Assembly: GCA_030158485.1 (NCBI GenBank)
Contig: JAOASS010000008.1
Span: 1-48,530 of the forward strand
DNA from: Pseudobdellovibrionaceae bacterium
GTDB taxonomy: Bacteria > Bdellovibrionota > Bdellovibrionia > Bdellovibrionales > Bdellovibrionaceae
DNA: 48,530 bases
Direction: 5' to 3'
Part shown: positions 1 to 48,530 of the stretch, piece after piece
Numbering within the stretch: the first letter of the stretch is position 1
How the letters are laid out: every line of letters begins with the position of its first letter
The notes under the pieces: model-generated
What the model was told of the DNA's origin: nothing
What the model saw: only the letters and a program-made list of their open reading frames with translations
Databases searched by the model: none
Translations under genes and position numbers: made by a program

Positions 1-2660
1 TCACGGGCCAATTTTTAAAAACCGATGGTAGCGGAAATTTATCTTGGGATACGGCGACATCTGTTAATTTTACAGGCTCACTTTCTGGTGATGTTACGGG
101 CACTCAAAGCACTCTTGTCGTTGAAAAAATCCGTGGTGTTGGGGTTTCCGCAAGCGCTCCCGCAACAGGTCAGGTTCTAAAATTTGATGGCTCGAACTAC
201 GTCCCTTCTGCTGACGCAGGTCTTACTTCTGAAACTGATCCAGGCGTGCAAGCTTGGGCGAAACAAGCTCCGAACTCTATCTTTACAACTGTCGCTAACG
301 AACTAGGTCTTTCTTCCCGAGTTCCAGCTTCGATCGCGGCCCCAACTGGGGGCGAAGACGGAAAAACTCTGCGTTGGAACAATAGCACAGGCCAGTGGGA
401 ATGGTTCACCGCAGGAGCTGCGGGTTCCGGAGTCCAGTCGTTAAATGGACAAAATGGAGCGACTCAAACTTTTGCAATCGGTGCAGCGGGCACCGCCCCG
501 GCTTTCGCTTCTGCTTCAGATGTTCATACGTTAAATATTCCACTGGCATCAACCGCAAGTGTGACAAGCGGAACGATTTCAAAAACAGATTACGATTCTT
601 TTGTTGCAAAACTCACTTCACCGCTTACGACCAAAGGTGATCTACTTTCACGAGATGGATCGACTCATGTTCGTTTGCCAGCAGGAACGAATGGACAAGT
701 TTTATCCGCTGATTCCGCAGAAGCTTCGGGGTTAAAATGGATTGCGGCTTCGAGTGGTGACATCAATGATGTTATAGCAGGAAATGGACTCACTGGCGGT
801 GCCGCTTCTGGAAGCGCGACTTTGAATGTTTCAGCAGGAAACGGAATGATCGTGAATGCTGATGATATCGCAGTTGATGCAGGCTTGGGTGCTAATAAAA
901 TCCCACAAGTTGGCGGGACTGCTTTGGGTGCAAATGGTGTGATCGTAGCTAACGGCACTGCAACGGCACTCACTTCACTGAATTGTACAGTTGGGCAAGT
1001 CATTAAATTTGATGTTTCGGGTTTTGCCACTTGTGCGGCCGATGATACTGGAAGTGCCAATGCTTTTGTGCAAACTGGAAACTCTTTTGGTGCTGATTCG
1101 ACTCTAGGAACAAACGATAACTTCGCACTTAATTTTGAAACAAACGGTACGACAAAAATGACTCTTGCTTCAAATGGAAATTTGGGAATTGGAACTACGA
1201 CGCCTTCACCGAGTGCAATTCTAGATTTATCGAGTACATCTAAAGGACTTCTCTTGCCCAGAATGACAACTGCACAACGTGATGCAATTTCTACTCCGAC
1301 TAATGGATTGCAAATCTACAATACAACTTTAAATTCGATCAATGTTTATGATGGAAGTAGCTGGGATGAACTTAAACCGACGCCGTGGATGACATCAGGC
1401 TTGGATGCATACTATCTCAGTGGTAACGTTGGAATAGGAACTTCTAACCCTGCAACTAAATTACATCTCGACGTAGCTTCTGCGAGCGATGGTGTTCGGG
1501 TAAGAGATATGACTGGTGGGGAGCAAGGTTACGCTGAAATTACTCCTGATAGAATTACACTTGCCCCCGATTTGGCAGGACTCGCAAAACTAGATATCAA
1601 AAATGATAACGTAAATAACGTGAATGCATTTAGCATCGACACCGTCGCTGGAGCTGGAGCAAACTCAACTGTCAATGTTCATGGTCGACAAATAATTAAA
1701 CCGAATACTAATGCGGCTGGAATTTTACAGATTAAAAGTGCAGCAGGCGCGAGTTTGTTTAATGTTGATTCTACTAGTGGATTCGTTGGAATAGGAATAA
1801 GCTCGCCCGCAAGCACTCTCGACCTCAATGGCGGAATGACTTTTCAGGCTCTAGGATCGGGTCCTGCAGTAGCTCCCTCTCAAGGAAAAATTTATTTTGA
1901 CTCAACTGCAAACAAATTTAAAGTGAGCGAAAATAACGGAGCTTACGTTGATCTCGTGAGCTCCACGACGCCTAGCCAATGGACGACTAGTGGTTCAGAT
2001 ATTTATTACTCTACCGGAAATATTGGGATCGGCACGACCGCACCTCTCTCGCCCTTGCATGTTTCACGTTCAACTAATGCTACGACTGATGCTCTTATTG
2101 AAAACACCACAAACGGAAACGTAGCAAGCGCAGCAGTGACGTTTAAAAATAATGTCGGCACTGTTGGACAAGTTGGGACTTTCTCAAGTTCATACAGTGC
2201 TGCTCATTTAGCTTCACGAATACATATATTGGGTACATCGAATTCGAATGGTCTAGATTTGATATCAAGTAAAACAACTGGTGATCTTAGGATTTATACA
2301 GGCGGCATTGGTACTCTAAATGAACGCGTCCGAGTTACAAACGCCGGTGACGTTGGGCTTGGCATAAATGCCCCCGCAGCTAAATTAGATGTAAATGGGA
2401 CAACAAAGCTTGGCGCTACCGGAACTCCTTTTTCGTCCATTGGCCATTGCGCCATCGCGGCATTCTCAGCAACTTCGGGAAGTGCAAATTCACAAAGTTG
2501 CCCCGGAATAGCTGTTGGTTCAATTGTAACATGTACTCCAAGTTCCCCAGGAAACAACGCCACCTGGAGTGCATGGGTTGGCAGTGGTAACTTGGTCAAT
2601 ATCAACGTCTCTGCCAACATACCGAGCACTTCTTGGAAGTGTATGTGGATGTTGCCTTGA
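1..2660 (+). CDS. Tail-fibre-like repetitive surface protein, 5' truncated by window start
   Basis: The reading frame is open from base 3 to the TGA at 2658-2660, so the gene begins outside the window; the first ATG inside it (246) is probably not the start. The protein is rich in Gly, Ser, Thr, Ala and Asn. It carries five copies of a G-x-(V/I/L)-G-(I/L)-G-x4-P motif, each followed by a short beta-strand such as LDLSS, LHLD or LDVNG. This pattern is typical of trimeric phage-tail-fibre-like surface proteins. Two copies are preceded by a W-x-TSG-x-D-x-YY segment. The C-terminal 75 residues form a different domain with four cysteines. I see no C-terminal intramolecular-chaperone (peptidase S74) signature. 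It is likely an exported adhesin or fibre; the ligand is unknown. No phage genes accompany it. Confidence 0.8.
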   Translation, partial: TGQFLKTDGSGNLSWDTATSVNFTGSLSGDVTGTQSTLVVEKIRGVGVSASAPATGQVLKFDGSNYVPSADAGLTSETDPGVQAWAKQAPNSIFTTVANELGLSSRVPASIAAPTGGEDGKTLRWNNSTGQWEWFTAGAAGSGVQSLNGQNGATQTFAIGAAGTAPAFASASDVHTLNIPLASTASVTSGTISKTDYDSFVAKLTSPLTTKGDLLSRDGSTHVRLPAGTNGQVLSADSAEASGLKWIAASSGDINDVIAGNGLTGGAASGSATLNVSAGNGMIVNADDIAVDAGLGANKIPQVGGTALGANGVIVANGTATALTSLNCTVGQVIKFDVSGFATCAADDTGSANAFVQTGNSFGADSTLGTNDNFALNFETNGTTKMTLASNGNLGIGTTTPSPSAILDLSSTSKGLLLPRMTTAQRDAISTPTNGLQIYNTTLNSINVYDGSSWDELKPTPWMTSGLDAYYLSGNVGIGTSNPATKLHLDVASASDGVRVRDMTGGEQGYAEITPDRITLAPDLAGLAKLDIKNDNVNNVNAFSIDTVAGAGANSTVNVHGRQIIKPNTNAAGILQIKSAAGASLFNVDSTSGFVGIGISSPASTLDLNGGMTFQALGSGPAVAPSQGKIYFDSTANKFKVSENNGAYVDLVSSTTPSQWTTSGSDIYYSTGNIGIGTTAPLSPLHVSRSTNATTDALIENTTNGNVASAAVTFKNNVGTVGQVGTFSSSYSAAHLASRIHILGTSNSNGLDLISSKTTGDLRIYTGGIGTLNERVRVTNAGDVGLGINAPAAKLDVNGTTKLGATGTPFSSIGHCAIAAFSATSGSANSQSCPGIAVGSIVTCTPSSPGNNATWSAWVGSGNLVNINVSANIPSTSWKCMWMLP

Positions 2661-3279
2661 TGAAATTGTAGTTCTATATAATTGACGTGATATAAATCCT
2701 AATTAGGTCTCAAAAGAATCCAACTAAATTCCCAAAATAATTCGCATTTTTTTAATTTAATATATTTTATAATTAAACCGTATCGAGTTGAGAGTTTTGA
2801 TACGTCAATCTACTTTCTACGTTGAATTTATAATTTACAACTGTCAATTTTACCCATCCAGCAACCCACACATTGCATTAGAATAAGCTCAAAACTGGTT
2901 TCTATTTTGCATCAAACTAATTACAATAGGGGAATCAAAAATGTTAAGTCAAACCCGAAGATTGTCTTTAAATAAAAAAGTAATTTCCAATTTTTTGTCT
3001 AAAAAATTTCACTTTATAAATATATAAGTAAACCGAAAAGATTTAAGTCGAGACCTTGTGATAGCAACTAGATTCTCGCAAAGAAAATTAATAACAAAAA
3101 AATCGTTGGGAGGGGCAGAAAAAACACATTAAAAGTTAACAAAGTTAAGAAGACTTTGTCATCGCGTATCCTAAGGAATCATGTTTGTCGGCTCTCGGGA
3201 TCATTGAATACTCTTATTTTGAATCAACAACAATCCTCTTCAAATCATGAGATTGAAGATTGCTTACAAAAGGTGATTT
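2661..3279. other. AT-rich intergenic stretch without a convincing gene
   Basis: About 620 bases between the fibre gene and the cysteine-rich gene, very rich in A and T. It holds a 10-bp palindrome CCTAATTAGG at 2698-2707 and a short direct repeat (AAAGTTAAC then AAAGTTAAG) near 3131-3148. The only open frame of note starts at 3156 and runs into the next gene; it looks spurious. The promoter of the downstream gene must lie here but no clear -35/-10 pair stands out. Confidence 0.5.
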
Positions 3280-3687
3280 ATGAACAAAATTTATTCATTA
3301 ATATTAATAGCTTTATTTTTTCAATTCCAAATTGCAACAGCCGCAACTGATCTTCAATGTCAAAAAGACTTTGGACAAAATTTATCTAGCTGTACACAGT
3401 CAATTGACACTCAAAGTGTAGATCCCAAACTTCGTTCAGAAGTTCACAAAGCCTGTGTTAACGATGCAAAAGCCGCGAAGGTGACATGCCTAGCTGGGGT
3501 TAACCAGTGCGTGCTAACTTGTGATAGTTCAAGAAATACTGCTGTTACAACTTGTCAGACAACATACAACCCAGCAGAATGTGGTGGAAATCTAATTTGT
3601 GAAGAAATACTTGCGCAACAACGTAATGATTGTATTGCTGAAGCTGATTCAACTCTTATCTCCTGCAAAGCTAGCTGCCAATTATAA
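3280..3687 (+). CDS. Exported cysteine-rich protein with CX10C spacing
   Basis: A 135-residue protein with a classical signal peptide: Lys-3, then a hydrophobic stretch ending ...ATAA around residue 22. The mature part has 12 cysteines in a regular pattern. Five neighbouring pairs are separated by exactly ten residues and two by three residues (CVLTC, CKASC). An even, mostly helical composition with such spacing suggests disulfide-linked helical hairpins in the periplasm or outside the cell. The start has an AAAGGTG ribosome-binding site ending 4 bases before the ATG. It is a single-gene unit followed by a hairpin terminator at 3713-3757. I do not recognise a family and assign no function. 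Confidence 0.75.
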   Translation: MNKIYSLILIALFFQFQIATAATDLQCQKDFGQNLSSCTQSIDTQSVDPKLRSEVHKACVNDAKAAKVTCLAGVNQCVLTCDSSRNTAVTTCQTTYNPAECGGNLICEEILAQQRNDCIAEADSTLISCKASCQL

Positions 3688-3712
3688 TCCAAGTTCATAA
3701 AACTTAAAAACT

Positions 3713-3757
3713 AAAAAAACCCCGAGAACATGAAGTACTCGGGGTTTTCTCTTTTTT
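3713..3757. terminator. Bidirectional intrinsic terminator
   Basis: Perfect inverted repeat CCCCGAG (3720-3726) / CTCGGGG (3738-3744), with an A-run on the left and a T-rich run on the right. It can therefore end the plus-strand cysteine-rich gene and the minus-strand mpl operon, which converge here. Confidence 0.85.
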
Positions 3758-3798
3758 CTCCACACTTTAACAGCGCACCGTCACGCCTCATGTACCTG

Positions 3799-5214
3799 TC
3801 ACATTAAAGCTTTCATCAGTTTAGTGTAGATGCCGTCGAAGCCACCGTTGGACATGATCATCACAAGATCCCCCTTTTGGGCTCCTTTGGCGACGTCGCT
3901 TACGATATCATCTACTTTCGCGTACACTTGCGCCGACTTACCGCTGGCGACTAGATCCCCAACTAGTTCTGCCGAAGAAAATTTGTTTCCTTCTTCAAGC
4001 TTGCTTTGGTCGAAAGCTTCCATAATGAGAGTCTTTTCAGCGAATTGGAAAGCTTGAGCATATTCTTTCTGGAATATTTTTCTTCTTGAAGTGGCACTGC
4101 GCGGTTCAAATACAGCCCAGATTTTTCGATCTGGGTACTTGGCTTTAATTCCACGCAAAGTTTCTTTCACTGCGGTTGGATGATGCGCAAAATCTTCGAT
4201 AATTAACACACCTCGAGGCTCACCTAAAATTTCTTGGCGACGCTTGACCCCCAGGAAACTCGTAAATGCTTTTTTCACAGTGGCCAAATCCCAATTCAAG
4301 ACTTGAGTCAAAGTAATCACTGAAAGCGCATTGAGCACGTTGTATTCACCGCTCAAAGGTAAGTGAAATTCTCCCAAATCCTGACCCTTAAAGCGAACTG
4401 TAAACACAGTTGTGTCACCGGCTCTTTTTAAAATTTTTGCGGTCACATCCCCTTTTGAAAGGCCGTAGGTCAAGACCGGCGCTTTTGCGAAGTGTAGCAA
4501 GCTCTCAATATTCTTGTCCTCTGCCCAGGCTACAATTTGCCCTTCGGGTTTTGTGATTTTCATTAAAGTAGCAAATGCTTTTTTAACATCGTCTAAATCT
4601 TTATAAATATCAGCGTGATCAAATTCAACACTCGTTAGAATTGTGTACTTCGGCCGGTAATGAGTGAATTTAGGAACTTTATCAAAAAAAGCCGTGTCGT
4701 ACTCGTCCCCTTCAATCACGAAAAGATCTTTTTCAGGATTTCGAAAACTCTGGGAAAAGTTAAGTGGAATTCCTCCAATTAAAAAACCCGGAGCCTGACC
4801 ACTTTGTTCTGCCACCCACGTCATTAAAGATGAAGTCGTAGTTTTTCCATGAGTTCCAGAAATACAAACACAATCCCGGTTTGCAATAATAAATTCCCCC
4901 ATCGCTTTCGGTAGCGACGTATAAGGAATTCCTAGTCTCACAAGCTCTATCGCTTCTGGATTTTGGGCCGAAATCACATTTCCTACGATCACAAAATCTG
5001 GGCGTGGATTTAAATTTTCAGGCTTGTATCCTGAATGAATTTGGATTCCTAAGCTTTCAATTTGTGTCGACATCGGAGGATAAGGATTCGCATCCGATCC
5101 ACTCACTTTAAAACCACGATCTTTTAAAAGTCCTGCCAGACTGGCCATCGCAGTCCCACAAATTCCCATTAGGTGAATGGTCGAACCTTTTTTTAAATCT
5201 GTTAAATTCATCAT
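3799..5214 (-). CDS. mpl: UDP-N-acetylmuramate:L-alanyl-gamma-D-glutamyl-meso-DAP ligase
   Basis: Mpl is a cytoplasmic Mur-ligase-family enzyme that joins recycled murein tripeptide to UDP-MurNAc using ATP, bypassing MurC, MurD and MurE. In 471 residues I see the N-terminal nucleotide-binding GICGT (17-21), the PYPPMST segment near 44-50 typical of Mpl, the ATP loop SGTHGKTTT (119-127), EGDEYDTAF (168-176), and the late motifs EDFAHHP and FEPRSATSRR. Length is normal. The first ATG overlaps the stop of the upstream serine hydrolase by 4 bases (ATGA); a second ATG follows directly. It is the last gene of a murein-recycling unit with LD-carboxypeptidase, which makes its tripeptide substrate. 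Confidence 0.93.
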   Translation of the reverse strand: MMNLTDLKKGSTIHLMGICGTAMASLAGLLKDRGFKVSGSDANPYPPMSTQIESLGIQIHSGYKPENLNPRPDFVIVGNVISAQNPEAIELVRLGIPYTSLPKAMGEFIIANRDCVCISGTHGKTTTSSLMTWVAEQSGQAPGFLIGGIPLNFSQSFRNPEKDLFVIEGDEYDTAFFDKVPKFTHYRPKYTILTSVEFDHADIYKDLDDVKKAFATLMKITKPEGQIVAWAEDKNIESLLHFAKAPVLTYGLSKGDVTAKILKRAGDTTVFTVRFKGQDLGEFHLPLSGEYNVLNALSVITLTQVLNWDLATVKKAFTSFLGVKRRQEILGEPRGVLIIEDFAHHPTAVKETLRGIKAKYPDRKIWAVFEPRSATSRRKIFQKEYAQAFQFAEKTLIMEAFDQSKLEEGNKFSSAELVGDLVASGKSAQVYAKVDDIVSDVAKGAQKGDLVMIMSNGGFDGIYTKLMKALM

Positions 5215-6269
5215 GCCGATTTCCTTAAACCTTCAATAAGCCAATTATGAATTTTGGGCCTTAAACTTTTAAAACGATTATTTTCTCGTCCGTAAACCAA
5301 ACGATTACTCAGTACACACACAGCTAAATCCATTTTCGGATCATACCAACTACTGGTTCCTGTGAAGCCCGTGTGCCCAATCGAACTTAAATCCATATAA
5401 TGGCCGCAGCTGGCTTGTCCAGGTGTGGGCATCATAAATCCTAGGGCCCAGTCCCCTTTCCCTTCTTCCACCGCGCGTCTTGCAAAAAGCTGAGCTGTCT
5501 TTTGTTTCACTTCATAACGTGCAATTCCTAAAAGCTGAGATCTAACGTGAAGGGCATGCCAACCTAAATCGTCAATTGTTCCAAACAGTCCCGCATGGGA
5601 ACTGACCCCACCTAAAGCCCATGTGTTTTCATCATGAACTTCGCCCTGAAGAAGGCGATTTCGCCAAGGACATTCTTCTGTCGGAGCATAAAGTATTTTT
5701 CTTTGTGTCGCTTGGTTATCAACATGAAATTCCAAAGTCGTCCCAATATAAAAAGTTTCTTTTATAAATTCCCAAACTTGCAAAAGATCTTTTTGATAGA
5801 TTTCTTCTAAAATAAAACCCAAAAGTAAAAAATTAATATCTGAATAAAGACATTTTTCAACTGGAGTCTTCGGGTCTTCTTTCATCAAAGCTGTTTTCAA
5901 ATCCAAACGTTTTTCATGAAAAGATTTTTTGAGATCCAAGGTTTTATAATAAGGTTTCCAAGCTTCAAAACCTGTGTAGTGCGCTAAAAGTTCTCGCACT
6001 AAAGTTTGATGTCGGTACCAAGGTAATATCTTTTTCACGGCCGTGTTTAAATCCCAACGTCCCTGATCATAAGCCAGCATCATGGCTTGAACAGTAAATA
6101 TCACTTTTGTTAACGATGCCAAATCGTAATAAGCATATGTCTGCCCTAGAGCGATATCACAAACAATTTTTCCCGCTTGAAAGGCCCTGACCTGAACTCC
6201 CGGAGTAACATCTTGAATCTCGGGCTCAATCAGTTGAGTCAGGTTTTTTTCCATCGTCGTAAATCTCAC
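5211..6269 (-). CDS. Serine hydrolase, class C beta-lactamase / penicillin-binding fold
   Basis: 352 residues with the three landmarks of the serine beta-lactamase/DD-peptidase fold: SxxK as S52-L-T-K55, a Tyr motif YSD at 142-144, and HTG at 299-301 in place of KTG. There is no signal peptide, so it should act in the cytoplasm or start elsewhere; an alternative Met at residue 6 gives the same picture. It overlaps mpl by 4 bases (ATGA) and the LD-carboxypeptidase gene by 4 bases. This places it in murein recycling, perhaps trimming or hydrolysing a muropeptide or ester. Substrate is unknown; an EstB-like esterase is an alternative reading. Confidence 0.82.
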   Translation of the reverse strand: MRFTTMEKNLTQLIEPEIQDVTPGVQVRAFQAGKIVCDIALGQTYAYYDLASLTKVIFTVQAMMLAYDQGRWDLNTAVKKILPWYRHQTLVRELLAHYTGFEAWKPYYKTLDLKKSFHEKRLDLKTALMKEDPKTPVEKCLYSDINFLLLGFILEEIYQKDLLQVWEFIKETFYIGTTLEFHVDNQATQRKILYAPTEECPWRNRLLQGEVHDENTWALGGVSSHAGLFGTIDDLGWHALHVRSQLLGIARYEVKQKTAQLFARRAVEEGKGDWALGFMMPTPGQASCGHYMDLSSIGHTGFTGTSSWYDPKMDLAVCVLSNRLVYGRENNRFKSLRPKIHNWLIEGLRKSA

Positions 6270-7222
6270 TTTTTAACTCCTGTTTGAACTCGAAGCTCTC
6301 TTTTTTTTCCTAAAGTCAGCACGCTTTCTGTCCCTAAAGGTAAAACCCTTTGAATCGTATCATGTCCACAAGGAAGCCCTCTTAAAACGGGGAATTTCTG
6401 CTGGCTTGCCCAATTTTGAAGAACCCAATCCACTTTATTTGTTGTTGCAGAATCAGGATCAGATTTGGGTTCATCTCCTCCGATAAAAGTTCCAAATACC
6501 ACAGCCTGACAATTTTTAAAAACACCTGCTTCTGATAAATGAAAAAGCATTCGATCGACTCGGTAACCACGTTCGCCGATTTCTTCAAAAAAAACGATTT
6601 TATTTTTAAAATTGAATTCGTCTTTTGTGCCCACGTGACCTTCGATCACTTTTAAATTCCCACCCAAAACTGACGCTTTTATTTTTTTATTTTTTAATGC
6701 TGCTTTATTTAAAGCCACCAAATCAGAAAACACCACTTCCGACAAATTCCCTTGCACAACTTCAAAAAGTTCTTTCTCGACATCTGGTGGAACTTGGCCT
6801 TTACCCAACCGATCCAGTAACGCGCCATGAAGTCCCGTCCAATTCCAGTTTTGAACTAAAAATCCATGCAATGATGTAATATCACTGATTCCGATAAGCA
6901 TTTTAGGACTTTGTTTTTTGATTTTCCTTAAAGCTGGAAGCAAATGATTACTACCGTAACCACCCCTTAAACACCAAATAGCTTTTGAATCTTTGGCTTT
7001 TAAAGCTTTGATCAAACTCCGAATTCTTTTTGGATCCGAATTGGAAAAGAGAGGATGATCTTCGATCAAATCAACAGGTATTCTGACTCGATATCCTTTT
7101 GATTCTAAAAAAGCTCGTGCATTTTCTAAGTCACTTTGAGAACACGCAAAACCCGGCGCAATAACATCAATTACATCACCAATTTTAAGAGCCGCAATTT
7201 TTGCATTTGAAACTTTTGCCAT
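6266..7222 (-). CDS. ldcA: LD-carboxypeptidase, peptidase family S66
   Basis: This enzyme removes the terminal D-Ala from murein tetrapeptide to give the tripeptide that Mpl uses. The 318 residues show the S66 pattern: LRGGYGS at about 85-91, nucleophile Ser113 in GISD, a conserved Glu in FFEEIGE (211-217) and His287 in GLPCGHD. The spacing matches the Ser-Glu-His triad of LdcA/MccF. No signal peptide is present, as expected for the cytoplasmic recycling enzyme. MccF-type microcin-immunity peptidases share the fold, but the mpl context favours LdcA. First gene of the recycling trio; purF lies 35 bases upstream on the same strand. Confidence 0.9.
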   Translation of the reverse strand: MAKVSNAKIAALKIGDVIDVIAPGFACSQSDLENARAFLESKGYRVRIPVDLIEDHPLFSNSDPKRIRSLIKALKAKDSKAIWCLRGGYGSNHLLPALRKIKKQSPKMLIGISDITSLHGFLVQNWNWTGLHGALLDRLGKGQVPPDVEKELFEVVQGNLSEVVFSDLVALNKAALKNKKIKASVLGGNLKVIEGHVGTKDEFNFKNKIVFFEEIGERGYRVDRMLFHLSEAGVFKNCQAVVFGTFIGGDEPKSDPDSATTNKVDWVLQNWASQQKFPVLRGLPCGHDTIQRVLPLGTESVLTLGKKRELRVQTGVKK

Positions 7223-7257
7223 TTTGTCATTGTGGCGAAATTTAACTCAAAGCTCAA

Positions 7258-8661
7258 TCAAGTATTCACTCTCGTTGGATACTTTTCGTTAAAGCAAGCT
7301 GCACAGAAAGTTTCTTCATTTTCACCTAGACCTTTGAAGAGACCCTTTAAAGTTAAGTAAGCTAAACTATCAGCCCCAATATATTTTCGAATTCCTTCTA
7401 AATCCATTTGCGTCGCAATCAATTCCGATTTTTCCGGAGTATCGACTCCGTAATAACAAGGACTCACTGTGGCTGGACTGGCAATTCGAAGATGCACTTC
7501 TTGCGCTCCGGCATCTCTTAAAATTTGAATAATTTTTTTAGAAGTTGTGCCCCTGACAAGAGAGTCATCAATCACCACAATTCGTTTACCTTTAAGCAAA
7601 GCTTTCTGTGGATTCAATTTAATTTGAACTCCTAAATCCCGCATTCCCTGAAGCGGCTGAATAAAAGTTCTTCCTACGTAACCATTTTTCACAATTCCCC
7701 ACTCAAAAGGGATTCCGGATTGCTTCGCATAACCCAATGCGGCTGCGACGCCACTATCAGGAACAGGAATTACCATATCGGCATCAACTGGACTTTCAAG
7801 AGCCAAACTTTCACCAAACTTTTTTCTGGCTTCATAAACATGATGACCAAAAGTTTGTGAGTCCGGTCTGGAAAAATAAATCAATTCAAAAACACAAGCC
7901 GCTTTCTTCGATGATTTCTTAAACTGTGTCGAAGTCAGTCCTCGGCTGTCGATTGTGACAATTTCACCGGGCTCAACTTCCCGCACATACTGCGCCCCCA
8001 CTAAATCAAGAGCACAAGTTTCAGAAGCCACGACCCAACTTGAATCACTAAAACGACCAATCACCAAGGGCCGAAAGCCCATCGGATCACGAATCGCAAC
8101 AAGTCGATCCACACCCATCCACGCCATACTGTATGCGCCTTGAACCCACTCCAAAGCTTGCGGTAAAGTTTGGCTCCAATTATCACCGCCAATTCTTGAA
8201 AGTAAGTGCAGGAAAATTTCTGAATCTGAAGTTCCTTGAAAAAGCGAACCTTGCTTCTGCAAATTTTCCCTGAGTTCTAAAGAATTCACCAAGTTACCAT
8301 TATGAGCTAAAGCAATAGGTTTACCACGAACATCAGCTTTTAAAGGCTGTGCATTGATCAGTAAATTTTGACCGGTTGTCGAATAGCGAACATGACCGAT
8401 TGCAGATTTTCCCGGCAAGTCGTTCCATTTATATGAATCAAATACATCAGATACAAGCCCTAAGCCTTTATGAAGATGAAGTTTTTCACCATCAGAAGTC
8501 ACAATTCCTGCAGATTCTTGTCCCCGGTGTTGCATGGCATAGAGACCTAAGTAAGTCATCTCGGCCGCTTGAGGATGATTCCACACGCCGAAAACTCCGC
8601 ACTCTTCTTTCCAGGAAGACTTATCATGATCGACATTTAAGTTTCTAGAATTTAAACTCAT
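7258..8661 (-). CDS. purF: Amidophosphoribosyltransferase
   Basis: PurF catalyses the first committed step of purine synthesis, PRPP plus glutamine to phosphoribosylamine. I place the start at 8661, not at the upstream ATG at 8673: the 8661 ATG forms an ATGA overlap with the purL stop and has GGGAG 5 bases upstream. This gives 467 residues with a 20-residue propeptide, then the N-terminal nucleophile Cys21 in ECGVFG. Glutaminase motifs (MQHRGQES, GHVRYST) and the PRPP loop VVIDDSLVRGTTS follow. The cysteines in SPCYYG and CAAC match the 4Fe-4S ligands of the Bacillus-type enzyme. It is the distal gene of the purine operon. Confidence 0.95.
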   Translation of the reverse strand: MSLNSRNLNVDHDKSSWKEECGVFGVWNHPQAAEMTYLGLYAMQHRGQESAGIVTSDGEKLHLHKGLGLVSDVFDSYKWNDLPGKSAIGHVRYSTTGQNLLINAQPLKADVRGKPIALAHNGNLVNSLELRENLQKQGSLFQGTSDSEIFLHLLSRIGGDNWSQTLPQALEWVQGAYSMAWMGVDRLVAIRDPMGFRPLVIGRFSDSSWVVASETCALDLVGAQYVREVEPGEIVTIDSRGLTSTQFKKSSKKAACVFELIYFSRPDSQTFGHHVYEARKKFGESLALESPVDADMVIPVPDSGVAAALGYAKQSGIPFEWGIVKNGYVGRTFIQPLQGMRDLGVQIKLNPQKALLKGKRIVVIDDSLVRGTTSKKIIQILRDAGAQEVHLRIASPATVSPCYYGVDTPEKSELIATQMDLEGIRKYIGADSLAYLTLKGLFKGLGENEETFCAACFNEKYPTRVNT

Positions 8662-10703
8662 GAAACTCCCCATGTTTTCGAAAACTGAATTATTTTTGCT
8701 GATAAATCAAAAGGAACAGAGCTAGGAACAGTTTGACCTTGAACTATAAAATGATCTGGAAAAGTATTTTTAATTTCATTTTCAAATTGGGATTCGAAAG
8801 CTAAAACCACATTGTACAAGGACTTGAAATTCACTTCAAATGTTATGTTACATTTGAAGTTTTGAATACTCATCATATCTAAAGTGTGTTGAAGACCTTT
8901 TTCAGTTATAAGTCTGGCACTTGAAACTCTTCCTTTTTCAATTAACTCAAAGAGAGTTTTGGCAGATTTTACGATTTTTTCCGGATCAAAATTCTGAGGT
9001 TCATCAAGACTGATTGTGACCACTTTTAAATTTTCTTTTACAAAGTAATCGTGCACTGGGAAAGAATTTTTTTGCTTAAGCCCCACGACTCCTGTGGCCG
9101 GAGTTGACGGAATACTCTGCCCTTCAGTTTCATTATAAAAACTAACATTTCCACTGATAACAGGCGCATCCCAAAGCCGAGCCGAATGAGCGATTGCTTC
9201 AACGCTTGCAACAAATTCGGACATGATTTCAGGGTTTTCTGGATTTCCAAAATTAAGACAATCCGTGATTGCAACAGGCCAAGCTCCCGAACAAACCATC
9301 TTAATCGAGGGTTCAAAAATTGTGTCATAAGCCCCCACCACAGGATCTTGCTTCATCAACCAAGGTCTACAACCCAAAGCAATTGACAAAGCCCGACCAC
9401 TTTCAAGTCGCACGAGTGCTACAGGATGACCTGCTTCTTGCATCGTTCTTAAGCCCACTCGCTGATCATACTGGCGGTAAATCCATTTTTTAGAATCACT
9501 CGTTGGTTTTTTTCCAGGATACTGAATTTCATTTTTAATTTTTAATTTTGAATAAGGTCTTTGATACATCGGCGCATTTTCAACTAATAAGTCTGGATCG
9601 ATTTTCGTCAAAATTTCGTTTTTCCACAAAAGCTCGATTTCACGGCCAGCCACGACTTGACCAATAGGCGTTGATTCTAAACCCCAATGAGCAAAAACTT
9701 TTTGAATGGCTTCAAGCTTTGAAGGCTCACAAACTAAGAGCATTCTTTCCTGACTTTCAGAAAGTAAAATTTCTTCTGGTCCCAACCTTGAGTCTCTTAA
9801 GGGAACTTGATCTAACTGAAGGCGCAGTCCAACTTTTCCCTTACTCGCCATTTCAAAAGAAGATGATGTTAAACCAGCAGCTCCCATATCCTGCATTGCG
9901 ACCACAAGATCCTGATCCAAAATTTCTAAACAAGCTTCAATCAAAAGTTTTTCGTAAAAAGGATCGCCAATCTGAACCGTGGGGCGCTTGGATTCCATAT
10001 CTTCCGTAAAAGCTTCACTGGCCATGGAAGCTCCATGAACCCCATCTGATCCAGTTTTGGCACCCACATAAACAACTAAATTTCCAATACCTTGAGCACT
10101 TGAAACTGTCACTTTTCGATTATTTTCGAAAAGTCCCAAAGCAAAAGCATTGACGAGAATATTCTGATTGTATTCAGGCATCGCATAAGTCGCTCCCGTC
10201 ACCGTGGGAACACCAACACAGTTTCCATAGTAAGAGATCCCTTTCACCACTCGCTTCATTAATGTTTTCATCCGCGGAGCCTCTGCTTCTCCAAAACAAA
10301 GATAATCAGCAATCGCAATCGGTCGAGCTCCCATCGTAAAAATGTCTCTTAAAATTCCACCCACACCAGTTGCCGCTCCGTGAAAAGGCTCAATAAAGCT
10401 GGGGTGATTATGACTTTCCATTTTAAAAGCGATTCTTTCATTTTCACCTAAATCCACAACGCCTGCATTTTCACCTTCAGCTGTCAAAACCCGTGGGTGC
10501 TTCCAAGCAAATTTTTTAAGATGAATTTTTGAACTTTTATAAGAACAGTGTTCGCTCCATAAAGCTGAAAAAAGAGCCCACTCAATACTTCGAGGTTCTC
10601 TTTTTAAAAGATTTTTCATGAGTTCATACTCACTGATTCGCAGTCGGTATTTTTTTAGTTTTTCTTGAAGAGTCTTATCTAAAGTTAAATCCAAAATTTC
10701 CAC
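8658..10703 (-). CDS. purL: Phosphoribosylformylglycinamidine synthase, small PurL subunit
   Basis: PurL converts FGAR to FGAM with ATP, taking ammonia from PurQ with PurS as linker. The start is a GTG at 10703 with GGAGG 9 bases upstream, inside the purQ tail. Key motifs are SEHCSYK (50-56, catalytic His52), NHPSFIEP with the ATP-binding region GAATGVGGILRD, and a second AIRS-like half with DCLNFGNPENPE and ISGNVSFYNE. At 681 residues it is shorter than the usual small PurL. Near the C-terminus the segment that is normally DLSDGGLAVALAE is unrecognisable, reading LITEKGLQHTLDM instead, so the last subdomain is divergent. The catalytic half is intact. Confidence 0.93.
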   Translation of the reverse strand: MEILDLTLDKTLQEKLKKYRLRISEYELMKNLLKREPRSIEWALFSALWSEHCSYKSSKIHLKKFAWKHPRVLTAEGENAGVVDLGENERIAFKMESHNHPSFIEPFHGAATGVGGILRDIFTMGARPIAIADYLCFGEAEAPRMKTLMKRVVKGISYYGNCVGVPTVTGATYAMPEYNQNILVNAFALGLFENNRKVTVSSAQGIGNLVVYVGAKTGSDGVHGASMASEAFTEDMESKRPTVQIGDPFYEKLLIEACLEILDQDLVVAMQDMGAAGLTSSSFEMASKGKVGLRLQLDQVPLRDSRLGPEEILLSESQERMLLVCEPSKLEAIQKVFAHWGLESTPIGQVVAGREIELLWKNEILTKIDPDLLVENAPMYQRPYSKLKIKNEIQYPGKKPTSDSKKWIYRQYDQRVGLRTMQEAGHPVALVRLESGRALSIALGCRPWLMKQDPVVGAYDTIFEPSIKMVCSGAWPVAITDCLNFGNPENPEIMSEFVASVEAIAHSARLWDAPVISGNVSFYNETEGQSIPSTPATGVVGLKQKNSFPVHDYFVKENLKVVTISLDEPQNFDPEKIVKSAKTLFELIEKGRVSSARLITEKGLQHTLDMMSIQNFKCNITFEVNFKSLYNVVLAFESQFENEIKNTFPDHFIVQGQTVPSSVPFDLSAKIIQFSKTWGVS
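8659..8670 (-). promoter_or_regulatory. purL/purF translational coupling site with ribosome-binding site
   Basis: On the minus strand the bases read GGGAG, TTTC, ATGA: a Shine-Dalgarno sequence, a 4-base spacer, then the purF ATG overlapping the purL TGA. This is the evidence for the purF start at 8661. Confidence 0.75.
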
Positions 10704-11296
10704 CCATCAATTCCTCCCATCCAGTCTTGGTAAGCCCGTTCTGGATGCGGCATAAGTCCCCTGACATTTCCGCTCAAATTAGTCACGCCGGCAATCTGAT
10801 CCACTGAACCATTTAACATTTGAGTGTACTGCCACCAAACTTGATTTTGATCCCAAAGTTTTTTTCTATCTTCTTCATGAATAAAATATCGTCCATCACC
10901 ATGAGCAATAGGAAGTTGGATCAATTGTTTGGTCGAAGGCGATTTCAATTCCGCCCAGTCATCAATAAATTCTCCGCCGGAATTGGGAATTAAAGCACCT
11001 GGCAAAAGACCCGCTTCACATAAAATTTGAAATCCATTACAAATACCTAAAACTGGTTTTCCTTGATTCGCGACTTCTTTGACACTGTTCATAATGGGGC
11101 TGCGGGCGGCAACAGCACCGGACCTTAAATAATCACCAAAACTAAAACCGCCGGGAAGAACCAAAGCTTCAACTTCTTGGCTTGAAAACAAATCTTCATG
11201 CCAGTAAAACTGGGGCTGATGTCCCTGATCCTGTAACCACTTATAAACATCACGGTCACAATTTGTTCCGGGAAATCGAACAACTCCTATTTTCAT
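10685..11296 (-). CDS. purQ: FGAM synthase glutaminase subunit PurQ
   Basis: A class I glutamine amidotransferase of 203 residues that supplies ammonia to PurL. It shows RFPGTNCDRD at the start, the oxyanion strand LPGGFSFGDYLR, the nucleophile elbow GICNGFQ (Cys near 85) and the His-Glu pair in MPHPERAY. It overlaps purS by 4 bases and purL by 19 bases. Length is slightly below that of other PurQ proteins but all catalytic residues are present. Confidence 0.95.
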   Translation of the reverse strand: MKIGVVRFPGTNCDRDVYKWLQDQGHQPQFYWHEDLFSSQEVEALVLPGGFSFGDYLRSGAVAARSPIMNSVKEVANQGKPVLGICNGFQILCEAGLLPGALIPNSGGEFIDDWAELKSPSTKQLIQLPIAHGDGRYFIHEEDRKKLWDQNQVWWQYTQMLNGSVDQIAGVTNLSGNVRGLMPHPERAYQDWMGGIDGWKFWI

Positions 11297-11523
11297 TCAA
11301 TCACCGCCACTTCAACGAGAGGATTGTAAAGCCCTAAAGCCAAAGCCTTTTTTAAAACAGCTTCTGGATTTGAAATCTCTTGATCTGCTGTTAGTTCGAT
11401 TAATTTTCCCACTCGAACATTGGAAAATGGCAATTGATTATGGTTCAGCATTTGTAAAACAGTGCGCCCTTGAACATCTAACACTTCCGCACGCGGCAAA
11501 ATTCGAATAAACCAAGTTTTCAT
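11293..11523 (-). CDS. purS: FGAM synthase subunit PurS
   Basis: A 76-residue protein that links PurQ and PurL in three-subunit FGAM synthases. The features are the family's short beta-alpha-beta pattern: DVQGRTVLQML near the start, VRVGKLIEL in the middle, and an acidic/hydrophobic end with NPLVEVAVIE. Gene order purC-purS-purQ-purL and 4-base overlaps on both sides support the call. Confidence 0.92.
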   Translation of the reverse strand: MKTWFIRILPRAEVLDVQGRTVLQMLNHNQLPFSNVRVGKLIELTADQEISNPEAVLKKALALGLYNPLVEVAVIE

Positions 11524-12236
11524 ATTTCAATTCCTATTTTTTGAGCTATTTTTTTATAAGCCTCGCCAACATCGCCTAAATCACGGCGAAAAACATCTTT
11601 ATCTAATTTTTCTTGAGTTTTTTGATCCCAAAGTCGGCACGAATCAGGGGTGATCTCATCAGCCAAATAAAGTTTAGAAGATTCGTCTTTTCCCATTTCG
11701 ATTTTAAAATCAATTAAATCCACACCTACATGATTAAAAAACTGAAGAAGTTCTAGATTAATTTTTAAAGCCAAAACCTGCGCCGCTTTGATTTCATCAA
11801 AAGTCATGATTTCCAAAGTTTCAATTTGATTTTCAGTCAGCAAAGGATCTTGGAGAGTATCATTTTTCAGATAAAATTCCACAAGGGGTTTCTTCAGCTG
11901 AATTCCTTCAGCAAAACCCAAACGTTGAGCCAACGATCCCGCCGTTTTATTTCGAACCACTACTTCAACCGGTAGCATTTTAAGCTTTAAAACACGAATT
12001 CGGTTTTGATCCAAGACTTCAACGACGTGATGGGCCACACCTTTTTCGGATAACATTTCAAAAACTTTTTGGCTGAATTTTAAATTGAGCTGACCTTTTT
12101 GCGAAAACTGACCTTTTTTCTGGGCGTTAAAAGCTGTTAAGCTGTCTTTAAATTCCATTATGACTGTTGGTTGACCCTTAACAGTTTTAAAATCGTCGTA
12201 AATTTTCTTCGCTTTTCCTTCATAAATCAGTTTCAT
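11520..12236 (-). CDS. purC: SAICAR synthetase
   Basis: PurC joins aspartate to CAIR using ATP. The 238-residue protein begins with the family signature IYEGKAKKIY and contains DSLTAFNAQKK, VVRNKTAGSLAQRLG and the C-terminal LADEITPDSCRLWD. Length is standard for bacterial single-domain PurC. It overlaps purB and purS by 4 bases each, so translation along the operon is probably coupled. Confidence 0.96.
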   Translation of the reverse strand: MKLIYEGKAKKIYDDFKTVKGQPTVIMEFKDSLTAFNAQKKGQFSQKGQLNLKFSQKVFEMLSEKGVAHHVVEVLDQNRIRVLKLKMLPVEVVVRNKTAGSLAQRLGFAEGIQLKKPLVEFYLKNDTLQDPLLTENQIETLEIMTFDEIKAAQVLALKINLELLQFFNHVGVDLIDFKIEMGKDESSKLYLADEITPDSCRLWDQKTQEKLDKDVFRRDLGDVGEAYKKIAQKIGIEI

Positions 12237-13576
12237 TTTCTTTTTCCTTTTTTAAGACCTAAGATCTTGTGTTTCGAAACCGAAGCCACTGGTAGTTTCT
12301 GAAGTCTGCTTTTAATTGATTTTAAATACCGCTTGGCTTGAAAAATCTCTTCGACTTCTGAAGGCTTTAAAAGTTTTTTAACATCACGATCTTGAAGGAT
12401 CGCTTTTTTTAAATGATCACCCACTTTTAATGAGTGAGATAATCTTTGTACATGAAAATAAGCTTGTTCCCGGGTTAATCCTTTTTCAACAAGACGAAGC
12501 AACAAATGTGAACTGTAAACAAGTCCTTGAGTCGAATCCAGATTTTCAATCATTCTTTTTTTATTCACGATCAAGTTATCAAGAACGCCTCGCATTCTCA
12601 CAAGAGCGTAATCAGCCAAAATAAAACCATCTGGAAAAATGACTCTTTCTACACTGGAATGACTGATATCTCGCTCGTGCCAAAGAGCAATGTTTTCAAA
12701 ACTGCTCAGCATATAACCACGAAGAAGTCTTGCCAACCCCGTGATATTTTCGCTGCTGATTGGATTTTTTTTATGCGGCATCGCCGAAGAACCTTTTTGT
12801 CCCTGGCTGAAACCTTCTTGCACTTCATTGACTTCAGTTCTTTGTAAATGCCGAAGTTCCACAGCCAAACGTTCTAAACTACTTAAAATAAATGCTAAAG
12901 AAGTGATGATTTGCGCATGACGGTCCCGAGGAATCACTTGAGTCGCAAAATGTTCTGGCTTGAGTCCCAATTCTTGAGCCACTTTTATTTCAAGGTCTTC
13001 TGGCAAGCTTGAAAAAGTCCCCACGGCACCGCTCAGTTTACAAATACGATTACTTTCTAAAGCTTGAATCAGCCGCTCTTCGCAACGAACAAGTTCAGAA
13101 TAAAATCCTGCTAGTTTGTAACCGAATGTTGTAGGTTCAGCGGCCATGCCGTGAGTTCGCCCCAAACAAAGCGTCACAGCATGTTCTTTGACTAATTTTT
13201 TAACAGTTTTCTGTAAGTCTTGAAGATCTTGTAAAACTAAAGCACCCGCTTGGCCTATTTGCAAACTCAGAGAAGTGTCAACGACATCGGAAGAAGTCAG
13301 TCCGAAATGGACATATTTTCCATGTTCAGGGCCCACGGACTCCATTAAACTTTGCACAAATGCCATCGTATCGTGCTTCGTCACTTGCTCAAGTTCGTGA
13401 ATTCGCGGCACTTGAAATTTTGCTTTTTTTAAAATACTCAAAGCCGCTGCTCGAGGAATTAATTTCATGCGGGCTTGAACTTGTGCCACTGTGACTTCTA
13501 CTTTTTTCATCGTAGAAAAACGATTTTCTTCATCCCATATAAAGGCCATTTCATGACGTGTATAACGATTAATCAT
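12233..13576 (-). CDS. purB: Adenylosuccinate lyase
   Basis: PurB releases fumarate from SAICAR and from adenylosuccinate, so it serves both IMP formation and AMP synthesis. In 447 residues I see the N-terminal YTRHEMAFIWDE, HFGLTSSDVVDT, the His-containing RTHGMAAEPTTFG, and the superfamily signature GSSAMPHKKNP with the mobile-loop Ser. The C-terminus is Lys-rich. It overlaps the unknown 415-residue gene and purC by 4 bases each. Confidence 0.96.
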   Translation of the reverse strand: MINRYTRHEMAFIWDEENRFSTMKKVEVTVAQVQARMKLIPRAAALSILKKAKFQVPRIHELEQVTKHDTMAFVQSLMESVGPEHGKYVHFGLTSSDVVDTSLSLQIGQAGALVLQDLQDLQKTVKKLVKEHAVTLCLGRTHGMAAEPTTFGYKLAGFYSELVRCEERLIQALESNRICKLSGAVGTFSSLPEDLEIKVAQELGLKPEHFATQVIPRDRHAQIITSLAFILSSLERLAVELRHLQRTEVNEVQEGFSQGQKGSSAMPHKKNPISSENITGLARLLRGYMLSSFENIALWHERDISHSSVERVIFPDGFILADYALVRMRGVLDNLIVNKKRMIENLDSTQGLVYSSHLLLRLVEKGLTREQAYFHVQRLSHSLKVGDHLKKAILQDRDVKKLLKPSEVEEIFQAKRYLKSIKSRLQKLPVASVSKHKILGLKKGKRK

Positions 13577-14820
13577 ATTTCTTTCCCTTTTTGAGCAGCT
13601 GCCATTTTATTCATTCGCTTCCGCCATTCCACCATGACACTTTCAAATATTTTCTTTTGATTGAAAATTAAATCTTGATAAGAAAACTGTTCCCAGACTT
13701 CGGGACTATCAAAATAAAGATTTTTGGATTGAAAATTTCGATGCTTCGTTTCATCTGCATATTGAGAAAAAGGCCGAGGACCGAGTTCTTTTGAAGTATA
13801 TGAAGCTTCTTGCGGTTCATGCACTAACTGAATTTGTAAAGTCTCTAGTTTCACTTTTAATGTAGCCACAATTTCATCTTGAATCGAATGGATATAGCTT
13901 TGATGAAATCTTTTCGAATCAGGTATGCGAACCCAAACATCAAACTGGTCTTCTAAAACCGTGCGCTTCACAATCATCAATTCAGAATGAGTCCAAGGAA
14001 TTTCGCTTGCTTTCATCACAACCATCGCTTGCGGCCAGTGAGCCGTATCAGCTTGCGGATTAATTTGAAACCGAAAACGAACCCAAGCCCATAAAGGCCG
14101 TTTCACATCGCTTCCATAAATTTTTTCTCGCACTTTAAAACTCATATGATCTGTTTCTAAACTGGTCAGTCCCCAAACAACACTGTGAGCTTTGACAACT
14201 CCTTTAACGGGACCCATCACTTCCAGACCCGAAATACTTTCTAACCCAAAACGCACGGCATCTAAAATTTCAACATCTTTCCAGTAAGTCACACCTTGAG
14301 CTTCAATCCAGTCTTGTCTTTTTTCTAAACCCGTCCGACTGGGATAACGAACACTCATGGGACTTGAAATGGAAACTCGTGAGCCCGTGAGATTTTCAGG
14401 TGACCACATCTTAAAACGAGTATTCTGTAAAGACCGAGCCATCCAAGGTAAAACAAGTTCTTCAAAATGATGATGAGCTTGATAGTTTTGTGTTTCCTTA
14501 AGCCAACCTCGGCTTTTTAATTGATGAGGGCTGAGGGGCCCCCGCAAACTAACAGGGCCTGAATCCGTCCAAATCACCAAGCCATCATCACAATCAATAT
14601 TCAAATCCCCGTAATTGAGAATTTCCCCCCAAGAAGCGATAGGCTTTTCCGCACTAAAAGTGGCAAAGGGTCCTTCGCGATCTTCAAGCGGCCAGGAACC
14701 TAATTTTTCAGTCACATCGAGATGCAATGTTTTAAGGCCGACTCTTGAAAATTCAGCACTCAAAGGATCGAGCTGACCGAAAGAACTCACTAAAATGACA
14801 TCATAAGTGTTCATAATCAA
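13573..14820 (-). CDS. Uncharacterised protein embedded in the purine operon
   Basis: 415 residues, no signal peptide and no membrane segment. I do not recognise a family. The N-terminus (YDVILVSSFGQLDPLSAEF, then LKTLHLDV ending in an acidic residue) has the beta-alpha-beta layout of an FAD/NAD(P) Rossmann domain but lacks a clean GxGxxG; it may be a degenerate flavoprotein-like fold. The middle is rich in Trp and Arg and the C-terminus is basic. The start overlaps purN by 20 bases (14 if the Met at residue 3 is used) and the stop overlaps purB by 4, so it is firmly part of the pur transcription unit. A purine role is inferred only from position. Confidence 0.8.
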   Translation of the reverse strand: MIMNTYDVILVSSFGQLDPLSAEFSRVGLKTLHLDVTEKLGSWPLEDREGPFATFSAEKPIASWGEILNYGDLNIDCDDGLVIWTDSGPVSLRGPLSPHQLKSRGWLKETQNYQAHHHFEELVLPWMARSLQNTRFKMWSPENLTGSRVSISSPMSVRYPSRTGLEKRQDWIEAQGVTYWKDVEILDAVRFGLESISGLEVMGPVKGVVKAHSVVWGLTSLETDHMSFKVREKIYGSDVKRPLWAWVRFRFQINPQADTAHWPQAMVVMKASEIPWTHSELMIVKRTVLEDQFDVWVRIPDSKRFHQSYIHSIQDEIVATLKVKLETLQIQLVHEPQEASYTSKELGPRPFSQYADETKHRNFQSKNLYFDSPEVWEQFSYQDLIFNQKKIFESVMVEWRKRMNKMAAAQKGKEI

Positions 14821-15340
14821 AAACCTCTCTGATTAATTGCTGCTCAGTCCATGACAGCTTCATCTGATCCCAGTTTTGATTTTCAGAACGAAAAATTTTT
14901 TTTTGGCGAATGACTTGGCCAGCATCCAACTCGGAAGTTACAAAGTGAACGCTGGCACCGAGATTCGCTTTGTCAGCCCAAGCCCTTTCAAAAGAATGAA
15001 GTCCTGGATAAAGTGGCAATAAACTGGGATGAAGATTCACGATTTTATTTTTCCATTTTTGCACAAAATCTTCTGGCAAAACACGCATAAAGCCTAAAAG
15101 AAATATTTTTTGAATACGGTGGTTTAAAAGATCCTGATGCAAGCTTTCCCAATCAAAACTTTTTAAGTTCGGTGAAAGCACTTGCACCGGTATCCCCATT
15201 CGCTTAGCTTTTGAAAGACCAGGGACACCAGGCTTTGAACTGTAAACTTTCAGAGGAAGCGGATCGTGCCCCCGGTCTAGTAGTGCTTGCAAGTTGGACC
15301 CTGTTCCTGAAATCAAAACAGCCCACCGCAAGCTTTTCAT
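14801..15340 (-). CDS. purN: Phosphoribosylglycinamide formyltransferase
   Basis: PurN transfers a formyl group from 10-formyl-THF to GAR. The protein of 179 residues has the N-terminal ISGTGSNLQALLD, the formyltransferase core NLHPSLLPLYPG with the catalytic Asn and His, and GASVHFV followed by ELDAGQVI with the catalytic Asp. It lies 3 bases downstream of purM and overlaps the next gene. It is slightly shorter than the roughly 200-residue norm but complete. Confidence 0.94.
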   Translation of the reverse strand: MKSLRWAVLISGTGSNLQALLDRGHDPLPLKVYSSKPGVPGLSKAKRMGIPVQVLSPNLKSFDWESLHQDLLNHRIQKIFLLGFMRVLPEDFVQKWKNKIVNLHPSLLPLYPGLHSFERAWADKANLGASVHFVTSELDAGQVIRQKKIFRSENQNWDQMKLSWTEQQLIREVFDYEHL

Positions 15341-15343
15341 ACT

Positions 15344-16363
15344 TTAAGCCTTTTCTTTCCAGCGAAAAGTGCTTTCTTGACCAGAAGATTCAACTTCGAC
15401 AACACCTAACTTCCAATTTTTAAATTCCGATTCTTTTAGGTGATGTTTCAAGTTTTCTTCTTCTTCAGGTGCCACAGCTAGTACAAAACCGACTCCGCAG
15501 TTCAAAGTGATATACATTTCTTCATCTGACATCTGAGATCTTTTTTGAACTTCTTGAAATAAGGGGGGCATTTTATAAGGAATCAATCGAGCACTTGTCT
15601 GAGCCGGCAAAATCCTCAGAATATTTTCAAAGCCGGAACCCGTAATATGGGCAGCTGCTTGAATTTGAACTTTTGCTTTTTTCAATTTTTGCACAGTTTC
15701 AACATAAAGAGCTGTCGGAGTCAGAAGCTTTTCAGCCCACTGATCCATATCATTTTCAAAAACTTTTCTTAAAAGTGAATAGCCGTTGCTGTGAAAGCCA
15801 GAGCTTTCAATCGCCCAAAGCACACTCCCCGGCTGAACGCGGTGGGGTCCCCAAACTTGATCTTCGTCAACAAGTCCTGTGGCAAAACCAGCGCAATCAA
15901 ATTCATTACCCCGGTAAAGTCCCGGCATTTCTGCTGTTTCTCCGCCGATTAAAACACAACCTGATTTTTCACAGGCTTCACGAACGCTTGTTAAAAATAT
16001 TTTCGTTTGATTCAAATCCAATTTGCCGCTGGCCCAATAGTCTAGAAAAAAATAAGGATCCCCGCCCGTGCAAATCAAATCATTTACATTCATCGCGACC
16101 AGGTCCTGACCCAAACCTTCTAGCTTTTTATATTGAGCTGCTAAAATGGCTTTTGTTCCGACCCCATCAGTGCAACTGACAAGAAGTGGTTTTTGATACA
16201 GATTCAAAGGCAGCCGAGTCAAACTAGCAAAACCCCCAATTCCGTCAACCACAAGAGGATGAGATTTTTTTTGAGAAGCTTGAAGCCAATCCACAAGTGA
16301 ATCGCCGGCTTTGATATCGACACCAGAACTTTGATATTGAAGAGATGAGTTTTTATTTGTCAT
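15344..16363 (-). CDS. purM: Phosphoribosylformylglycinamidine cyclo-ligase (AIR synthetase)
   Basis: PurM closes the imidazole ring of FGAM using ATP. Its 339 residues show VVDGIGGFASL, the signature CTDGVGTKAILA, MNVNDLICTGGDPYFFLDY, IGGETAEMPG and ESSGFHSNGYSLLRK. It is the first gene of the purine operon, divergent from an outer-membrane protein gene across about 205 bases. The ribosome-binding site is weak; a perfect palindrome GATCCGGATC lies just before the start. Confidence 0.95.
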   Translation of the reverse strand: MTNKNSSLQYQSSGVDIKAGDSLVDWLQASQKKSHPLVVDGIGGFASLTRLPLNLYQKPLLVSCTDGVGTKAILAAQYKKLEGLGQDLVAMNVNDLICTGGDPYFFLDYWASGKLDLNQTKIFLTSVREACEKSGCVLIGGETAEMPGLYRGNEFDCAGFATGLVDEDQVWGPHRVQPGSVLWAIESSGFHSNGYSLLRKVFENDMDQWAEKLLTPTALYVETVQKLKKAKVQIQAAAHITGSGFENILRILPAQTSARLIPYKMPPLFQEVQKRSQMSDEEMYITLNCGVGFVLAVAPEEEENLKHHLKESEFKNWKLGVVEVESSGQESTFRWKEKA

Positions 16364-16568
16364 AGAGTTGATCCGGATCTTACGTAAAAATGTTCGAGAA
16401 GAAAATGATTTGATTTTGACTCAATCTGGCACAATACAACCCTAACAAACCCGGGCTTTTGAGTTGTCTTTTTAGAAGTGTCTCACCTTGATACGGTCCT
16501 TATCTTTACCAATATTTGACCTTGGCTCTGAAGCCTTGAATACTAGATAATAGACTGAGGGGTGAATT
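16364..16568. promoter_or_regulatory. Divergent promoter region of the purine operon and an outer-membrane protein gene
   Basis: About 205 non-coding bases between two divergent genes must hold both promoters. On the plus strand TTGACC at 16516-16521 and TACTAG/GATAAT around 16541-16551 are possible elements, though spacing is loose. A perfect 10-bp palindrome GATCCGGATC is at 16370-16379, seven bases from the purM ATG. I see no purine riboswitch fold. Confidence 0.4.
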
Positions 16569-17288
16569 ATGGTCCGTCTTGTTATTCTGTTGGCTTTAGC
16601 CAGTACTTTACTTTTGAGTCCTGTTCCATCATGGGCTCAAACTGACCCCGAAGAAGCTTATGATCCCTTTTCAGACTACAGTGAATTCGATGAAGCTTCA
16701 GATGAAGAAGCGGATATTAATTTTTTTAGAAATGGGCGTTTTTTAACAGTGGGCTTGGCTGTAGGCCCCCAAATTTTTACTGACGGAATGTCAAAAGCTT
16801 ACGGGGATGCCCCAGCCACGGGTCTTTATGTTTCTTACTTTTTTGACATGAGACTTGCGATGTCTTTAGGCCTCGTTGCAGCGGATCACAGCGTTTCTCT
16901 TGAAACTGTGAATCAAACTTACACCGGCACCGTGTCAATAAACGAAGTCAATTTCCACTTAAAGTACTACTTGAATACCCAAAATATGCAAAAAGGAATC
17001 GCCGATTTAAATCCTTATCTGACAGGCGGTCTTTCCCAAGTCACAAGAAGTTATTCGATTGTAGAATTGCTGACGACTTCTAAAGAAACTCTCACTTCCA
17101 CAGACTTAGGAGGCGGAATTGAAATCCCTCTTTTAAGAAAAAAAGCTTACATTGGATTTCAAGCGATTTACCACTTTATTACTTTCAACGACGAAAATAA
17201 AGCCACCGTCAACGGAGTCGATCAACTGCTTTATAAAATCAACGGTGATTATATGAATGTTCAGTTTATTTTAGGTATGAACTTCTAA
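16569..17288 (+). CDS. Outer-membrane beta-barrel-like protein
   Basis: 239 residues with a signal peptide (cleavage likely after SWA at about 23), then a very acidic stretch of roughly 25 residues. Alternating hydrophobic beta-strands follow, with glycine-aromatic patterns, and the chain ends in the terminal Phe typical of outer-membrane barrels. GAGGGG six bases before the ATG is a strong ribosome-binding site. It resembles small OmpA/OmpW-size barrels of about eight strands. It is a single gene with a hairpin behind it. Function unknown. Confidence 0.75.
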   Translation: MVRLVILLALASTLLLSPVPSWAQTDPEEAYDPFSDYSEFDEASDEEADINFFRNGRFLTVGLAVGPQIFTDGMSKAYGDAPATGLYVSYFFDMRLAMSLGLVAADHSVSLETVNQTYTGTVSINEVNFHLKYYLNTQNMQKGIADLNPYLTGGLSQVTRSYSIVELLTTSKETLTSTDLGGGIEIPLLRKKAYIGFQAIYHFITFNDENKATVNGVDQLLYKINGDYMNVQFILGMNF

Positions 17289-17300
17289 CAAACAGCAACC

Positions 17301-17328
17301 CTTTAGAACCCCATGAAGGGTTCTAAAG
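17301..17328. terminator. Hairpin between convergent genes
   Basis: Perfect 11-base inverted repeat CTTTAGAACCC (17301-17311) / GGGTTCTAAAG (17318-17328) with a 6-base loop. It lies between the ends of the plus-strand barrel gene and the minus-strand symporter gene. There is no long T-run, so it is a probable rather than textbook terminator that may serve both directions. Confidence 0.65.
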
Positions 17329-17339
17329 TAGGTTTCTCA

Positions 17340-18689
17340 TTATTCCAGCACGAGTCCCATAATTTGAAGACCTAATGCTAAAAGAATCAAAGCTGGCGCC
17401 AGCCATTTAATCACAAAAAACCAATGAGATTCCATAATGAGGCTCACAAATCGACTGCGATCAACAAACATATCTCTTTTTTCTTGTGACGATGTGGCCA
17501 CGTGAAAACAAAGTAACAGGCCTAAGGCAACAATTGGTAAAATCCAATTCACAGCGATATTATCAAGTAATTCTAAAACCGCAGGTCCTGAATCTGGATG
17601 AACAAAAGAGGGAATTAAAACCCAAAGACAAGTCAGAGTAAAAATCACACCCACTAAAATCCAAACTGATTTTTTTCTAGTGTAGTGAGGCTTCATGCTT
17701 TGCAGATTCGAAATCAAAGACTCCATCAAAGCTAAAGAAGCATTCAGAGAAGCTAAATAAAGACAGAGAAAAAAAATCACACCGTAAGCTGTTCCACCGA
17801 CTCTGTTTTGAAAAAAATCAGGGATCACATTAAACAAAAGAATCGGATTAGTTGTCGCCACTTGTTCATTGGCTTGAAACGCCACTGGGAAAACAAACAA
17901 CAAAGCTAAAATAGAAACAAACATATCAATCATCGTGATTCTAAAACCCACAGTTGGAATATGTTCTTCAGGCTTCAAATAGGCTCCAAAACTGACGATC
18001 AGTCCAAATCCAACGGACATTGTAAAAAAAACGTGAGCCAAAGCTCGTCCCATCGTGTGCCAGCTCATTTTTGAAAAATCGGGATAAAATAAAAATCTTA
18101 GAACTTCAGAAGTCGATGGCAAAGTCAGAGTTTGAGTCAGCAATACGGCGACAAAAATCAAAAATAAAGGCACGATTGCCCGAATCCATTTTTCTAAACC
18201 CTCTTGCACGCCGACCGACACCACTGTGACGATTAAAACTAAGTGAACACTCGTCAACAAAACTTGAAGCCAACTATTTTCTAGAAGAATCGTAAAGTTG
18301 AGCTGTACAAATTGGGAACTCAAACCGCTCGCAATAAATCTGGAAAGGTAATGTAAGACCCAGCCGCTGATCACAGAGTAATAAGATAAAACAACAACAC
18401 ATAAAATAACCGAAAGAAGTCCAAAAACTAAAAAAGGTTTTTGAGTTTGACGAGATATTTCACTTGTGATTTTAAGAGGCGAAGGTCCGCTATGTCGGCC
18501 TAACATCAGTTCTGCGATCAAAAGCGGCATCCCGATCAGAAAAGCAAAAAGAATATAAAAAAGAAAAAATGCTCCGCCCCCATTTTCACCCATCACAAAG
18601 GGTAAGCGCCATAAGTTACCCAAGCCCAGCGCACTTCCCATGGCTAGCAAGTAAAAACCCATTGTGGATCTCCAGGAAGTGCGTCTCAT
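17340..18689 (-). CDS. Sodium-dependent transporter of the neurotransmitter:sodium symporter (SNF) family
   Basis: An inner-membrane symporter with about eleven hydrophobic helices. The N-terminal motif GSALGLGNLWRLPF followed by NGGGAF is diagnostic for the SNF family, which moves amino acids or related amines with sodium. I choose the ATG at 18689, eight bases past the beginning of the der stop codon, giving 449 residues; a GTG directly before it is possible. The longer frame from 18761 would overlap der by 67 bases and add residues not expected before helix 1. Substrate cannot be read from sequence. Last gene of the operon. Confidence 0.88.
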   Translation of the reverse strand: MRRTSWRSTMGFYLLAMGSALGLGNLWRLPFVMGENGGGAFFLFYILFAFLIGMPLLIAELMLGRHSGPSPLKITSEISRQTQKPFLVFGLLSVILCVVVLSYYSVISGWVLHYLSRFIASGLSSQFVQLNFTILLENSWLQVLLTSVHLVLIVTVVSVGVQEGLEKWIRAIVPLFLIFVAVLLTQTLTLPSTSEVLRFLFYPDFSKMSWHTMGRALAHVFFTMSVGFGLIVSFGAYLKPEEHIPTVGFRITMIDMFVSILALLFVFPVAFQANEQVATTNPILLFNVIPDFFQNRVGGTAYGVIFFLCLYLASLNASLALMESLISNLQSMKPHYTRKKSVWILVGVIFTLTCLWVLIPSFVHPDSGPAVLELLDNIAVNWILPIVALGLLLCFHVATSSQEKRDMFVDRSRFVSLIMESHWFFVIKWLAPALILLALGLQIMGLVLE

Positions 18690-18694
18690 CACTT

Positions 18695-20059
18695 TTAGTT
18701 CTGTCCCCCACGGCTTGATTTCATACAAAAAATCCGAATAGGAAGGCCGTGTAAATCCCATCTTTCTTTTATCGCTTTGATTAAAAATCTTCGGTAAGAA
18801 TTATTGACTCCATCGGGATGATTCGCAAAAGCAATAAAAGCAGGTGGTTCTTGATAAGTTTGTGTCAAATAATAGAATTTTACATTCGTCGTGTTCCAAA
18901 CCGGAGCCGGAGCTTTTCGAATTGTTTGAAAAAAGAATTCATTTAATTCCGCAGTGGGAACTCGAAGCTTCATCAGTTTAGAAACTCGTTCAGTTTCATC
19001 TAATAAATCCTCAATTCCGAATCCTTTTTCTGCGCTGGTAAAAATAACGGGAACATCAGTAAAGAAATGGAAAACCCTTTCCACTTGTGATCTAAATGTT
19101 TTTTGATATTCATCCACTTGCTTGCGACCCAGATCCGATTTATTAGCGACCACGATCACAGCTTTATGATCTTCCAAAATGGATTGCATGATTTTCGCAT
19201 CTTGTTCAGTGGGGCCGATTGTTCCATCAATCACTAAATAAATTAAATGCGCCCGCCTGATACTTTCTTGAGATTTAAAAGCCGCAATAATTTCAACATC
19301 TTCATCGCGCCTAGCGGACTTTCGAAGCCCCGCAGTATCCACAATCGTATACTGGTGATCATTGTACATAAAAGGTGAATCGACGCTATCAACAGTCGTC
19401 CCAGCGATGGGGCTTACGATCATTCGTTTTTGTCCTAAAAACCGATTACACAAAGAACTTTTTCCCACGTTTGGTTTCCCAACAAAAGCTATTCGTGTCC
19501 CTGAAACCGGTTGAACTTGAGATTCTGGTAAGTGCTGATGCACCCATTCCATAATTTCACCGACGCCTCGGCGCTGTTCAAAACTTGCACCTAAAACATC
19601 CACTCCGAATTCAAAAAATTCAGCTAAAGCTAAATCTTCTTCATGCTGACGATCGACTTTATTCACAATCAGCAAAAAAGGTTTGCCTGCTTGTTTGGCA
19701 ATTTTGATAATATCACGGTCCTCAGGGACGAGGCCGCCTCGACCGTCCATAACAGCTAAAACCAAGTCCACTGAATGTAAAAAATCACTCACCTGTTCGC
19801 GGATTAATTTTGAAATCAAGTCCGGACTTTCTGTGACTCCACCCGTATCAATTAAATCAAAGTTTTTCCCCCAAATATCAATGGGCTCAATTTGAATATC
19901 TCGAGTCACTCCGGGTTGATCTTTGACAACGGCTTTTCGAGTCCCGGTCAGAATATTAAATAAAGTACTTTTCCCCACATTGGGACGACCGACGATCGCA
20001 ACTTTAGGAGCGATCAAAAGACCTCCTGGCCCAGCTTCAGTCATTAACTCAATGCTCAT
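18695..20059 (-). CDS. der: GTPase Der (EngA)
   Basis: Der is a tandem GTPase needed for 50S ribosome maturation. The 454-residue protein has two G domains, each with its own P-loop (GRPNVGKS at 24-31 and GKPNVGKS near 195), DTGG/DTAG switch motifs and NKVD/NKSD base-recognition motifs. A C-terminal KH-like domain follows (...VKFYYLTQ...PPAFIAFANHP). The 5' end overlaps era by 11 bases; an ATG at 20044 would remove the overlap and cannot be excluded. Confidence 0.95.
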   Translation of the reverse strand: MSIELMTEAGPGGLLIAPKVAIVGRPNVGKSTLFNILTGTRKAVVKDQPGVTRDIQIEPIDIWGKNFDLIDTGGVTESPDLISKLIREQVSDFLHSVDLVLAVMDGRGGLVPEDRDIIKIAKQAGKPFLLIVNKVDRQHEEDLALAEFFEFGVDVLGASFEQRRGVGEIMEWVHQHLPESQVQPVSGTRIAFVGKPNVGKSSLCNRFLGQKRMIVSPIAGTTVDSVDSPFMYNDHQYTIVDTAGLRKSARRDEDVEIIAAFKSQESIRRAHLIYLVIDGTIGPTEQDAKIMQSILEDHKAVIVVANKSDLGRKQVDEYQKTFRSQVERVFHFFTDVPVIFTSAEKGFGIEDLLDETERVSKLMKLRVPTAELNEFFFQTIRKAPAPVWNTTNVKFYYLTQTYQEPPAFIAFANHPDGVNNSYRRFLIKAIKERWDLHGLPIRIFCMKSSRGGQN

Positions 20060-20951
20060 GGTGGTAACCTAATTCTTTCATAATTCGATTGTTTTTATAC
20101 CAATCTTCACGTGCAGAGACGTGAAGACCTAAGAAAATTTTTGTACCCATGATTTTCTGAATTTCTTCCCGGGATTCCTGTCCAATTTTCTTTAAAAGCT
20201 GGCCACTTTTACCTATCAAAATTCCTTTGTGATTATCTTTAGCCACTAAAATTTCGAGGTTGATTCGAGGCATCGGAGCGGCTTCTTCTTTAAATTCAAT
20301 AGGTCTGACAGCGATAGTGTAGGGGACTTCATCTTTTAAATTCAAAAAACATTTTTCCCGAACAATTTCACAAACCATGTCCCGAATATTTTCAGTTGTA
20401 TAAAGTTCTGGATCATAAAGGGGGGCTGGGCTTTCCGGTAAAAGCTTTTGAAGAACTTCTAAAACCTGAGGCCTGACTTCTTTTAAAAACAGATCTTTGT
20501 TGTCACACGAAAGTGTTAAAATCGGCACATTATATTTTAAAAGCATGGTTCTTAAAATTAAAATTCGGTGGGAAAAAGCTGAAAGATCTGTTTTATTAAT
20601 CACCGCAATCCAAGGTTTTTTTGCTTGAGCGATGAGTTCAATAATACTTTCAGCTTCTTCAGCCGATTTTAAATCTAGCGATAATACGGCAACAAGCACG
20701 TCAGATTCAGCCATGACTTCTTTGGCTTCTTTGGCTAAGAAATCAAAAAGTCCTGGCTTCGAAGTGACCAAACCTGGTGCATCGACAAACACAACTTGAG
20801 ATTCTTCACTGGACCAAATTCCATGGACCCGACGTCTTGTTGTTTGAGGCCTTGGTGTGACAATCGAAACTTTTTCTTCAATCATCAAATTCATAAATGT
20901 TGATTTTCCTGAATTCGGAAGACCAATTAATCCGACAAATCCGGCTTTCAT
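20049..20951 (-). CDS. era: GTPase Era
   Basis: Era binds 16S rRNA and assists 30S assembly. In 300 residues there is an N-terminal G domain with GLPNSGKS (10-17), a TRRR-containing switch region, DAPG and NKTD. The KH domain contains GILIGKSGQLLKKIG near residues 240-255. It overlaps rnc by 4 bases. The rnc-era-der order gives a compact ribosome/RNA maturation block. Confidence 0.96.
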   Translation of the reverse strand: MKAGFVGLIGLPNSGKSTFMNLMIEEKVSIVTPRPQTTRRRVHGIWSSEESQVVFVDAPGLVTSKPGLFDFLAKEAKEVMAESDVLVAVLSLDLKSAEEAESIIELIAQAKKPWIAVINKTDLSAFSHRILILRTMLLKYNVPILTLSCDNKDLFLKEVRPQVLEVLQKLLPESPAPLYDPELYTTENIRDMVCEIVREKCFLNLKDEVPYTIAVRPIEFKEEAAPMPRINLEILVAKDNHKGILIGKSGQLLKKIGQESREEIQKIMGTKIFLGLHVSAREDWYKNNRIMKELGYHHEH

Positions 20952-21661
20952 AAAAGGACTCCTGACTTTTCCATGGGCTTGGGGTTTTTCAAATTTCGAG
21001 TTTGTGAACTTTGCAAAGCAACTTCTGCCGCTTTTTGTTCCGCTTTCTTTTTACTTGAACCAGATCCCTGTCCCCAAATTTCATTTTCAATTTTGACTTC
21101 AACTTTAAATTCACGCAAGTGCGCAGGCCCTGCTTCTTCGGTCAATAAATAAAGTGGCGTTTTCTTCAGTTCACTTTGGGCCCATTCTTGAAATCGGGAT
21201 TTATAGTCTTTTTCAAATTCTTTATTTTCTAAAGCTTTCACATCTTCTGTAAAAACTTGGGCCAGCCAAGCATTCGCAGAATCAAGTCCTTGATCAATAT
21301 AAAGTGCCGCTAAAACAGCTTCAAAAGCGTCAGACAAAAGACTCGCTTTCAAGGCCCCGCCCGTTCTGGCTTCAGCCGGCCCCAGTTTTATTTGCTGATC
21401 AAACCCCAGTTGCCGAGCTTTCGTACTTAAAACTTCTTCATTTACAAGACTCGCGCGTTTTTTACTAAGAGTTCCTTCATTATCAAGAGGAAACTGTTTC
21501 ATCAAATTTTCGGCCATCCACCAATCCAACAAAGCGTCACCCAAAAACTCAAGTCGCTCGTTATCGGGCAACTGAAGCTTAAGTTCTTGAGTGAAACTTC
21601 GATGGGTCAGAGCTTCCTCTTTTAGCGAGGAATTTTTGATCATCGATAACGGGGACATCAT
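20948..21661 (-). CDS. rnc: Ribonuclease III
   Basis: RNase III cleaves double-stranded RNA, including rRNA precursors. I place the start at the ATG at 21661, which overlaps the mtaB stop as ATGA and has GGAAGG 9 bases upstream. This gives 237 residues; the frame from 21709 would add 16 residues within mtaB. The catalytic domain has ERLEFLGDALL and LSDAFEAVLAALY. The C-terminal double-stranded RNA-binding domain ends with GSSKKKAEQKAAEVAL. Confidence 0.94.
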   Translation of the reverse strand: MMSPLSMIKNSSLKEEALTHRSFTQELKLQLPDNERLEFLGDALLDWWMAENLMKQFPLDNEGTLSKKRASLVNEEVLSTKARQLGFDQQIKLGPAEARTGGALKASLLSDAFEAVLAALYIDQGLDSANAWLAQVFTEDVKALENKEFEKDYKSRFQEWAQSELKKTPLYLLTEEAGPAHLREFKVEVKIENEIWGQGSGSSKKKAEQKAAEVALQSSQTRNLKNPKPMEKSGVLL

Positions 21662-21676
21662 ATAAGACTTCCTTCC
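21656..21676 (-). promoter_or_regulatory. Ribosome-binding site that sets the rnc start
   Basis: On the minus strand GGAAGG is followed nine bases later by ATGATG. The first ATG overlaps the mtaB TGA, indicating coupled translation and an rnc start at 21661. Confidence 0.7.
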
Positions 21677-22995
21677 AAATAACCGTCCTGAGAAGAGCCC
21701 CCGCTCCACACAAAACGGTCTAATTTAACGTTTATTTCTTTTCCTTTTAATTCTTCAAGATTCGAATTCGGCAGTCTAACGGGCCAATAATGCCTGGTGA
21801 GAGCCTGACTTCCCTTAGCCGAATTTTTTAAAACTAAAGCTTTCTGTATCTGATCAACTTGAGCCTGTCCGCGTTCTTGGTACCGATTGGCACTGAGTTC
21901 CCGCAGTCTTTGTGCTCGTTGTTTTCGTTCGTGATAAGGCACGCTGACTTTCATAGCATCAGCCGCGCGAGTGCCTTTTCTTTCAGAATAAGGAAACACG
22001 TGAAGTCTTGTCCAAGGAAGTGTCGCTAAAGTCAAATAAGTGTCGGCAAACTGATCTTCAGTTTCTGTTGGAAAACCTGCGATGACATCCATTCCGATAA
22101 AAGCATTTTTAATTTTTTTATCAATCTTGAGCAAAGAGTCTCTGACTTCGGTTTGAGTGTATTTTCGTTTCATCTGAAAGAGCACATCCGTATTTGCACT
22201 TTGGATGCTCATATGAAAGTGCGGACACATCCGACTATCCTGATAAAGTTCTAACAAACGATCACTGACTTCAATCGGTTCTAATGAGGATAAACGAAAT
22301 CGAGGTACTGATGTTTGAAGCAGTAAAGTTTCGACTAGATCTTCAATTTTATTTTGACCATCTTCGTAATCACCAATATGAACACCCGTCAAAACAACTT
22401 CTTGGTGCCCAAGGCTTTGAAGCTCATTCACTTTTTTGACTAAATCAAGAATCGATATCGATCGGCTTTTGCCACGAGCGTAGGGAATAATACAAAAACT
22501 GCAAAAGCTATTACAACCATCTTGGATTTTTAAAAATGACCTTGTGTGGGAACTTTCGATTCCACCTTCTTGTTCAAGATCTTCTTTTTTAAAAATATTG
22601 GACTTAAAAATCTTATGTTTCAATGTTCCTTTAAAATAATCATTCAAAAGACCGGGCAACAGAGACTTATGAGAATTGGCAACAACAAGATCTGCACCAG
22701 GTAAGTTTTCGAATTGGTCCGTATCGACTTGCGCCGCACAACCCGTGACGACAATTGTACAAAAAGGATCTTGAGCTTTTAACTTTCGAATCATTTTAAC
22801 AGCTTCTTTGGTAGCTTCAGCCGTTACAGCACATGTATTCAGAACATGAATTCGAGGTTGATCCGCTACTTCAGAGTTCAAAGATTCTTGATGTGATTTC
22901 GTGTGCACAAAACCTTGATTCGACAGATTTTTTTGAATCAGTCCGGTGTCGTAAGTGTTCACTTTGCAACCAAAAGTGTGAGTTTGATACTTCAT
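21658..22995 (-). CDS. mtaB: tRNA t6A37 methylthiotransferase MtaB
   Basis: A radical-SAM methylthiotransferase that converts t6A37 to ms2t6A37 in tRNAs. The 445 residues hold the N-terminal cluster cysteines Cys10 (FGCKVN), Cys55 (NTCAVT) and Cys86 (TGCAAQ), and the radical-SAM triad C161-x3-C165-x2-C168. A degenerate TRAM-like tail follows. FGCKVNTYD is the MtaB form, as opposed to GCQMN in MiaB. It overlaps mnmA by 4 bases, in line with a tRNA-sulfur operon. Confidence 0.92.
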   Translation of the reverse strand: MKYQTHTFGCKVNTYDTGLIQKNLSNQGFVHTKSHQESLNSEVADQPRIHVLNTCAVTAEATKEAVKMIRKLKAQDPFCTIVVTGCAAQVDTDQFENLPGADLVVANSHKSLLPGLLNDYFKGTLKHKIFKSNIFKKEDLEQEGGIESSHTRSFLKIQDGCNSFCSFCIIPYARGKSRSISILDLVKKVNELQSLGHQEVVLTGVHIGDYEDGQNKIEDLVETLLLQTSVPRFRLSSLEPIEVSDRLLELYQDSRMCPHFHMSIQSANTDVLFQMKRKYTQTEVRDSLLKIDKKIKNAFIGMDVIAGFPTETEDQFADTYLTLATLPWTRLHVFPYSERKGTRAADAMKVSVPYHERKQRAQRLRELSANRYQERGQAQVDQIQKALVLKNSAKGSQALTRHYWPVRLPNSNLEELKGKEINVKLDRFVWSGGSSQDGYLEGSLI

Positions 22996-24119
22996 AAAGT
23001 AATCCAGCCTCCGCCCACTAATTGTTTTTCACGGTAAAAAACCGCTGCTTGGCCTGGAGTCACGGCTCTTTGTTTTTCTAAAAATTCCAGTCTTAATCCA
23101 GTCGCTGTTCGATGAACTTGAGCCTGACTGGATTTTTGTTGATAACGAATTTTAACGCCTAAGACTTCCCCGTCTTCAACAGTGCTAAGGAATTGAGGTT
23201 CTATTACTTCCACATCTTTTGAATACAAGTACTCTTCATCTCCCACCCAAACAGTGTTGTCTTGAAGATCCACTTTTAAAACAAAAAGTTTTTCATGATG
23301 AGTCAACCCCAAGCCTTTACCTTGGCCAATGGTAAAATGATGAATTCCTGTGTGCGGCCCCATCACCAAACCGGATGGATAGCGCTTGATCAAGCCAGAC
23401 TTAGCTTTTAAAATTTCAGGACTGACTTGTGATTCAATAAACTTGCCATAACCCATGTCGCCCACAAAACAAATACCAGTGGAATCTTTTTTCTTGGCCG
23501 TCACAAGACCTTTTTCTTCACAGTAAATTCTGACATCGGGTTTTTTCATATGACCGATGGGAAACAATAATTTCGGAACGACTTCAGGATCGATTGTGAA
23601 AAGAAAGTAAGTTTGATCTTTCCAGTCATCTGTTGACGTAAAAATAGCGGGACGACCATCATGACCAGCTAGAATTTGTGCATAATGGCCCGTTGCTAAA
23701 TAATCGCACTCGAGCTCTTTCATTTTACGAATTAAATGATCAAATTTTAAATAAGTATTGCAGTTGACACAAGGAAGTGGCGTTTGCCCTTCCAGATAGG
23801 CTTTTAAAAAAGGTTCGATTACAGCGTGTTTGAATTTGGCTTCACAATTTAAAACATAAAAAGGAATTCCTAAATGATCGGCAACACTTCTGGCATCATC
23901 CACATCAAGGGAAGAACAGCAAGTCCCATTCCCTTCGGTGACATCGCACTGGGAATAATCCCAAACTTGCATAGTGGCACCCACGACATCATAGCCTTGA
24001 TCAACTAAAAGACTAGCCGCTGCCGAAGAATCCACTCCGCCGCTCATCGCGACTAACGCTCGGGGTTTACGCCCGAATTGATCTTGAAATTTCTGAACAG
24101 TCTCACTTGCTTTTTGCAC
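22992..24119 (-). CDS. mnmA: tRNA U34 2-thiouridylase MnmA
   Basis: MnmA puts sulfur on the wobble uridine of Lys, Glu and Gln tRNAs. It shows the PP-loop SGGVDS (26-31), the first catalytic Cys in PLPCVNCN, ATGHYA, DQTYFLF and the second catalytic Cys in GICFVGD. Length is normal at 375 residues. The gene for a cysteine desulfurase, the likely sulfur donor, ends two bases upstream. Confidence 0.96.
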   Translation of the reverse strand: MQKASETVQKFQDQFGRKPRALVAMSGGVDSSAAASLLVDQGYDVVGATMQVWDYSQCDVTEGNGTCCSSLDVDDARSVADHLGIPFYVLNCEAKFKHAVIEPFLKAYLEGQTPLPCVNCNTYLKFDHLIRKMKELECDYLATGHYAQILAGHDGRPAIFTSTDDWKDQTYFLFTIDPEVVPKLLFPIGHMKKPDVRIYCEEKGLVTAKKKDSTGICFVGDMGYGKFIESQVSPEILKAKSGLIKRYPSGLVMGPHTGIHHFTIGQGKGLGLTHHEKLFVLKVDLQDNTVWVGDEEYLYSKDVEVIEPQFLSTVEDGEVLGVKIRYQQKSSQAQVHRTATGLRLEFLEKQRAVTPGQAAVFYREKQLVGGGWITL

Positions 24120-24121
24120 TT

Positions 24122-25342
24122 TTAAACCTCGCCCACTGGTGACATCAATTTCAAATCAAATTTATAAGGAGAATTGGCGATGTCTCGAATTTTCTGCACT
24201 GAAATTTTTAAATCATCAATAAACTGATCCACTTCTTTTAAACTATTTTCCCATCCCAAAGAAATTCGAAGAGAAGTCTGCGCTTCTTCCCGAGTCAGAC
24301 CCATAGCTAGTAACACAGGTGAGGGCTCGGGATTTCCACTGGAACAAGCAGCACCCGTACTCACAGCGTAGCCTTTAATATCCAGATTCATTAAAAGAGT
24401 TTCACCGTCGACTTGGTCTAAAATAAGGCTTGAAGTATTTGTCAGCCTGGGATTTTCGCTGGCTGTTAATTTTACGTGCGAAATTTCTTTTAAAATTCTA
24501 TTTTCTAAATGATCACGAAGTATTTTAATTTCTTCTGACTTTTTTTGAATAAAATCAATTCCACCTTTTTCGATCACTTGCCGCGCCACTTCACCGAAGC
24601 TAGCTAAACCTAGAAGATTTTCAGTTCCACCACGACGATGTCTTTCTTGAGCCCCACCGTGAATCAAAGAAATTTGTGGAGCTCCTTTTTTTGAATAAAG
24701 AATTCCTGAACCTTTCATCGCGTAAAACTTGTGCGCAGAAAACGAAGCGTAATCCACACCTAATTCAATTAAAGAAAAAACATGTTTACCCAAAGCTTGA
24801 ACGGCGTCCGTATGAAATAAAGCCCCCTTGGCATGAGCCATTTGGGCCATTTCTTGAATTGGAAACAGACTGCCTGTTTCATTATTGGCTAACATGACGC
24901 TCACCAAAGCCGTTTCTGTTGTCAGATTTTTTTTATAAAATTCCAAGTCGATTAAACCTTCGCGGCTGACTGGAATGAAATCAACTTTTGCGCCCAAACT
25001 TTGAATGTACTGCATAGTTTTAATGACGCTTGGATGTTCCACTGTTGAGCACATAAAGTGTTTTTTGAGTGAATGTAGAAAAGTTGTTTTAATGACTGTG
25101 TTACTAGCTTCACTTGCCCCACTTGAAAAAATAATTTCCAGTGGACTGACTTTTAAAAATTGAGCAATTGAAATTCGAGATTCGCGGATCAGAGCTTTTG
25201 ACTTCCGACCAGCCCAATGAATTGAAGAAGGGTTCCCGAAAATATCAAGATGAGCTCCCATAAACTTTTGAGTTTCTGGAAAAATCGGTGTTGTCGCATT
25301 ATGATCCAAGTAGATGAAATTCATATGATTTTTAATGCTCAA
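24122..25342 (-). CDS. Cysteine desulfurase, NifS/IscS class
   Basis: A PLP enzyme that makes persulfide sulfur from cysteine. 406 residues contain YLDHNATTP at the start, SGASEASN, a HTDAVQALGK segment, the PLP lysine in SFSAHKFYAMKG, RRGGTEN and the persulfide cysteine in STGAACSSGNPEPS. The proximity to mnmA suggests it feeds tRNA thiolation; a wider iron-sulfur role is possible. No iscU or other cluster gene is adjacent. A Met at residue 7 is an alternative start. Confidence 0.93.
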   Translation of the reverse strand: MSIKNHMNFIYLDHNATTPIFPETQKFMGAHLDIFGNPSSIHWAGRKSKALIRESRISIAQFLKVSPLEIIFSSGASEASNTVIKTTFLHSLKKHFMCSTVEHPSVIKTMQYIQSLGAKVDFIPVSREGLIDLEFYKKNLTTETALVSVMLANNETGSLFPIQEMAQMAHAKGALFHTDAVQALGKHVFSLIELGVDYASFSAHKFYAMKGSGILYSKKGAPQISLIHGGAQERHRRGGTENLLGLASFGEVARQVIEKGGIDFIQKKSEEIKILRDHLENRILKEISHVKLTASENPRLTNTSSLILDQVDGETLLMNLDIKGYAVSTGAACSSGNPEPSPVLLAMGLTREEAQTSLRISLGWENSLKEVDQFIDDLKISVQKIRDIANSPYKFDLKLMSPVGEV

Positions 25343-25414
25343 GTTCTACATCAAAAGTCCAGTTTATGACAGTTTTTTAGGGCTTTTCATCAGGATTTCC
25401 ATTATTTACACCGA

Positions 25415-25429
25415 TATAAAAGCAGTATG
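25415..25429 (+). promoter_or_regulatory. Possible -10 element next to the start codon (leaderless message?)
   Basis: TATAAA at 25415-25420 would place the transcription start on or near the A of the ATG at 25427. No ribosome-binding site and no good -35 are visible. Confidence 0.3.
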
Positions 25430-26665
25430 AGTCATGCTTCTTGGAAAGCCCATTTTACTCAACCGATATCGGGATATGACCCCGTGGAAGCTCAAGGCCT
25501 TTCTGAGCTTGGTTACGCTTTACTTCATAGGCAAATTCCTGAAACTGAGTACTTACACTGGGCCCGAGAAACATTCGAATTAGCTTCTCTTGATATGAAA
25601 TTCTTTCAAACTCATGCGCCGCCAAAAGAAGTCTACGAAAAAGTTAAAGACTCTTACGCTTGGGGCCCTGAGTGCGTGCCTGTAGCCGAATGGGAAGAGT
25701 TTCTATTGATCGCAAGTTTAGAAAAGCCTCTCGATTTTCCACCGGAATTGAAACCCCTGTTTCTCATTGCTCCTGTTGCCGGTCTGCTTCAATATTGGAA
25801 ACACTTGCAAGTCGAAGAAGCTGAATCTCTGGACAGAGAAAATGAAATTGATGAATTGGGTGGAATGCCAGAAGGAATTGATTTAGGTCTTCAAAACCAA
25901 TCGACTCCAACTCAAAATACAAGCCTTAGTTTTGTTGGAGTTAAGCTCGCTCAAGCAGCTGACCACACACCAGAAGCGGAAGCTCAAGCAACAACTTCAA
26001 GTGCGGCTCCGGCAAAAGCAAAACCAGAATTGGAAGCTGTGAAAGTTCAACCAATCACTTTGAACTTAAGTGAAGACACAGGACTTAAAATCATTTCGAC
26101 ACCTGAAGTGACACCCCTTGTTGCAAAAGTTGATAACCCATCAAAACAAACTGTTGCACCACAAGTCGAAATAAAAGCACAACCACAGATTATTTCAGAT
26201 GAAACTGTTGCTGCTGAACAAACACTGATGCCTGAAAATTCAATCAAAGAAGTGTTTACAGAATGCAAGAAGTTTTATGATAAACAGCTTTATATTGAAT
26301 TTAATGAATCGAAAAAAACGGCTTACGCAAAATTCTGGCCACAAGATTTTTTAGCTTCAGAAACACCAAGCACATACTCTTTAACTGAAGATAGTTTTTT
26401 AGCTGTTGTAGCAAAAACTCAAAAACCTTACCACGGCTATGTGATTAAAAGTCCTTTGGTCGAAAAGTTTTTTAAAGAAGTTAATTCTGGCCAGTTGCCT
26501 GAAAACATCACAGTTGTTCCAATTCTAAAAAATGATGTGCTTTTAGGTGCTTTGATGGGATGGGGTAATAAATCAAATTACAACTTATCTGTTTTAAGAG
26601 GTCTAGAACAAGCTGTGAATAAAATTTCTCTTAAATTAGGTTGGGTCAAGCCCGACGCGGCCTAA
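25427..26665 (+). CDS. Uncharacterised protein with low-complexity linker and GAF-like C-terminus
   Basis: 412 residues, no signal peptide. Residues 1-125 form a helical domain rich in Trp and acidic residues. About 130-275 is a low-complexity linker rich in Ala, Thr, Pro and Glu. The last 135 residues read like a degenerate GAF-type sensor domain: alternating strands, then ITVVPILKNDVLLGALMGWG and a final amphipathic helix. There is no Shine-Dalgarno sequence; TATAAA sits at 25415-25420, only six bases before the ATG, so the message may be leaderless. It precedes the metzincin-like gene by six bases. Function unknown. Confidence 0.72.
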   Translation: MSHASWKAHFTQPISGYDPVEAQGLSELGYALLHRQIPETEYLHWARETFELASLDMKFFQTHAPPKEVYEKVKDSYAWGPECVPVAEWEEFLLIASLEKPLDFPPELKPLFLIAPVAGLLQYWKHLQVEEAESLDRENEIDELGGMPEGIDLGLQNQSTPTQNTSLSFVGVKLAQAADHTPEAEAQATTSSAAPAKAKPELEAVKVQPITLNLSEDTGLKIISTPEVTPLVAKVDNPSKQTVAPQVEIKAQPQIISDETVAAEQTLMPENSIKEVFTECKKFYDKQLYIEFNESKKTAYAKFWPQDFLASETPSTYSLTEDSFLAVVAKTQKPYHGYVIKSPLVEKFFKEVNSGQLPENITVVPILKNDVLLGALMGWGNKSNYNLSVLRGLEQAVNKISLKLGWVKPDAA

Positions 26666-26671
26666 ATCATC

Positions 26672-28246
26672 ATGAAAAATAGAGCCTTCTATTTTTTTAG
26701 TCTTATCACACTTTTAATTGCGAATCCGGTTTTTTCAAAAGCAAAAGTGACAGAAAACTCAATTTCACCCAATGTGACGATTGATAAGAAGACCCAAAAT
26801 AAAACTCTAGACTGGAAGCTTCAAAATCAAATTCGCTTAAGACAGGTTTTTTCAAAAGAAGGGGTTCTGCTTTCAGAAATAGAATGGAACGGAAAAGAAC
26901 GAATCGAGAGATTTTTTGATTCAAAGAATCATAAAATTGAAATGACTTATTTCATAAACAATCAAATCGTTAGAAAAGAAAAATCGGTGACTCGGAAAAT
27001 GACCCGCGAAACGGATGTTATTTTATACAAGCATGATCAGAAAAGTCCCCAAGTCTATTCTTTTCAATCTTCACTTGCAGAAGAAGTCACAGGAAATAAT
27101 TTTTGCAAACCTGATCAGTTGACACTTAAAAAATTATCACAACTTCAAGATTTAACTCCGTTATTTGGAAAAATAGCTTTGCTTAAAAAAGAAGGATCTT
27201 ATTATCAAACGACAATGAACGTTAAAATCGATTCCGCTTGCCTTAAAATTTATGGTTCAGAACTTACTTTAATTTTACAAAAACTTTTTCAAGATTCAAT
27301 GGCTTGCTTAAAAGATCTGAAAGGAAAGGGTTCAGATCAAAACTTCTTAAAAATTCAATCCTTATTAAATAACAAAGATAATCCATTAAAACTCAATTGC
27401 AGCAATCTCAATTTTCCATGGAAAAATTCAACAATGGCTTTTGCGACTGTTCCCGGAGACGCGACTCACCCACAAATCAACCTCAATCCAAAGAGGAAAG
27501 AAAATCTGAAAGAATTAAAAAACACTGTCTTTCACGAACTCTTGCATAATTGTGGGCATTTACATAACCACCACGTTGAATACATGTACGCTTGCCCCCA
27601 GTGTTGCCAAGAAAAGCAAGCCCGATACGAATTTGAATTTGAAAAACAAAAAATTGAAAGCGCTTGCCGCATTTGTGAAGGTGATTTTGAAAGCTCCACA
27701 GATACAAAGTATTTAAATGAACTTGTTGGTTGGTCTAATAAAGACTTCACTTATATCGCCACCAACAAGCTGATTGGACAAATATTTCAAGATAATCAAT
27801 TTGTTCCAGAAAAAGTCAAACTACTGGATCAATCCCTCAGTTCGGATTCAACAAGCGCAACAGTTAAAAGAAGTCTTCATGAAGCTTTCGGCCAACAACT
27901 GGGGCTGGATCCCATTAGTCCTGATTTACCAAAATCGACACCCAGTTTAAAAAATGCAGCCTATCACTTTACTTCGTCATTAAAAAAACTGCAAGGCGGC
28001 GACTTGGAAAGCGCTTTACTTGAAATAGAAAATGGCGCGCGAAGTTTTCCAACAGAGAAGTCAGTTCTTGCAAATGGAGATGAAAAAGCAAGTGAAAATC
28101 CTGTTGTTTTTGAAATGAAAGATTTAAAAAATCTTTATAAAAAATCCGCGTGGGCCCTTTACAAAAAGCTTGATAAAATGAACGCTGCAGAAGAAAATAT
28201 CAGCCGAGCCTATAATGTTTATGATTCTTTAGAAAATGGAAAGTAG
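26672..28246 (+). CDS. Exported metzincin-like zinc protein
   Basis: 524 residues with a signal peptide ending near residue 22 (NPVFSKA). Residues 288-298 read HELLHNCGHLH, an exact match to the metzincin zinc motif HExxHxxGxxH, and a Met (305) follows where a Met-turn could lie. Directly after comes CPQCC (308-312) and, 20 residues on, CRIC (332-335), two knuckles that could bind a second metal or form disulfides. The C-terminal 130 residues are helical. It is probably a periplasmic or secreted peptidase. Its 3' end overlaps the convergent tsaE gene by 18 bases. Confidence 0.78.
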   Translation: MKNRAFYFFSLITLLIANPVFSKAKVTENSISPNVTIDKKTQNKTLDWKLQNQIRLRQVFSKEGVLLSEIEWNGKERIERFFDSKNHKIEMTYFINNQIVRKEKSVTRKMTRETDVILYKHDQKSPQVYSFQSSLAEEVTGNNFCKPDQLTLKKLSQLQDLTPLFGKIALLKKEGSYYQTTMNVKIDSACLKIYGSELTLILQKLFQDSMACLKDLKGKGSDQNFLKIQSLLNNKDNPLKLNCSNLNFPWKNSTMAFATVPGDATHPQINLNPKRKENLKELKNTVFHELLHNCGHLHNHHVEYMYACPQCCQEKQARYEFEFEKQKIESACRICEGDFESSTDTKYLNELVGWSNKDFTYIATNKLIGQIFQDNQFVPEKVKLLDQSLSSDSTSATVKRSLHEAFGQQLGLDPISPDLPKSTPSLKNAAYHFTSSLKKLQGGDLESALLEIENGARSFPTEKSVLANGDEKASENPVVFEMKDLKNLYKKSAWALYKKLDKMNAAEENISRAYNVYDSLENGK

Positions 28247-28663
28247 AATGTCTCGAGTTTGATTGGCATCAGATTTCAGAATTTCAATCTTAATTTTATC
28301 CCAACCCCAGGGCCAGGCTTGATCATTGATCAGATTCGACCACTCGACAAATATCACATCTTCTTGATTTTCAAATAGATCCCAAAAACCAATACTTTCC
28401 AGATCTTCTTCGGATTTCAGCCGGTAAAGATCCACGTGGTGCAAATTCATTTTTTGAATTTGGTAAAGATGATGAAAAGCAAAAGTCGGTGACTGCACAG
28501 CTTGGCTTTTAAAAGCTTCGGCAACCGTTTTAACGAGCTCTGTTTTACCAGCGCCCAAATCCCCTGATAAAAGAAAAAGAGTCTTCGGTTTGACTAAAGG
28601 AACCACTTCAGATTTTACAAAGTTATGAAAGCTTTTAAGGTCTTTCGCTTTGAAAGTTTTCAT
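28229..28663 (-). CDS. tsaE: tRNA threonylcarbamoyladenosine biosynthesis ATPase TsaE
   Basis: TsaE is the small ATPase of the TsaB-TsaD-TsaE complex that makes t6A37, the substrate of MtaB. The 144 residues have the P-loop GDLGAGKT (34-41), QSPTFAFHH and HVDLYRL, and a late VEWS motif. It overlaps pdxJ by 4 bases and the convergent metzincin-like gene by 18 bases at its 3' end. Confidence 0.94.
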   Translation of the reverse strand: MKTFKAKDLKSFHNFVKSEVVPLVKPKTLFLLSGDLGAGKTELVKTVAEAFKSQAVQSPTFAFHHLYQIQKMNLHHVDLYRLKSEEDLESIGFWDLFENQEDVIFVEWSNLINDQAWPWGWDKIKIEILKSDANQTRDILLSIF

Positions 28664-29385
28664 TTCAAAACTTGAACCATTTTTTTTACGGAAGACTGAA
28701 GGCCCGATTTCAAAGATTCACAAACTAAAAAATGACCGATATTCACTTCTTTTAAAAACGGCAGCTGCGTGATTTTTTTTGCATGAGTGTAATCAAGGCC
28801 GTGTCCAGCATGAACTCTAAGACCTAAATGATAAGCCCTAGTGGCTGCTTTTTTTAGGCGATCCCATTCTTTTAATTTTCGCGCGCCCTGATAAAGGACC
28901 CAATGACCCGTGTGAAGTTCAATCGCATCAGCTCCCACTTCAAAAGCCGCTTTAACTTGATTCAGATCTGGCGCGATAAACAAAGAAATTTCGACTCCGC
29001 GAGCTTGGAGTTTTTGGATGGCTTTTTGAATATTTTTTTTATTTTTAATCACATCAAGTCCGCCTTCGGTCGTAAGTTCTTGACGTTTTTCAGGTACAAA
29101 ACAACACCATTCGGGCTTGTACTTATTCGCTAATTGAACCATTTTCTGGGTCACGGCCATTTCAAGATTCAAATCCACTGGGCACTTTTCTGAAAGAAGT
29201 TTGAGATCCTGTAACTGAATATGCCTTCGGTCTTCGCGCAAATGAATTGTGATTTGATCAGCACCAGCTTTGACACTTGCTAAAACCATTTCGAGAATAT
29301 CGGGGTAAGTGGTTTTCCCGCCACGCACTTGTCTTAAAGTCGCGACATGATCAACGTTCACACCCAGTCTGATTTTATTTTTCAT
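28660..29385 (-). CDS. pdxJ: Pyridoxine 5'-phosphate synthase
   Basis: PdxJ condenses 1-deoxyxylulose 5-phosphate with 3-amino-1-phosphohydroxyacetone to give pyridoxine 5'-phosphate. The 241-residue TIM barrel starts with LGVNVDHVATLRQVRG and has the substrate loop HLREDRRHI, an ELHTGHW strand and LRVHAGHGLDY near the end. It lies four bases after glmM. acpS, often next to pdxJ, is not present here. Confidence 0.96.
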   Translation of the reverse strand: MKNKIRLGVNVDHVATLRQVRGGKTTYPDILEMVLASVKAGADQITIHLREDRRHIQLQDLKLLSEKCPVDLNLEMAVTQKMVQLANKYKPEWCCFVPEKRQELTTEGGLDVIKNKKNIQKAIQKLQARGVEISLFIAPDLNQVKAAFEVGADAIELHTGHWVLYQGARKLKEWDRLKKAATRAYHLGLRVHAGHGLDYTHAKKITQLPFLKEVNIGHFLVCESLKSGLQSSVKKMVQVLK

Positions 29386-29389
29386 GAAT

Positions 29390-30784
29390 TTAGCTCAGTT
29401 CTTTTTCAAGCAAACGGGCAATTTGTTCAGCGTATTGATTGATTTTGATTTTATCAGGCCCTTCAACTAAAATCCGAATCACAGGTTCTGTTCCGGAAAA
29501 TCGAACGAAAGTTCGTCCAACCCCTTTCAGTTCTAAATCAATTTTTTCGATCAATTCAGTGTATCCAGGAATGGCACTGATTTCTTTTCGATTGCGGACT
29601 CGGCAGTTAATTAGAACTTGGGGTACGTCTTCGATTCCTGCGCTGAGTTCGCTCATTTTTTTGCCTGATTCTTTTAAAACAGCTAAAACAGCTAGGGCTG
29701 CAATACAACCATCACCAGTGGTTGAATGATCTCCGAAAATAATATGCCCTGATTGTTCTCCGCCCAGATTCAAATTTTTCTTTCTCATTTCTTCAACAAC
29801 GTATTTATCGCCGACTCCCACAATTGAAACTTGAATACCATTTTCTTTCATTTTCTTTTCTAAACCAAAATTGCTCATATGAGTGACAACAAGAGTGTTA
29901 TTTTTCAAAAGACCTTTTTCTTTTAAAAAAAGACCACAAAGACCCAAAATATGATCCCCATTAACAATTTCACCTTTTTCATCGCACATGATGACCCGGT
30001 CGGCATCCCCGTCTAAACTAATCCCCACATCGGCCCGGAATTCTTTTACGGCTTCCACTAATTTCGCCGGATAAAGAGCCCCGACTTTATCATTAATATT
30101 GGTCCCATTTGGATTATCACCTAGCTGAATCACTTCAGCACCTAGTTCTTCAAAAATAGCAGGCGCTACTTTGTAAGCGGCTCCGTTTGCGGTATCCAGC
30201 ACGATTCTTAAACCATCCAGAGTGTGTTCCAGTGGGAAAGTGTTTTTTGCATAGACAATGTAGCGACCTTGGGCGTCTTCTATTCGCTTGGTACGTCCCA
30301 CTTCGCGAGATTGGGGCAAATATTTTGTTAGATCTTCTTCGTTTACTAAACGCTCAATCTCTTTTTCAACTGATTCAGGAATTTTATAACCATCCGATCC
30401 GAAAATCTTAATTCCATTATCCATAAAAGCATTATGAGAAGCTGAAATCACAATTCCCGCAGAAGCCCTCATTGTGCGAGTCAAATATCCAATTCCTGGA
30501 GTCGGGAGTGGACCCACGAGCTGGACATAAACGCCCATTGAATTAAGACCTGAAGACAAAGCTTGTTCAATCATATAACCACTGAGCCTGGTGTCTTTTC
30601 CGATCACGACTTTTTTATTAGGACTTTGACTGGCTAAAACTTTTCTTTGCAAAAGCAAACCAATTGCTTGACCAATTTTAACAACAGTTCCCGGAGTCAT
30701 GGGTTCAACATTGGCTGTGCCGCGAATACCATCTGTGCCGAACAGTTTATTTTTTATGATTTTTTCATTTTTAACAATTGCCAT
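29390..30784 (-). CDS. glmM: Phosphoglucosamine mutase
   Basis: GlmM converts glucosamine-6-phosphate to the 1-phosphate, the entry to UDP-GlcNAc for murein and LPS. 464 residues contain LFGTDGIRG at the start, the phosphoserine loop SASHN (Ser116), the metal loop DGDADR, the sugar-binding GGEQSGHI and the phosphate-binding RFSGTEP. It follows cdaR by 15 bases. The cdaA-cdaR-glmM order is the same as in Firmicutes, where CdaA and GlmM interact. Confidence 0.96.
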   Translation of the reverse strand: MAIVKNEKIIKNKLFGTDGIRGTANVEPMTPGTVVKIGQAIGLLLQRKVLASQSPNKKVVIGKDTRLSGYMIEQALSSGLNSMGVYVQLVGPLPTPGIGYLTRTMRASAGIVISASHNAFMDNGIKIFGSDGYKIPESVEKEIERLVNEEDLTKYLPQSREVGRTKRIEDAQGRYIVYAKNTFPLEHTLDGLRIVLDTANGAAYKVAPAIFEELGAEVIQLGDNPNGTNINDKVGALYPAKLVEAVKEFRADVGISLDGDADRVIMCDEKGEIVNGDHILGLCGLFLKEKGLLKNNTLVVTHMSNFGLEKKMKENGIQVSIVGVGDKYVVEEMRKKNLNLGGEQSGHIIFGDHSTTGDGCIAALAVLAVLKESGKKMSELSAGIEDVPQVLINCRVRNRKEISAIPGYTELIEKIDLELKGVGRTFVRFSGTEPVIRILVEGPDKIKINQYAEQIARLLEKELS

Positions 30785-30799
30785 AGGAAAATGAGAATA

Positions 30800-31195
30800 T
30801 TACTTTTTATCCGTCACTTCAACTCGAATCATATTCGGCCTTACGCTTAAGACTTTGACTCCCACAGGAGCTTGAATCAACTGAGTCGGAATATCCACTT
30901 CAGTGACACCCGTCCGGCCACCTGTTAAATCAAGAATCAGCTTTTGAGTCTTTGGGTCGTCAATGAAATGCTTGAGAGCGGACCTGGGCCCTGAAACGCG
31001 GACTCGAATTCGGTCTGCAGTTTGAGCCAAAACGGCTTGATCATCTGAAGTCATAATTTCAAGGTTTATCACTTTAGTCAGAACGAAATCACGTCTTCCC
31101 ATCACAGTGGTCCACAAAAAAAGCGCAATGATCAGCGCCATCGTTTTTGCGACCCAGTTTTCTTGAAAAAAATGACGAAATTGTTCTTTAATCAT
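30800..31195 (-). CDS. cdaR: CdaR-like YbbR-domain protein
   Basis: 131 residues: a short cytoplasmic start, one membrane helix (about 14-32, AKTMALIIALFLWTTV) and a single YbbR domain of small beta-strands (RVRVSGP, LILDLTGGRTG, VLSVRPNMIRVEV) on the outer side. I choose the ATG at 31195, which overlaps the cdaA stop by 8 bases (ATGATTAA); the frame from 31237 would lie inside cdaA. In known systems CdaR is membrane-bound and modulates CdaA. Firmicute CdaR has several YbbR domains; this one is minimal. Confidence 0.85.
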   Translation of the reverse strand: MIKEQFRHFFQENWVAKTMALIIALFLWTTVMGRRDFVLTKVINLEIMTSDDQAVLAQTADRIRVRVSGPRSALKHFIDDPKTQKLILDLTGGRTGVTEVDIPTQLIQAPVGVKVLSVRPNMIRVEVTDKK

Positions 31196-31973
31196 GTTTA
31201 AGTCCAAAAGCTTGATAGATAGCGAATCTGACATCACTTAATTCCACATGGGGTCTTAAGTGTCCCCCTTGAACCAATCCAACAGATTGATACTCTTCAC
31301 TGATAACAAAAACTAAAGCATCCGTTTCTTCGGTTAAGCCAATGGCTGCGCGATGACGAGTCCCTAGATTTTTATCTAATGCCGGATTTTTTGAAAGTGG
31401 CAAGACGTTGCTAACGCTATGAATACGACCTTGCCGAATTAAAACAGCACCATCATGAATGGGACTCGTTGGATGAAATATGCTGGTAATCAGTTCAGAT
31501 GAAACTTTCGAATCAAGATCTAAGCCGTTTTCAATGTAATTATCGACTAAAATATCTTTTTCAACAACCACAAGACCGCCATAACCCCGAGCCGCTGTGG
31601 ACATAATTCCTTTTGCCAATTCTTCTGCAACTTGGGTGTCTTGCGCACGGTTTTGGCCTGTAAAAAAAGCACCGCTGCCGATATGGGCTAAGGCTCGACG
31701 AATTTCACCTTGAAATAAAATGACAGCAATCACAAATAAATTTGAAAAGAACTTTTCCAGTAACCAATTCAAAGTGTAAAGTTCAAGACCTTGGCTGGCC
31801 AAGTAAGTAATCGCCAAAACAGCCAGACCAGATAACATTTGGGCCGTGCCCGTTTTTTGCACTAGAAGCAAAAGACGGTAAACAATAATCCAAACAAGAA
31901 TGATATCAAAAAAATCGGCCAACCGAATTTGACTAAAAAGAAAAATAATATTTTCAAATAAAGTTGGTAGCAT
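31188..31973 (-). CDS. cdaA: Diadenylate cyclase CdaA
   Basis: CdaA makes c-di-AMP from two ATP. The 261-residue protein has three N-terminal membrane helices (about 19-38, 46-62, 75-88) and a cytoplasmic DAC domain with the catalytic DGA (174-176) and the GTRHR motif (204-208). Its place upstream of cdaR and glmM and downstream of ftsH suggests control of wall synthesis or osmotic state. No c-di-AMP phosphodiesterase or receptor is in this window. Confidence 0.94.
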   Translation of the reverse strand: MLPTLFENIIFLFSQIRLADFFDIILVWIIVYRLLLLVQKTGTAQMLSGLAVLAITYLASQGLELYTLNWLLEKFFSNLFVIAVILFQGEIRRALAHIGSGAFFTGQNRAQDTQVAEELAKGIMSTAARGYGGLVVVEKDILVDNYIENGLDLDSKVSSELITSIFHPTSPIHDGAVLIRQGRIHSVSNVLPLSKNPALDKNLGTRHRAAIGLTEETDALVFVISEEYQSVGLVQGGHLRPHVELSDVRFAIYQAFGLKHD

Positions 31974-31986
31974 TTTTTTATATCTT

Positions 31987-33957
31987 CTAAGCTGTCACAG
32001 GACCCGTATTACCAACAGGATCACTACCAGAAACTTTTGCTGGCCCCACAGAAGCCGGAGTCACAACACCTAATCCCCCGCCACCACTGTTTTCTTTTTT
32101 ATTGGCTCGTACTTTTTCAATTTCTGCCGGATCCATGCCATCAACAAGCATTTGAACTTCTGCGCCGTCAATTGTTTCAAATATTAATAGAGCTTGCGTG
32201 ATTCTTTCTAAAGCTTCTTTTTTATCTTTCAAAATTGCGAAAGCTTTTTTGTAACCTTCATCGATTATTCTTGAAACTTCACCGTCAATTTCTTCAGCTT
32301 TACTATCAGAATAATCTCTTGCCGCTTGCCCGCTGTTCATTCCTAAGAAAACAGGTCCTTCACGCTTTTCATAAGCCAAAGGTCCCAGTTTTTCACTCAT
32401 GCCCCATTCACAAACCATTCGACGTGCCAGTTGGGTTGCGCGCTCGATATCATTGGCTGCACCAGCTGTGAAATCTTCATAAACAATCGCTTCAGCAGCC
32501 CGTCCACCGAAAGCAAAAGCAATCCAGTTTTCAGCTTGTTTTTTAGAAAAACTGAGTTGATCTTTTTCAGGTAAAGTCTGAGTCAAACCCAAAGCCATTC
32601 CACGAGGAATAATCGTCACTTTGTGAATGGGATCAAGACCTGGAAGACTGACTCCGACAAGAGTATGACCTGCTTCATGGTAAGCTGTCATTTTGCGATC
32701 TTCTTCTGAAATCACCATTGATCGGCGTTCACTGCCCATAATCACTTTGTCTTTTGCTTTTTCAAAATCTTCCATCTCAAGATATTTTTTATCTTGCCGA
32801 GCCGCGACCAGAGCCGCTTCATTCACTAAGTTTTCAAGATCGGCCCCTGTGAATCCCGGAGTTCCCCGAGCAATTTTTTGCGCATCAACATCAGGACCAA
32901 TTGGAGTTTTTCGAATGTGAACTCCTAAAATTTGTTCGCGCCCTTTTAAGTCTGGCTTATTCACAACGACTCGACGATCAAAACGACCGGGCCTGAGCAA
33001 AGCTGGATCTAAAACATCAGGGCGATTTGTTGCCGCAACGATAATCACACCTTCAGAAGACTCAAAACCATCCATTTCAACTAATAACTGATTTAAAGTT
33101 TGTTCGCGTTCATCATGTCCGCCGCCCATGCCGGCTCCACGATGACGTCCGACAGCATCAATTTCATCAATAAAAATTAAGCAGGGTGCGCTTTTTTTAC
33201 CTTGCTCAAAAAGATCACGAACTCGACTCGCACCCACGCCGACAAACATTTCAACGAAGTCAGATCCCGAAATTGTAAAAAAAGGAACCCCAGCTTCACC
33301 CGCTACCGCCCGAGCCAGTAATGTTTTACCTGTTCCTGGAGACCCTACGAGTAAGACACCTTTGGGGATTCGCCCTCCCAAACGTGTAAATTTTTTGGGA
33401 TCCTTTAAAAAGGCGACGATTTCTTGAAGATCATCTTTAGCTTCATCAACACCTGCGACTTCTTTAAAAGTCACCCGATTTTTGTGCTCCGTTAAAAGCT
33501 TGGCTCGAGACTTTCCAAAGCTCATGGCTTTTCCTCCACCGACTTGAATTTGTCGCATGATGAAAAGAAAAAGTCCCACAATCAAAATAAGAGGTAACCA
33601 ATTAGTCAGGAAAGCTGCTAAAAAACCGTTTCCTTCTTCGCGCTCATAGCGAGGCACGATTCCTTTTTCCTTTAATTGATTGTAAACGGCATCACCGGGA
33701 TTCCCAATAAAACTAAAATGTGTGCCGCTGTATTTTTTTTCAAATTCGGGTTTTACTTCACCCACGAACTTGCCGCTGTCTAAATAAATAACAAGCTTAT
33801 CGGCTTGAACTTCTTGCGCTTCAACAGCTGTGATAAATTTATTAAAACTAAAATCTTGAATAAACTTTTGCTGCTTTGTCTGATAAGTTTGAACAAGAAA
33901 AATCCCCATCACAAATAACAAAAACCAAAAGGCTAAAACTTTTTGCCCAGATTTCAT
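31987..33957 (-). CDS. ftsH: ATP-dependent zinc metalloprotease FtsH
   Basis: A membrane-bound AAA protease that degrades damaged membrane proteins and regulators. 656 residues: membrane helix at 8-24, a periplasmic domain, a second helix about 118-136, Walker A GSPGTGKT (205-212), Walker B IFIDEID (261-267), the SRH region with [18 protein letters not shown], and the zinc site HEAGH (427-431). The last 35 residues are a Gly/Pro/Val-rich tail. GGAAGG lies about ten bases before the ATG. tilS lies upstream, a common pairing. Confidence 0.97.
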
Positions 33958-34067
33958 AGTCGATCATCCTTCCATGGAATCGAAGTTTCCACGATCCGAC
34001 TTGATCGCAGATCCTTCATTCCGTCACTTTAAATTGTAGAGCTTTCGCAGAGTGGAAACCAGTGAAA
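33958..34067 (-). promoter_or_regulatory. Possible ftsH promoter region
   Basis: The 110-base gap before ftsH holds TACAAT (minus strand, 34038-34033) as a possible -10 with a poor -35. Two 8-base inverted-repeat arms, GTTTCCAC (33985-33992) and GTGGAAAC (34052-34059), could fold the leader. Confidence 0.3.
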
Positions 34068-35012
34068 CTAAAGAGGCTTCACTAAAATTCGCTGTGCGTT
34101 AACAGACCAAGTTGCGCCTGCCAGCTTAAACGTGAGTCGCCCTTGAACATTGTCCAGACGTTTTTGCACTTCTTTTAACTGTCCTGAGGTAAATTGGGAT
34201 AATCCTTGGCTTTTAAGCAACAACGCCAAGTGCTGAAGCTGATCTTTTTGATTCAGGGTGGTATAGTCTGAACGTTTGATTGAATTTTGAATGATTGAAT
34301 TTTTTGTTTTTAAAGTTGAAATTTGATCTAGACTTTCAGCCATCCGGTGCAAACTTCCAGGCCTTGCTTTTTCTAAAAGAGGAAGCCAACGATGCCGAAT
34401 CCAGTTACGAAAGTATTTTGTGTTTTTATTACTGGGGTCTTCACACCATTTCATTTTATTTTCATTTAAGAAGATTTTTAAAATACTTGAATCCGTTTCT
34501 AAAAAAGGCCTGAATACGGGCGCGTTCCAAATTTTCATACTCTGAAGTCCTGCGGGCCCGGTGCCCCGAATAAGTCTCATCAGCCTGGTTTCAAGAAGAT
34601 CCTGAAAGTGGTGCGCCATGACAATCACAGAGTCAGGATTTTTTATCATCCATTCTTTCAAAAAATTTCTTCTGAAATTTCGAAACTCATTTTCACTTTT
34701 CATTTCGACAGAACTGCGAATCGAATGAAAAGTAATTTTTTCTTTTCGACAAATTTCTTGAACAAATTGACAAGCTTGATTTCTAAAGTGGAAGTTTTCA
34801 CCAGGACCGTGATGGGCATGAAAAACTTGAATTTTGATCGGTAAGTCCTTCATCACTTGAAAAAGAGCCAGCGAATCAGCTCCCCCAGAAACACACAGTA
34901 AGAATTTTTTTTGAGCAAAACCTGAAGGCAAGTTCTGATTGCAGGTTCTCCACACTTGATGATGTAAACTGGACCATTTTTGCGAACTCAATCTTGGCCC
35001 ACGACTTTCCAA
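34068..35012 (-). CDS. tilS: tRNA-Ile lysidine synthase
   Basis: TilS converts C34 of the CAU-anticodon Ile tRNA to lysidine so that it reads AUA. 314 residues with the PP-loop SGGADS (42-47), HAHHGPG, MAHHFQDLLETRLMRLIRGTG and WCEDPSN. It is of the shorter type with little of the C-terminal domain found in the E. coli enzyme. The start is uncertain: TTG at 35012 overlaps the aldehyde dehydrogenase gene by 25 bases, while TTG at 34991 forms a 4-base TTGA overlap with its stop and gives 307 residues. Confidence 0.92.
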   Translation of the reverse strand: MESRGPRLSSQKWSSLHHQVWRTCNQNLPSGFAQKKFLLCVSGGADSLALFQVMKDLPIKIQVFHAHHGPGENFHFRNQACQFVQEICRKEKITFHSIRSSVEMKSENEFRNFRRNFLKEWMIKNPDSVIVMAHHFQDLLETRLMRLIRGTGPAGLQSMKIWNAPVFRPFLETDSSILKIFLNENKMKWCEDPSNKNTKYFRNWIRHRWLPLLEKARPGSLHRMAESLDQISTLKTKNSIIQNSIKRSDYTTLNQKDQLQHLALLLKSQGLSQFTSGQLKEVQKRLDNVQGRLTFKLAGATWSVNAQRILVKPL

Positions 35013-36349
35013 TTGATAAAATCATGTAAACCTTCGACACCCATTTCACGCCCAATCCCTGACTCCTTAAGACCGCCAAAAGGCACTCGTGGATCGGATT
35101 GCACATAAGAATTGATCACAAATGTTCCCGCTTGAATCTTTTTTGAAACTTGATTTGCTAATTCAAAGTCTTTTGTAAAAATCCCTGCACCTAAACCAAA
35201 AGGGCCGGCGTTGATGCATTGAATGACTTCTTCCAAATCTGTAAATCGATAAAGACTTGCGACTGGTGCGAAAATTTCTTCATTTTCAAAAACTTTTAAG
35301 CTTGATCCAAAGTCAAGAATTCCTAATTGTGTGTAGTTCCCAGTTTTTGGTAATTCAAAACGGGTCCAATCAAGTTTAGCACCTGCGTAGTGGGCTCTTT
35401 TTGTTTGGTCTAATAAAGTTTGCAAGAATTTTGCAGAAGCAAGAGGTCCTACTTGGGTTTCAGGGTCTAGAGGATCTCCAATTTTATAATATTCATAAGC
35501 TTCCTTGAATTTCTTTTTAAATTCCAAAAAAACCTGATCATGAATGAAAAACCTTTTGCCTGCGATACAAGATTGTCCACTATTAATCAGTCTTGATTGG
35601 ACACAAGCTTGGACCGATTTTTCCAGGTCACAATCGGGCATGATAATATAAGGATCAGATCCTCCAAGCTCTAAAACACATTTCTTAAGGCTTGCACCCG
35701 CTAATTGGGCAATGGACTTTCCAACAGATGTGCTTCCTGTAAAAGTCACAGCTTGAATCAAAAACGACTTGATCACTTCGGCCGTATCCGCGTGGGACAA
35801 GCGCAAATTAAGCAAAAACTTTTGCCCGTCCACTTCACAAACTTTTTCCATCAGCTCAGCACAGCCCGCAACTTCGACAGAGTGCCTTAAAACAATTAAA
35901 TTTCCAGTCATCCAAGCGCAAGCGGCCATTCGCAAAGCCTGCCAGTAAGGAAAATTCCAAGGCTGAATACTCAAAATAAGTCCATAGGGCTCGGGTCTGA
36001 TTGCGGTTTTTTTATAATGAGCTTTAATTTCTTTTTCTTGAATATTTTGAACCGCTAAATCCGCGATTATCTCAAGTGCCAGAGCACATTTTTCAACTTC
36101 AGATAAACTTTGAGTGATTGGCTTTCCCATTTCAAGAGTTGCTTGTCGAGCCAGAGTTTCTTTTTGCGATCTCAGCTGATGAGCTAACTTTTTGATCACT
36201 TGGGCTCGGGATTCTAAAGTTTGATTTTTCCACTTAACTTGAAAAGCAGAAAATTCACGAATCTTTTCAAAAGCTTCTGACAATGAATGAAAAGAGTACT
36301 CTGATAAAAAGCTTTGATCCGTAGGATTGGTCGTTTTAAAATTAGGCAT
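34988..36349 (-). CDS. NAD(P)-dependent aldehyde dehydrogenase, succinate-semialdehyde type
   Basis: 453 residues of the aldehyde dehydrogenase superfamily: IQPWNFPYWQALR near 128-140, TFTGSTSVGK for cofactor binding, general base Glu227 in LELGGSDP, and nucleophile Cys261 in NSGQSCIAGKR. The pattern is closest to the succinate-semialdehyde dehydrogenase group, but substrate cannot be fixed from sequence. It heads the minus-strand run leading into tilS and overlaps it slightly. Confidence 0.88.
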   Translation of the reverse strand: MPNFKTTNPTDQSFLSEYSFHSLSEAFEKIREFSAFQVKWKNQTLESRAQVIKKLAHQLRSQKETLARQATLEMGKPITQSLSEVEKCALALEIIADLAVQNIQEKEIKAHYKKTAIRPEPYGLILSIQPWNFPYWQALRMAACAWMTGNLIVLRHSVEVAGCAELMEKVCEVDGQKFLLNLRLSHADTAEVIKSFLIQAVTFTGSTSVGKSIAQLAGASLKKCVLELGGSDPYIIMPDCDLEKSVQACVQSRLINSGQSCIAGKRFFIHDQVFLEFKKKFKEAYEYYKIGDPLDPETQVGPLASAKFLQTLLDQTKRAHYAGAKLDWTRFELPKTGNYTQLGILDFGSSLKVFENEEIFAPVASLYRFTDLEEVIQCINAGPFGLGAGIFTKDFELANQVSKKIQAGTFVINSYVQSDPRVPFGGLKESGIGREMGVEGLHDFINWKVVGQD

Positions 36350-36368
36350 ATTTAAGTCTAGTCAGTTC

Positions 36369-36614
36369 TTATGCGACTGTAAACACTTCGTAAAACGATA
36401 CGACAAGGGCCGCCAAGAAAAAGCAAGTCATCACCGCCCAGCAAAAAATTTTATAAGATTTTTTGACACCCAGAGCCCTTTTAGACCACCGAGTTTCATT
36501 GTAGATCGGCACTCTTTCGCGAATGGCTCCGATTAGAAATGAACAGCCTAGACAAAAAAGACAAACTGAAGTTAGCGACCCTATCATAAGATCAGAATTC
36601 ATCATAAGTCTCAT
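36369..36614 (-). CDS. Small two-helix membrane protein
   Basis: Up to 81 residues with two hydrophobic helices (about 10-30 and 57-78) joined by a basic loop. Several ATGs are possible; the one at 36605 has GAGA a few bases upstream and may be the true start. It lies 19 bases upstream of the aldehyde dehydrogenase gene on the same strand. The opposite-strand open frame is a shadow. Function unknown. Confidence 0.6.
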   Translation of the reverse strand: MRLMMNSDLMIGSLTSVCLFCLGCSFLIGAIRERVPIYNETRWSKRALGVKKSYKIFCWAVMTCFFLAALVVSFYEVFTVA

Positions 36615-36646
36615 TTCGGCACGAAAACAATTTAAGAAGAGTCCAG

Positions 36647-36661
36647 AATCAAGCCTTGATT
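36647..36661. promoter_or_regulatory. Palindrome upstream of the small membrane protein gene
   Basis: AATCAAG-C-CTTGATT is a perfect 7+1+7 palindrome about 33 bases upstream of the first ATG of the 36369-36614 gene. It has the size and symmetry of a repressor operator. Confidence 0.35.
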
Positions 36662-36667
36662 TTTATC

Positions 36668-36694
36668 AAAAACAAGTCGACTTACGGCTTGTTT
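36668..36694 (-). terminator. Intrinsic terminator after the exported methyltransferase-like gene
   Basis: On the minus strand AAACAAG (36694-36688), an 11-base loop, then CTTGTTT (36676-36670) and further T residues. It lies about 40 bases downstream of the gene that ends at 36735. Confidence 0.55.
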
Positions 36695-36734
36695 AAAGAA
36701 TGTCGATTGAAGACTTCTTGAGAGAATTTTGAAT

Positions 36735-37484
36735 TCAGTTTTTAATTTTGAATCGACGAAAAGGAGGCTTTGAAGCTTCCTCTAATTGGATTAATTCCAA
36801 TTTTGGAATGGACACTTGTTGTGATACTTTCGTTATTTTTAAAATACCGCGTTGACCTTCGACTTGAATTCCTGAAATTCTTTTCAAAAACTCTGTCAAA
36901 GAAAGACGCTCTTTTTGAGATTCAATAAGGGTGTGTCGATGGCTTGAGTAGATATAGATTTCTCCATTAAGATTCAAGCGGTTCAAGATGATATTTAAAC
37001 TTTTTTCGAGATCCAGTGTGTAGCTTAAGACTCCAAAAAAATCTGTCATCAACTGAGCTTTTGGAATTTCTTGAACTGGAATATCTTCCAACAGTCGACT
37101 TTGAAAAACCTGAAGACGATTTTGATAATTCGAAATTCCAAACCAACGACCTAACTTGTAAGTGATCAACACGACTTTTCCGGACTTTAAATTCAGGTTT
37201 TTTGATTTCAAATAGTCTTCAACAGCACGGCCTTCTCCGCCACCTAAATCAATCCAAACTTGATGGGGCTCTAGCTTATTGAGTGACAGTTCAAAATCGG
37301 AATGAAGCCCTTGAATGTACTCACCTAGTCCCCGACCGGTAAAAAACGAATTTTTAAGAACAGCTTTGCAAGTCAGCGATAAATTGACTGACTGGCTGGG
37401 ACTGGCTTGAAGCTTGAGTGCAAAAGCTAGGCACAGGCCCAAAATTGTCAGACAAAAACGACCCAAATGACTTCTAAAGGCCAT
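36735..37484 (-). CDS. Methyltransferase-fold protein with a signal peptide
   Basis: 249 residues. The N-terminus is a standard signal peptide (basic start, hydrophobic core about 10-25, cleavage likely after LQA at 27). The rest resembles a class I SAM-dependent methyltransferase: motif I is WIDLGGGEGRAVEDYL (DLGGGEG at 79-85), followed by VVLITYKLG and a later LNLNGEIYIYSS strand. An exported SAM enzyme would be unusual because SAM is cytoplasmic, so it may bind another ligand or the N-terminus may be a membrane anchor. Single gene with its own terminator. Confidence 0.7.
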   Translation of the reverse strand: MAFRSHLGRFCLTILGLCLAFALKLQASPSQSVNLSLTCKAVLKNSFFTGRGLGEYIQGLHSDFELSLNKLEPHQVWIDLGGGEGRAVEDYLKSKNLNLKSGKVVLITYKLGRWFGISNYQNRLQVFQSRLLEDIPVQEIPKAQLMTDFFGVLSYTLDLEKSLNIILNRLNLNGEIYIYSSHRHTLIESQKERLSLTEFLKRISGIQVEGQRGILKITKVSQQVSIPKLELIQLEEASKPPFRRFKIKN

Positions 37485-37725
37485 AAATTAAGCTTGGCTG
37501 AGATAGACTTTGCATCCTTTTTGAGATTGCAAATCCTTGACCCTCAAAATGCGAACGAATTGAATCAAAGGAAATGATACCGAAAAGGGGAGTAGCCATA
37601 TCGAACTGACTCGTTAAAAATCCTACGAAAAAACCACTGAATCACGAGGGCTGCTGCAACGCTTTGCAGAACCGCTGAGTGGCTCTGCAAAGTGTTGACT
37701 TGAGGCCACCACTTTATGGCACGTT
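37485..37725. other. Intergenic region with a long hairpin
   Basis: About 240 bases without a gene. The notable element is an inverted repeat: ACGCTTTGCAGA (37659-37670) and TCTGCAAAGTGT (37684-37695), 12-base arms with one mismatch that is a G-U pair in RNA, loop 13. It lies downstream of the 106-residue gene and may end or stabilise its message. Confidence 0.45.
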
Positions 37726-38046
37726 CTATTTTTTCTTTTCGATTTCGATTTCGGCTTTGATTTTGAATTTGTGGGATTCAGCGAATTTTGAGAGTTCTTG
37801 AATCCAATCGATTTTTGATACGATGCCATTGATTTCTTTTGCAACTCGAGAAGTGAGCTCTTCTTTTGATTTATTGGCGCCCGATAAAAGAGCTTCTAAG
37901 AGTTCTTTTGGTAGCTTTAAATCCGCCACATATTTGCGAATACCTTCTTCGGTCATAAAAGCCGCCGAAACGCCAGCCGAGAAAACTTTTTTTAAAGTTT
38001 CGCTGACTCCTGCTTTGTCTTCTTTATCGTTTTTATCTGACGCCAT
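37726..38046 (-). CDS. Small conserved-looking helical protein
   Basis: 106 residues, highly charged, no signal peptide. A helical stretch (SAGVSAAFMTEEGIRKYV) is followed by PKELLEALLSGANKSKEEL and a Lys/Glu-rich tail ending in KKK. The composition resembles phasin-like or granule-associated helical proteins, but that is only a suggestion. Its start overlaps the end of the START-domain gene by 14 bases, so the two are likely cotranslated. Confidence 0.65.
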   Translation of the reverse strand: MASDKNDKEDKAGVSETLKKVFSAGVSAAFMTEEGIRKYVADLKLPKELLEALLSGANKSKEELTSRVAKEINGIVSKIDWIQELSKFAESHKFKIKAEIEIEKKK

Positions 38047-38464
38047 AAAGCTGCTTTATTCTTTTGTGATAAGCTGAAATCATATTGGGTAAGTTCACAC
38101 TGACAAGAGCATTTGCGATGGGACCAGGAACAAACATTCCAAAAGTGGCTTCAACGTCATAAGTGGCTCGGCATTTACCGGCTTCTTCTTGCATTTTCCA
38201 GAATCCTTTTGATGTCTTAAACACATCACCTGAAGCAAACTCCCAAGAAACCAGATTCGGAGTTTCATTCATCCACATTGTATAAGTAAAAGATTTAAGA
38301 ACAGACACTTTGTATTCGACAAGCTTTCGCGAACCTTCTGTTTTTAAAACTTTGCAAGATTTAACTTCACTTAAAAATTCCGGATACTTTTCGTAATCCG
38401 TCACAATTTTGTAAAGCTGTTCTGTGCTGCAGGGAAATAATTCAGTTGTTGCTGCCTTTGCCAT
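38033..38464 (-). CDS. START/SRPBCC-domain protein of the Coq10/RatA type
   Basis: 143 residues that match the single-domain SRPBCC family of coenzyme-Q-binding Coq10 and ribosome-associated RatA: IVTDYEKYPEFLSEVKSCKVL near the start, a central set of antiparallel strands (VEYKVSVLKSFTYTMWM) and a C-terminal helix NLPNMISAYHKRIKQLYG. It may bind a hydrophobic ligand such as a quinone. Overlaps the next gene by 14 bases. Confidence 0.85.
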   Translation of the reverse strand: MAKAATTELFPCSTEQLYKIVTDYEKYPEFLSEVKSCKVLKTEGSRKLVEYKVSVLKSFTYTMWMNETPNLVSWEFASGDVFKTSKGFWKMQEEAGKCRATYDVEATFGMFVPGPIANALVSVNLPNMISAYHKRIKQLYGVR

Positions 38465-38498
38465 AATGTCATTATTGGGCGGCTTATTCGGCTAAAGG

Positions 38499-38795
38499 TC
38501 AACTTTTTTTAAGACCTTTAAACAGAGCTTCCGCCGCAGACAAAGCGCTTTCTTTTTCATCCATAATTTGAAGTCCCCCTTTTCGAGGCTTAAAAAAGTC
38601 GCAAAGATTGGATCGTTCTTTTTCTAGGACCCGGTCGGCTTGTGTTTCCTGACATTCATTGTAAACTTTGGCATCATAAAAATGGCAATTTCGACAACAT
38701 CTAACATCCGACTTGCATCGATAGCACTCTTCTTTGCGACTAACGGGTTCCAGGACTTCAAGTTTTTCATGACATTTAAAACAAAAGACTTCCAT
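38499..38795 (-). CDS. Cysteine-rich zinc-ribbon-type protein
   Basis: 98 residues. The first half carries paired cysteines: CFKC (5-8), CYRC, then CCRNCHFYD, NECQE and LCDFF. Two CxxC knuckles form a likely zinc ribbon; the C-x2-C-x-FYD...C-x-E...C-D-FF block looks like a conserved module that may bind a second metal. The tail is a short acidic helix. Lies between the START-domain gene and glpX on the same strand. Molecular role unknown. Confidence 0.75.
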   Translation of the reverse strand: MEVFCFKCHEKLEVLEPVSRKEECYRCKSDVRCCRNCHFYDAKVYNECQETQADRVLEKERSNLCDFFKPRKGGLQIMDEKESALSAAEALFKGLKKS

Positions 38796-38814
38796 TTTAT
38801 TCGAGAACTTTCTG

Positions 38815-39780
38815 CTAAACGGAAAGTGGTTTTCTATTTAAATTGTGACTTGCTTCAACAAAGCGAGTCGTTCCTGTTTTTGAACGCATCACAACCGAAT
38901 GGGTTTCCACTCGATGCCCGCTTCTAAACTTAACACCTTTTAAAAGAGGCCCATCTGTCACTCCGGTCGCAATAAACATAACGGAGCCGCTGGCTAGTTC
39001 ATCACAAGAAAATTTCTGGTGAAGATCTTTAATTCCCATTTTCAAGGCCCGACCTTTTTCTTCTTCGTTCCGGTACTTCAGTCTTCCTTGAAAATCACCG
39101 CCTAAGCACTGCATGGCAGCTGCTGAGATAACACCTTCTGGAGCTCCACCGATTCCAATAAGCAAATCGATTCCTGTTTGTTCAAATCCGGCCGCAACAG
39201 CTGCGGAAACATCGCCGTCACCAATTAACTGAATACGTGAACCTAATTTCCTGACTTCTGCGATCAAGTCCGCATGCCGAGGTCGATCTAAAATCACGAC
39301 TGTGATTTCGCTGACTGATTTCCGAAGAGCTTCAGCCACTCTGTGAATATTTTCAGTTGCTGATTTATCAATATCGATGGCGCCTTTTGCACCAGGACCA
39401 CAAGCGATTTTGTCCATATAAGTATCAGGTGCGTGCAAAAACCGCCCTTTTTCAGCAACGGCGATCACGGAAATAGCGCCGACTCCACCGTTTGCACAAA
39501 TAGTCGTTCCCTCAAGAGGATCAAGAGCAATATCCACGGCCGGGGAATCTTCCCCCCTTAAACCTACTTTTTCACCAATATAAAGCATCGGAGCTTCATC
39601 CCGCTCGCCTTCTCCGATCACAACAGTTCCATCAATTCGAACAGAGTCAAAAGCTTTTCTCATAGCATCAACAGCCGCTTGATCAGCTTGTTTTTCAAGG
39701 CCTCGACCCATCCAGCGGGATGAGGCTAACGCTGCGGCTTCTGTTATTCGAACAAACTCAAGGCTTAAGTTTCTTTCCAT
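38815..39780 (-). CDS. glpX: Class II fructose-1,6-bisphosphatase GlpX
   Basis: GlpX hydrolyses fructose-1,6-bisphosphate in gluconeogenesis. The 321 residues show GEGERDEAPMLYIGE (56-70), the metal site DPLEGTT, PDTYMDKIACG, GIGGAPEGVISAAA and MQCLGGDFQGRL. Length and motifs match bacterial GlpX. AAGGA eight bases before the ATG is a good ribosome-binding site. It diverges from pgsA across 52 bases. Confidence 0.95.
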   Translation of the reverse strand: MERNLSLEFVRITEAAALASSRWMGRGLEKQADQAAVDAMRKAFDSVRIDGTVVIGEGERDEAPMLYIGEKVGLRGEDSPAVDIALDPLEGTTICANGGVGAISVIAVAEKGRFLHAPDTYMDKIACGPGAKGAIDIDKSATENIHRVAEALRKSVSEITVVILDRPRHADLIAEVRKLGSRIQLIGDGDVSAAVAAGFEQTGIDLLIGIGGAPEGVISAAAMQCLGGDFQGRLKYRNEEEKGRALKMGIKDLHQKFSCDELASGSVMFIATGVTDGPLLKGVKFRSGHRVETHSVVMRSKTGTTRFVEASHNLNRKPLSV

Positions 39781-39832
39781 GTGACAAATCCTTTTGTTGA
39801 ATCCCTGTCGCTCCTGATTTAAACCTCATAAT

Positions 39833-40384
39833 ATGCCGAATTGGAAACGATTTTTACCCATTCAACTCACCTTTTCACGCATTTACGTTTTGGTGATTTT
39901 AATCCCGATGATTCTTCACACCGGTTTTTGGTGGGACCTCGGCGCCGGTCTTTTGTTTGCGCTGGCGTCACTCACAGATGCTTGGGATGGCGCTTTGGCT
40001 CGTAAATGGAACTTAGTTTCAAATTTCGGAAAATTTATGGACCCCGTGGCTGATAAAATCTTGGTTTCAAGCGTTTTAATTGTGCTCTTGTACTTAAACA
40101 AAATTGATCCCTGGTTAGTGATGGTTTTATTAGGACGTGATACTTTTATCGGCGGGGTCCGAAGTGCTGCGGCCGCTGACAATTTAGTGCTGGATGCCAA
40201 GCCCACAGGAAAATGGAAAACAGGTTTTCAGATGGTGGGAATTTCCATGGTGATCTTGGAAACTTTTCCTGGTCTTCCTTGGTTAGGCGACACAGGACGA
40301 GTGGTTTTATGGATCTCGGTTGTCTTAAGCTTAGTTTCGGGCTACCAATATTGGCAGTCATATAACGGAATTCGAAAGGGCTAA
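39833..40384 (+). CDS. pgsA: CDP-diacylglycerol:glycerol-3-phosphate phosphatidyltransferase
   Basis: An inner-membrane enzyme making phosphatidylglycerophosphate. The 183 residues contain the CDP-alcohol phosphotransferase signature D-x2-D-G-x2-A-R-x8-G-x3-D-x3-D (DAWDGALAR...GKFMDPVAD) and about four to five membrane helices. The N-terminal start (QLTFSRIYVL) is typical of PgsA. No Shine-Dalgarno sequence is visible; CATAAT directly precedes the ATG. Another CDP-alcohol transferase specificity cannot be fully excluded. Confidence 0.87.
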   Translation: MPNWKRFLPIQLTFSRIYVLVILIPMILHTGFWWDLGAGLLFALASLTDAWDGALARKWNLVSNFGKFMDPVADKILVSSVLIVLLYLNKIDPWLVMVLLGRDTFIGGVRSAAAADNLVLDAKPTGKWKTGFQMVGISMVILETFPGLPWLGDTGRVVLWISVVLSLVSGYQYWQSYNGIRKG

Positions 40385-40395
40385 AGCAGACTCGT

Positions 40396-40542
40396 ATGTT
40401 GGGATATTTTACGCCTTCTTCTTGGACACTGATTTTTTTAACGATTCTCATGAGTCTTTTTTTGCATGCTCAAAAAGTTTCGAAAGCCAAACACCCTTTA
40501 AAAATAAATTCGACTGTTTCTGCTAGTTTCTTGCGCCCTTAA
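40396..40542 (+). CDS. Possible 48-residue membrane peptide downstream of pgsA
   Basis: An ATG at 40396, 11 bases after the pgsA stop, opens 48 codons to a TAA at 40540-40542. The peptide has one hydrophobic helix (about 9-24, with W and L/I/F) and a basic, Lys-rich tail, a plausible single-span membrane peptide. The ribosome-binding site is weak, so this is tentative. Confidence 0.35.
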   Translation: MLGYFTPSSWTLIFLTILMSLFLHAQKVSKAKHPLKINSTVSASFLRP

Positions 40543-40564
40543 TTTGCTCAAATCCCTTATCTGC

Positions 40565-40771
40565 TTAATGAGTTTTGATCTTCTCAATAGGTTGTTTAAC
40601 TGAATCCTTTAGATTCTGATCGATTGCCGATTCCGAAATTTCTAACGCGCCGCCATTTTGAGCAGAAGCTGGTGTAGTTCGGCGGTTTTTCTCTGACAAA
40701 TTAAGTCCCCACCATTGCCCGCCAATAAAAAAAATGACCCCAAGAAAGGCCAACAAAATCAGTTTTTTCAT
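40565..40771 (-). CDS. Small single-span exported or membrane-anchored protein
   Basis: 68 residues: Lys-Lys start, hydrophobic helix about 4-24 (LILLAFLGVIFFIGGQWW), then a polar, helical tail. No lipobox. It looks like a signal anchor with a short periplasmic tail. No strong ribosome-binding site. It lies back-to-back with the tRNA-Gly promoter. Function unknown. Confidence 0.55.
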   Translation of the reverse strand: MKKLILLAFLGVIFFIGGQWWGLNLSEKNRRTTPASAQNGGALEISESAIDQNLKDSVKQPIEKIKTH

Positions 40772-40787
40772 AGCTGATAGATTGGCA

Positions 40788-40817
40788 TTGACTAAAAGGG
40801 TCTGGCAACAGTAGTTT
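40788..40817 (+). promoter_or_regulatory. Probable promoter of tRNA-Gly
   Basis: TTGACT at 40788-40793 and TAGTTT at 40812-40817 with 18-base spacing, about 24 bases before the tRNA 5' end. The -35 is strong and the -10 is weak. Confidence 0.45.
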
Positions 40818-40840
40818 TGTCTCTCATTTTACGAATAAAT

Positions 40841-40916
40841 GCGGGAGTAGCTCAGTTGATAGAGCGCTGCCTTGCCAAGGCAGAGGTCGCGGGTTTGAGC
40901 CCCGTTTCCCGCTCCA
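40841..40916 (+). tRNA. tRNA-Gly (anticodon GCC)
   Basis: 76 bases with encoded CCA. The acceptor stem GCGGGAG pairs with TTCCCGC (one G-U), the D arm begins AGCTCAGTTGATAGAGC, the anticodon stem CTGCC/GGCAG frames the loop TTGCCAA (anticodon GCC), and the T loop is GGTTTGAGCC-like. Discriminator U fits glycine. Confidence 0.96.
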
Positions 40917-40948
40917 ATTCACATGGCTCCCTTCGGGGATGAATTGGA
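40913..40948 (+). terminator. Hairpin immediately after (and overlapping) the tRNA 3' end
   Basis: Arms TCCAATTCA (40913-40921) and TGAATTGGA (40940-40948) are perfectly complementary, with an inner TCCC-TTCG-GGGA stem and stable tetraloop. The left arm includes the tRNA discriminator and CCA. There is no T-run directly after, so it may be a processing or 3'-protection hairpin as much as a terminator. Confidence 0.5.
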
Positions 40949-40966
40949 AATCCGCAGATAAGCCCT

Positions 40967-42217
40967 TTAAAAGGCTTTTGATTCTTCGGACAATCGATTC
41001 CAATAATTCAGATAGGAATTAAAAGTTTTAAGATCGTTGATTTTAAAAAGTGTTTCGTCATTGGTTCTAAGTGAAGTTGTGTTGAGATTATGCGACCCTG
41101 TCAAAACTAGGGTTTCTTTCTTTTTCATTCCATCCATTCGAGCATTGATCAAAATCACTTTTGAATGGATAGAATTGTTGGCTTTAATTTCGCCGTCTTT
41201 ACCTTTGTAAGGAAGTATTGCTAGATTTCGACCCAAATGTGAAACAACTTGTCGACCTGGCGAATCCTGATCGGGTTCGTCACGTACAATCACTTTTAGA
41301 TCACAACCTTGGTCAGATAAATCAGCCAGAAGCTTTGCTAAATAGGACCTGCCATCATCAAATCGGGATTGAATCACACGAATTTTCGAACCTGGCAGAT
41401 CACAACGAACTTGTTCGAGAATTTTTTGAACAGGATCAGATCCTAACAAACGTGGAAAAAAATAAGACTTCAATCCTTTTTGACCATCGAGTGTTTCAGT
41501 TTTCTTTAAATTAAAAGAATCTTTTTTTAATTTTTTCCAGTAATTCATCATGCCATCATAAAAGGGCTTGTCGTTTTTGATCACAACAAGATCGTTATAG
41601 TTTTTCAATTGCCCTTCCGTCAAATTGGCAGAGGTTTGGGCCACAATGTATTCTGAAATTTTATTTTGTCCTGAAACTTTTAAGCTTTGCTTAAGTTTTG
41701 AAAAAAGAAAAAACTTGTTATGGTTAATCCAAAGTCCCGTGCAAGAGCCCTTGCAAAATGTGATGCAGCTTTTTTTTCCACATTTTAAACCCGGAAGCCC
41801 TTGCGCTCCGTTGACTAAAATATTCAGTGCCGCTCCCACTTTTTTTACTTGATCTAAGTTTTTATCGTCCATCACCAGTTCGATAGAAGCACCCCGAGCT
41901 TGAGCTTCAAGCATCGCCATCGCGACCGGCACGCGACTGAAAGTGTAAAGACTGACGTTGATTTTCGTGGACTCATCTGCTTGTTGAAAAAGTTGAATGA
42001 TTTGATCTTCTAATAGAGTTGACGAGTCACCGCCAAAACCAGGAGTATTAAAATAAGTTTCAATTTCCTGAAGACTTGATAATGATGGTTCTGGGGTACT
42101 TTCAGTCATTGATTGAATGTCTTCGCGCACACCAAATTCCTGAGCTTTTAAAAACTGAGTCTGCAGAAAAAGAAGGGAAAATAAAAAAATGAATCTTTTG
42201 AATTTAAAAAATGGCAT
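40967..42217 (-). CDS. Exported phospholipase D-fold protein
   Basis: 416 residues with a signal peptide (cleavage near LKAQ at 25). Two HxK motifs mark the two halves of a PLD fold: HNK at 166-168 and HSK at 351-353, the second followed by TGSHNLN and NDE. The first half has a small insert with cysteines at 146, 151, 155 and 159, probably disulfide-bonded. Such exported PLD proteins can be phospholipases or nucleases; which one is not readable. It has its own candidate promoter at 42270-42275, 66 bases after the DUF1501 gene. Confidence 0.85.
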   Translation of the reverse strand: MPFFKFKRFIFLFSLLFLQTQFLKAQEFGVREDIQSMTESTPEPSLSSLQEIETYFNTPGFGGDSSTLLEDQIIQLFQQADESTKINVSLYTFSRVPVAMAMLEAQARGASIELVMDDKNLDQVKKVGAALNILVNGAQGLPGLKCGKKSCITFCKGSCTGLWINHNKFFLFSKLKQSLKVSGQNKISEYIVAQTSANLTEGQLKNYNDLVVIKNDKPFYDGMMNYWKKLKKDSFNLKKTETLDGQKGLKSYFFPRLLGSDPVQKILEQVRCDLPGSKIRVIQSRFDDGRSYLAKLLADLSDQGCDLKVIVRDEPDQDSPGRQVVSHLGRNLAILPYKGKDGEIKANNSIHSKVILINARMDGMKKKETLVLTGSHNLNTTSLRTNDETLFKINDLKTFNSYLNYWNRLSEESKAF

Positions 42218-42262
42218 CTTTATTTATTCCCGTTAAAACGTGACTGACTTCTGACTTTAATT

Positions 42263-42275
42263 CTGAAGAATTATA
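42263..42275 (-). promoter_or_regulatory. Candidate promoter of the PLD-fold gene
   Basis: A consensus TATAAT (minus strand, 42275-42270) preceded by a T-run, about 50 bases upstream of the ATG at 42217. The -35 region is poor, so this is tentative. Confidence 0.35.
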
Positions 42276-42283
42276 AAAAAAAA

Positions 42284-43546
42284 TCAAGTTTTAAGCACCT
42301 GCTTAAGCGAACTGATTTTTTTTAAATTTCCGCCCATCAAATTAATATTAAGACCCATGGCATCCGACACGGTCCTGATAACATTCTGGGGCGTAATTGG
42401 AATTCCGGATCCGATCTCACTTCGTTTTTCAATGACTTGGTTTTTTTCAAGGTTCAGATGAAGCCCCGTTAAATAAGGAATTCCAATTGCAGAAATATTT
42501 CTTTCAATAATTTGACTTCCACCTTGCACCACTTGTCCCTTAATTCCTCGTCCTGCTAGCAAAGCAGAATTAGCCCAAGGATTATGATCCTTTCCACGAG
42601 CCGGATTTAAAGCCGGAGTTCTTGAAAATTCTGAAGTGATCATAAAAGTTGTCATATCAAAAAGTGACTTTCCATTTTTATACTCAATTGATTTAAAGAG
42701 ATTGAACAGGTTGTTCACAGATGCCCAACCTTTTGCTTGCTCTTCCAGATGTCTTCCTGGGTGATTATCATGAGTATCCAGATTCATCACAGGAGCTAAA
42801 ACTGCAGTCCGAGCCAGGCCTGTTTTAAATGCAGCTGCCATCAAACCTATTTCATTGTCTTGGGAAGAAGAACCCATTTGCGATAAGTACTGATTCATTA
42901 AAGTTTGAGCTGAATGAAGCTTAGATTCAAGCACGTTGGCTTCTTTTACTTTCTGTAAAATGCCAGACTTCGCATTTTTGATAAAAGTATGAGATGAAAA
43001 ATCACTTTTCGAATTTAAAGCTTCCAGAGCCGAATTGAAATTTGTTGTCTGATTAGGCCGCTCGCCTATTGGAATGGGATTTGATGTTAAAACAGAAAAA
43101 AATGATTTCGGAAGTGTCAAATCTAATTCTAAATTCAAAGCTGCTCGGTGATTAAGAACATCACCGGTCAAAGCGTAATCACGTAAACTTTCGTGACCAT
43201 TATCATTTGTACTCATCATAATTCCGTTAATAACACTGATATCATTTAAGTGCGGAGTCATTGCTTTCATCGCAGGCCCTAAAGCACTGGAACCCCAATT
43301 GATAAGGTCACTGGGACTGTATTCAAGAAAATAATCTGATTCCAGTGGACGTTTTGACTTAATCCAAGGATCTAAAGATAAAGAAATATCCCAGGCTCCT
43401 TCAAATATAACCGTCACAAAAAAGCCTTCCCAGTCATCATGGCCCCAAGTCGTTTGATTTTGAAAAGTTTGGGCCATCGAGCGCTGGCCAGACGCCAGCA
43501 GCAGAGCTTGTAAACTAAATAATTCTAAAAAATCACGTCTTTTCAT
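42284..43546 (-). CDS. DUF1501-family exported protein with Tat-type signal
   Basis: 420 residues. The start MKRRDFLELF matches the twin-arginine motif RRxFL, with a hydrophobic segment ending SMAQ at 26. The body has DUF1501 landmarks: VINGI followed by DNGHESLRDYALTG, a conserved DTHDNH-like segment, TSEFSRTPALN and KDHNPWANSALLAGRGIKG. DUF1501 proteins have an alkaline-phosphatase/sulfatase-like fold and are often paired with cytochrome-type DUF1592/DUF1588 proteins, as here. GAGG lies five to six bases before the ATG. The catalytic activity of the family is not established to my knowledge. Confidence 0.85.
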   Translation of the reverse strand: MKRRDFLELFSLQALLLASGQRSMAQTFQNQTTWGHDDWEGFFVTVIFEGAWDISLSLDPWIKSKRPLESDYFLEYSPSDLINWGSSALGPAMKAMTPHLNDISVINGIMMSTNDNGHESLRDYALTGDVLNHRAALNLELDLTLPKSFFSVLTSNPIPIGERPNQTTNFNSALEALNSKSDFSSHTFIKNAKSGILQKVKEANVLESKLHSAQTLMNQYLSQMGSSSQDNEIGLMAAAFKTGLARTAVLAPVMNLDTHDNHPGRHLEEQAKGWASVNNLFNLFKSIEYKNGKSLFDMTTFMITSEFSRTPALNPARGKDHNPWANSALLAGRGIKGQVVQGGSQIIERNISAIGIPYLTGLHLNLEKNQVIEKRSEIGSGIPITPQNVIRTVSDAMGLNINLMGGNLKKISSLKQVLKT

Positions 43547-43565
43547 AAATCCTCACGATCGTGGC

Positions 43566-44297
43566 TTAGTAAGATAAAAATTCATCTCGAATAATCAGAT
43601 TCTTGAGAACCCAAATTGTGTAATCGTATAAATTCATTGATTTCTTTTGATTCATTAAGGCTAACTCCGCAATGTAATCAGAAGCAATTTGTTCCGCAGA
43701 TGCGGCTACTCCAAATTCCTGAATAACGACATTCGGACCTAACATATAATGAACTAAATGAACTGTGTGCTCAAAAATTTTGGGATCATTTGCGAGAACA
43801 GGAACGCCTCTGATTTTATATCCTTCAGAAATGATTTGCTTTTTAAAATAAGGGAAAAGCCGATTTAAAGTATCCCTTGCTAAACCTGCAGGACTTGATA
43901 GGTCACTTTCAATCACGAAATCAAAAGAGGGATCTAAAGTCAAAAGCTCGATTTCTGATTTGATTAAATTTCCCCCGCACTTTAAAAGCTGGTTGACTGT
44001 GTTGATATCAGGCTGACTGGATTCTGCTTCACCGGTCACGGGTGAAATAATTCCGTAAACTTGAAAAGGATGTTTTGATTCATCTTGGAATGGTCGAAAG
44101 CATTGTTTTATATCTGGCATATCATATTGATTAAAACCTTTTTCAAGTGAATATGAATAGAAGGGGCGGTATCCGTTCGGAAAAAGAAGAATCAGTTTAT
44201 TATAAAAATCCCCGGGCATCAGGTAGCGCTTCGATGTGTTTTCAAAAGAAGCTTGGGCTTGAAATGAGATCAGAAGAATCAGTAAAAATAATTTCAT
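43566..44297 (-). CDS. Uncharacterised exported protein in the redox cassette
   Basis: 243 residues with a signal peptide (MKLFLLILLISFQAQA, cleavage about 16). The mature part is mixed helix/strand with two cysteines (KQCF, KCGG) and many aromatic residues. I do not recognise it. It overlaps the two-haem protein gene by 4 bases and lies 19 bases before the DUF1501 gene, so it is almost certainly cotranscribed and may be a partner of both. Confidence 0.75.
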   Translation of the reverse strand: MKLFLLILLISFQAQASFENTSKRYLMPGDFYNKLILLFPNGYRPFYSYSLEKGFNQYDMPDIKQCFRPFQDESKHPFQVYGIISPVTGEAESSQPDINTVNQLLKCGGNLIKSEIELLTLDPSFDFVIESDLSSPAGLARDTLNRLFPYFKKQIISEGYKIRGVPVLANDPKIFEHTVHLVHYMLGPNVVIQEFGVAASAEQIASDYIAELALMNQKKSMNLYDYTIWVLKNLIIRDEFLSY

Positions 44298-45766
44298 GGC
44301 CTTACCTGCTTTTTTGATTCTAAACTAATCCAAGTTTTAATCAGTGCTAATTCATCACGGGTTAAATTCCAATTTGACTTGGCCGGCGGCATGCTTCTGT
44401 CACGTCCACCATTTTTTAAATCGAGTTTTTCAGAAACTCGGTCCAGCCAAAATCCAGTATTTTTTTCTGATTCATGATTTTTTCCCAATGGCCAAACGGC
44501 CAAATTAAGAAGAGCTTCCCCCGTCACTTCATCCGCTTGACCTTCGTGACAAGACTGACATTTTTTAAAAAGGTTATAAACTTGTCGGTTGATTTTTTGT
44601 TCAGGATTTTCCACAAGTCGATTTTTAAATTCAGACCGTTTCACAAGATGACGAACAAAGTCATTTGGCTTTCGTCCGACTTCATTAAATTTTTGACTTA
44701 ATTCGCTTAAAACTTCACTTGAAAGTGGAATGTCGTTTCCAATAAACCAGCCCCAGAAATGCCTCACTTGGCAGGTGACGTAATCTTCTTGTTGAGTAAT
44801 CGCTTTTCCTAATTCACGAATATTTTGAACTTTTATAGAGATATCTTCATTTTTTGAATTTTTGTAAGCCAAGGCCCCTGGCCACTGAAACTTGGAAAGA
44901 ATAGTCCTCGAACCCAAAAAAACATTTCCCATGGGATCAAGCTTGTCATGACAGGATTTGCAATCCGCCAAAGAACCATGACTGTCGTCTTGCATGATGG
45001 CTCTAATTTCAGCTTCCGTAAAACTTTCTTGTTTTGCTTTCGGGTATTGAATTTCAACTATACGAGACTTGTTTTCAGATGGGTCCGGAACAGCTGCCAT
45101 CATATTATCACATAAAAAGTTTTTAAATATTGCAGCCGCGCGCCTTCTGTTTTTATTAATCGCTGTGGTCGCATATCTTTCAAAAAAACGAGGAGTCGTT
45201 AAAACACCCGCAACACGCCCGTCAGCATCTGAAAACTCCAGTGGAACGGAGTACTTGTTATTTTTTTCCAGTATTGATTTTTTAGTTTCCAAGTCCATAA
45301 CAAATTCGTAGAATTTTGAATCCGTGATTCCAAAATATTCCTGATCTGCAGTAAACACTTTGTAACTGCCTGAAGTCAGCAAAGAGTCCCAACTTTTGTT
45401 TTGACGAATTAACTGTGTTAAAAATTCATCCGTCGAATTGTCCCGATCCTTAGACGGACTTTCGTTATAAGCAAGCTCTTCCCGACTGGCTAAAAAGGCC
45501 GTATTGCTTGATTTGAGTTTCAACATTTCAACAATTCGGGACCGCATTTTGTCAGCATAAACAGGGTTTGATAAGTATTCAGTTATTTTTCCATTTAAAT
45601 AACTTTCTGTTTGATTTCTTTCCCGCGCGATATTGAGTTCTGAATATTCTAACGAAGTGGGGGAATGTCCTTTTAGGGCTTGGGATAGGCGGTTCAAATA
45701 ACCTTCATCCGAAAGCTGGGCGTGCGAAATTAACGGTACTAAAAAACAAAGAATATATTTTTTCAT
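44294..45766 (-). CDS. Exported two-haem cytochrome-like protein, DUF1592/DUF1588 type
   Basis: 490 residues with a signal peptide ending SHAQ at 17. GVLTTPRFF with RRRAAAIFKNFLC (about 187-219) resembles DUF1592, and CKSCHDKLDPMG (269-280) is the DUF1588 haem site. CQVRHFWGWFIGND near 332-345 resembles DUF1585. A second CxxCH (CQSCH, 403-407) is followed by SMPPAK near 468, giving a likely Met axial ligand as in class I cytochromes c. Two covalently bound haems are expected in the periplasm. Overlaps both neighbours by 4 bases. Confidence 0.85.
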   Translation of the reverse strand: MKKYILCFLVPLISHAQLSDEGYLNRLSQALKGHSPTSLEYSELNIARERNQTESYLNGKITEYLSNPVYADKMRSRIVEMLKLKSSNTAFLASREELAYNESPSKDRDNSTDEFLTQLIRQNKSWDSLLTSGSYKVFTADQEYFGITDSKFYEFVMDLETKKSILEKNNKYSVPLEFSDADGRVAGVLTTPRFFERYATTAINKNRRRAAAIFKNFLCDNMMAAVPDPSENKSRIVEIQYPKAKQESFTEAEIRAIMQDDSHGSLADCKSCHDKLDPMGNVFLGSRTILSKFQWPGALAYKNSKNEDISIKVQNIRELGKAITQQEDYVTCQVRHFWGWFIGNDIPLSSEVLSELSQKFNEVGRKPNDFVRHLVKRSEFKNRLVENPEQKINRQVYNLFKKCQSCHEGQADEVTGEALLNLAVWPLGKNHESEKNTGFWLDRVSEKLDLKNGGRDRSMPPAKSNWNLTRDELALIKTWISLESKKQVRP

Positions 45767-46737
45767 TCTAAAATCTCATTTGCAATCATCATTTCAACTT
45801 GCCGAACTTTCATTTGAATCGTTTTTTGGTTGATTAAAAATCCAGACCACTCGATAGGTTTTAGTTTTTTGGGATTCAGTGAATTTACGTCAATAGTAGA
45901 TTGAATTTGGACCAATTGACTGTTGTTAACAGAAAAACTCACTTCACAAAATTGATTATCTGCAGACTGGGTTACCCAATGTAAGTTCTGGCCCAAAAGA
46001 AGAGGAATAAATCCCATAAGATTTCCAATTGATTCAAGACTGTAGGTTCCACTTTTTTCATGGAAGATGACATCTTCCATCATTTGAAAACTCCTATTTT
46101 CATTTCCTCCGGTTTCGTTGTTACTAAAACTAATTTCGCCTGCCATAGTGTAAACTTTAAGTTCCTTTTTATGAGTCGACACCAGCGGCTTTAAGAAATC
46201 TTTTAAATCACAAGTCATTTTCCACTTTTCATTTTCTGTCACAGCTTGATTTTTATAAGTCGTTAGTTCATAAGAAATATCAGAATTTAAAAACACGTCT
46301 TCAGCCTTAGAAAAAGTCTTCTGACCGTTTGAATCAACTTGAATAACATATCGTCTTTTAACAACTTGACCGATTTTTTGCGGTTGATCTGGATACTGGG
46401 TCCAAACAAGAGCACCTACTTGTGATCTTGTCGGAATTTCAATGGAACAAGTCACGGCGGTTTTTTGCAATGGACAGTTTGTTTCAGTTGGAACCAGTTT
46501 GACAACAGGTTTTTGGGAATCAAATTCTTCTGCTAAAAACTGAGCTTCACGGCCATCTGAAAACTTCAAAATAGCATGTAGTGGCGTTTTCCATATCGCT
46601 TCTAAAGTCAGTTTTTTTTCTGGGTTTTTTTGTGAGTTTAAATTTGAAGTCGCTTCTTCAGATGCAAAAACAGAGTTTGCTAAAAATAGACCTAGAAATA
46701 AGAGTTTCAAACTGATTTTCAAAAAACACCTCTCCAA
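45763..46737 (-). CDS. Uncharacterised exported protein
   Basis: 324 residues with a signal peptide (hydrophobic core about 10-22, SVFA). The rest is predicted mostly beta, with few cysteines (two in a CPLQKTAVTC pair) and no haem motif. I do not recognise a family. It overlaps the two-haem gene by 4 bases and follows the b562-like gene by 17 bases, so it belongs to the same transcription unit. Confidence 0.75.
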   Translation of the reverse strand: MERCFLKISLKLLFLGLFLANSVFASEEATSNLNSQKNPEKKLTLEAIWKTPLHAILKFSDGREAQFLAEEFDSQKPVVKLVPTETNCPLQKTAVTCSIEIPTRSQVGALVWTQYPDQPQKIGQVVKRRYVIQVDSNGQKTFSKAEDVFLNSDISYELTTYKNQAVTENEKWKMTCDLKDFLKPLVSTHKKELKVYTMAGEISFSNNETGGNENRSFQMMEDVIFHEKSGTYSLESIGNLMGFIPLLLGQNLHWVTQSADNQFCEVSFSVNNSQLVQIQSTIDVNSLNPKKLKPIEWSGFLINQKTIQMKVRQVEMMIANEILE

Positions 46738-46754
46738 ATATGATTGTGATGAGA

Positions 46755-47159
46755 CTATTCGGGGCGAAACATTTCATGAGATTGAGTGCGCAACTGATCC
46801 ATTTTAACAAAAATTACTTTCGCAGCGTCCAAACGCTCAGTGGCGATTTCGATCGACAACTGCTGTGATAATTCAATCATTTGTTCCATATACTGTTTAT
46901 AAAGTCTGACTTCATCAGCCGTGATCGGTCTCACGTCCCCGTTATGAGGCGTGTACTCAGGAACCTCTGCACGAATTTTAACAAAAGCTTGAGCCAAGGA
47001 AACGGCTGCACTTTTCGTGTTAGAATCAATTTTATTTTTTCTGAGATCCGTCACAATCACTTTAAAAGCGGGATTGATTTCTTTTTTCATCGTCGCTTTG
47101 ATATCCGCAAAAGCGAAAGAATAGAGGAACACAAATAATGTTAAAGTTGTCATTTTCAT
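46755..47159 (-). CDS. Cytochrome b562-like exported four-helix protein
   Basis: I place the start at the ATG at 47159, which has GAGG seven bases upstream; the frame from 47216 adds 19 residues without support. The 134-residue precursor has a signal peptide (cleavage about AFA-18). The mature part is all-helical. Met24 in ATMKKEINPAFKVI and His128 in QLRTQSHEMFR occupy the positions of the haem ligands Met7 and His102 in cytochrome b562, with a comparable helix 3-4 spacing. No CxxCH, so haem would be non-covalent. Adjacent to a two-haem protein, it may pass electrons. Confidence 0.7.
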   Translation of the reverse strand: MKMTTLTLFVFLYSFAFADIKATMKKEINPAFKVIVTDLRKNKIDSNTKSAAVSLAQAFVKIRAEVPEYTPHNGDVRPITADEVRLYKQYMEQMIELSQQLSIEIATERLDAAKVIFVKMDQLRTQSHEMFRPE

Positions 47160-47287
47160 CGAAACACCTCTTTGATGTTTCAGTTCAAAGCAAAGCCCGT
47201 TCCAGCTTAAAAACACTTTGAGTGCAGATCACTGCCTAAGCTTTTAACAGCTCGCTGATTTTAGCGGGTATTGGATGGAAAATTTCG

Positions 47288-47300
47288 TCTCAAAATGAGA
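47288..47300 (-). terminator. Weak hairpin after the repeat protein gene
   Basis: TCTCA/TGAGA stem (47288-47292 / 47296-47300) with a 3-base loop just behind the stop codon. No T-run; a weak candidate. Confidence 0.25.
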
Positions 47301-47302
47301 TT

Positions 47303-48530
47303 CTAGGGCGGAAGCCAGAGGTCGGCTCCCGTGGTGCCGTCGAGCGCGGTAAATCCGCCACGTGCAGTTTGTTGATTTCCGATAACTGTGAACTGTCCAG
47401 CAGCGTAAATAATGGAGCCACTCACTGAAAGGGCATGAACTATACCATTTACATTCGGGTTCCACGCTGTCGCAATTCCTGTCGTCGCATCAAGAGCCGC
47501 AATTCGGTTTCTGGTTTGCCCACCTACGCTTGTGAACTGACCACTAGCGTAAACAATGGAACCACTCACTGAAAGGGCATGAACTATACCATTTACATTC
47601 GGGTTCCACGCTGTCGCAATTCCTGTCGTCGCATCCAGGGCCGTAATATAATTTCTTGTTTGACTACCAACGCTTATAAACTGACCACCGGCGTAAACAA
47701 TGGAACCACTCACCGCAAGGTCACTAACTAGGCTGTTTGCGTTCGGGTTCCAGGTTGTAGCAATTCCTGTTGTCGCATCCAACGCCGCTATATAATTTCT
47801 TGTTTGACCACCAATGCTTGTAAACTGACCACCGGCGTAAACAATGGAACCACTCACCGCAAGACCTTGAACTGTGTTACTTGCATTCGGGTTCCAGGCT
47901 GTGGCACTTCCCGTTGTCGTATCAAATGCTGCTATCCCATTTCTTATTTGACCACCAATGCTTGTAAAACTCCCTCCTGCGTAAACTGTCGAACCACTTA
48001 AGGCAAGGACATAGACGATGTTGTTTGCGTTGGGGTTCCAGGCTGTCGCAATTCCTGTCGTCGCATCAAGAGCCGCTATATAGTTTCTTGTTTGACCACC
48101 AATGCTTGTGAAACTCCCACCTGCGTAGACCGTGGAACCGCTCAGCGAAAGGGCATAAACTAAGCTATTTGCGTTCGGGTTCCAGGTTGTCGCAATTCCT
48201 GTCGTCGCATCTAGCGCCGCTATATAATTTCTTGTTTGACCACCTAAGCTTGTGAAACCCCCACCTGCGTAGACCGTGGTACCGCTCAACGAAAGGGCAT
48301 AAACTAAGCTATTTGCATTTGGGTTCCAGGCTGTGGGACTTCCTGTTGTTGCATCAAGAGCCGCAATTCGGTTTCTTGTTTGACCGCCAACGCTTGTAAA
48401 AACCCCACCTACGTAAACAGTCGAACCACTTAAGGCAAGGGCATAGACGTTGTTATTTGCGTTCGGGTTCCAGGTTGTGGGACTTCCTGTCGTTGCATCA
48501 AGAGCCGCAATATAATTTCTTGTTTGTCCA
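47303..48530 (-). CDS. Repeat surface protein of beta-propeller type, 5' truncated by window end
   Basis: The frame is open from the TAG at 47303-47305 to the window end, so the gene starts outside; the apparent Met at 48289 is an in-frame TTG within a repeat. The protein consists of 48-residue repeats with the consensus elements VYAGG-x-FTS-x-GGQTRN-x-IAALD-x-TTG and TAWNPN. These read as blades of a beta-propeller (compare delta-60-type repeats). The C-terminus ends GFTALDGTTGADLWLPP. It is probably secreted or cell-surface and binds an unknown partner. Upstream domains cannot be seen. Confidence 0.82.
   Translation of the reverse strand, partial: GQTRNYIAALDATTGSPTTWNPNANNNVYALALSGSTVYVGGVFTSVGGQTRNRIAALDATTGSPTAWNPNANSLVYALSLSGTTVYAGGGFTSLGGQTRNYIAALDATTGIATTWNPNANSLVYALSLSGSTVYAGGSFTSIGGQTRNYIAALDATTGIATAWNPNANNIVYVLALSGSTVYAGGSFTSIGGQIRNGIAAFDTTTGSATAWNPNASNTVQGLAVSGSIVYAGGQFTSIGGQTRNYIAALDATTGIATTWNPNANSLVSDLAVSGSIVYAGGQFISVGSQTRNYITALDATTGIATAWNPNVNGIVHALSVSGSIVYASGQFTSVGGQTRNRIAALDATTGIATAWNPNVNGIVHALSVSGSIIYAAGQFTVIGNQQTARGGFTALDGTTGADLWLPP
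47331..48530 (-). repeat. Tandem 144-bp coding repeats, at least eight copies
   Basis: The landmark GGGTTCCA occurs at 47457, 47601, 47745, 47889, 48033, 48177, 48321 and 48465, exactly 144 bases apart. Each unit encodes one 48-residue repeat. The two copies nearest the 3' end share an identical stretch of about 80 bases around 47420-47500 and 47564-47644, indicating recent homogenisation. Confidence 0.95.

Follow-up and report, generated by a model that had tools for sequence, protein, structure and literature searches.

Five tightly spaced genes share the minus strand of a 48,530-nucleotide stretch of DNA from a Pseudobdellovibrionaceae bacterium (this whole stretch is called the window here), and the question they raise is whether they form a single exported redox system and, if so, of what kind (Table 1). 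A first-pass annotation had described them as an exported redox cassette comprising a b562-like protein, a DUF1592/1588 haem protein (B), a DUF1501 protein (D) and two proteins of unknown type (A and C). The gene set, the 4-base overlaps, the gaps of 17 and 19 bases and the export signals on all five products were confirmed from the coordinates and the N-termini; the signals, assigned by eye, are of the Sec type in four cases and of the RRxFL twin-arginine type in that of D. The genome to which the window belongs encodes TatC and a cytochrome c assembly protein. In a promoter and terminator scan of the locus, the number of sites did not exceed that in shuffles, and relatives of the downstream PLD gene were absent near any other cassette.

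Table 1. Features of the locus, with positions in the window.
Feature	Position	Strand	Remarks
b562-like protein (134 aa)	46755-47159	-	Pfam Cytochrom_B562 2e-4, below cut-off; upstream of A, with a 17-base gap between
gene A (324 aa, TTG start)	45763-46737	-	overlaps B by 4 bases; Pfam/NCBIfam blank
gene B (490 aa)	44294-45766	-	Pfam DUF1588 + cytochrome c; overlaps C by 4 bases
gene C (243 aa)	43566-44297	-	no Pfam family; 19-base gap to D
gene D (420 aa)	42284-43546	-	Pfam DUF1501 3e-12; twin-arginine signal
PLD gene	40967-42217		downstream of cassette

The A-B-C-D arrangement is far from chance, since other genera, families and classes of the Bdellovibrionota show the same order amid unrelated surroundings. 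Gene D adjoins B in all 30 testable loci. Gene A was identified in 21 of the 340 genomes of the phylum and is accompanied by B in every one of them, while a strong B accompanies C in 27 of 28 genomes, the 28th carrying a diverged B; the hypergeometric p values of about 1e-27 (A with B) and about 1e-36 (C with strong B) ignore the relatedness of the genomes. The clades common to the B and D trees cut across genera and families. Among the 24 species of genus g4 covered, which belongs to the same family, the cassette is present in three (G007, G016 and G018) and missing in 21. The G058-G060 lineage lacks both gene A and Asp320 of D, so this site is not strictly kept in every copy. An alignment-based profile search of genome contigs yielded 10 loci, all of them in Bdellovibrio-type or deltaproteobacterial MAGs, as against none with a single-protein query of the same contigs. 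B and D had no match in the viral contigs searched, and the plasmid search returned only a Vibrio DUF1501 protein and a DUF1588-like fragment in Photobacterium.

The b562-like gene behaves differently from the other four. Its product scores 22.2 bits against a Pfam cut-off of 30, the axial Met near the N-terminus and the His near the C-terminus are intact as in its relatives, and a sequence search for solved relatives returned only unrelated chains. That it might be the dedicated electron carrier of a five-gene cassette is suggested by its two retained haem ligands and by its position on the same strand, 17 bases from A. However, the gene is missing from most cassette genomes, it was not seen beside any other cassette in the neighbourhoods inspected, and each of the four further genomes with both has it on a different contig from the cassette (G035, G046, G048 and G062; the congener G033, in which the contig ends at the b562 gene, was left out of this count), which makes a dedicated role improbable. 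A five-gene cassette including b562 was thus rejected: the gene is a local companion and not a conserved member. The electron path from a b562 carrier to an envelope enzyme, as proposed earlier, could be at most a local arrangement, the gene adjoining the cassette only in this window. What stands of the exported redox cassette is the haem protein, the phosphatase-fold DUF1501 protein and the two unknowns, which recur together across the phylum.

We regard A-B-C-D as one functional unit, inherited together and forming an envelope redox enzyme of a rearranged planctomycete-type kind, a reading to which we give slightly less than an even chance. Pfam identifies DUF1588 (8e-9, above the cut-off) and cytochrome c (2.5e-4) in B, as well as a sub-threshold DUF1549 match at the N-terminus. 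The Pfam models of DUF1592 and DUF1585 do not match, both flanks of DUF1588 being recognized only by profile-profile comparison: B aligns with canonical DUF1592-1588-1585 proteins over 322 columns (hhalign probability 97.5, E 7e-12). The resulting order is [DUF1592-like]-[DUF1588, CKSCH]-[DUF1585-like]-[cytochrome c, CQSCH...MPP]. The residues C269, C272, H273, C403, C406, H407 and M459 are invariant in the 30 sequences aligned, which preserves both covalent haem sites and the axial Met of the C-terminal cytochrome, and C219 and C332 are invariant too; loss of haem ligands, which would have spoken against the first-pass annotation, was therefore not observed. The profile of the C-terminal cytochrome gave a weak, generic match with cytochrome c555 (2e-4), and no solved relatives of B were found by sequence search. 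The canonical order, in which cytochrome c, DUF1587 and DUF1595 come first, was seen in the same phylum at locus L129. B has its cytochrome at the C-terminus and shows no detectable DUF1587/1595, and is therefore classed as a variant of PSD/PSCyt3. Some canonical PSD/PSCyt3 proteins lack the cytochrome. Judging from these comparisons, B is a diverged DUF1592-DUF1588-DUF1585 protein carrying its cytochrome domain at the opposite end from usual, and the earlier label DUF1592/1588 was right in kind for what is a rearranged protein.

Gene C, which has no Pfam match, is either a separate gene or, in several relatives, fused behind the C-terminal domain of B, as at positions 1945-4152 on the plus strand of L088. 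Its two cysteines are well conserved (residue 66 in 18 of 18 sequences and residue 107 in 17 of 18). Profile comparison of C with the DUF1587-1595 region gave P values of 0.014 (local) and 0.016 (global), versus 0.1-0.9 for the controls, and there was no signal with the DUF1592 or DUF1588-1585 regions. Although these statistics are weak, C may correspond to the missing DUF1587-DUF1595 part of the rearranged PSD protein.

The match of D with Pfam PF07394 (DUF1501; 46.8 bits, cut-off 27) covers 52 of 390 positions. The AlphaFold model of D (pLDDT 86.8, pTM 0.86) indicates that the protein has the fold of the alkaline phosphatase superfamily, its nearest folds being those of nucleotide pyrophosphatase/phosphodiesterases, sulfatases and phosphoethanolamine transferases. 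With VIA-align, 492 chains were obtained at Z of at least 8, and the Xanthomonas NPP 7mw8 gave Z 19.6 over 244 residues at 3.1 A with about 10% identity; Foldseek gave a probability of 1.00 with several superfamily members. By sequence, D had no solved relatives in a search and no usable profile alignment with NPP enzymes. Both arginines of its twin-arginine motif are kept in 23 of 23 orthologues, and the earlier description of a phosphatase-fold, Tat-exported protein is thus borne out, the fold by the model. D53, H118, D257, H259, H266, R309 and H321 are invariant in the alignment. D might accordingly be an ordinary metal-dependent hydrolase or phospho/sulfo-transferase that the haem protein merely regulates, anchors or protects, as its nearest folds and its invariant Asp/His cluster would suggest. 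However, residues 104-118 of D, the stretch up to H118 in which enzymes of the superfamily would have their nucleophile, include no conserved Ser, Thr or Cys, and SEF seems to stand where the superfamily has an Asp-His pair. D is therefore apparently devoid of the usual catalytic nucleophile, the correspondence being deduced from the order of the motifs and not from superposed coordinates. Besides, neither haem site of B is ever lost, which would be odd if B were a mere anchor, and we consider an ordinary hydrolase rather unlikely.

Gene A, which has no Pfam or NCBIfam match, shows an F-x-D-G-R-E-A motif close to the N-terminus. C88 and C264 are always present, whereas C97 and C176 are lost together in 5 of 25 sequences. 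The AlphaFold model has a mean pLDDT of only 64.7 and gave no Foldseek match at E < 0.001; Bartonella IalB was among the best VIA-align matches, but since its Z of 6.2 is inside the background range, an IalB-like fold was dropped and A was assigned no fold. A appears to be a beta-rich exported protein outside the known families, with two presumed disulfides. A and C define two new protein families. The two co-varying cysteine pairs of A, the two cysteines of C and the lipoprotein-type signal of B in the relatives L089, L093 and L054 would also fit an assembly or protein-quality unit, in which A, B and C help D, a Tat substrate, to fold, to be anchored or to reach its destination, and the haems are structural. 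The conserved His/Met ligation of the cytochrome in B points instead to electron transfer, and DUF1501 proteins have been described elsewhere in co-location with DUF1800, A and C not being mentioned (PMC5122149); such a unit seems quite improbable.

The closest known systems are those in which PSCyt3/PSD (cytochrome c-DUF1587-DUF1595-DUF1592-DUF1588-DUF1585) is paired with DUF1552, where a haem protein likewise adjoins a Tat-exported partner. B is homologous to the DUF1592-1588-1585 part and D to DUF1552 (hhalign probability 96, E 4e-9); each half of the pairing thus has its relative in the canonical pair. The cassette differs from it by the C-terminal cytochrome, the separate C, the extra A and the presence of DUF1501 instead of DUF1552. 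Canonical pairs also occur in the same phylum, that at L129 in the cassette-bearing genome G007. In Planctomycetes, Verrucomicrobia and proteobacteria, PSCyt2 (DUF1549/DUF1553) or DUF1800 is found near DUF1501, which is the partner these pairs have in common with the cassette; the weak DUF1549 match at the N-terminus of B is a further resemblance. On the other hand, B carries DUF1588, descriptions of these pairs do not include A or C, and DUF1800 is missing from the genome of the window. PSCyt genes are reported to adjoin unknown families (PMC5615132). The cassette is read here as a variant form of the planctomycete-type cytochrome + DUF1501/DUF1552 pair, an envelope redox enzyme.

A further comparison concerns Cbp2D of Cellvibrio japonicus, a single large secreted protein composed of a YceI-like X158, an X183 cytochrome, DUF1587 and X132, the isolated cytochrome domain of which passes electrons to an enzyme (PMC8981238), in line with the redox reading of the cassette. 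Its cytochrome and DUF1587 share one chain, recalling the B-C fusions, and at L091 the gene immediately upstream of B is YceI-like, so that the cassette might serve lytic polysaccharide monooxygenases as an electron donor, the role put forward for Cbp2D. However, among 66 genomes of the bacterial family only 2 encode an AA10 member of these enzymes (PF03067), and neither of the two has the cassette; this role was rejected as highly unlikely. Cbp2D moreover bears a carbohydrate-binding module, whereas Pfam detects none in the cassette proteins, and the available part of that source mentions no DUF1501 partner.

The cassette is probably an undescribed redox enzyme of the envelope. Since D seems to lack a nucleophile while the haems of B never vary, redox chemistry on a bound substrate is likelier than simple ester hydrolysis. 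A more specific proposal, possible but doubtful, is that D, its nucleophile lost, contributes the metal site at which a di-haem oxidoreductase binds its substrate, B and C being a split, permuted PSD protein and A a new subunit. The enzyme would be periplasmic or attached to the outer membrane, and would combine a planctomycete-type cytochrome with an alkaline-phosphatase-fold partner, rearranged into four genes. B and C would jointly make up what is usually one PSD protein; D would fold in the cytoplasm around its metal or metals, be exported by the Tat pathway and dock on B/C, with the substrate bound at the metal cluster. Electrons would first cross the DUF1588 haem, then reach the His/Met cytochrome domain and be handed to a carrier in the periplasm, a part that the b562-like protein next door might play in this strain; A would be an accessory envelope subunit. 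As a guess, the substrate might be a component of the envelope, or of the prey, such as a glycan, a lipid or a phospho/sulfo-ester. In the literature on DUF1501, DUF1552, DUF1588 and DUF1592 proteins, no activity was found for any of them.

Planctomycetes and Verrucomicrobia have many copies of the PSCyt/PSD and DUF1501/DUF1552 proteins, with 41 copies each of two domains of these types in Rhodopirellula (PMC2754498), and genomes with dozens of them are hard to study. As the genome of the window carries one DUF1501 protein, no DUF1592 protein detectable by Pfam and a four-gene unit, a single deletion would suffice as a test, and the species of genus g4 with and without the cassette provide natural controls. 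If the model of a nucleophile-less D working with a di-haem partner is true, it would give the first biochemical reading for the whole widespread group of DUF1501/DUF1552 proteins and their PSCyt/PSD/DUF1800 partners.

The five genes that the first-pass annotation had read as one exported redox cassette were all found on the minus strand of the window, which is an entire contig (C8) of a 2.48 Mb genome comprising 23 contigs. By re-measurement, B overlaps each of its neighbours A and C by 4 bases, the b562-like gene is separated from A by 17 bases, and C from D by 19. Pfam matches were obtained with B (DUF1588 and cytochrome c), D (DUF1501) and, below threshold, the b562-like gene (b562), while A and C had none, and NCBIfam gave no useful match with any of the five. 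The phospholipase-D-like gene starts 66 bases downstream of D, and no relative of it was found in the vicinity of any other cassette.

Features of the locus and of two loci in other genomes (window positions unless a locus is named)
Feature	Position	Strand	Remarks
Beta-propeller repeat gene	47303-48529		DUF5122-type; incomplete, cut by contig end; immediately upstream of b562-like gene
b562-like gene	46755-47159	minus	
A	45763-46737	minus	
B	44294-45766	minus	di-haem protein
C	43566-44297	minus	
D	42284-43546	minus	Tat signal
Phospholipase-D-like gene	40967-42217	minus	exported; downstream of D
b562-like gene of G033	L136:5212-5640		at end of contig C9
YceI-like gene	L091:1396-2001		immediately upstream of B

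B was used as the query in 66 genomes of the family, and in the 20 neighbourhoods then inspected, the order A-B-C-D recurs in many genera amid differing surroundings. In profile searches on 340 genomes of the phylum, the numbers of genomes with a match were 21 for A, 28 for C and, counting strong matches with E below 1e-40, 29 for B. B occurs in all the genomes carrying A, and strong B in 27 of the 28 carrying C, the remaining one (G200) having a diverged, fused B; the p-values for chance overlap, a calculation which ignores relatedness, are about 1e-27 (A/B) and 1e-36 (C/B). D adjoins B or B-C at all 30 loci with sufficient contig, the window included. A was not detectable in genomes G058-G060, G200 and G208 or at the second locus of G308. 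The named records matched when genome contigs were searched with profiles are almost all Bdellovibrio-type MAGs. At one locus, L091, in a genome of the same class, the order is permuted (B-C-D-A), A having moved behind D; this is the locus with the YceI-like gene, which belongs to a family known for binding polyisoprenoid or quinone.

The proposed co-occurrence therefore holds for A-B-C-D, but not for the b562-like gene. Genes of the b562 type are present in 19 of the 66 genomes, and in G035, G046, G048 and G062, which also hold the cassette, they lie on other contigs; this lack of linkage speaks against a five-gene cassette, and the unit is A-B-C-D. In the congener G033, the contig stops inside the b562 gene, so that linkage is not readable; the surrounding GTPase and 6-carboxytetrahydropterin-synthase-like genes are similar to those flanking the cassette in G027. 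Since its Met and His ligands are retained, the b562-like protein is probably a genuine haem protein, and its gene could be co-transcribed with the cassette in the window's genome.

The B and D trees have common groups cutting across taxonomy, so the two genes were transferred, or differentially lost, together. These groups are G277 (family f2) with L059, G046 and G048 (family f1; 100/100 in both trees), G007 (genus g4) with G035 (g10), and G027 (g5) with G032 (g1), G061 and G062 (g19; 93/91 for B, 99/99 for D). G032, a congener of the window's genome, is placed elsewhere than the window. Judging from these sequences, A-B-C-D is inherited as one unit.

The haem ligands of B, on which the initial reading depended, are conserved: both CxxCH motifs and Met459 of the C-terminal cytochrome domain are invariant in all 30 sequences, as are Cys219 and Cys332, and His263, 6 residues ahead of the first CxxCH, is present in 26. 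Residues 16-384 align with the DUF1592-DUF1588-DUF1585 part of canonical PSD proteins (hhalign probability 97.5, E 7e-12). In the same phylum, the latter show the order cytochrome-DUF1587-DUF1595-DUF1592-DUF1588-DUF1585 and adjoin DUF1552, whereas B has its cytochrome at the opposite end and lacks DUF1587/1595. Canonical DUF1592 proteins are strongly expanded in G200 and G205 (genus g26, in the same taxonomic order; 16 and 8 matches). C is located after B and is fused behind its cytochrome domain at L040, L043, L044-L046, L087 and L088, just as DUF1587-DUF1595 follows the cytochrome in the canonical protein. The C profile aligned end to end with that region (P 0.016; local P 0.014), the controls (five control regions and reversed profiles) giving P 0.1 to 0.9, which is suggestive, but not proof, of B and C being a circularly rearranged PSD protein. 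Two Cys (66 and 107) are conserved in C, which counts as a new protein family.

A, which matches no known family, is a further new one. In most orthologues the mature protein contains four Cys; five (L058, L086, L087, L089 and L093) lack both Cys97 and Cys176 but retain Cys88 and Cys264, a pattern that favours disulfides 88-264 and 97-176. Its model is beta-rich, with an uncertainty too high to assign a fold. The AlphaFold model of D is good (pLDDT 86.8, pTM 0.86) and matches the alkaline phosphatase superfamily, most closely its nucleotide pyrophosphatase/phosphodiesterases (Z 19.6, 244 residues, 3.1 A). The twin Arg, Asp53, His118, Asp257, His259, His266, Arg309 and His321 are invariant in 23 sequences. 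No conserved Ser, Thr or Cys was found in these sequences in the segment ahead of His118, which we take, by motif order, to be the nucleophile position of the superfamily; the nucleophile thus appears to be lost. Glu-Phe (SEF) stands where, again by motif order, the superfamily has Asp-His. D and DUF1552 are homologous (probability 96, E 4e-9), which makes D a relative of the protein that accompanies the canonical haem proteins. At L044-L046 (G058-G060), where B and C are fused and A is absent, Asp320 of D is replaced (GTAHN/GTGHN).

A-B-C-D is a co-inherited, exported unit of di-haem and phosphatase-fold proteins, and the window's genome encodes TatC as well as a protein for cytochrome c assembly. 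We infer that D would provide a metal site binding the substrate, with B/C as the electron-transfer partner and A in the role of accessory subunit; hydrolysis would be less likely than oxidation or reduction, because the nucleophile seems lost and the haems never are. Cbp2D of Cellvibrio combines YceI-like, cytochrome and DUF1587 domains in one protein, and its isolated cytochrome domain donates electrons to LPMOs (PMC8981238); this supports electron transfer as the role of such an architecture. The YceI-like gene at L091 is paralleled by the YceI-like domain in the Cbp2D chain. An LPMO is an unlikely acceptor for the cassette, since AA10 LPMOs are absent from those genomes of the family that carry it, and the acceptor or substrate would therefore differ from that of Cbp2D.

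PSCyt genes adjoin two unknown families, with a proposed role in carbohydrate metabolism (PMC5615132), and chitin synthases of bacteria have been noted in the company of DUF1501-DUF1800, with a Tat motif (PMC5122149). The literature searched, largely papers available without subscription, yielded neither a biochemical assignment for DUF1501, DUF1552, DUF1588, DUF1592 or DUF1800 nor a description of the cassette. The A-B-C-D arrangement is real and conserved and, as far as searched, undescribed, whereas this kind of system, a haem protein with a DUF1501/DUF1552 partner, is already known and itself unexplained. The cassette brings two new protein families, A and C, and the G058-G060 lineage is a natural variant bearing on which residues matter.
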